Positions 1 through 54,000 of a DNA stretch of 54,000 nucleotides are shown here, in pieces; the first letter of the stretch is position 1, and every line of letters starts with the position of its first letter. The notes beneath the pieces were generated by a model that did not search any database, was not told the DNA's origin, and worked only from the letters and a program-made list of their open reading frames with translations. Source of the DNA: a virus; the IMG/VR virus record IMGVR_UViG_3300047316_000404, positions 1 to 54,000 of that record. One strand, written 5' to 3'. A program made the translations under genes and the position numbers.

Positions 1-320
1 AGATTTCCTTCTCCGCAGTTGTAGCAGAAGGAGACGAGGGCGTCGAACTGCCATGGCTCGAGAGGCACTTTGACAAGTTTACGTACAGCTCGCTCAAACG
101 TCCCCATGTCTTCCAGAAACGCTTGATCGCACTCTTCCATCGTCCATCGAGAGTCGGCATTGAACTCTCTCCCGTGATGATGAGTATGGCCCCAACAAAT
201 CGTGAGAACTCCAGCAGGGCAATGGTACGGTTGATAATAATCGCCAACTTTCTTCAAACAGCCTTCGTAGTGCTTGATTAAATTAGCACCCGCAGAACTC
301 AGGCTGCGATCCTCGTTCAT
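1..320 (-). CDS. Endolysin, GH24 lysozyme family (C-terminus outside window)
   Basis: Muramidase that cuts the peptidoglycan glycan strand at lysis. The visible 106 residues show the GH24 signature: Glu19 in the N-terminal motif KHYEG, then Cys34 and Thr40, which fit the E...(D/C)-5aa-T catalytic pattern, with ICWGHT where family members have a GYGHT-type motif. The frame runs off the left edge just after a conserved YNCGEG stretch, so roughly the C-terminal third is missing. The start ATG at 320 overlaps the stop of the holin-like gene as ATGA, so the two are probably translationally coupled. No signal peptide or SAR segment is seen, so export would depend on a holin. Confidence 0.9.
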   Translation of the reverse strand, partial: MNEDRSLSSAGANLIKHYEGCLKKVGDYYQPYHCPAGVLTICWGHTHHHGREFNADSRWTMEECDQAFLEDMGTFERAVRKLVKVPLEPWQFDALVSFCYNCGEGN

Positions 321-592
321 GGATTGATATTCAGCCTCTTGGTCATCACGTCAACGATCCTGTCGATGCTTCCCTTGTTAGCCTTGGTCTGACTCTCCAA
401 TACCGTCAACCGGCTATCGACCGTCACCAAGTGCGGCGAACCGCGAATCTCCAGCGTGCTCACCCGCGCCTCGAGCTCGACCATGTAGGCAGTCATCGAC
501 AATACCGCCGCACCGATCGCCACGCCCTGCGCCACCAGGAAGTAGACCAGCGCCTGGTTATCCGCGAACCATGAGCGGACGCTCGTCATCAT
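317..592 (-). CDS. Small membrane protein, holin-like
   Basis: A 91-residue protein with one hydrophobic segment (about residues 15-37, YFLVAQGVAIGAAVLSM) followed by a charged, coiled-coil-like tail with heptad leucines and valines. Single-span proteins of this size directly upstream of a GH24 endolysin usually serve lysis as holin or pinholin. The stop overlaps the endolysin start (ATGA). The function is inferred from position and topology; a spanin-like or membrane-anchor role is possible. Confidence 0.65.
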   Translation of the reverse strand: MMTSVRSWFADNQALVYFLVAQGVAIGAAVLSMTAYMVELEARVSTLEIRGSPHLVTVDSRLTVLESQTKANKGSIDRIVDVMTKRLNINP

Positions 593-595
593 GGC

Positions 596-757
596 TCACT
601 TCTTGCGCCCCATCTTGGCCTGGCCGCGCTTGTCCTCGGCCTTGTCCTGTGCGGAAGTCTCGTAGTCCTTGAGCGACATGCCCTTGCGCTTGGCGCCGCG
701 CTTGTCCTCGGCCAGGTCTTCCTTACTACCTTCATACGACTTGCGTTTTCCGGCCAT
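596..757 (-). CDS. Small basic hypothetical phage protein
   Basis: 53 residues, very rich in Lys, Arg, Glu and Asp, with two internal repeats of the type AEDKRG (AEDKRGAKRKG and AEDKRGQAKMG). The start at 757 is chosen because GGAG lies seven bases upstream; longer in-frame starts would place the ribosome-binding site badly. It overlaps the end of the upstream glycosyltransferase-like gene by 26 bases. It resembles short phage proteins of unknown role, perhaps nucleic-acid or virion associated. Function unknown. Confidence 0.6.
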   Translation of the reverse strand: MAGKRKSYEGSKEDLAEDKRGAKRKGMSLKDYETSAQDKAEDKRGQAKMGRKK

Positions 758-1427
758 CGGCATGCTCCGTTGCCCGATAGTTAAAAAACATGGACGCATC
801 ATGATTGCAGGGACCATACCACTGAATTGGTAGTTCCGGATAGCGCGCTTCGACCCGCGCCAGGGTATTAATTTCCCAACTCAGGTTACCTGTCTCCCGC
901 AGATGGCGCTTGCACTCGTCCCTCATCACAGCGGCGAGCGCGGCGGCGTGCTCGTGCGGCACGACCAGGAGGCCCCCGCAGAACCGCCAGCACGGGTAGC
1001 GATCGTCGTATTGGTAGTTCCTCTCCCAGCAGCCCGGGATGGCGATGGCTTCTTCGGCCTCGGCGCGGGCCATGAAATCTTCGATCACGCCGGCGGTCAT
1101 TCCCGGCAGGTGGAAGATGGCGAGATCGATCCAGACGATGACGTCGGCGCCGGGAACCAGATCGGCGGCGTCCGCGATGAGCTCGGACTTCTCCGCCTGT
1201 ACGATGTGGTAGGCGAGCGAGTTCTTGGCCGGGTTGTCGGCGGTCGAGTGGGTCACCGGCCCGTGCCGTTGCAGATGCCGGTAGAGCCAGCACGCCTCGA
1301 GCGCGGTGTCGAGGCGCAGCAACTTGATGTCGGCTGCGGCTAGTTGCGCGCCGAACCTTTCGTAGTCCCGCGCCGGGCGGGGATGGCCGGGGATTGGGAT
1401 AAAGCCGGTGACGGCCAGCACGCTCAT
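732..1427 (-). CDS. Glycosyltransferase-like protein (WlaTC/HtrL-type guess)
   Basis: 231 residues starting MSVLAVTGF. The start overlaps the stop of the upstream GT2 gene (ATGA at 1424-1427), so the two are probably co-translated. A hydrophobic strand leads into VIVWIDLAIF, resembling the metal/sugar-nucleotide motif region of GT-A-type proteins. The spacing and the NPAKNSLAYHIVQAEK stretch recall the WlaTC/HtrL (YibB) family of probable sugar transferases. Family assignment is by eye. With the GT2 gene it forms a two-gene sugar-transfer cassette next to the lysis genes. A longer reading frame extends upstream, but its extra N-terminus only shadows the previous gene. Confidence 0.55.
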   Translation of the reverse strand: MSVLAVTGFIPIPGHPRPARDYERFGAQLAAADIKLLRLDTALEACWLYRHLQRHGPVTHSTADNPAKNSLAYHIVQAEKSELIADAADLVPGADVIVWIDLAIFHLPGMTAGVIEDFMARAEAEEAIAIPGCWERNYQYDDRYPCWRFCGGLLVVPHEHAAALAAVMRDECKRHLRETGNLSWEINTLARVEARYPELPIQWYGPCNHDASMFFNYRATEHADGRKTQVV

Positions 1428-3388
1428 CGCGGCTTCTCGATGAACGCCAGCACGTCGTCGAGACCCATCCTCGCCACCCACGCCTCGCAATCCCGCACGC
1501 CGTAGCTTGCCATCAACTGCCTCCGCTCGGGAAAATACGCCAGGCCGGCCGCGAATTCGATCTGCTTGTCATGGAAATAGAACGGCATGGACATGCCGGT
1601 AACGGCGCCATCAGGCGCATAGCGCACGAACCTGTGGGCATAATAGCGGTTCGGCCGCCCTGGGATCGTGCGCGCCTCGTGTACCAGCGATAAGTACACA
1701 CCGTTAGCTTCTATAACCTGCGAGCCGCCGCTGATCGCCCTGGCGTCAAAACCGGAATCACTTTCGAAAACCACATTACCGTCGTCGTCGACCAAGGTCC
1801 CCTGCCGGTAGACGAACCGCAACTCGTCATTCTTCACCCATGGCTGCCAGTTTTTCTCGTGGTAGCGCTTCTTGGGCAAAATCCGCATCCAAGGCAGGCC
1901 GCGCGCATTGAGCGGGACCAGGATTTGCTCGCACCAGCCTTCCGCGTTGAGCTCGCGCACGTTCGAGATCGTCCACAGGGCGCCCTGCCATTCGAACAAC
2001 CGGCTATCTTCCAGACCGCGTACCGGATGAAACTTCGGTTCCGGCCAATTCTCCGGCAATGGCAGTTCGTCTACCTCGAGGATGTCCAAAGCATCGGATA
2101 AATGCACCAGATAATTGCGGGTATTGATAGGATTGACAAACCAATCAGGACTGCAAGTACCATCCTTACCCCGGATCGCATACACCCCCTCCGGCGTGAT
2201 CGTGTAATTGACAGTACGTAAAACAAGGACAGGCCTTCCTTGATAGTTGATGACCGACGGGTTGGTGGCGGCCCAGCCGTCGTCTAGATCAAATTTCAAC
2301 CATGTAGGCTTGAATGAAGGGACGTGCTCCGGCAGCGGGCGCAGATACCAGAACAGGTTGTTGCGCGCCTGCTCGCTGCCCTCGAGTGCCAGATCGTTGC
2401 AGACCTGCGCGCCGCGGTCGCGGGTTTTACCGCCTGCGTAATACGCACAGATGGAGAACTCCTCGCGCAGACCAGATTTGTAGACGAAGTCGTTGACGAA
2501 GAGCATGTCGTCGGGCTTCTTTATCTGCATGCCCGCTTGTGAGAACAAAAGACTTGCGTGATTGTCACTGCGTTCCCTAAAAAATCTAGCTGCGTCATAC
2601 AGCACTTCAGCCCGCGTTGGGCGCATCTTGTAGGCCTGCAAAATCTCCCAGACAAACTCCGCATCACGGCCCAAGTTGCCGATTGCGTGAGCGTAATGAA
2701 GTTGCGCATTCCACTGCTCTTCATCAAACCCACCAAGCCCGACCCTTATCTTGTAGTGCTCAGCAGCTATTTCCCAATTCTTAGAGTCAAAGTATGATTG
2801 CGCCAAGTAGAAGTGGTATCTTTCCACAAGACCAGGACGCATCTCGGTTTTAAGTGCCTCTTCAAGCAACGCTATATCACGCTGAAACTTTTCCGGCCTG
2901 TTGGCACCATCGGCGTGGTCAATGAAAAACACAGTATCTATCCTGCCAGACGACGCAACATCGAGATATTCGTGCGTGACTCCGCAAAATTCACCTGTCG
3001 CTTCGCAGCTGACAAAACGACGGTTATAATAATCTAGGCTTCCAGCCCGCTGCCGCACATCGTAAGACAGACCACCATTCAACCGTAGCGGCTCTTGAAC
3101 CACCAATTCCATGTCCGCGTCGGCCAATAGCAACCACTCCCATGGCAGTTGACTACGTCGCGCCAACTGTAGCGCAGCATTCCTAGCCTGGGAAAAGTTC
3201 TCGAACGATACACGCTGCAGTTCAAGCGGCTTACCTGCATCTGCGAACAACTTTTCAAGTATCTCGACCGTGTTATCCTTGGACCCGGTATCTACAATAA
3301 TAGCCCCATCTATGTGCGGCATGAGACTGCGCACACATCTTTCGATGATCCGACTTTCGTCCTTAACGATTGCGTTCCACATCAACAT
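1424..3388 (-). CDS. Multidomain glycosyltransferase: GT2, repeat linker, GH130/GH43-like propeller
   Basis: About 654 residues. The N-terminus is a GT2 domain: WNAIVKDE, then IIVDTGSKDNT (nucleotide-sugar site) and LLLADADMEL with a DAD motif for metal binding. The middle is helical and TPR-like (HFYLAQSYFDSKNWEIAAEHY). The C-terminal 330 residues resemble a five-bladed propeller of the GH130/GH43 kind, with GLEDSRLF, KNWQPW and IEFAAGLAYFP. The likely role is sugar transfer, with the propeller for recognition or phosphorolysis. Start 3388 (MLMWNAIV) is preferred: an upstream ATG at 3430 would put an intergenic hairpin inside the coding sequence. Its 3' end is coupled to the next transferase-like gene. 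Substrate unknown; the collagen-like fibres are candidates. Confidence 0.8.
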   Translation of the reverse strand: MLMWNAIVKDESRIIERCVRSLMPHIDGAIIVDTGSKDNTVEILEKLFADAGKPLELQRVSFENFSQARNAALQLARRSQLPWEWLLLADADMELVVQEPLRLNGGLSYDVRQRAGSLDYYNRRFVSCEATGEFCGVTHEYLDVASSGRIDTVFFIDHADGANRPEKFQRDIALLEEALKTEMRPGLVERYHFYLAQSYFDSKNWEIAAEHYKIRVGLGGFDEEQWNAQLHYAHAIGNLGRDAEFVWEILQAYKMRPTRAEVLYDAARFFRERSDNHASLLFSQAGMQIKKPDDMLFVNDFVYKSGLREEFSICAYYAGGKTRDRGAQVCNDLALEGSEQARNNLFWYLRPLPEHVPSFKPTWLKFDLDDGWAATNPSVINYQGRPVLVLRTVNYTITPEGVYAIRGKDGTCSPDWFVNPINTRNYLVHLSDALDILEVDELPLPENWPEPKFHPVRGLEDSRLFEWQGALWTISNVRELNAEGWCEQILVPLNARGLPWMRILPKKRYHEKNWQPWVKNDELRFVYRQGTLVDDDGNVVFESDSGFDARAISGGSQVIEANGVYLSLVHEARTIPGRPNRYYAHRFVRYAPDGAVTGMSMPFYFHDKQIEFAAGLAYFPERRQLMASYGVRDCEAWVARMGLDDVLAFIEKPR

Positions 3389-3407
3389 CGCATAACCTAT
3401 ATTAGAC

Positions 3408-3440
3408 GGGCTGAACGGTGCTTGTAACACCGCCCAGCCC
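3408..3440. promoter_or_regulatory. Strong hairpin ahead of the endonuclease VII-like gene
   Basis: Inverted repeat: GGGCTG, two unpaired bases, CGGTG, loop CTTGTAA, then CACCG and CCCAGCCC. It lies about 30 bases upstream of the plus-strand nuclease start and just upstream of the minus-strand transferase start. There is no U-tract on either strand, so it is not a textbook terminator. A similar 7-base-loop hairpin precedes the second homing-type gene at 44693-44721. Confidence 0.7.
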
Positions 3441-3469
3441 TAACCACCAGCCGAGAAGGGACCTCGACC

Positions 3470-4171
3470 ATGGCTAAACTAAAGTACGCTGACTGGCCTG
3501 AAGAACGCAAGGCGCGCCAACGCGAAGCAATCAAGCAATGGAAAATAAAAAATGTAGAACTCGTAAACGAAACCGCTAGAAAAGCCTATGCTAAATGGCG
3601 AGAAACCAACCCTGCGCGCATAAAATTTACGGACGAAGAACTTAAAGCGCGCAAGCGCGAGCAAAATAAAAAATACAAAGAAGCTAACAAAGCGCGCAAC
3701 AAAAAATGGTATTACGCCAATCGCGAACGTGAAAGAGCGCGTAAAAAAGCCTGGCGACTTGCAAATCCTGAAACTTATAAGAAACGCGCTAAAGAAAGGT
3801 CTGCTGAATACAGACTTAGACATCCAGGGCGAGCTAAAGAAGCAACCGCGAAGTACCGCGCGAAACATGCTGAACACGTAAAAAAGTTGATGCATACGCA
3901 CCACATCCAACGTATGTACAAACTAAATGCCACTGACTACGCTGCCATGGTAACAGCGCAAAACAATCGCTGCGCCATATGCAACACAGACAAACCCGGA
4001 AGAAAAAACGGGCATCACTGGTACATAGACCACTGCCACAAGACCAACGCCGTACGGCAGCTTCTGTGCCACCATTGCAACCTTGGTCTTGGGTACTTCA
4101 GAGACAATCCAGCATTTCTACAGCAGGCTGCGGACTATCTGAAGCGTTTCACGCGTGCTTGCGATGCTTGA
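3470..4171 (+). CDS. Endonuclease VII-family (His-Me finger) homing-type nuclease
   Basis: 233 residues. The C-terminal 80 residues match the recombination endonuclease VII fold: zinc cysteines C168-x-x-C171 and C200-x-x-C203 around the catalytic YIDHCHKT (D187, H188, H190), then the typical LGYFRDNPAFL tail. The first 150 residues are extremely Lys/Arg-rich helix with repeated RARKKAW/YKKRAKE patterns, probably DNA binding. It lies opposite to all neighbours, is visibly more A-rich, and its 3' end overlaps the convergent gene by 23 bases. These are marks of a recently inserted homing-type gene rather than a packaging resolvase. Ribosome-binding site GAAGGGA precedes the ATG. Confidence 0.88.
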   Translation: MAKLKYADWPEERKARQREAIKQWKIKNVELVNETARKAYAKWRETNPARIKFTDEELKARKREQNKKYKEANKARNKKWYYANRERERARKKAWRLANPETYKKRAKERSAEYRLRHPGRAKEATAKYRAKHAEHVKKLMHTHHIQRMYKLNATDYAAMVTAQNNRCAICNTDKPGRKNGHHWYIDHCHKTNAVRQLLCHHCNLGLGYFRDNPAFLQQAADYLKRFTRACDA

Positions 4172-4505
4172 CGATCGCGTCGATGATGTCGCCCTTGTTC
4201 CAATGCTCACTGACTTCGGCACCCTCGCTGGCAGCCACGCTCAGCAGCTCCTCCTTGGTCATGTCGTTGAGCTGCGCCTTGGTCGACCTGGTTTCACCCA
4301 CACCGAATACGCCGCCGGTGGCACCGGTCACGCCCTCGCCGGCGGTGCCGGGCAGCTCGGTGACGGTCAAAACGTCGATCTCGTCGCCCGGAGTAGCGGT
4401 GGCGTTGGCCACGACCTGATGAACGGCATCCTCGCGGTGCAGCGCCTCGATGGTCTCGACGGTGGCGGCGTGGGTAACACGGGATTTGACTTCATAGGAA
4501 GGCAT
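4149..4505 (-). CDS. Small protein with C-terminal HeH/SAP-like fold
   Basis: 118 residues. The N-terminal 50 residues look like a small alpha/beta domain; a Gly/Thr linker follows. The C-terminal 38 residues (MTKEELLSVAASEGAEVS...KGDIIDAIVKH) have the two-helix pattern of HeH/Rho-N/SAP-like modules, often found on phage virion or DNA-associated proteins. It sits directly downstream of the portal gene with ribosome-binding site GGAG. Probably a head or packaging accessory protein; function inferred from position. Confidence 0.6.
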   Translation of the reverse strand: MPSYEVKSRVTHAATVETIEALHREDAVHQVVANATATPGDEIDVLTVTELPGTAGEGVTGATGGVFGVGETRSTKAQLNDMTKEELLSVAASEGAEVSEHWNKGDIIDAIVKHRKHA

Positions 4506-4547
4506 CGGACGTACTCCTCTCTGGTTGAACTTTTACCACGGAATTTG

Positions 4548-6863
4548 CTACCCCGGACCACCACCGATTACAGGAGGTGGCGCAGCTGGATTTATCGGCG
4601 CCCTCTGATTCCCCAGTAAATTAACCGACTGAACGGGGGCATGGCTCAATGGCGAGGGCTGGTTTCCTTGCGCCTGGGCGGCCATCTGGGCCATGGAGGC
4701 GCCCGGAGCGCCAGACCCGGGAGCGCCGAGAGGACCCAAAGGCGCGCCACCGGTCAGAGCTGGAAGGATGCCGCGCTGGCCGGCCGGGACACCGGCTTGG
4801 CTCGCCAGCAGGCCGGCGGTTAAGTCGGAGGCGATTTTCTGGACGCCCATTTGCACGCCTTGCTGCACGCCTTGTTCGACCTTCTGGGCGAGGGCCTGCT
4901 GCTCGCCGCCGCCTTGTTGCGCCTGCTGCTGCTTTTCGAGATCGTCGTCGGACGGTACGATTTCGTCACCATCCAATCCGATCGTCTTTGACACGCTTCT
5001 AAGAACCGCGCCGCGGCCTTTAATTCCGATGATATTTTGATCTATCGGATTCGCCGTGCTCTGGAGGAACTCCAACTGTCGTTGCCGTTGCGTTTCTCGC
5101 TGAATTGCTACACCCACTCCCTGGACAAAAATATTTTCTTCACCGCTCAAAAGCCCGGTTGTATCCGACAACAACACCAGATCAAATAGTTGCTGCAATG
5201 CTCCTTCGAATATCTCGCGGTCTACGTTAGAAGCGACGGTCTGGAGAATCTTTGCCGCGTTGTTCATGAGAAGACTCAATCCGGATGCGGTGCGGCCGGC
5301 GCCGCCGGAGGCCTGGCCGCCGATGTATTTCGGGATGGCGGAGACGTCGTCGGACAGATCGAGGAAGGCCTTGAACACGGTCAGCAGGTCCTGCGCGTTC
5401 GACTGTGGCTGGAAGAATTCCACTGGCGGCTTGGCATTGTTGCCGACCGGGTCGGAGGAGGCGTGCCAGCGTTTCCAGGGGTAGAGATCGTCGGTGTTCT
5501 CCTCGGGCCGCACGCGATCGTCGTTGATGACGACCTGCGGGCCTGAGCTGATCGAGAGATTGTTGACCAGGCTGCGCAGCGTTGCGTTGGCAACGTCTTG
5601 TAGATCGGCGATCATGTCGACGAGGCCGTTGCCGACGGGGGTGCCGGGGACTTTCTCGAAGCTGGTCATGTAATAGGAATGTCTTGCTCGCGGCGAGGGG
5701 GAGAGGTTGGCCTTGATGATGTGGCTGCCGATGACGTAGGCGTCGATGTGGTAGTCGCGCAGTTCGTCGGCGACGCCCGGCATGCCGTAGTCTTGCAGGA
5801 GGCGGCCCTGGACGTTGCCGTGGAACTCCATTTGGTTGATGAGGCCGGAGCGGTTCCATGCCGGGTTCTCGCGGCTTTCGAGGACCGAGCGTTCGGCGTC
5901 GGTGGTGTCCCAGTTGTCGTAGAGGCCGCCGCGGCCGTATTCGTCGAGGACGGCACGGACCTCGGCCTGGTCGAAGCCGGGCAGGTCGAGGAGGTCGTTG
6001 AGCTCGGCGCGTGTCAGGCGGGATTTTTCGATGACGTTGGCGTTGGCGATGTCCGCCACGCCCGGCGTAAACCAGATATCGAAGGGGGATATCCGGCTCC
6101 ACACCATCTTCGGGATCTGGCGCACCAGCGGCTGGCCGTTGTTCCACTTGACCTCGGGCATGATCTTGACGGTGGGGCCCTTGATGCAGGCGAACGGGAA
6201 GATGGGGAGATCGACCAGGAATTCCGCCAGGGCCGTATAAAAATGGCCTTCCCTCAAGATCTCATCGATCCTGTCCTCGGCGACCTGGGCCTGGTCGGCG
6301 GCTTTCTTCTTGGCGGCGTCGGAGGCCGACGCCATGAGGGCGGCGCGGCGCATCTGGACGTCCTGCGGGGAAGGGGCCTGACCCATCGTCTGCATGATCA
6401 TCTGCTGCTCGTGGGCCATGAGCGCATCGATCTTCTGGACGATATCGGGCGGGACGTCGGGATCGGCGGGCGGGCGGATCGACCAGGGCCGGTCGGAGCC
6501 GAGATAAATATCGCGCAGGAGGGAGGAGGCGGCGCGGCACTTCTGGGCGGACAGGCGGGCGTAGACTTCCGAGCCGCCAAACTTCTTGACCTCCTGGAAT
6601 TTGGTTGGGGAATACTGGCCGTTGAAGGTGCGCAGAGCCTCGAGCAGGCGATTGGACCAGCCGGCGGCGGTATTGCGGTGATTGCGGAAGATTTCGAACT
6701 GGCCGCGGATGAATCCGGCGAGCTGCGGCGGCGCTGGTTCTGGCGGGGCATTAGCCTGGGCTTTGGCCAATTGTTGCTGCTGGAGATGCGCCTCCAGCGC
6801 GGCCGGAGGAACGACCTGCAGGACGCCTTGCTGGCCGAGTGGGTTGGTTGCCATGCGGGCCAT
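4548..6863 (-). CDS. Portal protein (head-tail connector), P22-like class
   Basis: 771 residues, the usual size for podoviral portals. It forms the dodecameric ring at the capsid vertex through which DNA is packaged and released. Diagnostic stretches are VWSRISPFDIWFTPGV, the central MTSFEKVPGTPVGNGLVDM region and GGAGRTASGLSLLMNNAAK, characteristic of this portal family. Residues 1-45 are Gln/Ala/Pro-rich, and the last 100 residues are a low-complexity Gln/Gly/Ala/Pro tail, possibly an extended barrel. The gene is divergent from the terminase cluster with only 37 bases between starts. An alternative start lies three codons in (MATNPLG). Confidence 0.88.
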   Translation of the reverse strand: MARMATNPLGQQGVLQVVPPAALEAHLQQQQLAKAQANAPPEPAPPQLAGFIRGQFEIFRNHRNTAAGWSNRLLEALRTFNGQYSPTKFQEVKKFGGSEVYARLSAQKCRAASSLLRDIYLGSDRPWSIRPPADPDVPPDIVQKIDALMAHEQQMIMQTMGQAPSPQDVQMRRAALMASASDAAKKKAADQAQVAEDRIDEILREGHFYTALAEFLVDLPIFPFACIKGPTVKIMPEVKWNNGQPLVRQIPKMVWSRISPFDIWFTPGVADIANANVIEKSRLTRAELNDLLDLPGFDQAEVRAVLDEYGRGGLYDNWDTTDAERSVLESRENPAWNRSGLINQMEFHGNVQGRLLQDYGMPGVADELRDYHIDAYVIGSHIIKANLSPSPRARHSYYMTSFEKVPGTPVGNGLVDMIADLQDVANATLRSLVNNLSISSGPQVVINDDRVRPEENTDDLYPWKRWHASSDPVGNNAKPPVEFFQPQSNAQDLLTVFKAFLDLSDDVSAIPKYIGGQASGGAGRTASGLSLLMNNAAKILQTVASNVDREIFEGALQQLFDLVLLSDTTGLLSGEENIFVQGVGVAIQRETQRQRQLEFLQSTANPIDQNIIGIKGRGAVLRSVSKTIGLDGDEIVPSDDDLEKQQQAQQGGGEQQALAQKVEQGVQQGVQMGVQKIASDLTAGLLASQAGVPAGQRGILPALTGGAPLGPLGAPGSGAPGASMAQMAAQAQGNQPSPLSHAPVQSVNLLGNQRAPINPAAPPPVIGGGPG

Positions 6864-6900
6864 GCTACCCTACTGGCGGGAAATGTTATAGGGTGCGCGG

Positions 6901-7470
6901 ATGTCCGAGCCCACTGAGCCGCCCGATCAAAATTTAGATGAAGTTGCCATAGCGAAGCTCGCCCGCGAGATGGCGATGGCGATCCGCAGTTATACGGTTA
7001 TTTTCGCGGATTTCGGCATCAGCGAGCCGGACTTCTACGAGATATCCAAGCTGCCGTTCTACAAGCGCGCGTTCGAGCAGTTCACGCTGGAATGGAATTC
7101 GGCGCTGTCGACCAACGAGCGGGTCAAGCTGATCAGCGCGGCCTATCTGGAGCAGGCGCTGCCGCGGCTGGGCGGACGGATGATGAGCGACGAGTCGCTG
7201 TCGGCGGCGACCGAGGTGGCCAAACTGTTCTCGCGCAACGCGGGGCTGGGGGGCGATCCCAAGGAGGCCAAGAGCAACGAAAGATTTGTCATTACGATAA
7301 ACCTGGGCGAGGACGGCGAGGGCAAGCCGGTGGTCGAGAAGTACGACAAGCCGATCGAGAGGATGGGCCCCAAGGACATCGACCTGATTGCCGCCGAGCC
7401 TGCCGCCGAGGTGGTCGTGAAGCGCGGGCCCGGGCGACCGCGGAAAACACCGAGGCAGGAGGAGGACTAG
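6901..7470 (+). CDS. Putative terminase small subunit / DNA-binding packaging protein
   Basis: 189 residues, mostly helical (about 20-120), with a C-terminal AT-hook-like tail (KRGPGRPRKTP) that should bind DNA minor groove. The pattern DFGISEPDFYEISKLPFYKRAFEQF resembles the helix-turn-helix and central helices of some phage terminase small subunits. It opens the plus-strand cluster that holds the large terminase and ends directly against the next gene (TAGATG). The identification rests on context and the helical pattern, so it is moderate. Ribosome-binding site AGGGTG is upstream. Confidence 0.6.
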   Translation: MSEPTEPPDQNLDEVAIAKLAREMAMAIRSYTVIFADFGISEPDFYEISKLPFYKRAFEQFTLEWNSALSTNERVKLISAAYLEQALPRLGGRMMSDESLSAATEVAKLFSRNAGLGGDPKEAKSNERFVITINLGEDGEGKPVVEKYDKPIERMGPKDIDLIAAEPAAEVVVKRGPGRPRKTPRQEED

Positions 7471-7698
7471 ATGGCCAAGCTATCGAGCGGGCAGCGCAAG
7501 CGGCTGCCGTCGTCGGCGTTTGCATTGCCTGGCAAAGGGGAGGGCCCGCAGGGTAAGGGCAGCGGCAGCTACCCGGTGCCCGACAAAAATCACGCCAGAC
7601 TAGCCTTGGCGATGGTCAGCAAGCACGGCTCGAGCGCGGAGAAGGCCAAGGTGCGGGCCAAGGTGAAGGCCAAGTTTCCCGGCATCGGCAAGGACTAG
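7471..7698 (+). CDS. Small DUF6582-like phage protein
   Basis: 75 residues. The core RLPSSAFALP...YPVPDKNHARLALAMV...EKAKVRAKVKAKFPG follows the DUF6582-type pattern (SxFALP, YPIPDxxHARxAL), found on phage proteins of unknown function. It starts on the base after the preceding stop codon, so the two are coupled. Basic and probably nucleic-acid associated; role unknown. Confidence 0.65.
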   Translation: MAKLSSGQRKRLPSSAFALPGKGEGPQGKGSGSYPVPDKNHARLALAMVSKHGSSAEKAKVRAKVKAKFPGIGKD

Positions 7699-7700
7699 CT

Positions 7701-8045
7701 GTGGCGAAGGCAGAAAGCTTACACGCCCGGTTGGCCCGCGCGCTTGCCCGGCTTGCGGGTTTGTCCTTGCCGGAGGCCGACGCGTTGGCGGCGTTGGAGC
7801 GGGAGGCTGGCAAAATTCAGCATATGGACTGCAAGCCGCTGGTTGAGCCGCCACGTGGGTGGGTTGTCGAGAGCAGCGAGGTTTTGACGCTTGGGTACCT
7901 GAAGCCCCCCATGCACTTGTTCCGGGCTACGGTGCGCAAACCTGACGGGAGCCAGCTTTGCCAGCAGGAGATCGTTGAGCCGGCGGATGTAGAAACAAAG
8001 CAGTACTGGAGGCGCCTCTGGCGGGATTTTGATTCATGTCCCTGA
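7701..8045 (+). CDS. Hypothetical protein upstream of terminase
   Basis: 114 residues from a GTG start (AAGGA six bases upstream). A helical N-terminus (ARLARALARLAGLSLPEADALAALE) is followed by a strand-rich second half. No family recognised. Its stop overlaps the vestigial terminase start at 8036, which suggests that it was coupled to the ancestral large terminase gene. Confidence 0.6.
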   Translation: MAKAESLHARLARALARLAGLSLPEADALAALEREAGKIQHMDCKPLVEPPRGWVVESSEVLTLGYLKPPMHLFRATVRKPDGSQLCQQEIVEPADVETKQYWRRLWRDFDSCP

Positions 8046-8098
8046 CCTACACGGCGCCGCCGACGCTGGCGCGGTTATGCAGCATAGCATGTCAATAG
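8036..8098 (+). CDS. Vestigial terminase start / leader peptide (20 codons)
   Basis: Reads MSLTYTAPPTLARL, then leaves the homology and stops at TAG 8096-8098. The next start, at 8089, reads MSIEYTAPPTLSKF, nearly the same N-terminus in another frame. This looks like the remaining 5' end of an older large terminase gene, abandoned when a divergent terminase recombined in. It has the better ribosome-binding site (GGCGGGA), and its stop lies seven bases past the functional start, so it may now couple terminase translation to the upstream gene. Confidence 0.65.
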   Translation: MSLTYTAPPTLARLCSIACQ

Positions 8099-9546
8099 AA
8101 TATACGGCTCCTCCAACACTATCTAAGTTCATGAGGTCAAACGCCTTTTTCCGACTTGCGGCTGGGCCGGTCGGCAGTGGAAAGACGACCGCATGCATCA
8201 TTGAACTTCTACGCCGGTGCATGACACAGGCGAAAGCGCCAGACGGCATCCGCTATACACGGGTCGCCATAGTGAGACAGACGCTCCGTCAGTTGCGGGA
8301 CACAGTCTTACGCGACGCGCAAATGTGGCTCGCTGGCCTTGGGGAATGGAAGGTCAGTGAAAATACGTTTTATCTTGATTTCAGCGACGTGCGAAGCGAG
8401 TGGGTCTTCATCCCGCTAGAAGACGCCGCAGATCAAGCACGGCTGCTCAGCATGCAACTCTCCATGTGTTGGATCAGCGAGGCTATCGAGTGCAATTTTG
8501 ATATCGTAGCCCCAATCTCCGGACGCATCGGGCGCTATCCTTCCGGCAATCGCGGCACTCCGAGCTTCTATGGAATAATCGCGGACACCAACATGCCGCA
8601 GCTTCTGACAGATTGGCACAAGCTGATGGTTGATCCGCCGGCGGACTTTCAGATTTTCCGGCAGCCGTCGGGGATGGCGGACAATGCGGAAAACCTCAAC
8701 TACTTGGTGCAAAACGTCACGACCAGCAAACTGCCTATCAATCATCCCGATCGCATTGCGGAGGGGCGCAAATACTACGAAAGGTTCGTGCAGTTATATG
8801 GCAGCTCGCACGCTTGGGTTAAGCGGTATGTTTTTGCAGAGTTCGGAGATGACCCCAGCGGGGAGGCGGTCTTCAAGGAAACATTCAAGCCCTCGTTTCA
8901 TGTGGTGGACGATACTTTTTGCATACCAGGTTACAGCCTCCTCGTAGGAATCGACTTCGGACGCAATCCTTGGAGCCTGGTCTGCCAGGTCGATCATCAG
9001 GGGCGATTGCTGGTTCACGAGGAGATTCCGGCGGTCAATATCGGCCTGGAAAAACAGGTCGAGGAAAGAATACGGCCACGGCTGTTCAGCAACAAGTTTG
9101 CCGGCGCGAAGGTGATGATTGTTGGTGATCCGGCGGGTGTGGCCAAGGGAACTATTGCGGAAGAAACTAGCTTTGATGCCTTGAAACGCATGGGTTTGCC
9201 GGCTTTCCCGGCTCCCACCAATGACATTGACGCCCGGTTGCGCGCTGTGGAGACCATGCTTGGGCGGCAAACCAATGGCGGCCCATCGCTGGTGATCAAC
9301 GGACGCGGCTGCCCTATGCTGGTCCGCGCCATGAGCGGCGGCTATCGTTTCAAGCGCCACAAGGAAGGGAGCTTGCGGGCAATCCCGGAGAAGTTCGACG
9401 CCGAGGGGTACTCGCACGTAGTCGATTGCTTGCAATATGTGTGTTTGGTGGCCCAGAATAGAAACCTTGTGCAAGAATATGCCCGCCGATTGGTGCCACG
9501 GAAGCGGCCAGTCGAGCGGCACGTCACCGCGGCGGGATGGACCTGA
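8089..9546 (+). CDS. Terminase large subunit (ATPase-nuclease)
   Basis: 485 residues. Packaging motor that threads DNA through the portal and cuts concatemers. Walker A is GPVGSGKTT (26-34), with helicase-like patterns following. The RNase H-like nuclease half shows acidic residues in VGIDFGRNP (D289), VGDPAGV (D347) and SHVVDCLQY (D446). Start 8089 is chosen because the homologous N-terminus begins there; a longer TTG frame from 8029 reads through unrelated sequence. No strong ribosome-binding site precedes 8089, in keeping with re-initiation from the short frame above. Composition of the first 500 bases looks less GC-rich than the flanks, consistent with an exchanged allele. Confidence 0.92.
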   Translation: MSIEYTAPPTLSKFMRSNAFFRLAAGPVGSGKTTACIIELLRRCMTQAKAPDGIRYTRVAIVRQTLRQLRDTVLRDAQMWLAGLGEWKVSENTFYLDFSDVRSEWVFIPLEDAADQARLLSMQLSMCWISEAIECNFDIVAPISGRIGRYPSGNRGTPSFYGIIADTNMPQLLTDWHKLMVDPPADFQIFRQPSGMADNAENLNYLVQNVTTSKLPINHPDRIAEGRKYYERFVQLYGSSHAWVKRYVFAEFGDDPSGEAVFKETFKPSFHVVDDTFCIPGYSLLVGIDFGRNPWSLVCQVDHQGRLLVHEEIPAVNIGLEKQVEERIRPRLFSNKFAGAKVMIVGDPAGVAKGTIAEETSFDALKRMGLPAFPAPTNDIDARLRAVETMLGRQTNGGPSLVINGRGCPMLVRAMSGGYRFKRHKEGSLRAIPEKFDAEGYSHVVDCLQYVCLVAQNRNLVQEYARRLVPRKRPVERHVTAAGWT

Positions 9547-9549
9547 GCC

Positions 9550-10317
9550 ATGAGCGATGCACAGCAAGGGGACCTAGTCCCGAACTTTCCGCTTTCTTGG
9601 CTGGAGCGGCTCCATTCCGAGAAGGTGCGGCTGGAGAACCGCAACGCCGACGTCTGGGTGCCGATCCTCGAGCGGGCCAAGGGGGTGGTCGATCATGACG
9701 GGATCGAGCGGGTCACGGCGCAGTCGCTGCTCGACATCCTCAAGGTGCCGATGGGCAAGCGCAAGAACGAGCACTACCAGCGGCTGACCAAGATCATGAT
9801 CGAGCTCGGGTGGTCGTCGCACCGGATCCACGGCATAACGGCGGGCGGCTACCGCGAGCAGGTGCATGGCTTCTGCCGCGATGCCCGGCACAAGAAGCCG
9901 CCGACCGCCGACGAGAAAAGACGGGCCGAGCTGGGGGTGCGGCAGGTGCGGCGGCCGAAGATCGGCTGGCCGGCATTCAAGCGGCAAGTCGTGGAATTGG
10001 TCCGCTCCGGGAAGCATCCGGCCGAACTCGCGGATCAATTCGGGATACCGAAACAAACGATCCGCAATTGGGTCGGCCGGCATAACGAGCTCAACCCCGA
10101 GGCGCCGGTGGTCGTGCCGCAACACAAGCGGGGGGCCCCGGTTCGCAATCCCAATCCGTTCAACACCCCGGTCACCCCGGTCACCCCGGTCACCATGGCG
10201 CCAGCCGAGAAGCCGAGGCCGCAACCGCCACCCGAGCCAGCCGCGAAGCCCTCCAAGGCGGCTTCCGCGCCGTTCGAGTTGCCAGACATACCGGCATTCC
10301 TGCGCCGGGAGAAGTAA
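9550..10317 (+). CDS. HTH DNA-binding protein next to the terminase
   Basis: 255 residues, three bases after the large terminase stop. Residues 50-100 (VTAQSLLDILKVPMGKRKNEHYQRL...LGWSSHRI) look like a winged-helix domain of the kind found at the C-terminus of phage primase/VirE-type proteins. Residues 135-175 contain a resolvase/transposase-like helix-turn-helix (AELADQFGIPKQTIRNWV). The last 80 residues are Pro-rich with a PVT repeat (three copies). It could be an alternative small terminase or a regulator of packaging; this is inference. Confidence 0.65.
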   Translation: MSDAQQGDLVPNFPLSWLERLHSEKVRLENRNADVWVPILERAKGVVDHDGIERVTAQSLLDILKVPMGKRKNEHYQRLTKIMIELGWSSHRIHGITAGGYREQVHGFCRDARHKKPPTADEKRRAELGVRQVRRPKIGWPAFKRQVVELVRSGKHPAELADQFGIPKQTIRNWVGRHNELNPEAPVVVPQHKRGAPVRNPNPFNTPVTPVTPVTMAPAEKPRPQPPPEPAAKPSKAASAPFELPDIPAFLRREK

Positions 10318-10319
10318 GT

Positions 10320-10968
10320 CTAGCGCGAGCGGATCACGTCCTTGTCGGCGCGCATGAAGGCGGCGGCCGGTCCGCCGGCCACCGGCAACGTGCCCTATAT
10401 CACTGGAGTAATCCATACCTCTCAGCCGGAACATCTCTTGATAGAAATCAGGCGGAAAGGTCGGCAACCACGGCCTGAGTTCTTTAGCTATGAAGGCCTC
10501 AAGAATACGCGCCAAAGCATCCCTTGCTCGATCGCGCTGAAAGCCTGTGGCCTCATCAACTAACGCGATGATGCCAAGCGTCGCAAATCCATGCTGAAGA
10601 AGCGCCGCTCGCTCTGCCAAGTGCTCCGATCTCTTGGTCAGAACACCCCGCCTGCCAGCTTCAATGAGAACGGCGCAAATATCGGGCAGGATTGTCGCTT
10701 CATAGCCGTCCGCCGGCCGGCCGCCATGCGCGGGAATAAATCGAATAGGCGAATTTGCGCGCTCGATTAAGCCTTTGACATTTATGCCCTTTTGTTCAAT
10801 CCCCTCCATCAAAATGGCAATTTTGCGCGCGCCGCCTCTTCCGCCGCCCTCAGACAGACCAAGGCCGCCCTGCAGACCTCGTTGGGAAAGAACCCGTGTT
10901 TCATCCTCTAGGACGTAAACGTCAGTTCGTCGGCATCGCAGGGGCCGGAACGGAACGGCTCCCCGCAT
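10320..10968 (-). pseudogene. P63C-domain protein gene, 3'-truncated or frameshifted
   Basis: Reads VYVLEDETRVLSQRG at the N-terminus, then GFATLGIIALVDEATGFQRDRA and IAKELRPWLPTFPPDFYQEMFRLRG, the hallmark of the P63C domain, whose function is unknown and which is common in phages and mobile elements. After FRLRGMDYSSD the expected last 60 or so residues of the domain are missing. The original frame runs on as an antisense shadow of the neighbouring HTH gene. A plus-one shift near 10400 would instead end in a plausible tail (AAAFMRADKDVIRSR, stop at 10320), three bases from the convergent gene. Broken gene or sequencing frameshift; not certain which. Confidence 0.65.
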
Positions 10969-11060
10969 TGACTATTAAGGGGTTGAGCGCATATGTAGCG
11001 CTTCTAAGCACCCCTCGGGAAACCGCCCGCTCGACGGATACGGGGAACCGAGTCTAACTA

Positions 11061-11113
11061 CCCCGGGGACGCTCTTTTGCGTCCCCGAATCATTTTCGGG
11101 GAAGGGTGCTCTC
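11061..11113 (+). promoter_or_regulatory. Leader with two mutually exclusive hairpins
   Basis: Hairpin 1 is GGGGACGC, loop TCTTTT, GCGTCCCC (11065-11086). Hairpin 2 is CCCCGA, a 7-base loop, then TCGGGG (11083-11101). They share the CCCC at 11083-11086, so only one can form. Hairpin 2 takes in part of the purine-rich ribosome-binding site (GGGGAAGGG) of the short frame at 11114. The architecture resembles an attenuator or RNA switch, but no known class was recognised. Confidence 0.5.
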
Positions 11114-11248
11114 ATGACTGCTGCAGCAGCTTCTATTTCCGAGCCCGGCAACCGTCTCAGGGTTCGAATATTTGTTGATTTCAGGGGCGCGATCGGATCA
11201 CTTTTGATCGTGCTGCGCTATAACGGAATTGGCAGACGGCGGCCCTAG
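11114..11248 (+). CDS. Possible 44-residue peptide behind the structured leader
   Basis: ATG eight bases after a strong GGGGAAGGG ribosome-binding site. The peptide starts MTAAAASISEPGNRLRVRIF and is otherwise unremarkable. It overlaps the tail of the opposing small gene by 51 bases. Its only support is the leader structure and the ribosome-binding site. Confidence 0.35.
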   Translation: MTAAAASISEPGNRLRVRIFVDFRGAIGSLLIVLRYNGIGRRRP

Positions 11249-11503
11249 CCGATCCTCCAGGCTCTTGATCCATTTCGCGTCATCGATGCAGGTTTGGCAG
11301 TGATCGAATGGGCAGCCGGCGAAGTGCCAAAGGCGGCGCAAATCGGCCCGCAGTTGCTCGATCTCGGCCTCGCGGTTGCCGATCAGCGCGTGCAACAGCG
11401 CGTTGGCCTTCAGCAGGTCATCGCGTTCGGCCGCCAAGCAGATTGGGCACATTCCATCTGCGACCGCTGCCTCAGATTCCCAATGTGCGTGCCTGCATGG
11501 CAT
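11198..11503 (-). CDS. Small zinc-binding, coiled-coil phage protein
   Basis: 101 residues from MPCRHAHWE. Cysteine pairs (C3, CPIC about 19-22, then CPFDHCQTC about 64-72) suggest one or two zinc sites flanking a heptad helix (LLKANALLHALIGNREAEIEQLRADLRRL). A longer frame would overlap the preceding gene, so the internal start is preferred. Last gene of the minus-strand accessory operon. Function unknown. Confidence 0.6.
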   Translation of the reverse strand: MPCRHAHWESEAAVADGMCPICLAAERDDLLKANALLHALIGNREAEIEQLRADLRRLWHFAGCPFDHCQTCIDDAKWIKSLEDRLGPPSANSVIAQHDQK

Positions 11504-11508
11504 TTGAT

Positions 11509-11766
11509 TCAACCCAAATGAACTCTGGCGCACGGCGCCCAGCACCGATCGACGATCTTTCCGGTCGGGTCGAGCAACCTAACTTCGCCCTGTCGTAAGT
11601 CGCGCTTGATCTTATCGAAGACGGGCCGGACTGACGCTTCGTCCGGTCCTACGGCGCGAACCTTGCGGGTATCAGAATAGCGCCCGCCGTGACGATCGAC
11701 GATCCATGGCCCGCCGCTAACGAGTTCAACTTCCGAGAGGTCGTCCTCGTATTTCATTTTGGTCAT
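11509..11766 (-). CDS. Hypothetical small protein
   Basis: 85 residues from MTKMKYEDD. The start ATG overlaps the stop of the upstream membrane-protein gene (ATGA). Predicted beta-rich N-terminus with charged helices (VRPVFDKIKRDLRQGE). Two cysteines near the C-terminus. No family recognised. Confidence 0.55.
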   Translation of the reverse strand: MTKMKYEDDLSEVELVSGGPWIVDRHGGRYSDTRKVRAVGPDEASVRPVFDKIKRDLRQGEVRLLDPTGKIVDRCWAPCARVHLG

Positions 11767-11978
11767 CCAAACAGTTTGACAATCGTGGCACCGAGCGCGA
11801 CGCCGGCCGCCAACAGCGCGGCGCCGGCGGTCATGCCGGCGAATGCGACTTGCCACGGCGCATGCCGCATTTCCTGATGTCGGCGATCGGATTCGGCAAA
11901 GTTGCGATGGATCTCCGTCAGCATCTTGTCGATGCGAACGGTTTGCTCGCGCGCGTCAATCGGATCGATGTCTGCCAT
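11763..11978 (-). CDS. Small membrane protein with cytoplasmic helix
   Basis: 71 residues. An amphipathic N-terminal helix (IDKMLTEIHRNFAESDRRHQEM) leads into one membrane span (about residues 43-66, FAGMTAGAALLAAGVALGATIV). This topology occurs in phage holin-like and membrane-anchor proteins. It is coupled to the next gene by ATGA. With the neighbouring 66-residue protein it could form a second membrane unit besides the lysis genes at the left end. Confidence 0.6.
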   Translation of the reverse strand: MADIDPIDAREQTVRIDKMLTEIHRNFAESDRRHQEMRHAPWQVAFAGMTAGAALLAAGVALGATIVKLFG

Positions 11979-11996
11979 TTGGTCCTCTTGGCGCTT

Positions 11997-12197
11997 TCAA
12001 GCAAACATCTTGAACAGGATTGCGCTTGTCATCGCCATGTTGGTGCCGACCATCCATTTCAAGACCGTCAGATCGGTTTCGATCTTGCCGGCCCGATTTT
12101 CATAGCCGGCGGCCTCTTCGGCAGCGGCGCGCGCGATCTCCTCCGGCACGTCGCCGGCCCGCAATGCAGCGTAGAGTTTTGCCATCATGACGGTCAT
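11997..12197 (-). CDS. Small membrane-associated helical protein
   Basis: 66 residues from MTVMMAKLYAAL. Ala/Glu-rich helix (EEIARAAAEEAAGYENR), then a short hydrophobic C-terminal helix (LKWMVGTNMAMTSAILFKMF) likely to insert in the membrane. Ribosome-binding site GGAG lies 11 bases before 12197; starts at 12188 and 12185 are also possible. The longer upstream frame is a shadow. Function unknown; holin-like by size and shape. Confidence 0.5.
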   Translation of the reverse strand: MTVMMAKLYAALRAGDVPEEIARAAAEEAAGYENRAGKIETDLTVLKWMVGTNMAMTSAILFKMFA

Positions 12198-12222
12198 TCG
12201 AGCTAGTGCTCCTTGGCGCTGC

Positions 12223-12516
12223 TCATTGGGCAATCCTGAATTGGTCCCAAGGATCGTTCCTGGGCGGGCAACCAATCCCCAGGAACGCGACCGTACACTT
12301 GGCCCGCCATGCCGCTTCGCGTTGCGCGGCGTTGTCCTTGACAAACTGGATTTGCGCCTCGAGGTTGGCAACGTGCTTGTCGTTGGCAGCGTTGACGAAT
12401 TCTATCTGCGCTTCCAGATTGGCGATTTGTTTCTGCTCGGCTGGCGTCAGATCGCCGGCATGGGCGGGTGCCAGCGTGCCGCACAGCACGGCGGTAATTA
12501 TTACAAGTCGTCGCAT
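12223..12516 (-). CDS. Exported small coiled-coil protein
   Basis: 97 residues. Signal peptide MRRLVIITAVLCGTLAPAHA with cleavage at AHA, then a duplicated heptad unit (IANLEAQIEFVNAANDK and VANLEAQIQFVKDNAA), then a C-terminal segment with two cysteines (CTVAFLGIGC). Periplasmic, perhaps an outer spanin-like or moron-type envelope protein. The start is preceded by the operon's recurring GCGAGGAC ribosome-binding block. Confidence 0.65.
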   Translation of the reverse strand: MRRLVIITAVLCGTLAPAHAGDLTPAEQKQIANLEAQIEFVNAANDKHVANLEAQIQFVKDNAAQREAAWRAKCTVAFLGIGCPPRNDPWDQFRIAQ

Positions 12517-12522
12517 TGGATT

Positions 12523-12560
12523 GTCCTCGCTTGTTTGATGGGCGCCCGCCAAGGCCGCCC
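12523..12560 (-). promoter_or_regulatory. Leader L1: hairpin with TTGGCG loop plus GCGAGGAC
   Basis: On the minus strand a GC stem (GGGCG with CGCCC) encloses a loop containing CCTTGGCGG, followed by GCGAGGAC and the ATG of the exported-protein gene. One of six related leaders in this operon. Confidence 0.6.
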
Positions 12561-12749
12561 TGGTTCCGGTAATATTGCCCAGAGCGCCATATGGCGCAAG
12601 AGCGGCGGCCTCTGTTAATGTTTAATCATTCCGTCCGCCGGGCCGGCTGCTTCGGTCCTCGCGGCAGCCAAGGGACACCTGGGTGTCCCGGATGCCCGCG
12701 GAAGGATAGGGCCGGCCGGGACGCCAATCCCGCCGGCCCGCCCCGCCGT
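12561..12749 (-). other. Intergenic gap with stacked hairpins and an orphan GCGAGGAC block
   Basis: No gene seen. Three stems occur: GGGACACC with GGTGTCCC around a two-base loop (12672-12689); GGGCCGGC with GCCGGCCC (12709-12739) just after the stop of the upstream gene; and GGCTGC with GCAGCC (12645-12669) enclosing GCGAGGAC at 12656-12663. That block has no start codon at the normal distance, so it may be the remains of a lost cistron. No hammerhead core is present. Confidence 0.6.
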
Positions 12750-13064
12750 TTACCAGACTTGCCACCAATTTTTGTCGGATACGGGTGGCTTCAGGCAATC
12801 CGCTATCGATGGCTTGGCAACGCGCTCGACGTAATCGGCCGGAAGTTTTCCGTTTGCGATGAAATACGCGCCGTCCTCCATCGTGCTCCTGTTGGCGGCA
12901 GCGAGGACGTAACAACTGCAATAAGCGTTGTTGTTATTCATTCCCGCCAAACAAGTTGCCATTGCCTCCTTTATAAAGGCGAGCGTGTTCGCCTGGTCCA
13001 GCGGTGTCGCATGCGCCGCAACAGGCAACAATAACGTGCTCGCAAGCAATAATCGTTTCATCAT
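12750..13064 (-). CDS. Exported cysteine-containing small protein
   Basis: 104 residues. Signal peptide MKRLLLASTLLLPVAAHA, then a helical mature part with four cysteines (ATCLAG, YCSCYV, ADCLKP), probably disulphide-bonded in the periplasm. GCGAGGAC lies eight bases before the ATG at 13064; a second ATG follows at 13061. Looks like a lysogenic-conversion or envelope protein; function unknown. Confidence 0.65.
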   Translation of the reverse strand: MMKRLLLASTLLLPVAAHATPLDQANTLAFIKEAMATCLAGMNNNNAYCSCYVLAAANRSTMEDGAYFIANGKLPADYVERVAKPSIADCLKPPVSDKNWWQVW

Positions 13065-13072
13065 GGTCGTTT

Positions 13073-13101
13073 GTCCTCGCTTGTGTGCCGCGCCATGCGG
13101 C
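13073..13101 (-). promoter_or_regulatory. Leader L2: hairpin plus GCGAGGAC
   Basis: Stem GCCGC with GCGGC around ATGGC, then CACACAA and GCGAGGAC before the ATG at 13064. It lies immediately 3' of hammerhead HH1, so it would be the 5' end of the cleaved downstream transcript. Confidence 0.6.
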
Positions 13102-13112
13102 GAGTCGGAACT

Positions 13113-13167
13113 GGACTCATCAGGCGCCGCGTCACGGCGCGACGGGGGTTAGTTCCCCGTTTCATCC
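13113..13167 (-). ncRNA. Type II hammerhead ribozyme HH1
   Basis: Read 5' to 3' on the minus strand: GGAT (stem II), GAAA, CGGGG, loop AACTAAC, CCCCG (stem III), UC, then the cut, GCGCCG, loop TGACG, CGGCGC (stem I), CTGATGA, and GTCC closing stem II with one G-U pair. All catalytic core positions match the hammerhead consensus, including the A15.1-U16.1 pair and C17. Predicted cleavage is between 13141 and 13140. The 5' third also encodes the last residues (DETGN) and the stop codon of the upstream gene, the stop lying in the stem III loop. Confidence 0.92.
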
Positions 13168-13343
13168 TTGTGGCTGCGGGCCTCCAGCCAGGCCCGCTCG
13201 AGTCGCGCGATCATGAGGGCGGCGCGCTGGCATAGGTCTGCGGTGGCGGAAGAGCGTCCCGGGTGCGCCTCGGTCAGCTCGCGCGAGATGGCCTCAACCT
13301 CGGCCTGCGTCGGCGGTGTGCTATGGTCGTCGTCTGGCGACAT
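13149..13343 (-). CDS. Small helical hypothetical protein, 3' end shared with HH1
   Basis: 64 residues from MSPDDDHSTPP, with AGGA nine bases upstream. Predicted helices (AEVEAISRELTEAH and LCQRAALMIARLERAWLEAR). Its stop TAA lies in the stem III loop of HH1, so ribosomes finishing this gene must unfold the ribozyme. That offers a simple way to couple translation and cleavage. A longer frame to 13385 would run antisense in phase through the preceding short gene and is rejected. Confidence 0.6.
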   Translation of the reverse strand: MSPDDDHSTPPTQAEVEAISRELTEAHPGRSSATADLCQRAALMIARLERAWLEARSHKDETGN

Positions 13344-13347
13344 GGCG

Positions 13348-13431
13348 TCATTCCTCGTTGGTGGGTTGCTGGAACATTTCGACAATCAGATCAAGATTGG
13401 CCTGTAGCGCGTCATCGGAGAACAGGCCAAT
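13348..13431 (-). CDS. 27-residue gene with apparent ATT start
   Basis: Reads GLFSDDALQANLDLIVEM then FQQPTNEE and stops five bases before the next ATG. The operon's GCGAGGAC block is nine bases upstream, where other cistrons have ATG, but the codon here is ATT. The alternatives (GTG one base after the block, or an out-of-frame ATG) give no sensible product. Either a rare ATT start with low expression or an inactivated start. Confidence 0.45.
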   Translation of the reverse strand: MGLFSDDALQANLDLIVEMFQQPTNEE

Positions 13432-13440
13432 GTCGCCACT

Positions 13441-13472
13441 GTCCTCGCATTTTGGGCGCCCGCCAAGGCGCC
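13441..13472 (-). promoter_or_regulatory. Leader L3: hairpin with TTGGCG loop plus GCGAGGAC
   Basis: Perfect stem GGCGCC / GGCGCC with loop TTGGCG on the minus strand, then CAAAAT and GCGAGGAC. It lies 3' of HH2 and 5' of the ATT-start gene. Confidence 0.65.
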
Positions 13473-13488
13473 GGGTTGGTGGTTATCT

Positions 13489-13547
13489 GGACTCGTCAGG
13501 GCCGGCGATACCGGCCGACCGGGCACAACAAGCGCCCGGTTTCGTCC
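13489..13547 (-). ncRNA. Type II hammerhead ribozyme HH2
   Basis: Minus strand order: GGAC, GAAA, CCGGGC, 9-base loop, GCCCGG, UC, cut, GGCCGG, loop TATCG, CCGGCC, CTGACGA, GTCC. All three stems are perfectly paired (4, 6 and 6 bp), and every core nucleotide matches the hammerhead consensus, with N7 = C. Predicted cleavage is between 13517 and 13516. It begins on the base after the TAA stop of the upstream gene. The open stem II defines type II topology. Confidence 0.95.
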
Positions 13548-14009
13548 TTATGCCGCCGATCGATTGCGATCTATCCCCCAGGGCGCGGTCTCGTAATCGG
13601 GAAGCCCATTAATCGCCCGCGACCGGATTGCCGCTATAATCCGGTGCGCGACCGTCTGCCGATAATCGTCGGTCTCGCAAGCCTGATAGTCGAAACAGTC
13701 GCAATTTTTGATGACCCAGACGCAGCGCTTCATGTGCCCCATATGGACGAATGGCTCAAAATACCGGAACGTATAGCCGCTCGCGTCCTCGCCGATCTTG
13801 CCCGGCATGTTGCCAGGGCCGCAATCCGGGTAACGATGGCAGACCGACCGTTCGTTCTCGGCCAATAGTACGCGGCCGATATCAGTCCAATCAAACAATT
13901 CAGCCTTACTCGGCTGAATGTAATAGCCGAACTGGTCTTTCATCCGTTTATCCTTAGCGAACGAAAGTAGCGCGTCGATATGGTCGTGGGAAACTACGAA
14001 AGCGGACAT
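13548..14009 (-). CDS. Hypothetical phage accessory protein
   Basis: 153 residues from MSAFVVSHDHIDALLSFA. The start at 14009 is chosen for its distance from GCGAGGAC; the ATG at 14015 is too close. Conserved-looking stretch GRVLLAENERSVCHRYPD and a cysteine/aromatic-rich second half (CVWVIKNCDCFDYQAC). I recall this type from many proteobacterial phages, always without assigned function. The stop TAA abuts ribozyme HH2. Confidence 0.7.
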   Translation of the reverse strand: MSAFVVSHDHIDALLSFAKDKRMKDQFGYYIQPSKAELFDWTDIGRVLLAENERSVCHRYPDCGPGNMPGKIGEDASGYTFRYFEPFVHMGHMKRCVWVIKNCDCFDYQACETDDYRQTVAHRIIAAIRSRAINGLPDYETAPWGIDRNRSAA

Positions 14010-14016
14010 TTGCATT

Positions 14017-14046
14017 GTCCTCGCTATGTCGACTCTCGCCAAAGAG
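14017..14046 (-). promoter_or_regulatory. Leader L4: TTTGGCGA loop plus GCGAGGAC
   Basis: Short stem (CTC with GAG on the minus strand) around TTTGGCGA, then GTCGACATA and GCGAGGAC before the ATG at 14009. The loop motif is kept although the stem is weak. Confidence 0.5.
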
Positions 14047-14064
14047 GCCGGCCTGATCGCCGAT

Positions 14065-14086
14065 CATGGGCACCGAAATGCCCATG
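14065..14086 (-). terminator. Hairpin in the gap that lacks a ribozyme
   Basis: Perfect 7-bp inverted repeat CATGGGC with GCCCATG around an 8-base loop, nine bases after the stop at 14095. No U-tract follows. It takes the position that hammerheads occupy in neighbouring gaps; possibly a processing or attenuation element. Confidence 0.5.
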
Positions 14087-14094
14087 GGCTGCAA

Positions 14095-14301
14095 TCAGAT
14101 CGTCAGCTCTGGGTAATGCACTGTCCATGCATATGGAGACGCTGGCGAACAAGCTACTACATCCCATTGCGGAACAAGATCAGGATGCGCCTTGCAGAAT
14201 GCGCAGCTGCAGCCGCCTTCGATTGGTCTACGCAGATCACCAGGAAGTGGCATGAATAGCGTATCACCCCGTTTGGTTACTCTCGTGCCGTTGAAATGCA
14301 T
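14095..14301 (-). CDS. Small Cys-rich hypothetical protein
   Basis: 68 residues. Motif GGCSCAFCKAHPDLVPQWD suggests a small zinc- or metal-binding core followed by a beta-rich C-terminus (WTVHYPE). GCGAGGAC precedes the ATG by six bases. Resembles short phage proteins with a GGCSCxxC signature; function unknown. Its last codons include CTGACGA by chance, but no GAAA partner exists, so this is not a ribozyme. Confidence 0.65.
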   Translation of the reverse strand: MHFNGTRVTKRGDTLFMPLPGDLRRPIEGGCSCAFCKAHPDLVPQWDVVACSPASPYAWTVHYPELTI

Positions 14302-14307
14302 TTGATC

Positions 14308-14344
14308 GTCCTCGCATGTTGTCGGACACTCGCCAAAGCGCCCG
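14308..14344 (-). promoter_or_regulatory. Leader L5: hairpin with TTTGGCGA loop plus GCGAGGAC
   Basis: Stem CGGGCGC with GTGTCCG (two G-U pairs, valid only on the minus-strand RNA) around TTTGGCGA, then GCGAGGAC and the ATG at 14301. It lies directly 3' of HH3. The G-U pairs support function as RNA from this strand. Confidence 0.6.
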
Positions 14345-14357
14345 GTTCGTTGTGTCT

Positions 14358-14409
14358 GGTCTCATCAGTGACGGCATTACCGCCAGACGGGCAAAAGCCC
14401 GTTTCGACC
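14358..14409 (-). ncRNA. Type II hammerhead ribozyme HH3
   Basis: Minus strand order: GGTC, GAAA, CGGGC, TTTT loop, GCCCG, UC, cut, TGGCGG, loop TAATG, CCGTCA, CTGATGA, GACC. Stems have 4, 5 and 6 bp with one G-U pair. Core nucleotides are all conserved. Predicted cleavage is between 14386 and 14385. Stem II is GGTC/GACC, where HH2 has GGAC/GTCC, a compensatory change supporting the structure. It starts on the base after the upstream TAA stop. Confidence 0.95.
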
Positions 14410-14595
14410 TTAACGCAGAACGTCATCAACAAATTTCGCCTTGCGAATATCATCCTCCTTGGCTATGCGCGCCGCCTCCAAAGCTTCTTTTTTGGTTTCA
14501 TATCCAACATAGGAAACTTCATAGCCTTCGCTATCAATTACCCACCAAAAGCCATCGCGCTTCATGGGAGCGTAGGTCTGATAAATGCGGGTCAT
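14410..14595 (-). CDS. Small hypothetical protein, first cistron of the accessory operon
   Basis: 61 residues. Beta-rich N-terminus (DGFWWVIDSEGYEVSYVGYETKKEAL read from residue 14) with a charged helical C-terminus. The pattern of strand, turn and helix recalls small phage proteins with a DUF2188-like fold, but I cannot assign it. GCGAGGAT lies seven bases before the ATG. The TAA stop abuts HH3. Confidence 0.65.
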   Translation of the reverse strand: MTRIYQTYAPMKRDGFWWVIDSEGYEVSYVGYETKKEALEAARIAKEDDIRKAKFVDDVLR

Positions 14596-14602
14596 TTGTT
14601 TG

Positions 14603-14635
14603 ATCCTCGCTTTGCGCCCAAGCCATTCGGGCTTG
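14603..14635 (-). promoter_or_regulatory. Leader L6: hairpin plus GCGAGGAT
   Basis: Stem CAAGCC with GGCTTG around CGAAT, then GGCGCAAA and GCGAGGAT before the ATG at 14595. First leader of the operon; it lacks the TTGGCG loop of the others. Confidence 0.5.
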
Positions 14636-15025
14636 CAATCAACAACCTATCAAACAAATACAAAAAGAAAACCGTAAAGAACCAGAAAGATCCACACAAA
14701 TCCGCACACGAGCGCGAAAGTTTGTTGCGTCCGCCATGTGCCATTTAGGAAACAAAGAGAGGGGGCTCTCGATTTGTGCCATGGCGCGCCCGAGCCGGGA
14801 AAAGGTCGCTCCATCTGGTAGTTTTAGTGCCATATGGTCTATTTAGTGCCATGATGGAGCGTTTCCAATCCGGCACACCCATCAGGATACCTTTAGGCCG
14901 GTGCGCACAGCACGCGTGAGGGCCGCGAGCGCCTAAGCCGCTGATATCATTACGTTGTGGTAGTGGGGTACGCTGGGATCGATGTTTGGAGCATAGTTCC
15001 AGACCATCTACGACCAGCGGCGAGG
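14636..15025 (-). promoter_or_regulatory. Probable promoter/operator region of the ribozyme operon
   Basis: About 390 bases without a convincing gene. Four copies of ATGGCAC (minus strand) occur at 14738, 14776, 14827 and 14846, three followed by an A-rich flank. Two of them lie inside a perfect 8-bp inverted repeat (GCTCCATC at 14808-14815, GATGGAGC at 14853-14860). This looks like a regulator-binding cluster. A 64-codon frame at 14639-14833 starts in one repeat but has a low-complexity product and was not accepted. Confidence 0.5.
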
Positions 15026-15355
15026 TCAATCTCCCCCGTCTTTAACGGGAGTTTTCCGGACGAATGCTCCAGGGGCGACTTCCTTGCCCCGAGCGCCGTG
15101 AAATGGATTTGTCCCCATCCTATACGGCCATAACGGGCAGTGGACAGCCGTGCAGCGCCGGACCTCGGATTGCTGGTAGCAGCAGCAGTCCAGACATTTC
15201 GCCCGGATAACCGCCATGATCGAGCGCTTTTGATGCGCTTGCCTTAGGACTTCGGGCGCCAGGTCGTCCGGATGCCGGCCTTCCGTCGAACCGTCCGGAT
15301 GCCGGACAATGAAGGATTCTGATAACGAATTCGGTGCAATATCGTCGATGGGCAT
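15026..15355 (-). CDS. Cys-rich, zinc-binding phage protein
   Basis: 109 residues. Central motif IRAKCLDCCCYQQSEVRRC then CPLWPYRMGTNPF looks like a compact zinc-binding module seen in phage proteins of unknown role. The N-terminal half (HPDGSTEGRHPDDLAPEVL) is acidic. It probably acts on nucleic acids or as a host-protein adaptor; this is inference. It lies upstream of the ribozyme operon on the same strand. Confidence 0.7.
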   Translation of the reverse strand: MPIDDIAPNSLSESFIVRHPDGSTEGRHPDDLAPEVLRQAHQKRSIMAVIRAKCLDCCCYQQSEVRRCTAVHCPLWPYRMGTNPFHGARGKEVAPGAFVRKTPVKDGGD

Positions 15356-15719
15356 GGTGGCCTCTTATCCAGGTTGCTGTGCCAAGTGGCCGGGCGGTGA
15401 CGCAATCACCGTCCGGCTGCGCCTATCGTAGCACAGCTCGCGCCCGCGAACATCCTCACACCCTCCCGCGTAATTTTGTTGCGTCAAGCTACAGTTCTCC
15501 GCGCACCTCGCCCCCATCCGCCCCCCCCGGTACGCCCCCCCCGGACCCCCCCGGTAGGCTGGCCAGGCCACCCCCATCGATCTTCTATATCAGTGCCCCC
15601 CGCATATCTGTCCGCTGTTTTCCCATTTCAACCGTTAGTATAGAATTCGGCTATGGTTCGCCTTGTTGGTTTTAGAACTTCGATTTTGGGTTTCCCTTAT
15701 ATAGGACTAGACCTTGTCC
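15356..15719. other. Non-coding stretch with hairpin and C-rich tracts
   Basis: No gene supported. Contains an inverted repeat near 15392-15420 (GCCGG, CGGTGA and complements around CGCAA) and, at about 15513-15556, runs of C separated by GGTACG and GGA, giving G-runs on the minus strand that could form a G-quadruplex. Confidence 0.45.
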
Positions 15720-15916
15720 TGTCCCAATACCGCGCTCCCCTGCCGGGTATGGATTCCGGCGTGGGCGTTGGGACAAGAGTTGTCCCAGGCTTTTTTGTTG
15801 TCTGGGAATGGGTTGATTGATTTTGGGACAACTGGGACAAAAGCCATTGTCCCAGGCGTAAAAAAAGCGTAAAAAACCTGAAAAGTTTGCTTGGTATTGG
15901 GACACAACCTGTCCCA
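15720..15916. repeat. Iteron-like cluster: eight TGGGACA / TGTCCCA sites
   Basis: TGTCCCA at 15720, 15781, 15848 and 15910; TGGGACA at 15769, 15824, 15833 and 15898. Six of them form three inverted pairs spaced 5, 8 and 5 bases apart. An A-rich stretch (15858-15885) lies among them. The cluster is downstream of a RepA-like ATPase gene. Iterons plus an A-rich tract suggest a replication origin; a multi-site operator is the alternative. Short overlapping frames across it look non-coding. Confidence 0.6.
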
Positions 15917-16145
15917 GATTGTGACAGCCAGAATGGAGGTTGATTTTGGGGCTTTGGCGGGCTTGAGGCGAGGCGCCGAGCCAGCGGCGCTGCCGGGAGG
16001 GTAGGCACCTCCCGGCGCGATGAGCGGCCGTGCCGTGCCCGCCGAATGGGGAGAAACCGCGATGCTATGGATCGCGATTTCTATAGCCATCAGAAAGCAC
16101 CGCGCGAGGCTGGCTATCCGAGTGCGGTGGTTCTGATGTAAAGCC

Positions 16146-16173
16146 GGAGGGGCGGGCTGGACCCCACCCCTCC
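16146..16173 (-). terminator. Hairpin terminator after the RepA-like gene
   Basis: Minus strand: GGAGGGG, T, GGG, loop GTCCAG, CCC, G, CCCCTCC, then GGCTTTA. A very stable stem about 28 bases past the stop of the ATPase gene, with only a short U-run. Confidence 0.65.
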
Positions 16174-16200
16174 ACCCCGAAATCTAGGGCGACCGGCCCT

Positions 16201-17619
16201 TTAGAACAAGTTCTTTTGGCCACCGGTATTCTGCTGCCGGTTGAAGCGGAGGACGGCCTGGCGGGCGGCGTCTTTGCCTTCGTCGGTGAGGTGCCACTTA
16301 TTACGGAGCTTGGTTGTTAATTTAGGCTTCTTCTTTTCGAGGTCATTGACGAGGCGTTCGACCTTTTTCCGGTAGGCTTCGCCGCTTTCGGAGACCCATC
16401 CGAGATCGCTTGCCCAGTTGGCGAATGATCCGCCGTGGTCGGCGGGCATGTTGAGCATGGCGGTGAGGACGCGGTCTTCGTCCTCCTCGGCCTTGTCGGA
16501 GTGCTGTTCTTCCTCGCGCTGGGAGATGGGGACGGCGCGCACGGTGGTGATTTGCCTACCTTTTTGGTCGACGAGGGCTGGGGATTTGATGGGCTCGAGC
16601 TTGAAGGACATGGCCTGGAAGCCGGGGCCGCGGATTTTGTTGTAGTGGAGCTCGACCACGTCGTCGGTGGTTCTGGCGAGGGTGAGGTTACCGTCCATTT
16701 CGGCGAGGTATGCGCCGCCGCCGCGTGGGAGTAGTTGGGAAGGGTCGGTGACGTATTTGATGGGGTGGCACAGCACGAGGACGCAGGGTTGGCCTGGCAA
16801 CGTCGTGAGCCTTCGCAGCGTGCGGGCGTAGGCGCCCATCTGGGTATTGCTGAGTTCCTCGTTGCCCAAAAAATACGCCGCGCTGGTATCGACGATGATG
16901 AGGCTGAATTCGCCCACGACCTTGCCGTCGGCCTCGATTGTGGGCCACATCTGCTCGATGTCGAAGACGCCGGGGAGGAAGTAGATGGTGTCCTTGTCGG
17001 GGTTGTCGTTTCGGAAGCTGTTGGCGCCGATGACGCGCATGCGGATATCGTCGGGGTTTTCGCCGACGAAGTAGAGGACGCGGCCTTTTTCGAGGCGGTG
17101 GGAACCGAACATGGCGTTGCGGTCGAGGCAGGCGACGCGCTCGGCGAGGTGGAGGGCGACGGCGGTCTTGGCGTGGCCGGTCTGGCCGGTCAGGGCGTAG
17201 ATGAAGCGGCGTTGGAGGATGCCTTCGACCAGGTAGTCGGGCGGGATGAAGCCCATGATGAATTCGGCCTGGCTGAGGACTTTGCGGGGCGCGGCCGCGG
17301 TCCTGGGGCCGGAGGGTTTGCCCTTGGCGGGGCCGTTGCTGCCTGGTGGGGGCGGCCGCTGGACCCCGGCGAAAGCGGCCGCGATGCGGGTCTGCAGGGC
17401 GTCCTCGCCCAGGTGGGCGACCAGGCCGTGGGCCTGCGCCATCTCGTAGAGGGCATCGATCGCCGTGGCCATGGGGAGGCCGCCCGCGACGTAGCCGGCG
17501 GCGTCCTTGGCAGCCTCGTCGAAGGCCTTGGCGCAGGCCTCGACGTCGCCCTCGCCCAGGCTGGCGAGCACCGCCCGCCAGTTCGCCAAACCTTCCCGGA
17601 AGCGATCGTCGATGGTCAT
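16201..17619 (-). CDS. RepA-like RecA-fold ATPase/helicase
   Basis: 472 residues. RecA-fold ATPase of the RepA/AAA_25 type: Walker A GQTGHAKT (145-152), Walker B SLIIVDTSAAYF (D244), and VLVLCHPIKY as a later motif. Such proteins work as hexameric replicative helicases or helicase loaders. The C-terminus has a winged-helix-like segment (ending LTDEGKDAARQAV). Start MTIDDRF at 17619 overlaps the methyltransferase stop (ATGA); the longer upstream frame is Arg/Pro-rich shadow. With the iteron-like cluster downstream it forms a plausible replication module. Confidence 0.85.
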   Translation of the reverse strand: MTIDDRFREGLANWRAVLASLGEGDVEACAKAFDEAAKDAAGYVAGGLPMATAIDALYEMAQAHGLVAHLGEDALQTRIAAAFAGVQRPPPPGSNGPAKGKPSGPRTAAAPRKVLSQAEFIMGFIPPDYLVEGILQRRFIYALTGQTGHAKTAVALHLAERVACLDRNAMFGSHRLEKGRVLYFVGENPDDIRMRVIGANSFRNDNPDKDTIYFLPGVFDIEQMWPTIEADGKVVGEFSLIIVDTSAAYFLGNEELSNTQMGAYARTLRRLTTLPGQPCVLVLCHPIKYVTDPSQLLPRGGGAYLAEMDGNLTLARTTDDVVELHYNKIRGPGFQAMSFKLEPIKSPALVDQKGRQITTVRAVPISQREEEQHSDKAEEDEDRVLTAMLNMPADHGGSFANWASDLGWVSESGEAYRKKVERLVNDLEKKKPKLTTKLRNKWHLTDEGKDAARQAVLRFNRQQNTGGQKNLF

Positions 17620-18386
17620 GGCCGGTAGACCCTCGCGATATGGCGGGCGAGCGGGGCGGGAATCTTGGCGATCATGGCCGAGGCGAACTTGCGGGTTTTT
17701 CCAATGTGCTGGCGCTTGTCGTCTGCGGTGCGCCGGTATTGCGCGCCCTCGACCATGTGACCGAATTCGCGTGCATTGGCGCAATTGAAGCCGACTTGCG
17801 ATAGGGCGATGGCGAACCAGGAGCCGCCGTTGTTCTTGATGTTGCGCTCGGCGTGCGTATTGAAGGCTTGTCCCGGCCTATGGCGAGGGTCGTCTGGATG
17901 TTTCCAGTCGAGGCCGCCGACCTTCACCGCCTTGGCCGTCACCGGCATCAGGGCCGGCACGTCGCCCCACAGGTAGAACGAGCCGAAGTTCCAGCGCGCC
18001 CGCCCCACCCATTTCTGCGCCCCGCGCACGTTCTCGACGATCATCGGGACATGCCGCCCGGCCGCCGCGCACGCCTCGCGCTGGATGCGGAAGCACGCCT
18101 CGAAAAGGGTGTTGTCGGGCGGCGGCAACGCCTTGGCGCGCTTCCACGGCATCGCCCGGTAGCTGTAGGCCTGGCAGGGGGGACTGGCGACGATGAGCGT
18201 GGCATCGCGGAACTGGCTGCCGTGCAGCGTCAACACGTCCTGGATCACGAGCTGGGCTGGATAGCGGTGCTCGCCGTAGTGGTGCCGCTCGATGTCGAAG
18301 CCCACCACGTCGTAAGCCTCCGCCAGCAGGGCCTCCGTCCAGCCCCCAAGGCCGCAATAGAGGTCGATGGCGAGGGGGCGCTTCAT
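17616..18386 (-). CDS. DNA (cytosine-5-)-methyltransferase
   Basis: 256 residues. Motif I DLYCGLGGWTEAL (from residue 8), motif IV ASPPCQAYS with catalytic Cys71, and motif VI VPMIVENVRG with E118-N119-V120. Short for the family, so the target-recognition region is minimal. No restriction partner lies beside it, so it probably protects phage DNA from host restriction or alters regulation. Coupled at both ends (ATGA with the RepA-like gene and with the preceding small gene). Confidence 0.9.
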   Translation of the reverse strand: MKRPLAIDLYCGLGGWTEALLAEAYDVVGFDIERHHYGEHRYPAQLVIQDVLTLHGSQFRDATLIVASPPCQAYSYRAMPWKRAKALPPPDNTLFEACFRIQREACAAAGRHVPMIVENVRGAQKWVGRARWNFGSFYLWGDVPALMPVTAKAVKVGGLDWKHPDDPRHRPGQAFNTHAERNIKNNGGSWFAIALSQVGFNCANAREFGHMVEGAQYRRTADDKRQHIGKTRKFASAMIAKIPAPLARHIARVYRP

Positions 18387-18595
18387 GTCGCGAAATACCT
18401 AGCGAATGGATTGCAGATGATGGCCTCGCAGGCCGCGATGCCCAGCAGGTCGATGAGCCCGGCCCGCCAGGCGTACGCCAGCAGCGGATCGGTCGCCGCG
18501 CCGTAGTCTAATTCATTGCAGCCGTAGAGCAGGGCGCGTGCTTCCGCCCGCGCGCGCAGGACCAGGATCGGTGCAATAAGAGTGGTATCCGACAT
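18383..18595 (-). CDS. Small hypothetical protein coupled to the methyltransferase
   Basis: 70 residues, Ala/Leu-rich, mostly helical, with three cysteines (LLYGCNEL, AACEAIICN). Its stop overlaps the methyltransferase start (ATGA). No family recognised. Confidence 0.55.
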   Translation of the reverse strand: MSDTTLIAPILVLRARAEARALLYGCNELDYGAATDPLLAYAWRAGLIDLLGIAACEAIICNPFARYFAT

Positions 18596-18691
18596 TGCAT
18601 TTCCGATAAAAAAAATTCAGGCGCCGCCGTCGAGCACGGCGTTGATCAGGCTATGGCCGGTCACGGAGCGAACGGACCACGGACGCCACGG
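18596..18691. other. Short gap, nothing recognised
   Basis: About 96 bases between two minus-strand genes, with an A8 run (18608-18616) near the downstream start. No gene, hairpin or clear promoter was identified. Confidence 0.4.
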
Positions 18692-18925
18692 TCAGTTGGC
18701 CTCGATCTGCGCATCGAGCGCGTTGACGACGTGCTGCACCTGCGCCCGCCGCTCAGCCAGGATGCCACGCTGCAGGCGCAGCTTCTCCCCAAGCGAGCGC
18801 AGTTCCTCGCCGCTCTGGTCCGCGATGATGTCGATCGCGTCGGGCGTGGCCCTTTGATCGAAGGCGACGTGGACCGCCTCATTGACCGCGCTCGCCGTCA
18901 CATCCTTACTGGGTCTCTTCGACAC
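18692..18925 (-). CDS. Small coiled-coil hypothetical protein
   Basis: 77 residues from a GTG start with an excellent AGGAGGAG ribosome-binding site. The second half is a heptad helix (LRSLGEKLRLQRGILAERRAQ...LDAQIEAN). Probably oligomeric; function unknown. Confidence 0.6.
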   Translation of the reverse strand: MSKRPSKDVTASAVNEAVHVAFDQRATPDAIDIIADQSGEELRSLGEKLRLQRGILAERRAQVQHVVNALDAQIEAN

Positions 18926-18955
18926 TGGTTGCTCCTCCTCTTTTTGCTCCGGGAC

Positions 18956-19174
18956 TTAATCCCCTCTCGGCGGGAACAGCTTTTTCAACGCATCCACAGC
19001 TCGCTCGTCGTCCTCGTCGACCGCGCGCGTCATCAGCGCAAACACGAACGGCTTCATCGTGTCGCTCGGCTCGGGATAGTCGTGGTCGAATATCCAGCCG
19101 AGGCGGGCTTGGGCGCGGCGCCAATAGGCCAGCGCCTTTTCCTTGGCTTGCTCCAGCTCGAGGTCGTCGGTCAC
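18956..19174 (-). CDS. Small acidic protein, paralogue A
   Basis: 72 residues from a GTG start overlapping the previous stop (GTGA). Ends DDERAVDALKKLFPPRGD, matching SDERAVEMLKKLFRAGRD at the end of the neighbouring 73-residue gene, so the two are paralogues. The N-terminal half is helical (LEQAKEKALAYWRRAQARL). Function unknown. Confidence 0.6.
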   Translation of the reverse strand: MTDDLELEQAKEKALAYWRRAQARLGWIFDHDYPEPSDTMKPFVFALMTRAVDEDDERAVDALKKLFPPRGD

Positions 19175-19215
19175 GCGACCTCCACCTCGTCCGATAATGG
19201 AACAACGTGCTTCAT
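19171..19215 (-). CDS. 14-codon coupled mini-gene or remnant of a third paralogue
   Basis: ATG overlaps the upstream stop (ATGA) and its own stop overlaps the next GTG. The peptide MKHVVPLSDEVEVA shares VVPLSDE with the 73-residue neighbour. Probably what remains of an internally deleted copy, kept because it holds the translational relay together. Confidence 0.45.
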   Translation of the reverse strand: MKHVVPLSDEVEVA

Positions 19216-19436
19216 ATTAAGTCCCTCCCGGCGCGAAACAGCTTTTTCAACATTTCCACAGCTCGCTCGTCGGACAATGGAACAACAACAAAACCCTGGT
19301 CCCACAGCCACGCCAACAGGTGCGTCACGGCGTCATCGGTGTCTTCGGCCGTGTCAAAATGCGAGGCAAAATAGCGCTGCAACGCTTCCTTGGCGCCGTT
19401 GCCGTTTTCGGTCGGTTCTGGTGGCTTAGACATCAT
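19212..19436 (-). CDS. Small protein, paralogue B
   Basis: 73-74 residues (ATGATG start; the first ATG overlaps the nuclease stop). A helical N-terminus (KEALQRYFASHFDTAEDTDD) leads to VVPLSDERAVEMLKKLF, shared with its downstream paralogue. A longer frame to 19811 only shadows the nuclease gene. Function unknown. Confidence 0.6.
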   Translation of the reverse strand: MMSKPPEPTENGNGAKEALQRYFASHFDTAEDTDDAVTHLLAWLWDQGFVVVPLSDERAVEMLKKLFRAGRDLI

Positions 19437-19963
19437 TGGACCTCCGGCTTGAGGCGCCACACGTCCCAGCAATCGAGTACAAAGATCGCGGCCTCGACGG
19501 TGTCCACGACGGCGTGCGGGATGCGATTTATCTCGCACCACAGCGCGAAGCCGGCCTGGTGCTCCGACAGCCGCCCGCCTTTGCGCTTCAATTCGAGAAA
19601 GTGGATGCCGGGATGCGGGGCGTCGTCCTTCGGTCCGAGCAGCGCGAAGTCCGGCCACCCCGGCCGCACGCCCATCCGCTTCAAGCGCTCGCCCGCGTAA
19701 CTCACCCGCACCCCGTTGCGGAATTCCGCCGGCCGCGCCTCGCCGAAAGGAAGGTGGGTCCACAGCCACGTCGGTTTGGCGCAGCGCCGCAGCAGATCCG
19801 CCACCTCGCATTGCAGTTGGAATTCAGACGGCGAGACATCGACGCGCTGGCCGCGCTGGCGCTTGCCTTTGAACAGGTTGAGTTGGCGCGCGCTGACTTC
19901 GCCGCGCGCGATGGCGAGAGCTTCATCTGCGGCCTTGATCAGCCGCTTGCCGAGCTTGGTCAT
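19433..19963 (-). CDS. VRR-NUC domain nuclease
   Basis: 176 residues from MTKLGKRLIKAADEAL. The C-terminal half carries the PD-(D/E)xK VRR-NUC core: PGWPDFALLG (Asp) and HFLELKRKGGRLSEHQ (E-x-K), followed by the Q-rich turn typical of the family. The N-terminal 22 residues (AADEALAIARGE) resemble the start of small antitoxin/HTH regulators, an unusual prefix. VRR-NUC enzymes of phages act in replication-linked repair or recombination, often as structure-specific nucleases. The longer N-terminus is a shadow. Confidence 0.82.
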   Translation of the reverse strand: MTKLGKRLIKAADEALAIARGEVSARQLNLFKGKRQRGQRVDVSPSEFQLQCEVADLLRRCAKPTWLWTHLPFGEARPAEFRNGVRVSYAGERLKRMGVRPGWPDFALLGPKDDAPHPGIHFLELKRKGGRLSEHQAGFALWCEINRIPHAVVDTVEAAIFVLDCWDVWRLKPEVQ

Positions 19964-20019
19964 GCGGACGCTCCGTCGCTGTGCTTGACGGTGGTGGTTT
20001 TTGGGGGTACACAAATCGG

Positions 20020-20259
20020 ATGACCGACGATGAAGAGAAGGAATGGAAACAGGAACTGCTCATGGCCGACGTAAATCTGCGGCGAAAACAGGACTTCTGG
20101 GAGACACCGCGCAATATCGCGATCCTGGTCGGCGTAGTGGCGGCGCTCTTCAGCGCCGTCGCCGGCCTGGCTGGATACAAGTTCGGCTCGACACCACAGA
20201 CCATCATCCAGTTGCAGTTGCCGCCTGGAACGACAGTGTCCGAGCCCGCGAAGCCCTGA
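20020..20259 (+). CDS. Small single-span membrane protein
   Basis: 79 residues from MTDDEEKEWKQELL. A charged N-terminal helix is followed by a membrane span (about 33-52, NIAILVGVVAALFSAVAGLAG) and a short Pro/Thr-rich tail. Divergent from the nuclease gene and seven bases upstream of a BrnA-like gene. Could be a superinfection-exclusion or holin-type protein; not assigned. Confidence 0.55.
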   Translation: MTDDEEKEWKQELLMADVNLRRKQDFWETPRNIAILVGVVAALFSAVAGLAGYKFGSTPQTIIQLQLPPGTTVSEPAKP

Positions 20260-20266
20260 GCCCACG

Positions 20267-20458
20267 ATGCCCAAAAAAACCCTCACGCCCGTCGTCAATC
20301 GCGGTGGCCGGCCGCGCAAGCCCTTTCCGAAGCTGGCGATCAAGCTTCGCCTCGATCCCGAAGTGCTCGACCATTTCCGAAAGTTCGGCCCGGGCTGGCA
20401 AACCCAGATCAATGCCGTGCTGCGGCGCGCCACCAAACGGCGACTGCCGCGCGCATAG
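20267..20458 (+). CDS. BrnA-like antitoxin domain protein (no BrnT partner)
   Basis: 63 residues. LAIKLRLDPEVLDHFRKFGPGWQTQINAVLRRA is a close match to the BrnA ribbon-helix-helix C-terminus (IRLDPEVL...GPGWQTRIN). BrnA normally neutralises the RNase toxin BrnT and represses its own operon. No BrnT frame is adjacent; the neighbour is a membrane protein. The protein may be a phage repressor or a decoy antitoxin against a host BrnT. The basic N-terminus (GGRPRKP) could aid DNA binding. Confidence 0.8.
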   Translation: MPKKTLTPVVNRGGRPRKPFPKLAIKLRLDPEVLDHFRKFGPGWQTQINAVLRRATKRRLPRA

Positions 20459-20489
20459 CCGGATACCGACGCGATGGTCAGGGCGCGTG

Positions 20490-20792
20490 TCATGCCACTG
20501 CCCTCTTTCCGTGCGTGATGAAGTAGTATCCCGGCTGGTACCGGCAGCCCTCGCGGCGGATTCGCACGCCGCTGCCAGCGAGCAGATCGTTGAGTTGCTG
20601 GATGTGCGACTTGACGGTGTTGCGGTTGCTGCCGCCGGTGCCCCACACTGTGGCGATCAGGTCGTCGACGCCGATCCCGATATCGCCGGCCGCCGTGATC
20701 GCGTCGACAATGCGGCCTTTCAGCTCAGGCAGATAGACGCCGAATCGCTCACGGCGGATCGGTTGGCGGCACCGCGGGCAGCGCATTTCCAT
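20490..20792 (-). CDS. Zinc-ribbon winged-helix regulator
   Basis: 100 residues. An N-terminal CPRCRQPI half-ribbon leads into a winged helix like the OmpR effector domain (ELKGRIVDAITAAGDIG..., then NTVKSHIQQLNDLL and RREGCRYQPGYYF as the wing). It probably regulates early phage genes. Lies in the leftward operon from the Cro-like gene. Confidence 0.65.
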   Translation of the reverse strand: MEMRCPRCRQPIRRERFGVYLPELKGRIVDAITAAGDIGIGVDDLIATVWGTGGSNRNTVKSHIQQLNDLLAGSGVRIRREGCRYQPGYYFITHGKRAVA

Positions 20793-20820
20793 GGCGCGTC
20801 CTCATCGTCGATGCAGGCTG

Positions 20821-21195
20821 TCATCGTTTCCGAGCCAGGGGGCGATCGCGACCTAGCGCCGCCAGTACCGACGAAAGGTCCGCACGAGCCGCCGCCATCT
20901 CGTCCCTACGAGGGTCCACACCAGTGCGCCGAAGGACGGAGATTTCATGCTGTAGCCTCACCACCTCGGATTCAAGTTCACGGACGACGCGCTCGCGAAG
21001 CGCGTCGCGAAGCCAACCTGAAATTTTCTTAAGGCGCGATCGCTGAAGATTTTCGAGGGTACCAGGCGAGACACCGAGAGACCGAGCAACACGCTGTCGC
21101 GCTAATTGCCGGTCGCCAACCCGTCGATGTTCTTGATTTATCAGAACATCTGTGAGGCTTTTTGCTTCGGCTGCTTCGGCCAACGCATTACTCAT
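20821..21195 (-). CDS. HTH / coiled-coil DNA-binding protein
   Basis: 124 residues. Residues 28-60 (RQLARQRVARSLGVSPGTLENLQRSR) look like a helix-turn-helix, followed by a long heptad helix (LRERVVRELESEVVRLQHEISVL). Likely a dimeric DNA-binding protein of the early left operon. Confidence 0.6.
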   Translation of the reverse strand: MSNALAEAAEAKSLTDVLINQEHRRVGDRQLARQRVARSLGVSPGTLENLQRSRLKKISGWLRDALRERVVRELESEVVRLQHEISVLRRTGVDPRRDEMAAARADLSSVLAALGRDRPLARKR

Positions 21196-21216
21196 TTGTG
21201 CCTTCCAATGGATGGT

Positions 21217-21237
21217 TTATCCACATTTGTGGATGAA
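21217..21237. promoter_or_regulatory. DnaA-box-like inverted pair
   Basis: TTATCCACA (21217-21225) is an exact DnaA box. The opposite strand carries TCATCCACA (21229-21237), one mismatch off, giving the palindrome ATCCACATTTGTGGAT. It lies 22 bases upstream of the coiled-coil protein start. Could recruit DnaA or be an operator for that gene. Confidence 0.5.
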
Positions 21238-21318
21238 TCTGCCGGATGAGACCGCAATGCTCGGCACATGGAAAATCCCTCGCCCGCGCTGATGGTTCTC
21301 GTGACATCTCGTCCGCGG

Positions 21319-21525
21319 TTATGACGATGCCGTCTGTGCAAGTCCAAAGAAGTCGTTTGGCGTTACGGCACCGTCGGTCACCTCGAAAATTTTCTCCATG
21401 GTGGCTTGATCAGGCATTCGATCACCGGAGCGATATCGGTGCACGGCTTGGCGCGACCGTTCGATCAGCGCGCCGAACTCAGCGTCTGAAAGGTTTCGCT
21501 CGCCCATGAATGCGGAAAGTCGCAT
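21319..21525 (-). CDS. Cro-like XRE repressor
   Basis: 68 residues, one helix-turn-helix (LSDAEFGALIERSRQAVHRYRSGDRMP). Divergent from the CI-like repressor with three operators between them, the classic lambda-type switch layout. The best promoter (TTGACG, 18 bases, AATTAT) would start transcription at about the ATG, so the mRNA may be leaderless. Operator O1 lies between its -35 and -10. Confidence 0.8.
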   Translation of the reverse strand: MRLSAFMGERNLSDAEFGALIERSRQAVHRYRSGDRMPDQATMEKIFEVTDGAVTPNDFFGLAQTASS

Positions 21526-21536
21526 TCCAGATAATT

Positions 21537-21553
21537 GTCACCATTATGGTGAC
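21537..21553. promoter_or_regulatory. Operator O1 (perfect)
   Basis: GTCACC, ATTAT, GGTGAC: perfect 6-bp half sites with a 5-bp centre. Lies between the -35 (TTGACG, 21555-21560) and -10 of the Cro-like promoter. Confidence 0.85.
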
Positions 21554-21567
21554 CCGTCAACCTCTCC

Positions 21568-21584
21568 GTCACCAAATTGGAGCC
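21568..21584. promoter_or_regulatory. Operator O2 (degenerate right half)
   Basis: GTCACC, AAATT, GGAGCC: left half perfect, right half with two mismatches. Middle of the three sites between the divergent repressor genes. Confidence 0.7.
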
Positions 21585-21593
21585 TTCACCGCC

Positions 21594-21610
21594 GTCGCCA
21601 ATACGGTGAC
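21594..21610. promoter_or_regulatory. Operator O3
   Basis: GTCGCC, AATAC, GGTGAC: one mismatch. Ends ten bases before the CI-like start codon, so it probably serves autoregulation. Confidence 0.75.
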
Positions 21611-21619
21611 ATTATAAGG

Positions 21620-22219
21620 ATGGTGCAGATTTACCGAAATGGACTTGCGGCTGCGATGAAGCGGCTCGGCATTGGGCCTACTGCGCTGGCGGCGGAGGTC
21701 GGTACAACAAAGCAAAACATTGACCGATGGGCGCGGGGGGAGCGGAAACTCACCGTGCCTTGGGCCGAAAAGATAGCGCCGGTGCTCCAAACGACTGCGG
21801 GGGAACTGCTGCTTTCCGATGGCGGCGGAATCCAGCGCATTCCTCTACTCGATTGGATACAGGCTGGCAGGCTTACCAACACGAGGAGCCAACTCCCCAT
21901 GGAAGACGTACCGCTTTTGGCCTTTGCAGACTTGGGCCGCGGCGAGTTCTTTGCCTTGAGGGTTCACGGTGCCTCAATGGACCGAGTTTCACCGGACGGA
22001 TCGGTTATCGTCGTGGACAAATCAGACAAGACGCTGCTAGCCGGCAGGTTTTATGTTTTCGCCGTTCGCGGCGCGACGACCTATAAGCGATGGCAGGCCG
22101 GGAAGCCATCGTACCTAGCTGCATTTTCCACCGACCCCGCCGAGGGGCCTATTTTCATCGAAAAGCGCAAGGATTTTGAGGTGGTTGGGCGGGTGCGTCG
22201 GACCATGCTCGACCTATAG
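21620..22219 (+). CDS. CI-like repressor, S24 self-cleaving type
   Basis: 199 residues. N-terminal XRE helix-turn-helix (LAAEVGTTKQNIDRWARGERKL, 23-44), then the LexA/CI peptidase region: likely cleavage site Ala82-Gly83 (WIQAGR), catalytic Ser119 (VHGASMD) and Lys156 (TTYKRW). It maintains lysogeny and is probably inactivated by RecA-stimulated self-cleavage on DNA damage. Start 21620 keeps the first helix; AAGG directly abuts the ATG, and ATG 21656 is an alternative. Flanked by five matching operators. Confidence 0.88.
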   Translation: MVQIYRNGLAAAMKRLGIGPTALAAEVGTTKQNIDRWARGERKLTVPWAEKIAPVLQTTAGELLLSDGGGIQRIPLLDWIQAGRLTNTRSQLPMEDVPLLAFADLGRGEFFALRVHGASMDRVSPDGSVIVVDKSDKTLLAGRFYVFAVRGATTYKRWQAGKPSYLAAFSTDPAEGPIFIEKRKDFEVVGRVRRTMLDL

Positions 22220-22243
22220 CCTGGTTGCGGCATAGGAAAAATC

Positions 22244-22260
22244 GTCACCTTTTTGGTGAC
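22244..22260. promoter_or_regulatory. Operator O4 (perfect)
   Basis: GTCACC, TTTTT, GGTGAC. First of two sites downstream of the repressor gene, before the recombination operon. Confidence 0.85.
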
Positions 22261-22274
22261 ACGCCTATTGACCA

Positions 22275-22291
22275 GTCACCAAATTGGTGAC
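22275..22291. promoter_or_regulatory. Operator O5 (perfect) in the recombination-operon promoter
   Basis: GTCACC, AAATT, GGTGAC, directly after TTGACC (22269-22274), the same -35/operator geometry as at O1. It probably represses the exonuclease operon in the lysogen. Confidence 0.85.
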
Positions 22292-22322
22292 AACACTGCT
22301 CCCCACTACAACGGGGAGCCTG

Positions 22323-23282
22323 ATGAAACCGATTGAGCGCGTCGAGATCACCGACACCTACGATTGGTTGGCCGAGCGACAGCGCTACATCGGCGCCAGC
22401 GAAGTCGCCACCGTCTGCGGCGTCGCGGCTTACGGCTCGCTCGCCGAACTCTACGCCGAAAAGAAGGGCCTGCGCCCGCCGATGGTTGATAGCGGCGTGC
22501 TACGCCGCGGCCGCTGGGGAGAATCGGCTGCGTTCCAGGCGCTCGCCGACGAGCGGCCCGAATGGGACGTGCAGCGCGCCCGCGTCCACGTCATCGATCG
22601 CGAGGCGCGGATCGCCTGCACACCGGACGGCTTTGCGACCGCGCCCGATCGGGAAGGCTTCGGCCTCGTCCAGGCCAAGGTCGTGAGCCGCTCGGTCTAT
22701 CGTGCCAAATGGTTGGACGATCCCGAAGGGCCGTTCGACGGGCCGGCGATGCCGCCGGCGCACTTCCGACTGCAGACGGTCTGCGAGCGCATGCTCAACG
22801 CCGACCGCTGCCCGTGGGCCGTGCTCGCGGTGCTGGTAAACGGCGAATACGACTGGTCGTTTCGCCTATTCGACATCGAGCCTGACCCAATCCTCGAGGA
22901 TCGCATCCGCTACGACGTTGCCGCGTTCTGGCGCGACCATCTCGATCCCGGCGTGATGCCCGACTTCGAGCCGCAGCGCGACGAGGCGCTGATCAAGCAA
23001 CTCTTTCCGCAGGACGATGGCAGCGAGATCGATCTGACCACCGACAACCGCGCGCTCGTCGCGGTCGATGAGCTGACCGAGGCGCAGGCGGCCCTTAGTC
23101 GGCTGAAAAAGACCGAGACCGCACTCAAAACCGAACTGACCGCGAAGTTGGGCGCCGCGACCTACGGGCGCCTGGCCGATGGCCGCCGTTTGTCCTGGCG
23201 CCTGCAGCATCGCAAGGGCTACGCGGTTGAACCGGCCGACTTTCGCGTATTCCGAATTCTCAAGCAACAACAGGAGGCATGA
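22323..23282 (+). CDS. YqaJ-like (lambda exonuclease type) recombination nuclease
   Basis: 319 residues from MKPIERVE (GGGGAG upstream). N-terminal RYIGASEVATVCG, then GRWGESAAF (E68) and ACTPDGF (D102), the PD-(D/E)xK core of YqaJ/lambda exonucleases, which chew one strand for annealing-type recombination. The expected E-x-K is Q117-A-K119, so one metal ligand is replaced by Gln. C-terminal heptad helix (LTEAQAALSRLKKTETALKTEL). First gene of the operon controlled by O4/O5. Confidence 0.82.
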   Translation: MKPIERVEITDTYDWLAERQRYIGASEVATVCGVAAYGSLAELYAEKKGLRPPMVDSGVLRRGRWGESAAFQALADERPEWDVQRARVHVIDREARIACTPDGFATAPDREGFGLVQAKVVSRSVYRAKWLDDPEGPFDGPAMPPAHFRLQTVCERMLNADRCPWAVLAVLVNGEYDWSFRLFDIEPDPILEDRIRYDVAAFWRDHLDPGVMPDFEPQRDEALIKQLFPQDDGSEIDLTTDNRALVAVDELTEAQAALSRLKKTETALKTELTAKLGAATYGRLADGRRLSWRLQHRKGYAVEPADFRVFRILKQQQEA

Positions 23283-23283
23283 A

Positions 23284-23364
23284 ATGGTTTCCGGCATGGC
23301 ACGGCGCGGCATGGCGAGGCCGGGTGTGGTGAGGCACGGCACGGCGAGGCAGGGATTTGTTTGA
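23284..23364 (+). CDS. Possible mini-gene spanning pentamer array A
   Basis: 26 codons, ATG seven bases after GGAGG at the end of the exonuclease gene. The product is Arg/Gly/Ala/Met-rich because a 5-base repeat is being translated. Stop overlaps the next mini-gene start (TGATG). Coding status uncertain. Confidence 0.3.
   Translation: MVSGMARRGMARPGVVRHGTARQGFV
23293..23352 (+). repeat. GGCNN pentamer array A (12 units)
   Basis: Twelve uninterrupted 5-base units GGCNN (two read GGTGN), ending GGCAG then GGATT. Positions 4-5 vary freely, while GG in positions 1-2 is invariant and position 3 is almost always C. Confidence 0.9.
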
Positions 23365-23474
23365 TGGGTTTCCAGTTGCGGCGCGGCGGGGCATGGCCCG
23401 GCAAGGCCCGGCTCGGCGTGGCTCGGCGTGGCCGGGCACGGCCCGGCAAGGCGGGGCACGGCACGGCTGGGTAG
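23364..23474 (+). CDS. Possible mini-gene spanning pentamer array B
   Basis: 36 codons starting MGFQLRRGGAW, coupled to the previous stop by TGATG. The rest is Arg/Gly/Ala/Pro from the repeat. A similar frame (MIFLDEFQFRPGKAG) covers array D, which hints that the frame may matter. Confidence 0.3.
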   Translation: MGFQLRRGGAWPGKARLGVARRGRARPGKAGHGTAG

Positions 23475-23484
23475 GGCACGGCAG
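23380..23484 (+). repeat. GGCNN pentamer array B (21 units)
   Basis: Twenty-one units of GGCNN (one GGTAG) in perfect 5-base register, ending GGCAG then GGATTTG. Longest of five arrays. It precedes the next gene's ribosome-binding site (AGGAGAG). Confidence 0.9.
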
Positions 23485-23507
23485 GGATTTGAACACAGGA
23501 GAGCTTT

Positions 23508-24134
23508 ATGTTGGACAAGCCGAAGTCGAAGAAAATAACCGACGAGCTAATACCATACAGCTCCACAACGATCAAAGCGGCGCGATTGCTGATCGTCGTG
23601 CGGGGGCGCACGCCGCTCTTGACCCACAATCCACAAAGCATGGGCACCGCCCCCGAGGCCGGACGCGGCTCGCGCATCCCGGAAGCCGAGGTCGAGGCCG
23701 AGGCCGGTTGCTACAGGATGGAAGATGGCTCGCTGGCCATCAAGGGCGAGGCATTCCGGGGCTCGATCCTGGGCGCCGCCGGAGCCTGGAAGGTCAAGCG
23801 GGCAACAATGAAATCACGGCTGTCCCACATCGTCGTAATTGAGGATCTGGTGCAGTTGGTCGATTCCAATGACGGCAAGCCGCTCACGTCCTACATCATC
23901 GACTCGCGCCGCGCGATCATCATGGGAAAGGGCATCGTCAGAAGGCGCCCGCGGTTCGACCGCTGGGGCGCGCAGTTCACCGTCGAATACGATCCGGTCT
24001 TGGTCGCCGAGCCAAAATTAATCGTCGATATTTGCGCCGATGCCGGTGGCCGGATTGGTGTTGGTGACTTCAGGCCAGCAAGAAATGGGTGGTTCGGTAG
24101 GTACGATATCGTGTCGTACTTGGTGCTTGAGTGA
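23508..24134 (+). CDS. Hypothetical recombination-operon protein
   Basis: 208 residues. Beta-rich, with RLLIVVRGRTPLLTHN near the N-terminus and VGDFRPARNGWFGRYDIV at the end, a pattern seen in phage proteins of unknown role near exonuclease/annealing genes. The fold may be RAMP/ferredoxin-like, but this is a guess. Lies between pentamer arrays B and C. Confidence 0.6.
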   Translation: MLDKPKSKKITDELIPYSSTTIKAARLLIVVRGRTPLLTHNPQSMGTAPEAGRGSRIPEAEVEAEAGCYRMEDGSLAIKGEAFRGSILGAAGAWKVKRATMKSRLSHIVVIEDLVQLVDSNDGKPLTSYIIDSRRAIIMGKGIVRRRPRFDRWGAQFTVEYDPVLVAEPKLIVDICADAGGRIGVGDFRPARNGWFGRYDIVSYLVLE

Positions 24135-24137
24135 TCT

Positions 24138-24212
24138 GGCGGGGCCAGGCCAGGCAGGGCCGGGCGGGGCGCGGCTAGGTACGGCGGGGCCGGGCGAGGC
24201 GCGGCAAGGCAG
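24138..24212 (+). repeat. GGCNN pentamer array C (15 units)
   Basis: Fifteen units, ending GGCAG then GGATTTGTTTGATG, the same 3' flank as array A. Starts three bases after the upstream stop codon. Confidence 0.9.
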
Positions 24213-24223
24213 GGATTTGTTTG

Positions 24224-24331
24224 ATGATTTTCCTTGATGAGTTTCAGTTCAGGCCGGGCAAGGCGGGGTCTGGCTTGGCACGGCGGGGCCCGGCGCGGCT
24301 GGGCGAGGCGAGGCAGGGATTATTCGCTTAA
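24224..24331 (+). CDS. Possible mini-gene spanning pentamer array D
   Basis: 35 codons, MIFLDEFQFRPGKAG then Arg/Gly/Ala-rich repeat translation, ending LFA. Same position and flank as the array B mini-gene. Coding status uncertain. Confidence 0.3.
   Translation: MIFLDEFQFRPGKAGSGLARRGPARLGEARQGLFA
24252..24316 (+). repeat. GGCNN pentamer array D (13 units)
   Basis: Thirteen units (one GGTCT), ending GGCAG then GGATT, 15 bases before the ribosome-binding site of the ParB-like gene. Confidence 0.9.
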
Positions 24332-24346
24332 TCGGAGGAGAATGAG

Positions 24347-25018
24347 ATGGCGAAAGTGGCGATCGACAAAATCAAAATTGATGAATCAATCTATCCGAGA
24401 ACCGGCGTCAATGAGTTTAACGTTGGCCGCTTGGTCTCGGCGCTCAAGACCGGCGTAAAACTGCCGCCGCTTCTAATCGAGGCCAAGACGCATCGACTTG
24501 TCGATGGCCGCCATCGGTTGCAAGCATTTCTGAAGTTAAAGATCGAGCGCATCGACGTTGTTGAAAAGGTGTATGCCAGCGAGGCCGACCTCTACGCCGA
24601 TGCCGTGCGCGCCAACATCGGTCACGGCGAACCGCTCGATCAGTTTTCAATCCGCTCAGCTATCATCCGGCTGGAACAATACGGCTACTCACGCGATCGT
24701 ATTTCAAATGTCGTGCGGCTGCCGGCTGAGATGATCGAAAAGATTGCACGCGGATTTGCAAGCGACGCCGATACCGGTAAGCCGGTCGCACTCAAGGGCG
24801 GGCTCAGTCATTTGGCCGGACAATCCCTGAGCAGCGAACAACAGCAGGTCAACCGGCACTATGGCGGGCCGAAGGCCGTGTTCTATCTGCGCCAACTTTG
24901 CGAAATGATCGAGAAAGATATGTGGCCACGCGACTCCGCGACATTTGTCTTTGAGATGGACCGGCTGGTCGGGTTGTGGTCGGCGATTAAGAGCAGCGGC
25001 AAGAGCGAAGCGGCATAA
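24347..25018 (+). CDS. ParB/Srx-fold protein
   Basis: 223 residues. The N-terminal ParB-like domain has LPPLLIEAKTHRLVDGRHRLQAF (box around residues 40-61, with GRHR) and a following helical region (SIRSAIIRLEQYGYSRDRISNVV) like the ParB helix-turn-helix. ParB-domain proteins bind DNA and hydrolyse CTP; phage versions act in partition or regulation, some as nucleases. No ParA partner is present. Strong GGAGGAG ribosome-binding site. Confidence 0.75.
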   Translation: MAKVAIDKIKIDESIYPRTGVNEFNVGRLVSALKTGVKLPPLLIEAKTHRLVDGRHRLQAFLKLKIERIDVVEKVYASEADLYADAVRANIGHGEPLDQFSIRSAIIRLEQYGYSRDRISNVVRLPAEMIEKIARGFASDADTGKPVALKGGLSHLAGQSLSSEQQQVNRHYGGPKAVFYLRQLCEMIEKDMWPRDSATFVFEMDRLVGLWSAIKSSGKSEAA

Positions 25019-25023
25019 AATTA

Positions 25024-25093
25024 GGCGGGGCAAGGCAGGGCGTGGCGCGGCCAGGCGGGGTCGGGCATGGCACGGCCAGGCAAGGCAAGGCAG
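25024..25093 (+). repeat. GGCNN pentamer array E (14 units)
   Basis: Fourteen units (one GGTCG), ending GGCAG then GGAGAC. Begins six bases after the ParB-like stop codon. Confidence 0.9.
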
Positions 25094-25107
25094 GGAGACT
25101 GCGTTCA

Positions 25108-25239
25108 ATGAAAAGCGGTCGCAACGCTACCGATGACTACTCGGGTCCGCTGCAATGCGACCGCCTCGCGCGCCCGGCCTGTTTTCGCCAGTGTTTGGGC
25201 CGGGCGCGCACTCTTAACCCAAAGGAGATTACCCAATGA
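25108..25239 (+). CDS. Possible 43-residue protein
   Basis: Starts MKSGRNATDDYSGPLQC; three cysteines; stop overlaps the next gene's ATG (ATGA). GGGAG lies ten bases upstream. Coupling supports it, but nothing else does. Confidence 0.4.
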   Translation: MKSGRNATDDYSGPLQCDRLARPACFRQCLGRARTLNPKEITQ

Positions 25240-26351
25240 CCAACCCCGACATCGAAGACCGCCGCGGCGCGCTTGCGCAATTCGCCAATGCCGGCGGCCA
25301 GCTCCAGCAGCCCATCCCGTCCGGCCACGGCTTGGTGAGGCCAACCACCGGGCTTGCCGATCGCGTCATCGGCGCGCAGCACGTCGCGGTCTACCGTGAC
25401 GACGCGAAAATATTGCAGAAGCTCTCCGCGCTCGCCGCGGCAGCCGGCACGGACTGGTTTTACCGCTTCCCGGTCAAGTCGAAGGACGGCCGCACCGATT
25501 ACATCGAAGGGCCGAGCATCAAGCTCGCAAACGATGTCGCGCGCATCTTCGGCAACAACGTCAACGAAGTCCGCGAGATCGACAACGGCGACAGTTGGAC
25601 CTTCTACGCGCGCTTCACCGACATCGAGACGGGCTTCTCGATGGAGCGCGCCTACCGGCAGCGCAAGTCGCAGACTTCGATCAAGACCAGGGACGCCGAT
25701 CGCAGTCTCGATCAGACCTACCAAATAGGGCAATCGAAGGCGATCCGAAATTGCATCGTCAACTCGCTTCAGATCTATGCCGACTACGCTTTCGAGCATG
25801 CCCGCAACTCGCTGGTCGATAAGATCGGCAAAGACTTGGCCGGCTACCGCCAGCGCGTCGTCGAGGGCCTCGCGCGCATCCCGGTCGAACTGAACCGCGT
25901 CGAGCGCGTCATCGGCCGTGCCGTCAAGGATTGGCTCGCGCCAGATGTTGCCCAGGTGATCGCGATGATGAAAAGCGTCGCGGACGGCATGGCGTCTGTC
26001 GAAGAAACGTTCCCGCCGATCGAGCAAGTTGCGCAGCCGGCTGCATCGACAGCAAGTGCTACGCCGCCGCCCATGGAGTCAGGACCGGAGGCGGCCGGCG
26101 AGGCGCAGGGCGAGGCCACACCCAATCCACCCCGCCCTGCGCCGACCGCCGATAAGCAATCAGCCGTCGAAGCCGGTGGCCCCGTCGAGGTCGCCTACAA
26201 GCGCGGCGCGGCCTGGCGCACGACTGGCGGGGAGCGCAAAGCCATGCCGCCCGAATACCGTGATCTGAAACATTCGCGCGAGGCGCTCGCATGGGGGGCC
26301 GGTTTTGACGGTAAGCCGATCCCGACATTTTCCGACGAGGGCGAAGCGTGA
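25236..26351 (+). CDS. Candidate single-strand annealing / recombination partner protein
   Basis: 371 residues. The conserved-looking core WFYRFPVKSKDGRTDYIEG, SIKLANDVARIFGNN, DIETGFSMERAYRQRK and QIGQSKAIRNCIVNSL belongs to a phage family commonly found with YqaJ-type exonucleases. By operon logic it is the annealing partner of the exonuclease (RecT/Erf role), but no known annealase motif was recognised. The C-terminal 120 residues are a Pro/Ala linker and a small domain (YRDLKHSREALAWGAGFDG). Confidence 0.65.
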   Translation: MTNPDIEDRRGALAQFANAGGQLQQPIPSGHGLVRPTTGLADRVIGAQHVAVYRDDAKILQKLSALAAAAGTDWFYRFPVKSKDGRTDYIEGPSIKLANDVARIFGNNVNEVREIDNGDSWTFYARFTDIETGFSMERAYRQRKSQTSIKTRDADRSLDQTYQIGQSKAIRNCIVNSLQIYADYAFEHARNSLVDKIGKDLAGYRQRVVEGLARIPVELNRVERVIGRAVKDWLAPDVAQVIAMMKSVADGMASVEETFPPIEQVAQPAASTASATPPPMESGPEAAGEAQGEATPNPPRPAPTADKQSAVEAGGPVEVAYKRGAAWRTTGGERKAMPPEYRDLKHSREALAWGAGFDGKPIPTFSDEGEA

Positions 26352-26364
26352 CGGAGCTGCCGCT

Positions 26365-26706
26365 ATGAGGGCGATCTATGCCGTGACCGTCGCCGCCATC
26401 GCGGTGTTGTTGGTGACGGTGTCGATGCGCGGATATGCGACAAAGCCGTCCACCGCCAAGCCGGCGCCGGTGTCGTTGCTCGTCGAGCCGCCGCTGAAGT
26501 CCGATCGGCTATCGGTCCCGAAGCCGCCACCGCCTCCGCCGAAGCCGGTGCCGCCGCCCCCACCGGTCGCCGAACTGATCGAGCCGCTGGCCGCAGTTGC
26601 TGAGGCGCCGCCGCCCAAGCCACACGCCGATCCGGTCTGCGGGGCGCGCGGGCGGACTTGGTACACGCGCGAGAACGGATGGAAGTCCTGGAGATGTAAT
26701 CGATGA
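26365..26706 (+). CDS. Membrane-anchored proline-rich protein
   Basis: 113 residues. N-terminal signal anchor (IYAVTVAAIAVLLVTVSM), a Pro/Lys-rich linker (PKPPPPPPKPVPPPPP) reminiscent of TonB spacers, and a short C-terminal domain with two cysteines (VCGARGRTWYTRENGWKSWRC). Likely periplasmic with the linker spanning distance, as in spanins or TonB-like proteins. Coupled to the next gene by ATGA. Confidence 0.6.
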   Translation: MRAIYAVTVAAIAVLLVTVSMRGYATKPSTAKPAPVSLLVEPPLKSDRLSVPKPPPPPPKPVPPPPPVAELIEPLAAVAEAPPPKPHADPVCGARGRTWYTRENGWKSWRCNR

Positions 26707-27017
26707 GGACGATCTCGGCGGCGCGGATGAAGGGCAACGGCATGGGGCATACGAACCGCATTCCGCGTGAGGGCACCCATCTGCGCAAGATATGGGACCT
26801 GTTCCAGTCCACGCCAGGAGTTGTCATACCCATGGTCATTCTCGGCAAGAACAAGAACGCCTTGTTTCAGCTCCGCGATTTCTACGGATTGGACATCCGC
26901 TGCATCAGGTACGGCAAATGGTGCCTGTGCGGCGAGTGGGTTGTTGGTGGCGGCTACATCGATTACGTGGCTGCGCGCCATCAGGACGCGGTGGATGGGT
27001 ACAAAGGAGGGCGATGA
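26703..27017 (+). CDS. Hypothetical winged-helix-like protein
   Basis: 104 residues. THLRKIWDLFQSTPGVVIPM resembles the first helices of a winged helix used in phage regulators, followed by a Cys/aromatic-rich segment (DIRCIRYGKWCLCGEWV). Stop overlaps a possible upstream start of the next gene. Role unknown. Confidence 0.55.
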   Translation: MRTISAARMKGNGMGHTNRIPREGTHLRKIWDLFQSTPGVVIPMVILGKNKNALFQLRDFYGLDIRCIRYGKWCLCGEWVVGGGYIDYVAARHQDAVDGYKGGR

Positions 27018-27070
27018 ACAAACAACCAACTAGGCTGGGAATCAAACCACTTTTTCAACGAGGAAAGCAA

Positions 27071-27835
27071 ATGAAGCGACTACTAGCTACGTCCGCCATC
27101 CTGGCGGCGCTTGCGGTGCCGGCTGCGGCCAGCACCGTCACACTAGGTGGCCAGACCTGGGACACCACCAATTCCGGCAGCCTGAGCCTCGGCGGCGTGG
27201 TGCCCGCCGGGAACCAACCGCAGAACGCCCCGTGCGTCATCTGCGGTGCCAACCAGCCGCAGCAGCCGGCGAACTTCGGCTACAACGACTACCAGAACGG
27301 CGGCAATCTGACGGCGGCTACCGCCTTCTCCGACCAAGGCAATGGTGCTCGGAATACGCTGACCAACAACACCGTCGGGGACGGCTACCAAGTCGGCGCG
27401 GGGAGTGCTTTGCTCGCCTTCCTGCTCGCCAACAACGATACCAGCCTCGGGTTCAGCATCGGCGTGGACGTGAACGACAACGGCAACGCGCAGACGCTCA
27501 ACGCCTTCTACTTCCTCGACTACACCACCCACACCGTGTTGGCCTCCTTCACTGGCGGACTCACCGGCAACGTGCCGTCGGTTCACAACGGCACCGGGCT
27601 TCCGGACTACAGCATCACCGGGAGCCTGCTCAACCTCAACGATGTCCACCTGGGCGACACGATTGGCTTCGTGGCGATCATGACTGGACTAAACGATGGG
27701 CCCGACTCGTTCTTCATCGAGGCGGCACCGGCGGTGGCGCAGACCCCGCTGCCGGCCTCGGCCTTCCTGTTCGGCATCGGCCTCGTCGGCCTCGCCGGGC
27801 TTGTGCGTAAGCGTCAGAGTAATCGTCTTGCGTAA
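27071..27835 (+). CDS. Exported PEP-CTERM-like protein
   Basis: 254 residues. Signal peptide (MKRLLATSAILAALAVPAAA); a mature beta-rich region, Asn/Gly/Thr-rich; and a C-terminal TPLPAS motif, hydrophobic span (LFGIGLVGLAGL) and RKRQ, the tripartite layout of PEP-CTERM/VPxPA sorting signals recognised by host exosortase systems. It would be processed and displayed at the cell surface: a lysogenic-conversion candidate. Start 27071 has GAGGA; an in-frame ATG at 27014 overlaps the previous stop. Such signals are host features, so this gene is probably acquired from a host genome. Confidence 0.75.
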   Translation: MKRLLATSAILAALAVPAAASTVTLGGQTWDTTNSGSLSLGGVVPAGNQPQNAPCVICGANQPQQPANFGYNDYQNGGNLTAATAFSDQGNGARNTLTNNTVGDGYQVGAGSALLAFLLANNDTSLGFSIGVDVNDNGNAQTLNAFYFLDYTTHTVLASFTGGLTGNVPSVHNGTGLPDYSITGSLLNLNDVHLGDTIGFVAIMTGLNDGPDSFFIEAAPAVAQTPLPASAFLFGIGLVGLAGLVRKRQSNRLA

Positions 27836-27929
27836 TAGCGCGTAGGCTGACGTTGCTTCCCGCTCCGTCAGCGTACAGGCCCGCCGGGTTGATACCGCCA
27901 TCCATCGGCATCCCGCCCGGCGGGCCACC

Positions 27930-28052
27930 ATGACGAGACACCGGCCCAGCAAGAAACGACGCCACACGGTGGTCGCCCATTGGCGGGTCATCCGTAACAA
28001 GAACGGCAGCACCAGACGCATCCGCGTCCGAGGCTCTAAACGAGGCAAATGA
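27930..28052 (+). CDS. Small basic protein
   Basis: 40 residues, about one third Arg/Lys (RHRPSKKRRH, RRIRVRGSKRGK), ending one base before the next ATG. Weak ribosome-binding site. Plausible nucleic-acid-binding peptide; supported by tight spacing. Confidence 0.5.
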   Translation: MTRHRPSKKRRHTVVAHWRVIRNKNGSTRRIRVRGSKRGK

Positions 28053-28053
28053 G

Positions 28054-28272
28054 ATGGTGCCACCCAACCCCGACGAGATCGCTGGCAGCGTGCCGCGGCG
28101 GCGCATCGAGCGCCTGCGCGACGAGCTGGACGTCATGGACCTCGCCGCGATGCTGGCCACCTCCTACGAGGCCGGTCACATTCAGATCGAGATCGCCGAC
28201 GCGCTAAGGCAGCGGCGCTTGGAACTGAAACTCAGAACGTGGAACCTCGACGGAGAAGAAGCATATGAATAG
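28054..28272 (+). CDS. Small helical hypothetical protein
   Basis: 72 residues, charged helices (RRRIERLRDELDVMDLAAML and IADALRQRRLELKLR). Overlaps the next gene by eight bases. No family recognised. Confidence 0.5.
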   Translation: MVPPNPDEIAGSVPRRRIERLRDELDVMDLAAMLATSYEAGHIQIEIADALRQRRLELKLRTWNLDGEEAYE

Positions 28273-28690
28273 CGAGCACGTAAACGGCGTGATGGAGAGC
28301 GACGACATCCTCAAGCGCGGGCAGGATCTGGCGCAGGCCATCGTAGCTGCGGCAGAAAAGCATGTGACCAGGGCGCAGGCCAACCTCGACCGCGCCAAGT
28401 CGGTGGCCGATATCATCCTGGCCCAGACCAACGACGAGGTGCGGCGCATCAACACCAAGACCGCCAACGACAAGGCCGCCACCGAGAAGATCCTGGAGGG
28501 CTACCGCATCATCGAGGAGAGCGGCGAGGAGCCGACCAAGCCAGCTCGGGAGTTGGAGCCGACCGACGCTATCCTGGACGACTTCGCAAATGCTGACCGG
28601 ATCATGGCCGACATGAACTACGGCAAGGAGATTCGCAAGCTCAACTCCACTTCACCATACGACGGCCGCAGGGGCGCAGACAGCAGGTGA
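28265..28690 (+). CDS. Small coiled-coil hypothetical protein
   Basis: 141 residues. A long amphipathic helix (DLAQAIVAAAEKHVTRAQANLDRAKSV read from residue 20) with a flexible acidic middle. Could be a structural or DNA-associated small protein. Function unknown. Confidence 0.55.
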   Translation: MNSEHVNGVMESDDILKRGQDLAQAIVAAAEKHVTRAQANLDRAKSVADIILAQTNDEVRRINTKTANDKAATEKILEGYRIIEESGEEPTKPARELEPTDAILDDFANADRIMADMNYGKEIRKLNSTSPYDGRRGADSR

Positions 28691-28715
28691 GCAAACCGTT
28701 CATGGAGATGAACAA

Positions 28716-28901
28716 ATGATCCGAGGCGAAGGCCCTATTACAAATGACTACTTGCGGCAGACCCTTGAACAGTGCGCGGAGATCATCATTCGCGCTGACG
28801 GAGATCGAGACTACATGAACCACAGCGACCTCACCGTGCAGCAGACTACCTCGATGGCCGCTTTCATGCGGCTGGCTGCTGAGCGCATCCCGATCAGGTG
28901 A
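28716..28901 (+). CDS. Small hypothetical protein
   Basis: 61 residues (YLRQTLEQCAEIIIRADGD...TTSMAAFMRLAAERIPI). Short helix-strand-helix layout. No family recognised. GGAG lies ten bases upstream. Confidence 0.5.
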   Translation: MIRGEGPITNDYLRQTLEQCAEIIIRADGDRDYMNHSDLTVQQTTSMAAFMRLAAERIPIR

Positions 28902-28941
28902 CCCGCTCACGGGAATAGTGGAAACCAGAAAGGACCGATAG

Positions 28942-29151
28942 ATGACCGATCTTGAGATCGCAGAGTGGGTTGGTTTTTACTACGGGCTGCAGCGTGCCGG
29001 CGACATGCATGTCGCTCACACCACAGACGAGGCTGGTAGAACGCTCAATGCCCTGCGCCGGGTGATCCAAGCAGAAATGGACAAGACCAAAGCAAAGCTG
29101 CCGCCTGGGGCCTTGGAGGAATGGCCAAGCGATACGAAAGGCGCAGACTGA
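28942..29151 (+). CDS. Small hypothetical protein
   Basis: 69 residues, helical (DLEIAEWVGFYYGLQRAGDM, LNALRRVIQAEMDKTKAKL). AAGGA lies seven bases upstream. Overlaps the next frame by 31 bases. Confidence 0.5.
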   Translation: MTDLEIAEWVGFYYGLQRAGDMHVAHTTDEAGRTLNALRRVIQAEMDKTKAKLPPGALEEWPSDTKGAD

Positions 29152-29420
29152 CCCGCACACGAGAGTTCTGCGCACCAGAGGGGATGAAGATGTGCGAGAG
29201 ATGCGAGGAGCTAGAGGACGCGCTGCATCGGATAGTGCGGTGGTCCGAAGCATATCCACCTGACGTTTTCCACGAACCCTCGCCGGAACAAAGCCACCGA
29301 GCGCACTTGCTGCTGACGGCCAACGGAATGACCTTGGACGCATTTAGCGCAAGCATGGGACGGCATTGTCTCAAAGGCATTGGCGATATCGCGCGGGGCG
29401 CACTTACGGGAATGAGCTAA
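29121..29420 (+). CDS. Small hypothetical protein
   Basis: 99 residues with GGAGG directly upstream; a second start at 29184 (MKMCERCEELED, GAGGGG upstream) would remove the overlap with the previous gene. A CxxC pair and a helical body. No family recognised. Confidence 0.5.
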   Translation: MAKRYERRRLTRTREFCAPEGMKMCERCEELEDALHRIVRWSEAYPPDVFHEPSPEQSHRAHLLLTANGMTLDAFSASMGRHCLKGIGDIARGALTGMS

Positions 29421-29424
29421 CCGG

Positions 29425-29664
29425 ATGACGGACGAGACCGGCGAGCGCGATACCCTGTACGTCACGGACGCGGAGCTGATCCGGCGCATGGGCGTGCCTG
29501 AGAAGATCGCGCGGGAGGCCATCCGGGCGCTTGACGCGAACCACCGGGTCAGCGGTTTTCCCCAGAAGCAAAAGCTATTCGGGGACCGGAGATATTGGCC
29601 GGCGTGCAAGGCTTACTTTGATCGGGCGAGCGGACTTATCCCCCGGGAGCGCACATCGGCTTGA
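29425..29664 (+). CDS. Excisionase-like / winged-helix DNA-binding protein
   Basis: 79 residues. YVTDAELIRRMGVPEKIAREAIRAL looks like a winged helix, with FGDRRYWPACKAYFDR as the wing and tail, typical of small phage excisionase-type proteins. It lies in the integrase operon, which fits a role in directionality. Not proven. Confidence 0.55.
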   Translation: MTDETGERDTLYVTDAELIRRMGVPEKIAREAIRALDANHRVSGFPQKQKLFGDRRYWPACKAYFDRASGLIPRERTSA

Positions 29665-29696
29665 CATAAGCGTATGCGCTGATTACATTCGGCAGC

Positions 29697-29906
29697 ATGG
29701 CAATTTATATCCCCGATGAAGAAATTGTTGCGGTCGTAAAGAAGCAGATCGGCCATGGCTCCCAAAAGGAGTGGGCTGAAAAGCACGGGATATCGGCCGC
29801 CTACCTCTCTGACTTTCTGCTCGGCAGGCGCCGCCCCGGTCCGGCCATTCTTCGCGGCGCTGGGTTCTCGGTGACCCCCTATTATCGGAAGCTTTCCCAT
29901 GACTGA
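29697..29906 (+). CDS. Small XRE-type DNA-binding protein
   Basis: 69 residues. QKEWAEKHGISAAYLSDFLLGRRRPG is a clear helix-turn-helix. A second Cro-sized regulator beside the integrase; may control integrase expression. Confidence 0.65.
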   Translation: MAIYIPDEEIVAVVKKQIGHGSQKEWAEKHGISAAYLSDFLLGRRRPGPAILRGAGFSVTPYYRKLSHD

Positions 29907-29933
29907 TCACGCCAAAGGATATCGAGGCCACCC

Positions 29934-30242
29934 ATGACCGATGACGATCTGCGCACGATTTTGCAGGCCGAGCTCGCGCCCGTCCGCGAGCAACTTAAGA
30001 TAATCGAGATAAAAGTCAGCGGTATTCCGCTGATAGCTGAGTCAACCCACGACTTGCGTCGCGACCTGCGAATGGTGAAGGCCGCCATCAACGACATGGC
30101 GCGCGTCAACATCACCGCCGGAGAGGTTGAGGCGCTCCACGAAGAGATCGAGAAGATACAGGCCGAGAATGCAGAGCTTGCGACCCGCCTCGCCACCATC
30201 GAACGGCTGCTCGCCGATACTGGAGCTTCCGATGAGCGATAG
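29934..30242 (+). CDS. Coiled-coil protein upstream of integrase
   Basis: 102 residues, nearly all heptad helix (VREQLKIIEIKVSGIP, EALHEEIEKIQAENAELATRL). Overlaps the integrase start by 11 bases. Possibly an oligomeric accessory protein; function unknown. Confidence 0.6.
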   Translation: MTDDDLRTILQAELAPVREQLKIIEIKVSGIPLIAESTHDLRRDLRMVKAAINDMARVNITAGEVEALHEEIEKIQAENAELATRLATIERLLADTGASDER

Positions 30243-31461
30243 ACCGAAAGTCGCAGACGCCCCCGGCTTGGTGTGGGCGCCCCGTAAATCCGGCTGGGTG
30301 GCCGAATGGCACGCCCGCACCGATCTGATCAAGCGCGGGTTCCTGCCCCAGCGCGCCCGCGTCTGGGCCGGGGAATGGCCTTCGCAGACGGATTGCGCCC
30401 TGATCTCCGACCAGTGCACCCGCCTCCAGACCGAAATGCTGGTCTGGGGCCGCGGCGGCATCCCGGTGATCGCAGACGCCTTCGACGGCACGCTGGGCAG
30501 CCTGATCCGGCTCTACCAGACCGATAAGGATTCCTCGTATCAGGAGCTTCGCTACGCTAGCCGGATGAACGACGACAGCCGGTGCAAGCTGATCGCCAGG
30601 GACTACGGCGACACGCTGCTTTCGGACATCGACGCCCGCATGATCAAGGATTGGTGGCGGGCGTGGACCTCGGACGGCCGGACCCCGTCGGCCCATGGCA
30701 AGGTCGGGCAGCTCCGCACACTCTTCGCGTTCGGCTCCACCTTGGTCGGAAAGCGCGGAGATCCCGAATGCCGGCGGTTGCGCGAGGATGCCGGACTGCT
30801 GCGCTTCAAGATGGGCAAGCCCCGGAAGGAATACATCACGGCAACCCAGGCACTCGCCATCATCGCCAAGGCCCACGAGCTCGGCCGCCACTCGATCGCG
30901 CTCGCCCAGGCGTTCCAGTTCGAATGCACCCTGCGGCAAAAGGACGTGATCGGAGAATGGGTACCGATGGGCGAGCCGGAACTGTCGGATGTCCATGACG
31001 GTCAATGGAAGTGGCTTCGGGGTCTCCGGGGCGAAGAGATCGACGCCAATTTGATCCTGCGCCACATGACCAGCAAACGGCAGAAGCCGGTCGAGGTCGA
31101 TCTGCGCCTGGCCCCGATGGTCATGGCGGAACTGGATCTGGCCGGCAAGTTCCCCGAGAAGGGGCCGCTGATCATTTGCGAGGCAACCGGAGTGGCGTGG
31201 CAAGCCAAGAACTTCCGCGAGAAGTGGCGCAAGGTCGCGACTGCGGCCGGAGTTCCAAACCACGTCTGGAACATGGACAGCCGGGCCGGCGCGATCACGG
31301 AAGGGACGGACGTTGCCGCCATGGATGACGTTCGCCGCACCGCGACCCACAGCAACGTCAGCCAGACCCAAGCCTACTCGAGGGACGACACCAAGGCGAT
31401 CGCCAGGGTCATGAAGGGCCGCGCCGCGAGCCGGAACAAGGCGGGAACGGATGCGTCGTAA
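30232..31461 (+). CDS. int: Tyrosine recombinase (integrase)
   Basis: 409 residues from MSDRPKVADA (GGAG upstream). SAM-like middle (105-175), then the catalytic domain with Arg235 (ECTLRQKD), Lys282 or 285, Arg351 (NMDSRAGAI), His373 (ATHSNVSQTQ) and nucleophile Tyr382 (AYSRDD). The HxxR histidine is replaced by Met348, a known kind of variation in phage integrases. Catalyses attP-attB recombination. Its position next to a non-coding region supports nearby attP. Confidence 0.88.
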   Translation: MSDRPKVADAPGLVWAPRKSGWVAEWHARTDLIKRGFLPQRARVWAGEWPSQTDCALISDQCTRLQTEMLVWGRGGIPVIADAFDGTLGSLIRLYQTDKDSSYQELRYASRMNDDSRCKLIARDYGDTLLSDIDARMIKDWWRAWTSDGRTPSAHGKVGQLRTLFAFGSTLVGKRGDPECRRLREDAGLLRFKMGKPRKEYITATQALAIIAKAHELGRHSIALAQAFQFECTLRQKDVIGEWVPMGEPELSDVHDGQWKWLRGLRGEEIDANLILRHMTSKRQKPVEVDLRLAPMVMAELDLAGKFPEKGPLIICEATGVAWQAKNFREKWRKVATAAGVPNHVWNMDSRAGAITEGTDVAAMDDVRRTATHSNVSQTQAYSRDDTKAIARVMKGRAASRNKAGTDAS

Positions 31462-31643
31462 ATCACCGTAAACGCAACGCGAACATCGATGACTAGCATA
31501 CACTACCAGGATCTAGCGATTTCAATTGGTTAAGGGGTGTTTCCGCTCAGCGCCCAAAAGCGCGGGGCCATTGAAATCATTGAATGTCAGCAGCGATTGA
31601 ACAGGCAGAGAGACGCAGGAAGCCGCAAGGAGAGGATTGTTGA
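31462..31643. other. Intergenic region after integrase, probable attP neighbourhood
   Basis: About 180 bases with no gene, less GC-rich at its left end (GACTAGCATACACTACC area). attP usually lies beside the integrase, but the core cannot be fixed from one side. Several short inverted motifs around TTTCAATTGG and CCATTGAAAT (31528-31574) form a partial inverted repeat. Confidence 0.4.
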
Positions 31644-31657
31644 GTTTCACGTGAAAC
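31644..31657. promoter_or_regulatory. parS-like site
   Basis: GTTTCACGTGAAAC, a perfect 14-bp palindrome equal to the core of the bacterial chromosomal parS consensus (TGTTTCACGTGAAACA); the outer bases are A and C instead of T and A. Host ParB would probably bind it. The phage ParB-like protein may be another partner. Confidence 0.75.
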
Positions 31658-31685
31658 CTTTCAGGTGAATGGCAGGAGGCGGAAG

Positions 31686-31913
31686 ATGGCGGACGGAACG
31701 GTTCGATGCTTCATGGACGGCATCGATTGGCAGCACCAACTCGGGGCCGACGCGGACGGAACAGTTCTTTTCCCGAGCGAAGATTCCCTCCGCAAGGCCA
31801 AGGCCTGCCTTGCTGGCGGGTGCGGTGTTGTCGAGGTCGAAGTTCGGCTGATCCGATGGGTTGAACCACAAAATTTGGAATATCACGATGCAGACGGACG
31901 CGACTTTATTTAA
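31686..31913 (+). CDS. Small hypothetical protein next to attP region
   Basis: 75 residues from MADGTVRCFMDGIDWQ, GGAGG nine bases upstream. Beta-rich (GTVLFPSEDSL, VVEVEVRLIRWV). Resembles short phage proteins of unknown role. A GTG 21 bases earlier is in frame but lies before the ribosome-binding site. Confidence 0.6.
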   Translation: MADGTVRCFMDGIDWQHQLGADADGTVLFPSEDSLRKAKACLAGGCGVVEVEVRLIRWVEPQNLEYHDADGRDFI

Positions 31914-32096
31914 GCGCGGCCCACATTGGTGAGCGCACTCATGAATGGTCCCGCAAGAAGCTTCCGAGTGCCACACTCCGCAGATCGATCTGATGTCAAC
32001 CAACGAGAGAGTTTGACCGTCCTTGGCTTTCCCGAGCTATGTGATTCGGGACAGGAACCATTCATCGCCCGTCGGCACTCGGAACTCCTGGGTAAA
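31914..32096. other. Gap between convergent blocks
   Basis: About 180 bases at the junction of the plus-strand integrase block and the minus-strand virion block. Only weak frames on both strands and a partial inverted repeat (CGAGTGCC near 31967 and GGCACTCGG near 32075). No tRNA or terminator was recognised. Confidence 0.4.
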
Positions 32097-32393
32097 TCAG
32101 GCGCGCGGTTTAATCGCGGGCAATGACTTATCCTTGGTGGTGTTCGACAGCTCGCCAGTTTTGCCAGACTTAGCATAGCTTTGGCGTTCGATATCGGTAG
32201 TGAAAACATTCGGCGTTTTCATGAATCGGCTGGCCTGCGTTTGAATGACCGGCCCGCCCGCAGCATAGCTGGCGGGCATCGGCCCGGTGCCCTTGGTGAA
32301 CTCCCGCCCGACCGATCGCGGGATACCGAGCGTGCTCTTGCCTTTTGCGGCGGCGAACATGGCCTTCCGTTGTGCGTCCGAAACTGCAGGCAT
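32097..32393 (-). CDS. Small virion-associated phage protein with YAAGGPV
   Basis: 98 residues. [25 protein letters not shown] resembles short phage proteins with a SxAQRKAMxAA start, and the middle has SYAAGGPV, a motif shared with many virion proteins here. Last gene of the minus-strand structural block. Role unknown; perhaps a capsid-bound or ejected small protein. Confidence 0.65.
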
Positions 32394-32409
32394 GATATTT
32401 TCTCCTGTG

Positions 32410-35400
32410 CTATGGCGCTGCTGCCGCCTGATGCTCCGCGTTCCACTGTCTTTTGGTGGCGGCTGAAGCGTGTGGCAGATACCGCGGAATTTCGTCCGGA
32501 GCGGCTTGGTTCAGAATAGCCATCTGGTGCTGCTGCGGCAGCCGCTGGAACATGTACTGGTCGCCCGCTTCCTTCCCGATGGCGGCGACGGACTTCGGCT
32601 TCATCCCTGCCTTAATGGCTGCGGCCCTGGCGGCACTGAGTGCTTGCGGGTCCTTGTTCTGCTTGGCCAGCAATATCTGGTTACGGGCCACCTGCTGATC
32701 ATGCGTGGTGGCGTCGTCCTGATATGGCTTCGCCCCGGGGGAAACATAGTTCTGGTAGAGGTAGCCGATCCGGTTTTGGATCGCCGTCCTCGCGGCATAG
32801 GCTGGCGCCGGCCCAAACCCGAGATAGGCCAGCGGGGTCTCGATCGGGCGGCCGCCAGTTTCCTTGGCGTGCTCGGCGCCGGTTACCGACATCGGCGAGA
32901 GTTGCTGGCCGAACGTATGCCGAACCGCCTGGGCAATCTTTTGATATCCAGGAGCATTGGTGTCCCAGACCTCGCGGCCGAAATAGTCCCTGTTCTCCAC
33001 CAACTCTCTGATCGGCTGGAACAGCGTCTTGTTCCACAGCATGCTCATGGCGCCGCCCAGCATGCCGCCGGGGCCGCCGCCCTGCTCCTGGACGTGCTTC
33101 TGTAGCATCGGTATTTCGCGGAGATAGAACATCGTTGTGAGACGCCGCGGCGAGCCGTCCGGATTGAGACCGCCGACTCGCGGGAAAATATAGTCGTTCG
33201 TGTCCTGCGGATTTTCGCCGGTGAACATCTTGGTCATGATGCCGCCAATCATCGCGGCCGTGCCCATGTAGATGCTGGCGAATTTGATCTTGTTGGTCGC
33301 ATCGCGAATGATTTGCCGTTCTGCGCTGGGGGCCATGCCGGGTATGAATTTGCCGGCCGGGCGGGTAGCGGCCTCTATGGCCGCACCACCGAATTCGCGC
33401 GCAAAGCCCAGGTTCCAACCCAGTGACAACAACGAGCCGGTGCCAAGATCCTTGGTCATCTTGTTCCAGAACAGCCCGTTGTAAAACATCTCGCCATAGC
33501 GGTTGTCGGTGCTTTTGCCGAGCGCACGCAGCGCAATGCCGCGCGCCTCGTCGTTATTAACGAGGTCGGGCCTGCGCTTCATGAGTGCAGCGGCATCGTT
33601 GAGATATGACGCTATTTTCACCCGTGGTATCCACATATCGAAGATCGGCGCTTGAATGCGTCGGACCAGTTCCTGGGGCGCATAATAAGCCAGCTTGAAC
33701 GGATTTCCGGCCTGCCAGGCCTCGCTCAGCCTTTGCTCGGCGGCGCTGCGGAATTGCTCCGGCGCTCTCGGTATAACGCCGCCTTCCTCCATGTACTGGA
33801 CGGCGAGTTTGCCTTCGGGCGTGCGAGCATTCTCACCGAGAAGCCATTGGTTCTGGACTTCCTTGGCCGAGATCGGCTTTCCGCCCACCTCGGCCGCCGG
33901 GCGGAAAGTCGTCGTCACCGCCTGCTTTGCGCTCTTGATGGCGCCATTGATGTCTCCCGCAATCGCCTGGTCGGCGGCGCGCGCGAGGTTGCTGGACATA
34001 TTAATGTGAGCGACGTGGAGGGGGTGGAACGCGCTGACGGCGAGCTTGATCGGCACCCACGCAGACTTGAATTGCATCCAGCCGCGAAAGACGTCGCCGG
34101 CAACCCCTGGATTGCCCCATAGCCCTCTTTGCGCAACGACGTTGTTCCATATCGGCTGGATCTCGGGCGAGATCAGCCACTGCTCCCGATCAGGTGCATT
34201 GACCTTCTGCCAGCCTTGTTTGGCCAACGTGGCGGCCTGTGCGTCGTTCTTGACCTTGCCGGCCAACTGCATTTTCTCCAACCCGCCGAGCATTTCCATG
34301 GTCATGCGCATGTCGGCGCCGGCCAGAAGGCGAGAGCGGACGGCGGCATAGGGGTTGGTGTTCTTGAGCTTGTAGCCGCCGGCAAGTCCTTGCTCGATCA
34401 GATCGATGGTGCGTGCCTTCTGAAATCCGGTCTGGCCAAGCGTCTGGGTCAAATATTCCATGAGCGGCGGTTGACCCGGTCTCGGTGCCTCCCATTCGTG
34501 CGGGAAATAATCGTCTCGATAAGCCGCCTTTGAGCCCCACTGCTTTTCCAGCTTGTCGGTTTCATCAAGCATTCGCCTGATGTGCTGGGCATCCGCCTTC
34601 ACTTCCGGCTTTACAGTCCGGCCATTTTCGACGTCGGATAGAAAAGAAAAGCGATCCGCCTCGGGTATCTTGTTCCACCTCGCTTCGCCCTCCTGGGTTT
34701 CATGGAATATCCGATCATGCTCGCCCGATTGCGCCGATTTCATCTTGGCGAATACCGGCTCGGCCCGGAGCGCGTTTGAGCTGATGGTCTCCGGCTGGAA
34801 CGTCTCCTGCCAGGTGCGCAGGAGCTTGCTCAGGAACGGGAAGCGCGCAGGCGGGGTGGGTGCCGGGCGTTGCGTGGGTGGCGTGCCGCCGAGGGGCGGC
34901 GGGGCTCCGGTGGGCGGCGTTCCACCAGGCGGTTGCCGCGGCGGCTGTTGCCGTTGCTGCTGCTGCTGCTGCTGTTGCTGGCTACGCTCGATCGCATCCG
35001 CGCCTTGCTCGAGCTGTCGCGCGCGTCCTTCCTGGCCCTGCGCCCGGTACATGGCCGCAGTCTCGCGCAGGTGTGCGGCTGTGTTGGGGACGTCAGCAGC
35101 CGTGTTGACCCGTTGCTGCAGGAGCTCATTACGCCCGCCGGTAAACAGGTTTTCCTGCAGATGCGTGTCGCCGAACAGTCCTTCGTCCGCCGGCCGTTGC
35201 GGGGCTGTCGGTTTCAGACGTTGGTCGGCCTGCCGTTGCGCGAGCTCGGCTGCGCCGATGCGCTCGGCCCCTGGGATGACGCCTTGAGGTTTTCCCTCAG
35301 CGCCCATTTCGACAGTGCCGCGTGGTGCTTCGCCAGCATCTGGCGGCGCTGGAGGTCCTGCGGGCTCAGGTCCGGCCGCGGCTTCGCGTACACCTCGGCC

Positions 35401-37491
35401 ATCGCCGCGTGCTGCCGCGGCGTCATCAGCATCCCACCCTTCAATGTGTCCAACGGTGACGTGCTGGTCTTGGGTGTCTTTTTCATACTGGTTGGCATGC
35501 TCCATTAGGGCCCGCTCATAAGCCACATCTGGATCGGAAACGCCCTCCTTCTCCATGATCTCGACAGTACGATCATATATTTTAGGGTCTATCGCGCCAA
35601 GTCCGGCATCATGAGAAAAACCGTCAACGGCACGTTGGATTGCAACGCGGTTAAGCTCAGCCGCGCGCCCACGCTCGCCTGCGGTCGTCGTGCCTTCGCT
35701 GCCTACCCGATACTGTCTGGCTCCGCGGGCCTCTTTGTCGATCAAATCCAGCAGATCAGAGGTGGTCGTCTTGGCCACTCGGCCTTCGAAGTCGCTGGCG
35801 TCGTTGAGATATCTGCCTTCGCGTGTGGCCTTGAGCCACGCCTGATCGAGCGACATGCCGTTCTGACGCAGCAAGTTGCCAAATCCGGGGATCAGACGGT
35901 TTTCCCCCCCGAATATGTCCTTCAACTCCGGAATGTCTTTCTGTAGGCCGCCATTGTGCGCCAGATACTCGAGCAGGCTGTAGAGCTGCTCGTTCTTGGC
36001 GCGTGGCCCCCGCACGGCGGCTGGCGGCTGGACCGGCGGTGCAGGCTCTTGTGTCTCTACCGGTGCAGCCGGGCGCGCTGGCGGCTCGCCGGGCGCGGGC
36101 GCAAACTCTTCGTCGGCGGGTCGCGCCATCCCGGCACCCTTGGCGGCCCGGTTCATGCCCACCATCGCTTGACCGAGATTGGGGTGCTCACTGAGAACGT
36201 CGCCCCCGCGCTTGACCACCCAGCCGGGCTTGGCGTCGTCCTTCTCGATATAAATATCGCCTACCCGCCGGGACGCAGGGATGTTCGCGGGTACCGGCTG
36301 CGGTTGGGCGGCGGGAGGCGGTTCGGCTGGCGGCTCCTCCGGCCGCAGCGGACGTGCCTGCTCCTCGGCGTTGGGCACCCGCGGGAAGTCGCGGGTGACC
36401 GCTTCCTCCCAGGGCCCGGCCGGTGCGGCTTGCTGCTCAGGCGGTGCCTCAGGCTGCACCTTGGCGTCGATCGCCGCCTTGAGCGTGGGGTCCACACCCG
36501 GTTCTGCGGCAGCGGCAGGAGGCTCTTCGTCTACAGGCGCCTTGCCGTAGTCCTCCGCGCCGCCTCTGTCCCCAGCCGGAGCCGTGGTCTCGGGCGTGGC
36601 TGCGGCAGCGCCACCCTCTCCCGGCGTTCCGGCTGCGGGCGGCGGCTGCTCCTTGGCGGTGCCGGCCGCCGCGTCGGATCCCGGGCTGCCGTGTGGCGTG
36701 CCGCTGATCCGCGCTCCCAGCCTGGCGCCTGCCGCTTCGGCCGGGTTGAGGAAGGCACGCTGCTGTGGGAAGGCCGCGCCCACGCCCGCGCTCAACGCAA
36801 TCGCCGCAGGGTCGATCGGCTGGCCCTGACCGTATTCGGACCCTGCTTCGGTGATGCCCGCCAGACCCCCGGAGAACGCCCGCTGTCCAAGCGTTGCGAT
36901 CCTGGCGCCAGTGCCGAAGGGAACCACAGCCGGAAGCACGCTGCCTAATAGCGCCGATTTGGGGTTGGTCTGGGCGTTGGCGGTCCGCAGCAGATCGTCG
37001 TCGAGACCCAGCGCCTTGGCGCCTATGTCCTGCGCCTTGCCTGCCGCATAGCCGGCGATGCCGCCAGTCACGATACCGGCAGCTCCACCGATCAGCGTGC
37101 CACCAAGGGTGCCTAGACCAGGCAGTCCCAGGGTTCCCGCCGCTGCCCCATAACCGCCCATAGTGGCAGCGCCAGTCGCCGCGCCCGCAACCATGGGACC
37201 AACGCCGTGAGCGAACTCACGCAGCGCCGTCCAGAACGGACTCTCAGCCTTCGGTTGCTGTTGTTGATCCGGCTGTTGTTGCCTGGTGCGAAACGCCGCC
37301 CATTCGTCGCCAGCCGCGCGGGATGTCTGCGGCTGACGGAACGCTGCCCATTCGTCGGTCGGTCTGGAGGGCTGCGTCGCAGGCTGCGTGCGGAATGCAG
37401 ACCAGTCGTCTGCTCCGGCGTCCGCTACCTGTGACGGCTGTTCCGACTGAACGTCATCATCGGGTTCATCGTCGTCGTCATCTTCGGCCAT
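32410..37491 (-). CDS. Giant ejection / internal virion protein (1693 residues)
   Basis: Acidic N-terminus ([12 protein letters not shown]), then three copies of a D(D/E)W(S/A)AFR motif, a Gly/Ala-rich hydrophobic region (about 95-165, [20 protein letters not shown]) likely to insert in membrane, long Pro/Ala/Glu linkers, and a helical C-terminal third with a segment ([30 protein letters not shown]) like those in large polyvalent proteins. Such proteins are packed in the virion and enter the host to form the DNA channel. A poly-Gln tract (about 870) is present. Start overlaps the upstream stop (ATGA). No lysozyme motif was found. Confidence 0.75.
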
Positions 37492-39512
37492 CAGGGTACT
37501 TGTCCCGGCGATCCGTCAGGTAGAGTTATCAGCGTGCCGCTCGGCAACTTACGTGCTTCCGCGATTGAGCCAACCTTGACTCGCGGTTGGCTACCTGCAG
37601 GCGCCCCCCCACCACCCGATTGGCGCTGAAGCTCCAGGGTGCGACGGACATGCTCATCCCGCAACGCCTTCTCGTCCGGCGTCAACGTATCTTCTCCTTG
37701 GGAATTTGCCTTGGTGTATATGCTCTTAATTAGATCTTGTTTTCCCTTGCTGAATGTATTCAGCGCAGCATCGGCAGATTTCTGCTGGTTGACCCGACGC
37801 GTCTCCTGAATTTTGTAGGCTTCGTTCGTGAACATTCGCTGCGCGTTTGGATCGCTGGTTTCTTTTGCCCGCCGCAGCAGATCCTGAACAGGGTCCGCAA
37901 GAACAGGATTGTTCAATATTTCGCTTGCAGTACGCGCAGGCGCCTCACGCTGCCGCGCACCGAGAGGCGTCTCCATGACCTTTCCGGTCTTGGTGTCGGT
38001 AACGCGCAACAGTCCCGTCTCGGACCCAGGACCGGTAAGACCGATACGCGCAGGAGCCACAGGAGCCACAGGAGCTGTAGGAGCAGCAGCGTAGCCGGTG
38101 CCCACGGTAGCATCGCCACTCGGAGCGACAGTGTCAGGGATTGCATTCTGCGCGCCCACGGGAGCGTTCAAGCTCGGGTTCTGCTCGGCGACTGCCCGCT
38201 GCACGGTTTCGGGGACAGTCAAGCCGGGATTTTGCTCGGCGACGCCTTGCAGCGTGCCGTCTACTTCCTGCGGAGACGCTGCATTGGCGCCGTTAATGTA
38301 ATCAGCGAGACTTTTCTTGGTCGATCCCCACGCCCCGGATACAGCCCCGGATACGGCGCCTGGAACGTCAGCAGACTCCGGAGCATTCGCTTTGCTCCTC
38401 GCCCATTTTTCCTCGGCGGCCCTCTTCAGCAACGTAGCCATGGAGCTGTCGGCTGTAACGGGCTCGGGCGGTGAAGGAGGAGGCAACTGATGTAGATTGA
38501 CACCCTGATTATCATCAGGTGACTGAGTGATGACTTGATCGACAGGCTCTGCAGTATATTGCTGCCAATCATCACCGCCATCGACCTTGCCGCCGTTCGC
38601 GTATCCACGCACCGGACCGCCACCTGCATAACCAGTCGGCGCCTGCTGTTGGCCGACCCGGTGCAATCCGAACATCTTGCGGGTATGCTGCAGCACCTGC
38701 CGCACCTTGTGGATCGGATCGGCGGGATGTTCCGGCACGCGCGGCTGTTTCTGACCGGAGGCGATAGCAAGGTTGTGCCCCACACTGTTGTCAATCACAT
38801 GATCGAAGCTGGTCGCCGGACCCACCAGATAATGATGGAACTGCTGCGGCGTCATGACGTGCTGGCTATGCACGCCGGCACGCGAGCTGACCGTAGCGCC
38901 GACGTTGCCGTCGGGCGTGGGCTGCATCGACAGGCTCTTGCCGTCCGGCACCATGTCGTGGGCCTTGCCGGCGAGATGCGCGGCGGTCCTGATGTCGCCG
39001 TGGGCATGCGCGCCCTGTGCCATGCCAATCATAGCGTCGTAGCGCTTGCGCAGTCCGGCCAGAAGGGCGGCGCGCCTGTTCATGTCGGCACTGGGCTGAA
39101 CAGCCCCACCAGCCGCATAGCCTGCCGAAGCATCAAGCAACCCTTGCTCGGGCGTTAAATAATCCCACTTCGGCGCCGTCGTTGGATACACCGTGTCGTC
39201 ATCTTGCTCGGCGTCCTCGACAGGGCCACCGCGCGCATAACCTAAATTTGTTGGGCCAAATCCTGCATTGGTGCCAAAGTCTGAATTGGTTTGGTTAAAC
39301 CCAGGTTTTGGCGCCTGTCTGCGCACAGTTCGTGGCCTTGAACCCGCGCTACGGCCTACTACACCAGTGTTTACACTGCCTTCACCTGTATCGGGCTCCA
39401 TGCCTGGTTCCGTATCTGGCTCCATGCCAGGTTCGTTATCCGGCTCCGTACCGGGCTCCATGCCAGGCAGGACGTTATTCGCGTAGCCGGGCTTCAATCT
39501 TGCTCTAGCCAT
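37491..39512 (-). CDS. Virion protein with GMEPDTEP repeats and YAxGG motifs
   Basis: 673 residues. Acidic tandem repeats near the N-terminus (EPGMEPDTEP type), and four glycine motifs of the kind YARGGPV, YAAGGAV, YAGGGPV and YANGGKV. Otherwise Ala/Gln/Pro-rich with helices. It lies between the ejection protein and another motif-bearing virion gene, so it is probably a second internal or ejected protein. No enzyme domain recognised. Confidence 0.65.
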   Translation of the reverse strand: MARARLKPGYANNVLPGMEPGTEPDNEPGMEPDTEPGMEPDTGEGSVNTGVVGRSAGSRPRTVRRQAPKPGFNQTNSDFGTNAGFGPTNLGYARGGPVEDAEQDDDTVYPTTAPKWDYLTPEQGLLDASAGYAAGGAVQPSADMNRRAALLAGLRKRYDAMIGMAQGAHAHGDIRTAAHLAGKAHDMVPDGKSLSMQPTPDGNVGATVSSRAGVHSQHVMTPQQFHHYLVGPATSFDHVIDNSVGHNLAIASGQKQPRVPEHPADPIHKVRQVLQHTRKMFGLHRVGQQQAPTGYAGGGPVRGYANGGKVDGGDDWQQYTAEPVDQVITQSPDDNQGVNLHQLPPPSPPEPVTADSSMATLLKRAAEEKWARSKANAPESADVPGAVSGAVSGAWGSTKKSLADYINGANAASPQEVDGTLQGVAEQNPGLTVPETVQRAVAEQNPSLNAPVGAQNAIPDTVAPSGDATVGTGYAAAPTAPVAPVAPARIGLTGPGSETGLLRVTDTKTGKVMETPLGARQREAPARTASEILNNPVLADPVQDLLRRAKETSDPNAQRMFTNEAYKIQETRRVNQQKSADAALNTFSKGKQDLIKSIYTKANSQGEDTLTPDEKALRDEHVRRTLELQRQSGGGGAPAGSQPRVKVGSIAEARKLPSGTLITLPDGSPGQVP

Positions 39513-40576
39513 CAGCTTGCTCCATAACCGACTTGAGCGCCGTCACTGCCTGCCGTTGCACGAGCTTTACGTGCTTGTGCCATAAGTTTATAGAAGTGGG
39601 CTTGGCCAAGCCATTGAGTTACATCGCGAGGCACAACAAATTCCCCGGCATTAAGCCGGGCGCTCACGTCGTCAACTTGTTGTCCATTGGACGGACTGTC
39701 AGTATACGAAACATCGCCACCAGGCTGATACCCGATCGAGTTATCCGGCACCGCGCCACCTGCCGCCATTGCGGTATGGTAAAAAATACCTGTACCGGTA
39801 TCCAGTCGGTTACTGTAGCTGCCGCCACCGCTGCCGCCGCTGCCGCCGCTCATGCCGAAGCTGGACCCAGACGACGCCGAGGAGCCAGACGATTCCTGTC
39901 CCAACGGCGCGTATTTCAAACTACTGGCGGTCCCAAGCAGCGCGTTCGCCGCATTGGCCGCGCCATAACCGGTATTGACGTTCTGCAAGCTGGACGCAAT
40001 CGCCTGGTTCTGCATGGCGTTTCCGGTGGCAACGTCGGCCATGCGCTGCTGGTTACCGGCGCCCGCTGCACTAGCGCCTGCCTGTACTCGCGCAGCTTGA
40101 TCCAGCCCGGCATAGCGTCCAGCCGAAGGATCGATGCCATAGCTCTGCAGATCGCTGAGCGCGCTCTGCCGGCCGGCCTCGGACGCCTGCTGCACCCCTG
40201 CCTCGGCCTGTCCCATGTCGACCGCTTGCCGTTGCGGCGACGCATATGACAAGGCATTGCGCATCATGCTGTCGATGTTGCCCTGGTTCTTGTTGTATTG
40301 ATCCATGCCCCATTGATAGACCTGCGGGGCCATGTTCTGAGCTTGTTTGGCAATGCTCTCCAGGATCGGTGTTTCGGAATAATCGGGGATGAACGACATG
40401 CTCTGTTGAGCGCTTTGCGCCTGATTGGCGCTGGTGTTCATGCCAAGCCCACCGAGACCATACATCTTCGCTTGTAGCGCGCTCTGCAGCAAAGGCGACA
40501 TGCCGGATGGGTAACCAGGAATTTGCCCGCCAACAGGCTCCGCAGCCTGCAGTAGTTCATTAGGATCAAAAGCCAT
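39512..40576 (-). CDS. Virion protein with Gly/Ser linker and NAGEFVVPRDV tail
   Basis: 354 residues. N-terminal 230 residues are Ala/Gln-rich helix (QSAQQSMSF, AEAGVQQASEAGRQSAL), then a Ser/Gly linker (about 228-250), then AAGGAV, and a C-terminal SARLNAGEFVVPRDVTQWLGQAHFYKLM that recurs in podoviral internal proteins. Probably the third ejection-type protein. Coupled to its neighbour. Confidence 0.65.
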   Translation of the reverse strand: MAFDPNELLQAAEPVGGQIPGYPSGMSPLLQSALQAKMYGLGGLGMNTSANQAQSAQQSMSFIPDYSETPILESIAKQAQNMAPQVYQWGMDQYNKNQGNIDSMMRNALSYASPQRQAVDMGQAEAGVQQASEAGRQSALSDLQSYGIDPSAGRYAGLDQAARVQAGASAAGAGNQQRMADVATGNAMQNQAIASSLQNVNTGYGAANAANALLGTASSLKYAPLGQESSGSSASSGSSFGMSGGSGGSGGGSYSNRLDTGTGIFYHTAMAAGGAVPDNSIGYQPGGDVSYTDSPSNGQQVDDVSARLNAGEFVVPRDVTQWLGQAHFYKLMAQARKARATAGSDGAQVGYGAS

Positions 40577-40579
40577 CGA

Positions 40580-41896
40580 TCAACTCCTGATTTTAAGCCT
40601 TGGCCGCGACCGGCTAACAGCCGTCGCGGTTGGATCATCCGGCACCCCGTGCAAGCTGGGGTCCGGCTTGTAGGGCTCGATCAATCCGGTTGGACTGAAG
40701 TGTCCAACAAACCCGGTATTACGACCGGCAATCCAGTCCTTCGTCCCGTGCAACAGAATTTCCGGCGACCTGCCCAATATAGCGTGCGTCTTCTCTGGAG
40801 ACTCTGGCTCTCCCGAAGCGGTGACGAAAGCACGGCGGATTTCCGTATTGCCGGTATCCAACGTAAGACCGGTAAAAATCTGCAGTTCCGCCATGATGGC
40901 GTGCTTGTTGCTAACTGTACCACGGGATTGGGTAAGTATTTCCGAACTACCGGGAACCCACAATGGGCTGGCCGGAATGGGCCCGTAGCCCATGGAAGCT
41001 GTCGCCGCGCTTCCAAACTGGCCGGTATAAGGTGATCGCTGATCGGGGTCGTAAATCAGACTGGCTATGTGCATGATTTGGCTGCAAGCAACCACATTCG
41101 GGTCGCCCATCCCATCGTGTATTCCTATCCACGATGCCGGTAAATCCGGCCCACTCTTGTTTGCGTCATCGAATGCACAAAAGAACGTGCTGGTGGTAGA
41201 TACTCTCCCGGCGTAAGGCTGATTTGCAAAAAAATCGTTCACCGTCATGCTATGGCTTGACTCCGCGCCCAACCCCCACGAAATCAGCAAATGATGCCAT
41301 TGATCAGGCGCGACATCGACACTGCCGCCAAACGGACCGTGCTGACCAGCATGGGAATTACCTACGGCGCCTTCCTGCATCCCGTCGTCCGTGTAGGACG
41401 CATCGGAAACCACCGGTACCACAGCTATAAAACCGGAACCCGGCGCGATCTCGATCGGCGGATAGGCGCAAGAAAACCCTGGGCCAATGTTACCGCTTGA
41501 ATTGACGCACGACACCCCATTATTTGGTTGAATGTGAACATACAAACTTGGGGATTGCCCCGGCCTACATTGAACCCCTATGCACGATTGTTGAACCGGA
41601 CAACGGTGTGACCCGCTGACGTAAGCTAGACTATCGGTAAACGGATGGTCAGGTACACCTGGATTAGGGCACGATACTTCCGGAGTTTCGAACTCCCAAA
41701 TAGTAGCTGTTTGTTGCGTGCCGAACATGATAAGCGGAACAACGAAGGCCATCACTTCGCAATCTTCACTAGACGTCAGTAGCGAAGCATCACGATCCTG
41801 CACAGCGAACACCGCATCGGATGGCAGCAAGAACCACAACGAAATAGTGGCCTTGTTCATACTCAAATCTGACATATCGCCAGTCAGATAGCTCAT
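40580..41896 (-). CDS. Lectin-like (LamG) virion surface protein
   Basis: 438 residues. WHHLLISWGL and flanking strands match the concanavalin/LamG jelly-roll signature used in carbohydrate binding. Many cysteines (CPNPGVPD, HRCPVQQSCIGVQC, VSCVNSSG) for a phage protein. Likely a receptor-recognition or capsid/tail decoration protein. Start overlaps the upstream stop (TGATG). Confidence 0.65.
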   Translation of the reverse strand: MSYLTGDMSDLSMNKATISLWFLLPSDAVFAVQDRDASLLTSSEDCEVMAFVVPLIMFGTQQTATIWEFETPEVSCPNPGVPDHPFTDSLAYVSGSHRCPVQQSCIGVQCRPGQSPSLYVHIQPNNGVSCVNSSGNIGPGFSCAYPPIEIAPGSGFIAVVPVVSDASYTDDGMQEGAVGNSHAGQHGPFGGSVDVAPDQWHHLLISWGLGAESSHSMTVNDFFANQPYAGRVSTTSTFFCAFDDANKSGPDLPASWIGIHDGMGDPNVVACSQIMHIASLIYDPDQRSPYTGQFGSAATASMGYGPIPASPLWVPGSSEILTQSRGTVSNKHAIMAELQIFTGLTLDTGNTEIRRAFVTASGEPESPEKTHAILGRSPEILLHGTKDWIAGRNTGFVGHFSPTGLIEPYKPDPSLHGVPDDPTATAVSRSRPRLKIRS

Positions 41897-42078
41897 CAGT
41901 CCTCCCCGTCGAAAAATTCCACCGCAAGCCCGAATTTATCTTTGTCTTTGTCCACCGGCTCGCGCCAATGCACGCCGACGATACGCTGAAAGAAATCCTC
42001 CCCATAGGCTGGCAATTTGCCGCCGCCTTCCGCGTACATGTATGGGTTTGGCCCAGGCATCAGTAATTCCACTGCCAC
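41896..42078 (-). CDS. Small virion-block protein
   Basis: 60 residues, with YAEGGGKLP as a weak version of the glycine motif, then VHWREPVDKDKDKFGLAVEFFDGED. Overlaps the upstream gene by 19 bases and is coupled to the downstream one. Function unknown. Confidence 0.55.
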   Translation of the reverse strand: MAVELLMPGPNPYMYAEGGGKLPAYGEDFFQRIVGVHWREPVDKDKDKFGLAVEFFDGED

Positions 42079-42395
42079 AAGCCGTTGGTCAGTTGATCCT
42101 GGAACGTCAGTTGCGCTATGCGTTCGACGTCAACCCACTGCTGATCATCGTTGGGATTGAAAATCCGCACAGGCGTCACAACGCGGTTTACTTCCTGCCA
42201 TTGCGGAATGCCGGTGGGATTGAGTATGTAAATGATCTGATTGATGGCGCGAATGGCCGACGGCAGGTCGACCGGACGCGGTATGGCCACCGACGCACGC
42301 TGTGCCGCAGGCGTCTGTGAACGTGACGTAGGGCAGACGGGAGCCAAGCTTCCGTTCGCGAACGTCATGGGTCTGAGAGGTCTGTTCATCTGCAT
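42060..42395 (-). CDS. Small virion-block protein
   Basis: 111 residues from MQMNRPLRPM with AGGAG upstream. Pro/Ala-rich first half, then a helix and strands (IYILNPTGIPQWQEV). Possibly a tail or head completion protein. No family recognised. Confidence 0.55.
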   Translation of the reverse strand: MQMNRPLRPMTFANGSLAPVCPTSRSQTPAAQRASVAIPRPVDLPSAIRAINQIIYILNPTGIPQWQEVNRVVTPVRIFNPNDDQQWVDVERIAQLTFQDQLTNGLWQWNY

Positions 42396-42403
42396 GTCTC
42401 CTG

Positions 42404-44668
42404 CTAAATCGTCCCCAGCTCTTTGACCGACGTCGCAACTTGCCAATTACTGACCTGAACGCGGCCCTCAATTTCGAACTGCCAAGCCTCGACCTTCTCG
42501 CCGGAGTAAATGCGCAACAACTCGCCGCTCCTGCGCAGCTCGCGTGTCGTGTAAAGCTCGTCATCTGCATAAACCCGCACGATCCCGTACTGATCAGGAG
42601 CCAGCACCGGCTGTGGGTCGCTGGTATCCCGGTCGCCCTGTGCCGGCGTAGTCTCCGGAACAGTGAACCATAGTTTCATAGCAGCAAAATTCTTCGCGCT
42701 CATTTGTTGGTAAATCTTGGACCGCCACTTGTACGGTACGATGACCGGGTTCAAATCCGTGAAATCGTAAAACCAAATACCACCGTCCTGCACCAAAAGA
42801 CCGACGCCGGTCCACGGATCAAGCAGCACGTTGTCGATATCGAACCCGTTGGGCGAGTTCAGCTGCGAGAACCCAAGCCTGTGGCCACCAGGCTGGGGCC
42901 ATACGGTGAAGGAAGTCTGGTCCTGCGCCGACAGCTCGACCGTATATCCGTCACGCGCAAACGAAACATCGGCGCCGGCTACCGTTCCAAACGCGAAGTA
43001 AGACGTCGCATGCTTGATCGCCCGCACATGCTGCTGCGGCGTAAGTGCCTGCCAACGCTCGCGCGTAATCCAACCTTCGGTGACATTGGCGCCGGCTCCC
43101 GATTGGCTGATCTGAATCAAGCCGTTCTGACTTACATACAGCACTGTCGTGTCGGTGGAGACGATCGACCCCCTGTGCAGGCACGGCTCCGGCAGGTTGA
43201 CCTTGATCATCGACATGGAAGCCGGGTTGACGCCGGTGATGACATACGGCGTGCTCTGCGTGCAGACCACGATCGCCTGCCCGCACACACCAATCCCAAC
43301 GATGGGAAACTCGGTCGTCAACACGTAGTTGGGCGGCCAAGCATGCGGACGATAGGGCTCGGAAAACCAAATTTCGTTGTCTTTCCAGCCAATCGCGATG
43401 CCGTTGGGAAACACCACGAACCCCTGCAAATCGACTGGTGGCCCAAACCAATAAAGCGACTCCAGCTGTGAATTGAGCGCCACAGTAGCGTCGTCGATGG
43501 TGTCGACATAGACCGCCTGGGTCACCGGGATTTCCGCAACCAGAAAATAAGTGCCCTGCCCAGACAGGTTGGTGATGGACCGATAGATGCGGGTATGAGT
43601 GATGTTGCGATCCACTCCCATGTCGGCAGGTGTCGGCGTAAACAGGCTTACGGTCCAGGTCGCATTCGACCAGCCGTTGACGACCGACGGATCGGAAGGC
43701 GGACCTTCCTCGCCATAAGCCGTCACCCAGGTGTAGACATAAGCCCTGGCTGTGAAGACCGACGCCCCCAGCAAGTCGCCCCACATCTGCCAGACCGGGC
43801 CCCCGCCCGTCGTCGACACAGGATCGGGCGGTCCGTTGGAATAGGTATTGATGGATGTGCGTCCGTTGCTGACGCGCGTATCCGCAATCGACAAATAGAA
43901 CGGATTGTCGTGTGCAATCCCCACCCAATATGTCGTATTTGAAATGACGCTGACGCCGTTTGTAATCCCACTGCTGGCCGCAACTCCAGATGAAATGCCG
44001 GTGACCTGATTGCCAACACCCAGCAATTGATCCGGCGCACCGTTGAGATCGCTGTAGACCACAGCCTGGTAATTCAACGCCCCGTCGGTGGACGCCGGCA
44101 TGAAACTGACGCTCTGAACCAGCATGCTGCCGTCAGGGACGATTGGGGTCAGAAAAATATCGTTGCCGGGCCGATAGTTGGTCAGACCAGCGGCGGCAGG
44201 CAGCACCGTCACATTGCCCACCTGGCTCGTGTCGCCACCGCCATCCACCGTCACACCAGGCGGGCACCCAGATGCCGGCACTCCCAACAGCCAGGCCGGA
44301 TCACCGTTGAGAATACGATCGTAGGTGTTGTACTTCGGCGGCGTGGAAGGCGAAGACCAGTAATAGCGTTGGAAACTATCGTCTACCACGGGCGAACGAA
44401 TAACGCGCGTGTCGGCATCCTCTGCCTCAAACCAAAAGCCATCGTTTGCAGTAATGGATGTGTTATTCGTCGCTCTATTGGGGATTCTATAAGCGTATTT
44501 TGAAGCACTATTTTTTAACGTATAGAGTAATTTCGGTTGGCGCCAGCCCTGCAACTCGCCGGAAAAGAGGTAGGCGTTTAGAGAGTATGCGCTTTGGCCA
44601 TCGGGGAGTAATCGGTCCGACCAAGCCGGGAGCATTCCGCCGAAACGATCCAACTTTATTGCAGACAA
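42404..44668 (-). CDS. Large tail nozzle / hub-like beta-propeller protein
   Basis: 754 residues. Starts FGGMLPAWSDRLLPDGQSAYSLN, a phage virion pattern that I associate with podoviral tail-tube/nozzle proteins, followed by repeated strands typical of propeller or Ig-like virion proteins (TRAYVYTWVTAYGEEGPPSDPS, WTGVGLLVQDGGIWFYDF). Likely forms the distal tail tube. By analogy with T7 gp12; not shown by a direct signature. Second homing-type gene lies just upstream on the opposite strand. Confidence 0.6.
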   Translation of the reverse strand: MSAIKLDRFGGMLPAWSDRLLPDGQSAYSLNAYLFSGELQGWRQPKLLYTLKNSASKYAYRIPNRATNNTSITANDGFWFEAEDADTRVIRSPVVDDSFQRYYWSSPSTPPKYNTYDRILNGDPAWLLGVPASGCPPGVTVDGGGDTSQVGNVTVLPAAAGLTNYRPGNDIFLTPIVPDGSMLVQSVSFMPASTDGALNYQAVVYSDLNGAPDQLLGVGNQVTGISSGVAASSGITNGVSVISNTTYWVGIAHDNPFYLSIADTRVSNGRTSINTYSNGPPDPVSTTGGGPVWQMWGDLLGASVFTARAYVYTWVTAYGEEGPPSDPSVVNGWSNATWTVSLFTPTPADMGVDRNITHTRIYRSITNLSGQGTYFLVAEIPVTQAVYVDTIDDATVALNSQLESLYWFGPPVDLQGFVVFPNGIAIGWKDNEIWFSEPYRPHAWPPNYVLTTEFPIVGIGVCGQAIVVCTQSTPYVITGVNPASMSMIKVNLPEPCLHRGSIVSTDTTVLYVSQNGLIQISQSGAGANVTEGWITRERWQALTPQQHVRAIKHATSYFAFGTVAGADVSFARDGYTVELSAQDQTSFTVWPQPGGHRLGFSQLNSPNGFDIDNVLLDPWTGVGLLVQDGGIWFYDFTDLNPVIVPYKWRSKIYQQMSAKNFAAMKLWFTVPETTPAQGDRDTSDPQPVLAPDQYGIVRVYADDELYTTRELRRSGELLRIYSGEKVEAWQFEIEGRVQVSNWQVATSVKELGTI

Positions 44669-44692
44669 CCTGCTCTCCTGCTAAAGTGCGCA

Positions 44693-44721
44693 GCGAGGTG
44701 GCGCTATCAACGCCATCTCGC
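44693..44721. promoter_or_regulatory. Hairpin ahead of the second homing-type gene
   Basis: GCGAGGTGGCG, loop CTATCAA, CGCCATCTCGC: 11 bp with one G-U pair. Located 31 bases upstream of the HNH start, with the same geometry and loop length as the hairpin at 3408-3440. Confidence 0.7.
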
Positions 44722-44752
44722 CACTTGACCCTCGAACCGTAGGAGCGGATCG

Positions 44753-45259
44753 ATGCCCAAAGCGATTGATATCACAGGGCAGCGTGTTGGTCGCCTGGTT
44801 GCTATCCAACCAACCCGCAAACGTGCCCACGGTAAAGTGCTGTGGCTTTGCCTTTGTGAATGTGGGAAACGTACACTTGTACCTGCAGGTGCCTTTCGAC
44901 GTGGTAGAATACACGCCTGCAAACATCACAAAAGCGGAACGAATAACCCTAACTATCGACACGGCTTTGCTGACAGTAAAAATCAAAAAGCGCATCCGCT
45001 CTATGAAGCTTGGTGTCAAATGCACCAACGCTGCCGAAATCCGTCGCACCCACGATTTAAAGACTATGGAGGGCGAGGTATTAACGTATACAAACGATGG
45101 AACAACTTCGCTGCATATCTTGCTTATGTTGGAGAACGTCCTCATCCTAGCCTCTCATTAGACCGTATCGATAACAATAAAGGCTATTTTCCTGGAAACG
45201 TTCGCTGGGCTACTAGCAAAGAACAACGAGCTAACAGTCGCTCTCCACGTAAAAAATAG
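44753..45259 (+). CDS. HNH/AP2-type homing endonuclease-like protein
   Basis: 168 residues. N-terminal TGQRVGRLVAI with a zinc-knuckle-like CLCECGK region, then YEAWCQMHQRCRNP, YGGRGINVYKRWNNF and SLDRIDNNKGYFPGNVRWAT, the conserved signature of phage HNH proteins with AP2-like DNA binding (D137, R138, D140, N141). Inserted opposite to the virion operon between two structural genes, with a more AT-rich composition. Ribosome-binding site AGGAG lies eight bases upstream. Probable free-standing homing gene. Confidence 0.88.
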   Translation: MPKAIDITGQRVGRLVAIQPTRKRAHGKVLWLCLCECGKRTLVPAGAFRRGRIHACKHHKSGTNNPNYRHGFADSKNQKAHPLYEAWCQMHQRCRNPSHPRFKDYGGRGINVYKRWNNFAAYLAYVGERPHPSLSLDRIDNNKGYFPGNVRWATSKEQRANSRSPRKK

Positions 45260-45314
45260 CCGTCATTTTCTCACGCCAACTGTTGCCACTTGTCCGTCTT
45301 AATTGCAGACATAG

Positions 45315-45551
45315 TTACCGCTGCCCTGCCTTGCGCCGGTTCTCCACATCCTCGGGACTGCCGCACCACGGCACACCCGGAGCAGCCCCGCCCACATCGC
45401 CATGCGCCGCGCACTGTGTAGAGCCAGGTGGGGCTGACTCGAACTCCGGCGGCGATACCGCACCGCCATCCGCATAACCCTTACGCAACAACGAACTGTC
45501 ACCGGTCTTGCCGAACTTCAAATGCACGGGATTGGAATGCTTGTACGTCAT
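45315..45551 (-). CDS. Small virion-block protein with YADGGAV
   Basis: 78 residues from MTYKHSNPVHLKFGKTG (AGGAAAG upstream). YADGGAV is the shared glycine motif. Three cysteines in the C-terminal half (TQCAAHG, VPWCGSP). An in-frame ATG at 45578 overlaps the upstream stop (ATGA) and may be the true start. Confidence 0.55.
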   Translation of the reverse strand: MTYKHSNPVHLKFGKTGDSSLLRKGYADGGAVSPPEFESAPPGSTQCAAHGDVGGAAPGVPWCGSPEDVENRRKAGQR

Positions 45552-45574
45552 TTGCTTTCCTTCTTCGGCTGTCG

Positions 45575-46075
45575 TCATTTTCTCACGCCGAGTGTCGCTC
45601 CTGATGTAGGGAACACGTCGCCTTGGGATGGGTTAGGTGCATAGACCGGCGTCATGGTGCCGGCCCGTTCCCGTTCGTCGGCCGCGATCTTCCGCTGGAC
45701 TTCGCGGTTGCGCTCGATTTCCGCCTCGGCCTTCGCCACCATGGCTCGCCCCATCGCGACCTCGGCATCGTATTCCGCCTGCTGCCGCGGCGTGCGATGC
45801 GGTGCCGGAGTGATCTCGACCGGCTTCTCCTCGCGCATTTGCCGGATACGCTCGAGCAACTGATCGCGCGTTGCAGGCTCGAGGTTCACGTTCGAACTCG
45901 CCTGCTTGAGGTCGTCCTCCTCGATCAGGCGAGCCGCCACCTCCTGGGAGGCGCGATGGGCTTTTTGCCTTGTTTCGGCTTCGGATCTCTCGAGAGCGAT
46001 GCGCGCGGATTCGTCGCGAATTTTGGCGACCCGTTCTTCCGCCTTGATGATCGAGTCGGTTTTTTGCTGAGCCAT
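45575..46075 (-). CDS. Coiled-coil protein, scaffold-like
   Basis: 166 residues. Long charged heptad helices (KAEERVAKIRDESARIALERSEAETRQ read from residue 11, and EYDAEVAMGRAMVAKAEAEIERN) with a Pro-rich tail. The composition resembles phage scaffold or tail-assembly helper proteins. No clear family. Confidence 0.55.
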   Translation of the reverse strand: MAQQKTDSIIKAEERVAKIRDESARIALERSEAETRQKAHRASQEVAARLIEEDDLKQASSNVNLEPATRDQLLERIRQMREEKPVEITPAPHRTPRQQAEYDAEVAMGRAMVAKAEAEIERNREVQRKIAADERERAGTMTPVYAPNPSQGDVFPTSGATLGVRK

Positions 46076-46076
46076 C

Positions 46077-46283
46077 TTATGCAGCTCCGGTAGCTAGCGC
46101 AGCGCAAACCCCGCCAGCCGCACGTTGATCGAGTGTCGGAGAGCCACAGACGACGCGCAGCTGCTCCCACGCACCGCCAGCCGCATACTGATTGTACGTA
46201 GTACCCGGACCCTGAGCATCAGCATCCGATATTTGCTTGAAAACACCGCCTGCATTGTACTGGTTGAACACGATAACAGCCAT
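46077..46283 (-). CDS. Small repeat protein with three xAGGx motifs
   Basis: 68 residues: NQYNAGGVFKQI, NQYAAGGAWEQL and a third AAGGVCAAL, three tandem repeats of about 22 residues. The repeats are versions of the glycine motif seen in larger virion proteins. Probable small decoration or docking protein. Confidence 0.6.
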   Translation of the reverse strand: MAVIVFNQYNAGGVFKQISDADAQGPGTTYNQYAAGGAWEQLRVVCGSPTLDQRAAGGVCAALATGAA

Positions 46284-46292
46284 GTTGTCCTC

Positions 46293-46571
46293 CTATGGTG
46301 CCACCACCGTAAAGGCTATCGAATCGTTTTTGATATTTCCGAGATTGTCAGTCATCACCAACGACAACATCACCTGCTCGTTGACGATGCCGCCGGACAG
46401 GAAGAACACAATCTCACGGCCCATGATCGAAATGTTGCCGACAGTGCAGGTAGCCGAATTCGATGTTATGTCGATCTGCTCGACCGTCGCGGAATTAGCC
46501 AACCAATAGTCATAATTGACTACCCAACGAATGACGTCGCCAGCTGTATGTGCCCTACTGCCCAAAATCAT
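46293..46571 (-). CDS. Small beta-sandwich-like virion protein
   Basis: 92 residues, strand-rich (WVVNYDYWLANSATVEQIDI, EIVFFLSGGIVNEQVML). Similar in pattern to the 124-residue protein at 53068, both resembling phage fibre-associated Ig-like or BppU-like small proteins. Function inferred. Confidence 0.55.
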   Translation of the reverse strand: MILGSRAHTAGDVIRWVVNYDYWLANSATVEQIDITSNSATCTVGNISIMGREIVFFLSGGIVNEQVMLSLVMTDNLGNIKNDSIAFTVVAP

Positions 46572-46683
46572 CGTCGTACGCCTCTATGATCCTACGTTCT
46601 CCCGGCACCACGATCACACGTTCTTCGTCGTACACCAGCACTATCCTGTCCTGCTTCGGCACGACGATCGTATCCTCGCTCAC
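46555..46683 (-). CDS. 42-residue strand-repeat protein
   Basis: GTG start overlapping the collagen gene stop (GTGA); ends 17 bases inside the next gene. The sequence is a repeated strand unit: [36 protein letters not shown]. Such short beta-repeat proteins sit beside phage fibre genes and may cap or chaperone trimers. Accepted because of coupling at both ends and the clean repeat. Confidence 0.6.
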
Positions 46684-47984
46684 AGCAACGCTCCATAGAA
46701 CGTCGTGACGAAATTGACCGCAGCCACCGTCGTCGTAGTGGCGGAAGGCGAGAAACAATAGCACTCGTAGTAGTCGGTACCGTTGGCTTGATCGATCGTA
46801 TCCACCTGAGTATACGCCGAATTCGACGTTGATTGCGCGCCATTTTGCACGATGCAGGCGCCGTTCTTGAAGAGCATGACCTGCGGAAACACGTTGTTCC
46901 GAACACCCGCCGAGAAAAACAACCCAGCCCCGAGATGCACGATCCCTGCTGCTGGCGTCCATCGAGAATTGGTCGCGTCGTACTTGTTATTGACGTCGAA
47001 CACCTTGCTGGTGAACTTCATCTTGGTGTTGGTGCTGTCGGGAATGCCGGTCTGGTTCGTTGCCAGCTTGGCCCGAAATGCATCTTTCGTGGCCGGCGAC
47101 GTACCAGCCGGTCCCGTGATGCCGGTCGGACCCGTCAAACCGACAGGACCGGTAAAACCAGTCGGCCCGATCTGCCCGACTTGCCCCGTCGGCCCGATAT
47201 TGCCGGTCGGGCCCGTAGCGCCCAGGCCCGTAGGACCAATGCCAAACGGACCGGTATTGCCGGTCGGCCCGGTAAGACCAAGCGGCCCTGTGGGCCCAGT
47301 TCGGCCAATCGGCCCGGTATAGCCGGTCGGCCCGTCGACGCCGTTGTAGCCATCAACACCGCGAGGCCCGGTGGCGCCGACGCCAGGACCCGTGGGACCG
47401 GTGGCGCCGGTTGTCGACGCAAATCCCGCCGGTCCTGTCGCTCCGAGGCCCGTCGGTCCGGTGGCTCCTGTCGACCCCAACGCACCTGTCAGTCCGGTCG
47501 GTCCCGTCGAGCCCACGATGCCCTGCGGTCCCGCTATTCCCGCAATGCCTTGCGGTCCCTGCGGCCCCACCACACCCTGCACCCCGGCCAGTCCCGACGC
47601 ACCAGTCGGCCCCGTAAAGCTCGCCCCGGCAGGGCCAGGTGGACCGTTGGCGCCCACGAACCCGATCGGCCCTTGCGGTCCTGTAGAACCAGTCGCGCCT
47701 TGCAGCGCTGCCTGACCAGGCGCGCCCGTGGGACCGGACGGCCCAATGAGTCCGGCAGGGCCCGTAGCACCGGTTGCCGATGCGGTGCCGGGAGCACCCG
47801 TCGGTCCGATCGGGCCCACGTCACCGAGAGCGCCAAGCGCTCCCGTAGCACCAGCAGGGCCGGTCGGGCCGCCAGCAGGACCGGTCGGACCCGGACCACC
47901 CGCCGGACCGGACGGGCCCGCAGGCCCCGACACCACCACGACAGGGCGGGTCGCGATCGGAGCTGCGGGAGCCGGGTTGGCCAT
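46680..47984 (-). CDS. Collagen-like tail fibre with C1q-like head
   Basis: 434 residues. N-terminus [18 protein letters not shown], then about 280 residues of Gly-X-Y repeats dominated by [12 protein letters not shown], and a C-terminal jelly-roll like the C1q/TNF domain ([45 protein letters not shown]). It should form a trimeric collagen rod with a globular tip, as in eukaryotic C1q. Thr-rich repeats are potential O-glycosylation sites. Probably a receptor-binding fibre. Confidence 0.85.
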
Positions 47985-47985
47985 G

Positions 47986-48450
47986 TCAGCCTATTCTCCA
48001 AGCCGTTCCGTCGGCAAACACCGGCACCTTGTTGCTGCCACCACCAACGACGACGCTGCTGAATGTCGTAACAGTGGCGTCTGTAACAAAGTTACGGTCT
48101 CCCACCGTACTCGCTGCCGGCAAACTAGACACCGTATTAGGTCCGCCGATCGTTCCGGTCGGACCAGTCGCTCCGATGGCTCCAGTCGGCCCAGCGACAA
48201 CCGACGGCGAGCCGATCCCCGGCGGTCCGGTGTTTCCCGTCGGTCCTGTGAACGCACCAGCGCCCTGAGCACCCGTTATTCCGGTTGGCCCGGTATGACC
48301 TGTGAGCCCCTGCGGACCCGTCACGCCGGTACCTTGCGGACCAATCAAACCCGTCGGCCCGGTCGGGCCACCGGAGGGACCGGTGTGACCGCCGATGACG
48401 ACGACCGGCCGAGTCTGAATTGGCGCAGGAACGCTGGGCTGTGATGTCAT
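47986..48450 (-). CDS. Short collagen-like fibre protein
   Basis: 154 residues from [21 protein letters not shown]. Shares the TRPVVV(I/V)xG start with two other collagen proteins here; then GPT repeats and a short strand-rich C-terminus ([16 protein letters not shown]). Start overlaps the tail-spike stop (ATGA). Confidence 0.8.
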
Positions 48451-50261
48451 GACAATACCACCATCGGGTCCAAATAGTAGGTCGTGCTCGGCTTGGCGGC
48501 CCGCACCCGCGCGTGCAGATAACCCGCCATGCCGGGCTGCGGCACGGACAGCGTGGCGGTGAGCTTGAACGGCAGCCAACCTGCACCACTGCCACCACCG
48601 TTCCACGTCGAACTGTCCGACGCCACCGCAGCATTCGCTGCCAGCAAATTCGATTTGGTCGTGCTGACGATCGTGCCAATCGGGGTCAGCGATGATCCGA
48701 GATACTCGATCTCCAACCAAATATCATCATTGTTCGGCAACGCACCCGCGTTAATCGTCCCGCACACCGTCACGACGATATTGGCGCCCGTCGTCGGGTT
48801 CCAGATGGCGTAGGGCTCGGCCTTGAACGGACGTAGCCATTGTGAATTGACCGTAGTAACGATCTTGCGGGACTGCGCCTGCCCAGTCGGGTCGGACGCA
48901 CCGCCAACGCGCGTGATCGCCGTCTCGGTCGTCTCGGTGCCCTCGTAGGCGTAGCGGGCAGATTTGTAGCCGGTGCCGCCGCTGTCGGAACGAACGAGCT
49001 GAATAGTCTGCCCGAAAGCCAGCGGCGTCGGGATCGTCATCGAGGCGTTGAGCTTGCAGTCCTTGATCAGCCAATTGCCCATCTCATAGCTGATCGGAAG
49101 CTGAATTAAGTTACCCGTCAATTGGCTGAGATCGAGCCCTTCCAAGATGACATTGCATAGACGTCCAGTTGCCGCTTGCCCGATGAAAGCCGTAGGAACC
49201 GCAGAGCCGCTTACCAGTACCGGACCGGTGTTTCGCCAGGAGAAATCCGTTACCCCGACTTCAAGGTAGTTGTTGACGTGGCCGAAGCTCACCGTGCAAT
49301 TATTCCAGATGACGACACCGGCAATAGTAGTGTTGAGCTGTATTGTCGTCGCCGTTGCTGCCGTGTTTGCAACCTTGAAAATACAGTTGTCGAAATAATA
49401 AAACGCGTTGCCGGGGGTAATTATAATAAACGAAGAGCCGGATGATTGACCTGCTCCGGCTATGAACGAGATACCGTAGATATAAATCGACCCGAGCGTC
49501 GAGTTGAAGGTCAGGCTCACTGCGCCGGTCGTCGATATCGTCGCAGTCGTCCGCAAATCCGTTGACGCAGGCGGATAGCTGCCGGAATGATTGTGGCAGA
49601 TGATCCGCCCCACGGTTGCAACGCTGAGGGTCGGAGCTATCGTGATCGCCGTCGCCTGCGACTCGGCGTGGTTGTCGCCGACGTAGATCGTGTTGCCGGC
49701 CGCAAACCAGGTCGTCACGCCAGCATTGCCCAGCCGCGCGTGCGGGGCTTGACCGCCAGTGAAGTTGCCCACCACACCAAGGCAAGTCCATGTGACCGTG
49801 CTGTCCGTCTGTGTTGTGCCAGCAGTGTTGTTCGCCCAAGCTGGCTCTGATGCGCCCGTGCTCCCCGCTGTGCTGCATATCCAGTAGCTCGCGCCGTTGT
49901 TGCGCTGGATGATCGCGCCCAGCGTGACGGCAGAGTTTATTGCTTTGGCCGCCGCCCAGGTCGGTGTGTTGGTCAGATCGCCATTGACCGCCGACGCGCC
50001 GGTGCATTCCTGCCACGTGGCGGTTCCGTCCGTCGTCTTGGCGCCACGGGTCAGCACCCAAGTCGCGTCGGTGACGTTCCCGGTCGTGCCCGCAGCGACA
50101 CAAACAAACACCCGCTCGCTACCGACCGCAGGGGCCGTGAACTGGCGGACCAATTGACCTGCTGCTACTGCGGCATTCTGCGGACGCTTAGCAACGGCGT
50201 AGTGACCGGTTGTTGATTGGTCACCTGCGTTGCAGTACCAGCACTGATCATAGAAGGCCAC
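48447..50261 (-). CDS. Beta-helix-like tail spike
   Basis: 604 residues. Repeating strand units rich in Thr, Ser, Asn and Gly with Asn ladders ([45 protein letters not shown]) fit a right-handed parallel beta-helix as in phage spikes. N-terminal [24 protein letters not shown] could be the virion-attachment part. Likely receptor-binding or polysaccharide-degrading; no catalytic motif seen. Confidence 0.7.
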
Positions 50262-50264
50262 AAC

Positions 50265-50585
50265 CTAACCCCTCATTCTCTGAACGAAATCCGCCATCGA
50301 CAGCGGCGGCGCGCCCTCCTGCGCTCTTATCCGGTTCTCATGGTCGTAGAGCACGGTCGTTTGCGGATCGGCTTGTGGTGGCGGTGGCTCTGGCTCCGGC
50401 ACCGGCTCTGGTTCCGGCGGCGGCGTGTAAACACCATCAATGTATGTTCCGCCGATTGCCATCGGCTCGCCCGTTTCCTCGACAAGGACATGACCTGCCG
50501 GCGGTTCCCATTGTGCCGGATCGTCCAGCACGATCCGATTGTCGATGATGCCGGTCGCTTGCTCGATTACGACATAGATGCCCAT
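50265..50585 (-). CDS. Tail-fibre accessory protein with Pro/Glu linker
   Basis: 106 residues. Beta-rich N-terminal domain (YVVIEQATGIIDNRIVLDD), a PEPEPVPEPEPPPP linker and a C-terminal helix (PPLSMADFVQRMRG). Resembles small fibre-assembly or fibre-cap proteins. Four bases upstream of the spike gene, so likely co-translated. Confidence 0.6.
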   Translation of the reverse strand: MGIYVVIEQATGIIDNRIVLDDPAQWEPPAGHVLVEETGEPMAIGGTYIDGVYTPPPEPEPVPEPEPPPPQADPQTTVLYDHENRIRAQEGAPPLSMADFVQRMRG

Positions 50586-50597
50586 GCGGCGCTGTCC

Positions 50598-51632
50598 CTA
50601 AAATTCCGTGATCATGACGACGCCGTTGCCGCCATTGCCGCCGCCGACGGCGCCGCTGGCTTGTCCGATCGAGCCACCGCTGCCGCCGCCGCCGGCGCCG
50701 AGGGCATTGAATCCGGTGGCAAATGTTGCAGTCCATTGCTGCTGCATGGCTCCCGGCCCCAGCAAACTATTGCCGCCGGCGCCTCCGGTGAAAACGGTGC
50801 CGCCCTGGGCTGCTTGAACGCCGAATTGCCCTGGACTGCCGGGGGCGGTGAAGTCCCCGACGCAGCCGGCCAGGACGGCGCCACCACCGGGAGCCAAGCC
50901 GCTGCCGTTCGATGGGGCGCCCTTGGCGACGCAGAGCACGCCGACGCTGCTATCGCCGCCGGCAGAGCCGGCGCTGTTCGTAGTGCCGGGGCCGCCGGTG
51001 CCGCCGCCGCCCACGGTAACGGCTTGTGAGGCGCCGATCTGGGCTGCGGTGCACAATCTACGTGCATATGCTCCTGATCCGCCGCCGCCGCCGATGTCAT
51101 TATAGCCGCTTTGCGCTGCGTAACCGTTGCCGCCGGCGCCGGCACCAACCATTTCGATGATGCAAGTGGTCATGCCAGCGGTAGGGGTGTAAGTGCCGCT
51201 GGCGTTGAACATTCTGATCGCCCGCACCGAGGGGTGGCTTGCGACTGCGGCCGTGACGAACGCGGTGCTCGCGGCCTGTGTTGTGTTGGTTGCGGGCGCT
51301 GCGGTCGGTACGGTTGGGGTTCCGGTCAAGGCCGGCGATGCGAGGGGCGCGCGAGATGTATCGCTTGGATGAACGTGATCCTCGCGCGAATAGGCAGTCG
51401 CCACACCAGGAGCGGCAATATTGTCCATAAGTGGATTGATACTACTTGGCGTCGACGGTCCTGTAGGACCAACAGAACCAGCTGCACCAGACGGCCCCGT
51501 CGATCCTGTAGGACCGGCCGGACCTCCACCAAGCGTTACCCACATGCCATGCGACGTAAACGTGTAGGTCACACCTAAAAACGTGTAGGTCTGGCCAATC
51601 GTCGGATTTGCTGGGAAATCGATGCTGGCCAT
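50598..51632 (-). CDS. Glycine-rich tail fibre with short collagen segment
   Basis: 344 residues from MASIDFPANPTIGQTYTFLG. The N-terminal 35 residues match the next collagen gene's start ([10 protein letters not shown]...) and form a probable virion-attachment domain. A short GPT stretch (about 40-60), a linker with DHVHPSDTSRAPLASPALTG, and a Gly-rich C-terminal fibre domain (GGGGGSGAYARRL, GGNGVVMITEF) typical of phage receptor-binding tips. Start overlaps the upstream stop (TGATG). Confidence 0.8.
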   Translation of the reverse strand: MASIDFPANPTIGQTYTFLGVTYTFTSHGMWVTLGGGPAGPTGSTGPSGAAGSVGPTGPSTPSSINPLMDNIAAPGVATAYSREDHVHPSDTSRAPLASPALTGTPTVPTAAPATNTTQAASTAFVTAAVASHPSVRAIRMFNASGTYTPTAGMTTCIIEMVGAGAGGNGYAAQSGYNDIGGGGGSGAYARRLCTAAQIGASQAVTVGGGGTGGPGTTNSAGSAGGDSSVGVLCVAKGAPSNGSGLAPGGGAVLAGCVGDFTAPGSPGQFGVQAAQGGTVFTGGAGGNSLLGPGAMQQQWTATFATGFNALGAGGGGSGGSIGQASGAVGGGNGGNGVVMITEF

Positions 51633-52243
51633 CACACCCACCATCCAGGACAAAGCAACGTCACTGCCGCCATTGGACCTGTCGATCCAACCGGTCCCGT
51701 CGGTCCAAGCGAACCAGCCGTTCCCGTTGCTCCTGCCATTCCAGTCGGCCCAGCCAACGACGGCGCCACCTGCACCCACTGCGAAGAGCTGGTAGTAGCA
51801 ACATAGACCGCCAGCACACCCCCCGTGAGATCATACCAGAAATAGCCCGGCGGCACCGACGTTGGTGGAGGTGGCACCGATGCGGTGTAACCAACTCCCA
51901 TTGCACCCGTAATTCCCGTCGATCCGGTAGGACCCGTGCTTCCAACTGCGCCTGGCGCACCGACACCTCCCGGCGACCCAGCAGCTCCCGTCGGACCTGT
52001 TGCGCCCGCGCCGCCCGTACCAGCCCCACCTGTGCCCGCCGGGCCGGCAGCTCCCGTCGGACCTGTCGGTCCCAATCCTCCAGGCCCGGTAGGACCTGAC
52101 ACACCAGTAGGACCGGAAGGCCCAGGCGGACCAGATGTCACCTGCACCACCCACACACCTCGTGATGTGTAGGTATAGGTCACGCTATTGTACGTGTAAG
52201 TCTGGCCAATGGATGGAGAGTTGGGGAAATCGATGTTAGCCAT
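51632..52243 (-). CDS. Collagen-like fibre protein with IDFP N-terminal domain
   Basis: 203 residues from [20 protein letters not shown], then GPT repeats, then a domain PGYFWYDLTGGVLAVYV and a closing LAGPTGMAG...GWWV. The C-terminal module is nearly the same as in the adjacent 270-residue collagen protein, so modules have been swapped between neighbours. Confidence 0.8.
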   Translation of the reverse strand: MANIDFPNSPSIGQTYTYNSVTYTYTSRGVWVVQVTSGPPGPSGPTGVSGPTGPGGLGPTGPTGAAGPAGTGGAGTGGAGATGPTGAAGSPGGVGAPGAVGSTGPTGSTGITGAMGVGYTASVPPPPTSVPPGYFWYDLTGGVLAVYVATTSSSQWVQVAPSLAGPTGMAGATGTAGSLGPTGPVGSTGPMAAVTLLCPGWWV

Positions 52244-53055
52244 CAGACCACCCACCCGCCCAAGAGCAACGTCACCGCCCCACCGCTACCGCCAATCCCA
52301 GCCGGCCCCGTCGGCCCAGCCAGCGGCGGCGCCACCTGCACCCACTGCGTGGAATTGCCATCGTCGACCCAGATCGACAGGATGCCGGTCGTCAGATCGT
52401 ACCAAAGATAGCCAGGCGTCGGCGATGCCGGCGGCGTGCTCGAGCCCGTGTAACCACCGCCGCCGCTGCCACCACCGCTTCCCGCGGCTCCTGTAGGGCC
52501 CGTGGCGCCAGTGTTGGCAGCCGATCCGCCAGGGCCCGCAGGACCTACCGGCCCTTGTGCTCCCGCCGACCCGGGAAGGCCCGTCGGCCCAATAGGACCC
52601 GTCGTACCAGCCGCACCCGCCGGCCCGGTCGCGCCCGTGTTGACGGCAGATCCAGAAACACCGGTTGGCCCAGTCTGACCCACGCGCCCTGTCGGACCAG
52701 TGGCGCCTGTCGCACCGGTCGCAGACGCCGTACCCGGCGCGCCCGTAGGGCCCGTAGAGCCCGTGAGCCCAAGCCCGCTGGCACCCGTGGCGCCCGTCGG
52801 CCCAAGCGTTCCAACACCCACCGGGCCCGTAACGCCGATCGATCCCGTCGGGCCTGTGATTGCTAGCCCGGTCGGCCCGATTGATCCGGTCGGTCCAGTG
52901 AACGCGCCTAGTCCGGTAGGCCCGGTAGCTGCCGCTCCAGTAGGGCCTGTCGGACCGGTGCCGCCTGTGGGACCACCAGCCGGGCCCGTATGCCCACCCA
53001 CGACCACAACGGGGCGTGTCGACACGATAGCCGGTTCGTTCTTTATAACCGCCAC
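52243..53055 (-). CDS. Collagen-like fibre protein
   Basis: 270 residues. N-terminus ends in [17 protein letters not shown], a module shared with the fibres at 47986 and 46680. Long GPT/GATGPT repeats, then [17 protein letters not shown] and a closing LAGPTGPAG...GGWVV. Probably trimeric. Start at 53055; ribosome-binding site weak (GGTGG). Confidence 0.8.
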
Positions 53056-53067
53056 CGTGTCACCTCG

Positions 53068-53442
53068 TCAGGGGTACGTAATTCCTTGTACGATTTTTAC
53101 GGTTCCGTGCATGAACGGCCAACGGACCCCATAAGAATCAATCATCACGAGATCGTAGAAGTAAGTTCCAGGATCGAGACTGTCCTGGATGTCAGCAGCG
53201 GTTACGTTGAAGTGTATGACCCGCTGTACGACGTCATCGGTTATGATCCGCCCGTTGGCGGTCGTGAGCGACAGCAACGGTGTCTTGTCGTAAGCGTTCA
53301 GCTGCACGTCCATCTCAAATGTGCAGCCAGTAAGTGTCCACGTCAGATCGTCGGGATCGTCGAACTGGTAGGCGTCGCTCCAACTGCCGTTGTTGTCGAC
53401 GACCATGGGCTCATATGCCGAAGTAACGCTATGCTTGTTCAT
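53068..53442 (-). CDS. BppU/Ig-like small virion protein
   Basis: 124 residues. Starts near DNNGSWSDAYQFDD and carries strands DLTWTLTGCTFEMDVQL and GTYFYDLVMIDSYGVRWPFMHGTVKI, the pattern of small phage proteins with a beta-sandwich that sit between adaptor and fibre genes (BppU-N-like). Likely a fibre attachment or baseplate component. Confidence 0.6.
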   Translation of the reverse strand: MNKHSVTSAYEPMVVDNNGSWSDAYQFDDPDDLTWTLTGCTFEMDVQLNAYDKTPLLSLTTANGRIITDDVVQRVIHFNVTAADIQDSLDPGTYFYDLVMIDSYGVRWPFMHGTVKIVQGITYP

Positions 53443-53446
53443 GGCG

Positions 53447-54000
53447 CTATCTCAACGGCGTTGGTGTCGGATTGACGTTGTACGTGCTCATGCCGCGCTT
53501 CTGACCCGTCACCCGGAACTGCTGCGGATAGGCCCAGGCCTGCGAGCCAACGGTATTCGCCCGCATCATCGCCACCCGCGCCCGCGCGATCTTATCGCGG
53601 AACCTGGTCAGATGGAATTGCGCCAACGTAGGGTTGGAATAGCTCTGCCCCGGCTGCAGCATCATGTTGCCGAGAATGCCGTTGAGAATCGCCTGACCGT
53701 GCGCTGGCAGCACCCAATCCGGAATATGCGGCGGCACGCATTCCAGCGGATCGGTCACGTTCTTGACGACGATGGCCGTCATCGGCTGTGTGTTCGTATA
53801 CGGATAAAGAAAATGCACCGTCCCGATCACCGGCATGACCGCAGATTGCGGTACGTTGTTCTGATCCAGTACACCGTACAGCCGCAATATCCGGCCAGTC
53901 GACGGATGCAGCGGATAGTCCAGCAACTCCGGTATCACCGTTATGCCGATGTTCTCCTGCCAGCAATTCGAGTCATTGAAAAATTCATCCAGCACATCGA
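53447..54000 (-). CDS. Adaptor / tail-tube-like virion protein (N-terminus outside window)
   Basis: At least 184 residues, open to the right edge; an ATG at 53995 exists but the frame continues past it. Contains GYxxYPYTNTQP-like strands (GTVHFLYPYTNTQPM), ECVPPHIPDWVLPAHGQAILNGILGNM and a Thr/Arg-rich helical end (RDKIARARVAMMRAN). Resembles podoviral head-tail adaptor proteins by position and length. Unassigned. Confidence 0.5.
   Translation of the reverse strand, partial: DVLDEFFNDSNCWQENIGITVIPELLDYPLHPSTGRILRLYGVLDQNNVPQSAVMPVIGTVHFLYPYTNTQPMTAIVVKNVTDPLECVPPHIPDWVLPAHGQAILNGILGNMMLQPGQSYSNPTLAQFHLTRFRDKIARARVAMMRANTVGSQAWAYPQQFRVTGQKRGMSTYNVNPTPTPLR

Follow-up and report, generated by a model that had tools for sequence, protein, structure and literature searches.

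The window analysed here covers 54,000 nucleotides of an IMG/VR virus contig from a soil phage. A terminase, a head-tail adaptor, an internal virion protein, a CI-like repressor and a RecE-like exonuclease were recognised among its proteins, which together suggest a temperate podovirus-like phage. The minus strand carries a series of small genes without confident families, and within this series lie three hammerheads and a second structured RNA element, termed E2 (Table 1). The series is preceded by a long gap (14852-14640, minus strand), perhaps a promoter or operator region, which contains a T-rich stretch and recurring words resembling GGCACTAAA and TGTGCGGA, also present in relatives. A sigma-70 promoter scan of the block returned matches at chance level only. 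Directly after hammerhead 2 stands only a tiny ORF (GTG start, about 17 codons), followed by the 64-aa ORF; the ribosome-binding site after this hammerhead precedes nothing but the tiny ORF (13448-13343, minus strand), and relatives have full small genes at this place. The tiny ORF is possibly the remnant of an exchanged gene. A very GC-rich double hairpin (12743-12640, minus strand; -67.7 kcal/mol, z -1.9) follows the 104-aa gene. No DNA match was found among 50,697 GenBank phages with positions 30000-54000 as queries in near mode and 11000-18600 in distant mode. The host search in genome contigs gave 11 pattern matches from varied taxa, and the three alphaproteobacterial ones, when checked, contained no hammerhead.

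Table 1 Coordinates of the RNA elements and genes of the accessory block, and of the recombination gene encoded elsewhere in the window.
Feature	Position	Strand	Remarks
Leader hairpin, AUGGC loop	14616..14632	-	first gene of block; no ribozyme before it
61-aa ORF	14410..14595	-	upstream of hammerhead 1; no confident family
Hammerhead 1	14358..14409	-	stem II GGTC/GACC; predicted cleavage 14386/14385; adjoins TAA 14412-14410
Leader hairpin, UUGGCG loop	14323..14344	-	after hammerhead 1
GCGAGGAC ribosome-binding motif	14308..14315	-	gene after hammerhead 1
68-aa ORF	14095..14301	-	between hammerhead 1 and E2; no family; unrelated genes instead in relatives
E2	14047..14099	-	UGAUUGCAGC, variable hairpin, AUCGGCGAUCA, GGCCG
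Leader hairpin, UUGGCG loop	14033..14046	-	after E2
153-aa ORF (fam0)	13548..14009	-	kept in several relatives
Hammerhead 2	13489..13547	-	stem II GGAC/GTCC; predicted cleavage 13517/13516; adjoins TAA 13550-13548
Leader hairpin, UUGGCG loop	13455..13472	-	after hammerhead 2
64-aa ORF	13149..13343	-	3' end overlaps hammerhead 3
Hammerhead 3	13113..13167	-	GGAT/GTCC; predicted cleavage 13141/13140; TAA 13151-13149 inside loop III
Leader hairpin, AUGGC loop	13087..13101	-	after hammerhead 3
104-aa ORF	12750..13064	-	after hammerhead 3; starts MMKRLLLASTLLLPVAAHA, signal-peptide-like
RecE-like recombination exonuclease	22284-23282		encoded in window

The original prediction had placed three type II hammerheads on the minus strand of this block, and a descriptor scan of both strands recovered exactly these three in the 54 kb, all on the minus strand and at the positions proposed. 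The covariance model R1, constructed from 50 hammerheads of other phages with the window and its relatives left out, scored the three hammerheads at 62.1, 62.1 and 56.7 bits (E 6e-18, 6e-18 and 4e-16). The best R1 match beyond these had an E-value of 0.06, and neither the descriptor scan nor R1 revealed a further hammerhead in the window. As 400 dinucleotide shuffles yielded 0 type II hammerhead matches, a chance origin is ruled out by the shuffles together with the R1 scores. The high pairing within the R1 set is partly a matter of construction, because its sequences were picked by a pairing descriptor. Each of the three copies contains the catalytic core, consisting of CUGANGA and GAAA, the A15.1-U16.1 pair and H17 at the cleavage site, and fits the type II topology with loop-closed stems I and III and an open stem II, according to both the descriptor and R1. 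Cleavage is predicted after C14386, C13517 and C13141 in hammerheads 1, 2 and 3, respectively. The claim that the stems differ and covary also holds: besides the stem II variants listed in Table 1, 10 stem pairs show two-sided changes among the hammerheads of the window family. On sequence grounds, the three elements are real type II hammerhead ribozymes with predicted self-cleavage.

The Rfam type II model, proposed originally as a check on the ribozymes, found them only in part. At Rfam's own threshold there was no match anywhere in the window; at a looser threshold, RF02276 (Hammerhead_II) matched hammerhead 2 with 32.4 bits and hammerhead 1 with 30.6 bits, both below the cut-off of 37, and missed hammerhead 3 even in a 141-base search. 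The window copies share the core, topology and stem order of this family and differ from its consensus in a stem II of 4 bp and in the tail. Predicted folds display hammerhead 1 in the centroid structure and hammerhead 2, together with its leader hairpin, in the lowest-energy structure, while hammerhead 3 is not clearly visible. Stem II of hammerhead 3 ends with a U-G pair on the core side, where close relatives have GGAC, and the tail of this hammerhead is predicted to be able to pair GAGUC/GACUC with the core-flanking strand in competition with stem II (13119-13100, minus strand). Because of the U-G pair next to the core and this predicted competing hairpin, hammerhead 3 may be weak. By eye, the GAGUC/GACUC pairing is also possible in L114 and L111. 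A pseudoknot between loop I and the 3' tail, which is frequent in type II hammerheads but not universal (PMC3088659), occurred in 13% of 192 sequences versus 17% of shuffled loop-tail pairs, showing no enrichment. With three hammerheads within 1.3 kb, on one strand and flanking individual genes, the arrangement is that of clustered prophage hammerheads.

All three hammerheads are in contact with a stop codon. As originally stated, they begin at or overlap the upstream TAA, which hammerheads 1 and 2 abut and hammerhead 3 holds in loop III. They do not, as had been supposed, occupy three successive gaps: the gap between the genes at 14301-14095 and 14009-13548 contains E2 and no hammerhead. Each hammerhead is succeeded by a short hairpin, whose loop is UUGGCG or AUGGC, and then by GCGAGGAC; the same leader type also precedes three further genes without a hammerhead. 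The word GCGAGGA recurs at 14610, 14024, 13448, 13080 and 12530 on the minus strand, and a leader hairpin followed by GCGAGGA lies before six genes (14632-14603, 14344-14308, 14046-14017, 13472-13441, 13101-13073 and 12555-12523, minus strand). All six counted pairs of the leader hairpin covary, and the UUGGCG loop does not vary within this set, whose members were selected by their loop. As both the hammerhead stems and the leader hairpin covary, the RNA structure is maintained.

Hammerhead, UUGGCG-loop leader hairpin and GCGAGGAC form a module of 107 nt, whose mean identity across nine phages is 87%, compared with 31-35% in the flanks (about 100 columns on each side). In relatives from other contigs, seven gene families with no similarity detected among them follow the hammerhead 1 module, and the hammerhead 2 module stands before several gene families. 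The same pattern of a constant module was found in other phage groups, with fewer cases under a stricter pairwise test. The conservation of a module between unrelated genes is new here, and it was missed, as was E2, by the original prediction, which had identified the ribozymes correctly. Recombination probably takes place at the modules. A reading in which these sequences act mainly as DNA, namely as homologous-recombination joints between accessory genes with the ribozyme fold as a relic, would suit the sharp edges of conservation at both module ends, the unrelated genes on either side and the presence of a RecE-like exonuclease. Selection for DNA homology alone would not, however, yield stems that change in compensating pairs around a fixed catalytic core, as seen in stem II of hammerhead 1 (GGTC/GACC versus GGAC/GTCC elsewhere), although this argument is weakened somewhat by the fact that the sets used for stem compensation were found by core and pairing. 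We regard a role as DNA only as quite improbable.

A pattern scan of IMG/VR retrieved at least 120 stretches, and position statistics were derived from 185 distinct type II hammerheads among the matches listed. In about 130 of the 185, the upstream stop codon lies between -8 and +1 nt from the first base of the ribozyme, and a start codon preceded by a Shine-Dalgarno (SD) sequence follows within 95 nt downstream in 166, versus 37% at random positions. The cut site falls inside a long same-strand ORF in 18 of these listed hammerheads, versus 89 for random sites. The measurement of stop-codon placement over 185 viral type II hammerheads is new here; the contact itself could reflect genome compactness alone. 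Serial use of hammerheads, initially thought unusual, is not: clusters and the idea of splitting were already described (PMC3088659), and loci among the listed IMG/VR matches bear runs of up to 7 hammerheads.

We consider it probable that the block is built of RNA-bounded gene cassettes and that its transcript is cut into single-gene mRNAs. The block would constitute a series of exchangeable small-gene cassettes, with each border placed at the upstream stop codon and composed of a type II hammerhead (E2 in one gap), a fixed-loop leader hairpin, GCGAGGAC and the start codon. The cuts would fall 24 nt beyond the upstream stop codon in hammerhead 1, 31 nt in hammerhead 2 and only 8 nt in hammerhead 3. 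The upstream mRNA would keep its intact stop codon and a 3' hairpin formed by stem III, and the next mRNA would carry a 5'-OH end and begin within the hairpin of stem I. Along with separation, the cuts may bring stabilisation. Every gene, or a short group of genes, would become an mRNA unit of its own, and an incoming gene would therefore be expressed whatever its neighbours, with the conserved modules supplying homology for gene exchange. The separation of cistrons proposed originally agrees with the order of stop codon, ribozyme, leader hairpin, ribosome-binding site and start codon in the window, and likewise across the 185 hammerheads; the function itself we infer from this order.

Self-cleavage separates RNA, and ends with 5'-OH or cyclic phosphate can mark RNA for turnover. 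Cleavage might instead lower expression, the ribozyme removing or destabilising part of the transcript and keeping upstream or downstream accessory genes low; the IMG/VR sites lie in gaps, so a cut touches both neighbours. Yet the predicted downstream product keeps the stem I hairpin, usually the leader hairpin, and the ribosome-binding site, none of which a pure silencer needs, and the stop codon and stem III hairpin retained by the predicted upstream product would be equally needless. Lowered expression thus appears improbable to us. Two or more cuts per transcript also release, by hammerhead chemistry, monomers with ligatable 5'-OH and cyclic-phosphate ends, and a host ligase of the RtcB type could in principle join segments released between two hammerheads into circular RNAs. 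We give this very little credence: the phage proteins scanned, which represent part of the ORFs, included no recognisable RNA ligase, and a search for circular or spliced products by Perreault et al. was negative (PMC3088659).

The cassette explanation assigns E2 to the same type of slot as the hammerheads. The gene that follows hammerhead 1 has the UGA of E2 (14097-14095) as its stop codon. The covariance model R2, whose training set includes the window copy, matches E2 of the window with 61.8 bits (E 1e-13). Of 53 distinct matches from a pattern scan, 36 have the hairpin; among these 36, the upstream ORF ends exactly on the first three bases of E2 in 25 (UGA; UAA in two), and an SD-preceded start follows 7-48 nt downstream in 34. 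Ten pairs exhibit compensating changes in the 36 sequences, a covariation that is partly due to selection because these sequences were chosen for a hairpin, and conservation of those motif parts that entered the pattern follows from how the sample was chosen. The R2 search added copies with altered P1 pairs, yet mostly retaining GCAG, CGGC and GCCG. About 12 copies of E2 occur in one contig, nearly all at gene junctions, and about 10 in another; contigs with E2 include L200 (5823-13593, plus strand), L157 and L159. Most of the E2 phages checked are without hammerheads and nearly all hammerhead loci checked are without E2, whereas the window family possesses both. In some other phages, E2 is followed by the loops UUGCCG, AUGGC and UUGGCG, resembling those of the leaders.

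Comparison of E2 with Rfam, known ribozyme classes included, gave no relevant match, which rules out a known RNA family within Rfam. No description was found in Rfam or in the literature searched, the coverage of which was partial, and E2 may be described outside Rfam. Blastn against phage and plasmid records returned short partial matches only. The 61 genomes of the family around a Neorhizobium genome held a single weak match and therefore offered no evidence for a host element. E2 appears to be a structured intercistronic RNA that is absent from Rfam, supported by covariation, apparently undescribed and new here.

In the predicted folds of E2, the P1 form is dominant (mean 0.79). Masking of the E2 5' strand, with an assumed mask length, raised the mean predicted CGGC:GCCG pairing from 0.17 to 0.85 in 34 sequences. 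This shift would be expected if a ribosome at the upstream stop codon sat over the ribozyme's 5' strand, or over that of P1 in E2, delaying folding and cutting and coupling processing to upstream translation. The proximity of stop codons to the ribozyme start in about 130 of the 185 listed hammerheads, and the exact coincidence of stop codon and E2 in 25 of 36, point in the same direction. Compact phage genomes could, however, place stop codons there without coupling, and the masked length is an assumption. We consider such ribosome gating rather unlikely; it is compatible with the cassette explanation, and the two can hold together. It is conceivable, though less likely than not, that E2 represents an undescribed phage RNA class which can replace hammerheads between genes, is built on the UGA, and alternates between UGAUUGC/GCRAUCA and CGGC/GCCG pairing as selected by the ribosome, controlling the processing or translation of the next gene. 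If true, E2 and hammerheads would be parts of a general stop-codon punctuation in phage accessory operons.

The role of prokaryotic and phage hammerheads was listed as an open question in a 2017 review (PMC6155905). Stop-codon placement, a constant module and E2 in the same type of slot make this role testable, as the prediction is that cassette-gene expression depends on whether the ribozyme is active and that hammerheads and E2 are interchangeable. The cassette arrangement also suggests how phages may insert genes into an operon while leaving neighbours undisturbed.

Among known systems, RNase III sites in intercistronic hairpins split the polycistronic RNA of the T7 early genes into gene-length mRNAs. 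These sites and the elements of the window are alike as intercistronic structures for splitting phage RNA, but T7 processing is protein-dependent, whereas hammerheads need no protein. By analogy, E2 might be nearer to the T7 sites, and its modelled irregular helix of about 16-20 pairs would suit an RNase III processing site. The plastid intercistronic expression element (PMC2230500) is similarly a short structure between cistrons through which an operon gives stable monocistronic mRNA, but it belongs to a plastid system with processing sites mapped in a different stem-loop. Theta (HDV-like) ribozymes of gut phages (PMC10879173) are also self-cleaving phage RNAs with a proposed role in transcript processing; they constitute a different ribozyme class and are linked to tRNA 3' processing. 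Closest are the natural type II hammerheads of Perreault et al. 2011, who described clusters around single genes in prophages, proposed the splitting of long transcripts into gene-length mRNAs, and demonstrated that a triple arrangement is cleaved both in vitro and in E. coli (PMC3088659). As this idea was published in 2011, transcript splitting is not new. Those clusters of type I, II and III hammerheads share with the window the placement of several hammerheads around single or few small genes and the same proposed splitting role. The window may differ in several features: its hammerheads are all of type II and sit on stop codons, a conserved leader hairpin and GCGAGGAC come after every one of them, the module persists where the genes change, and E2 occupies one gap. 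The block is plausibly a well-supported case of the published clustered hammerheads, with cleavage predicted, to which stop-codon placement, a persistent leader-bearing module and the companion element E2 are added.
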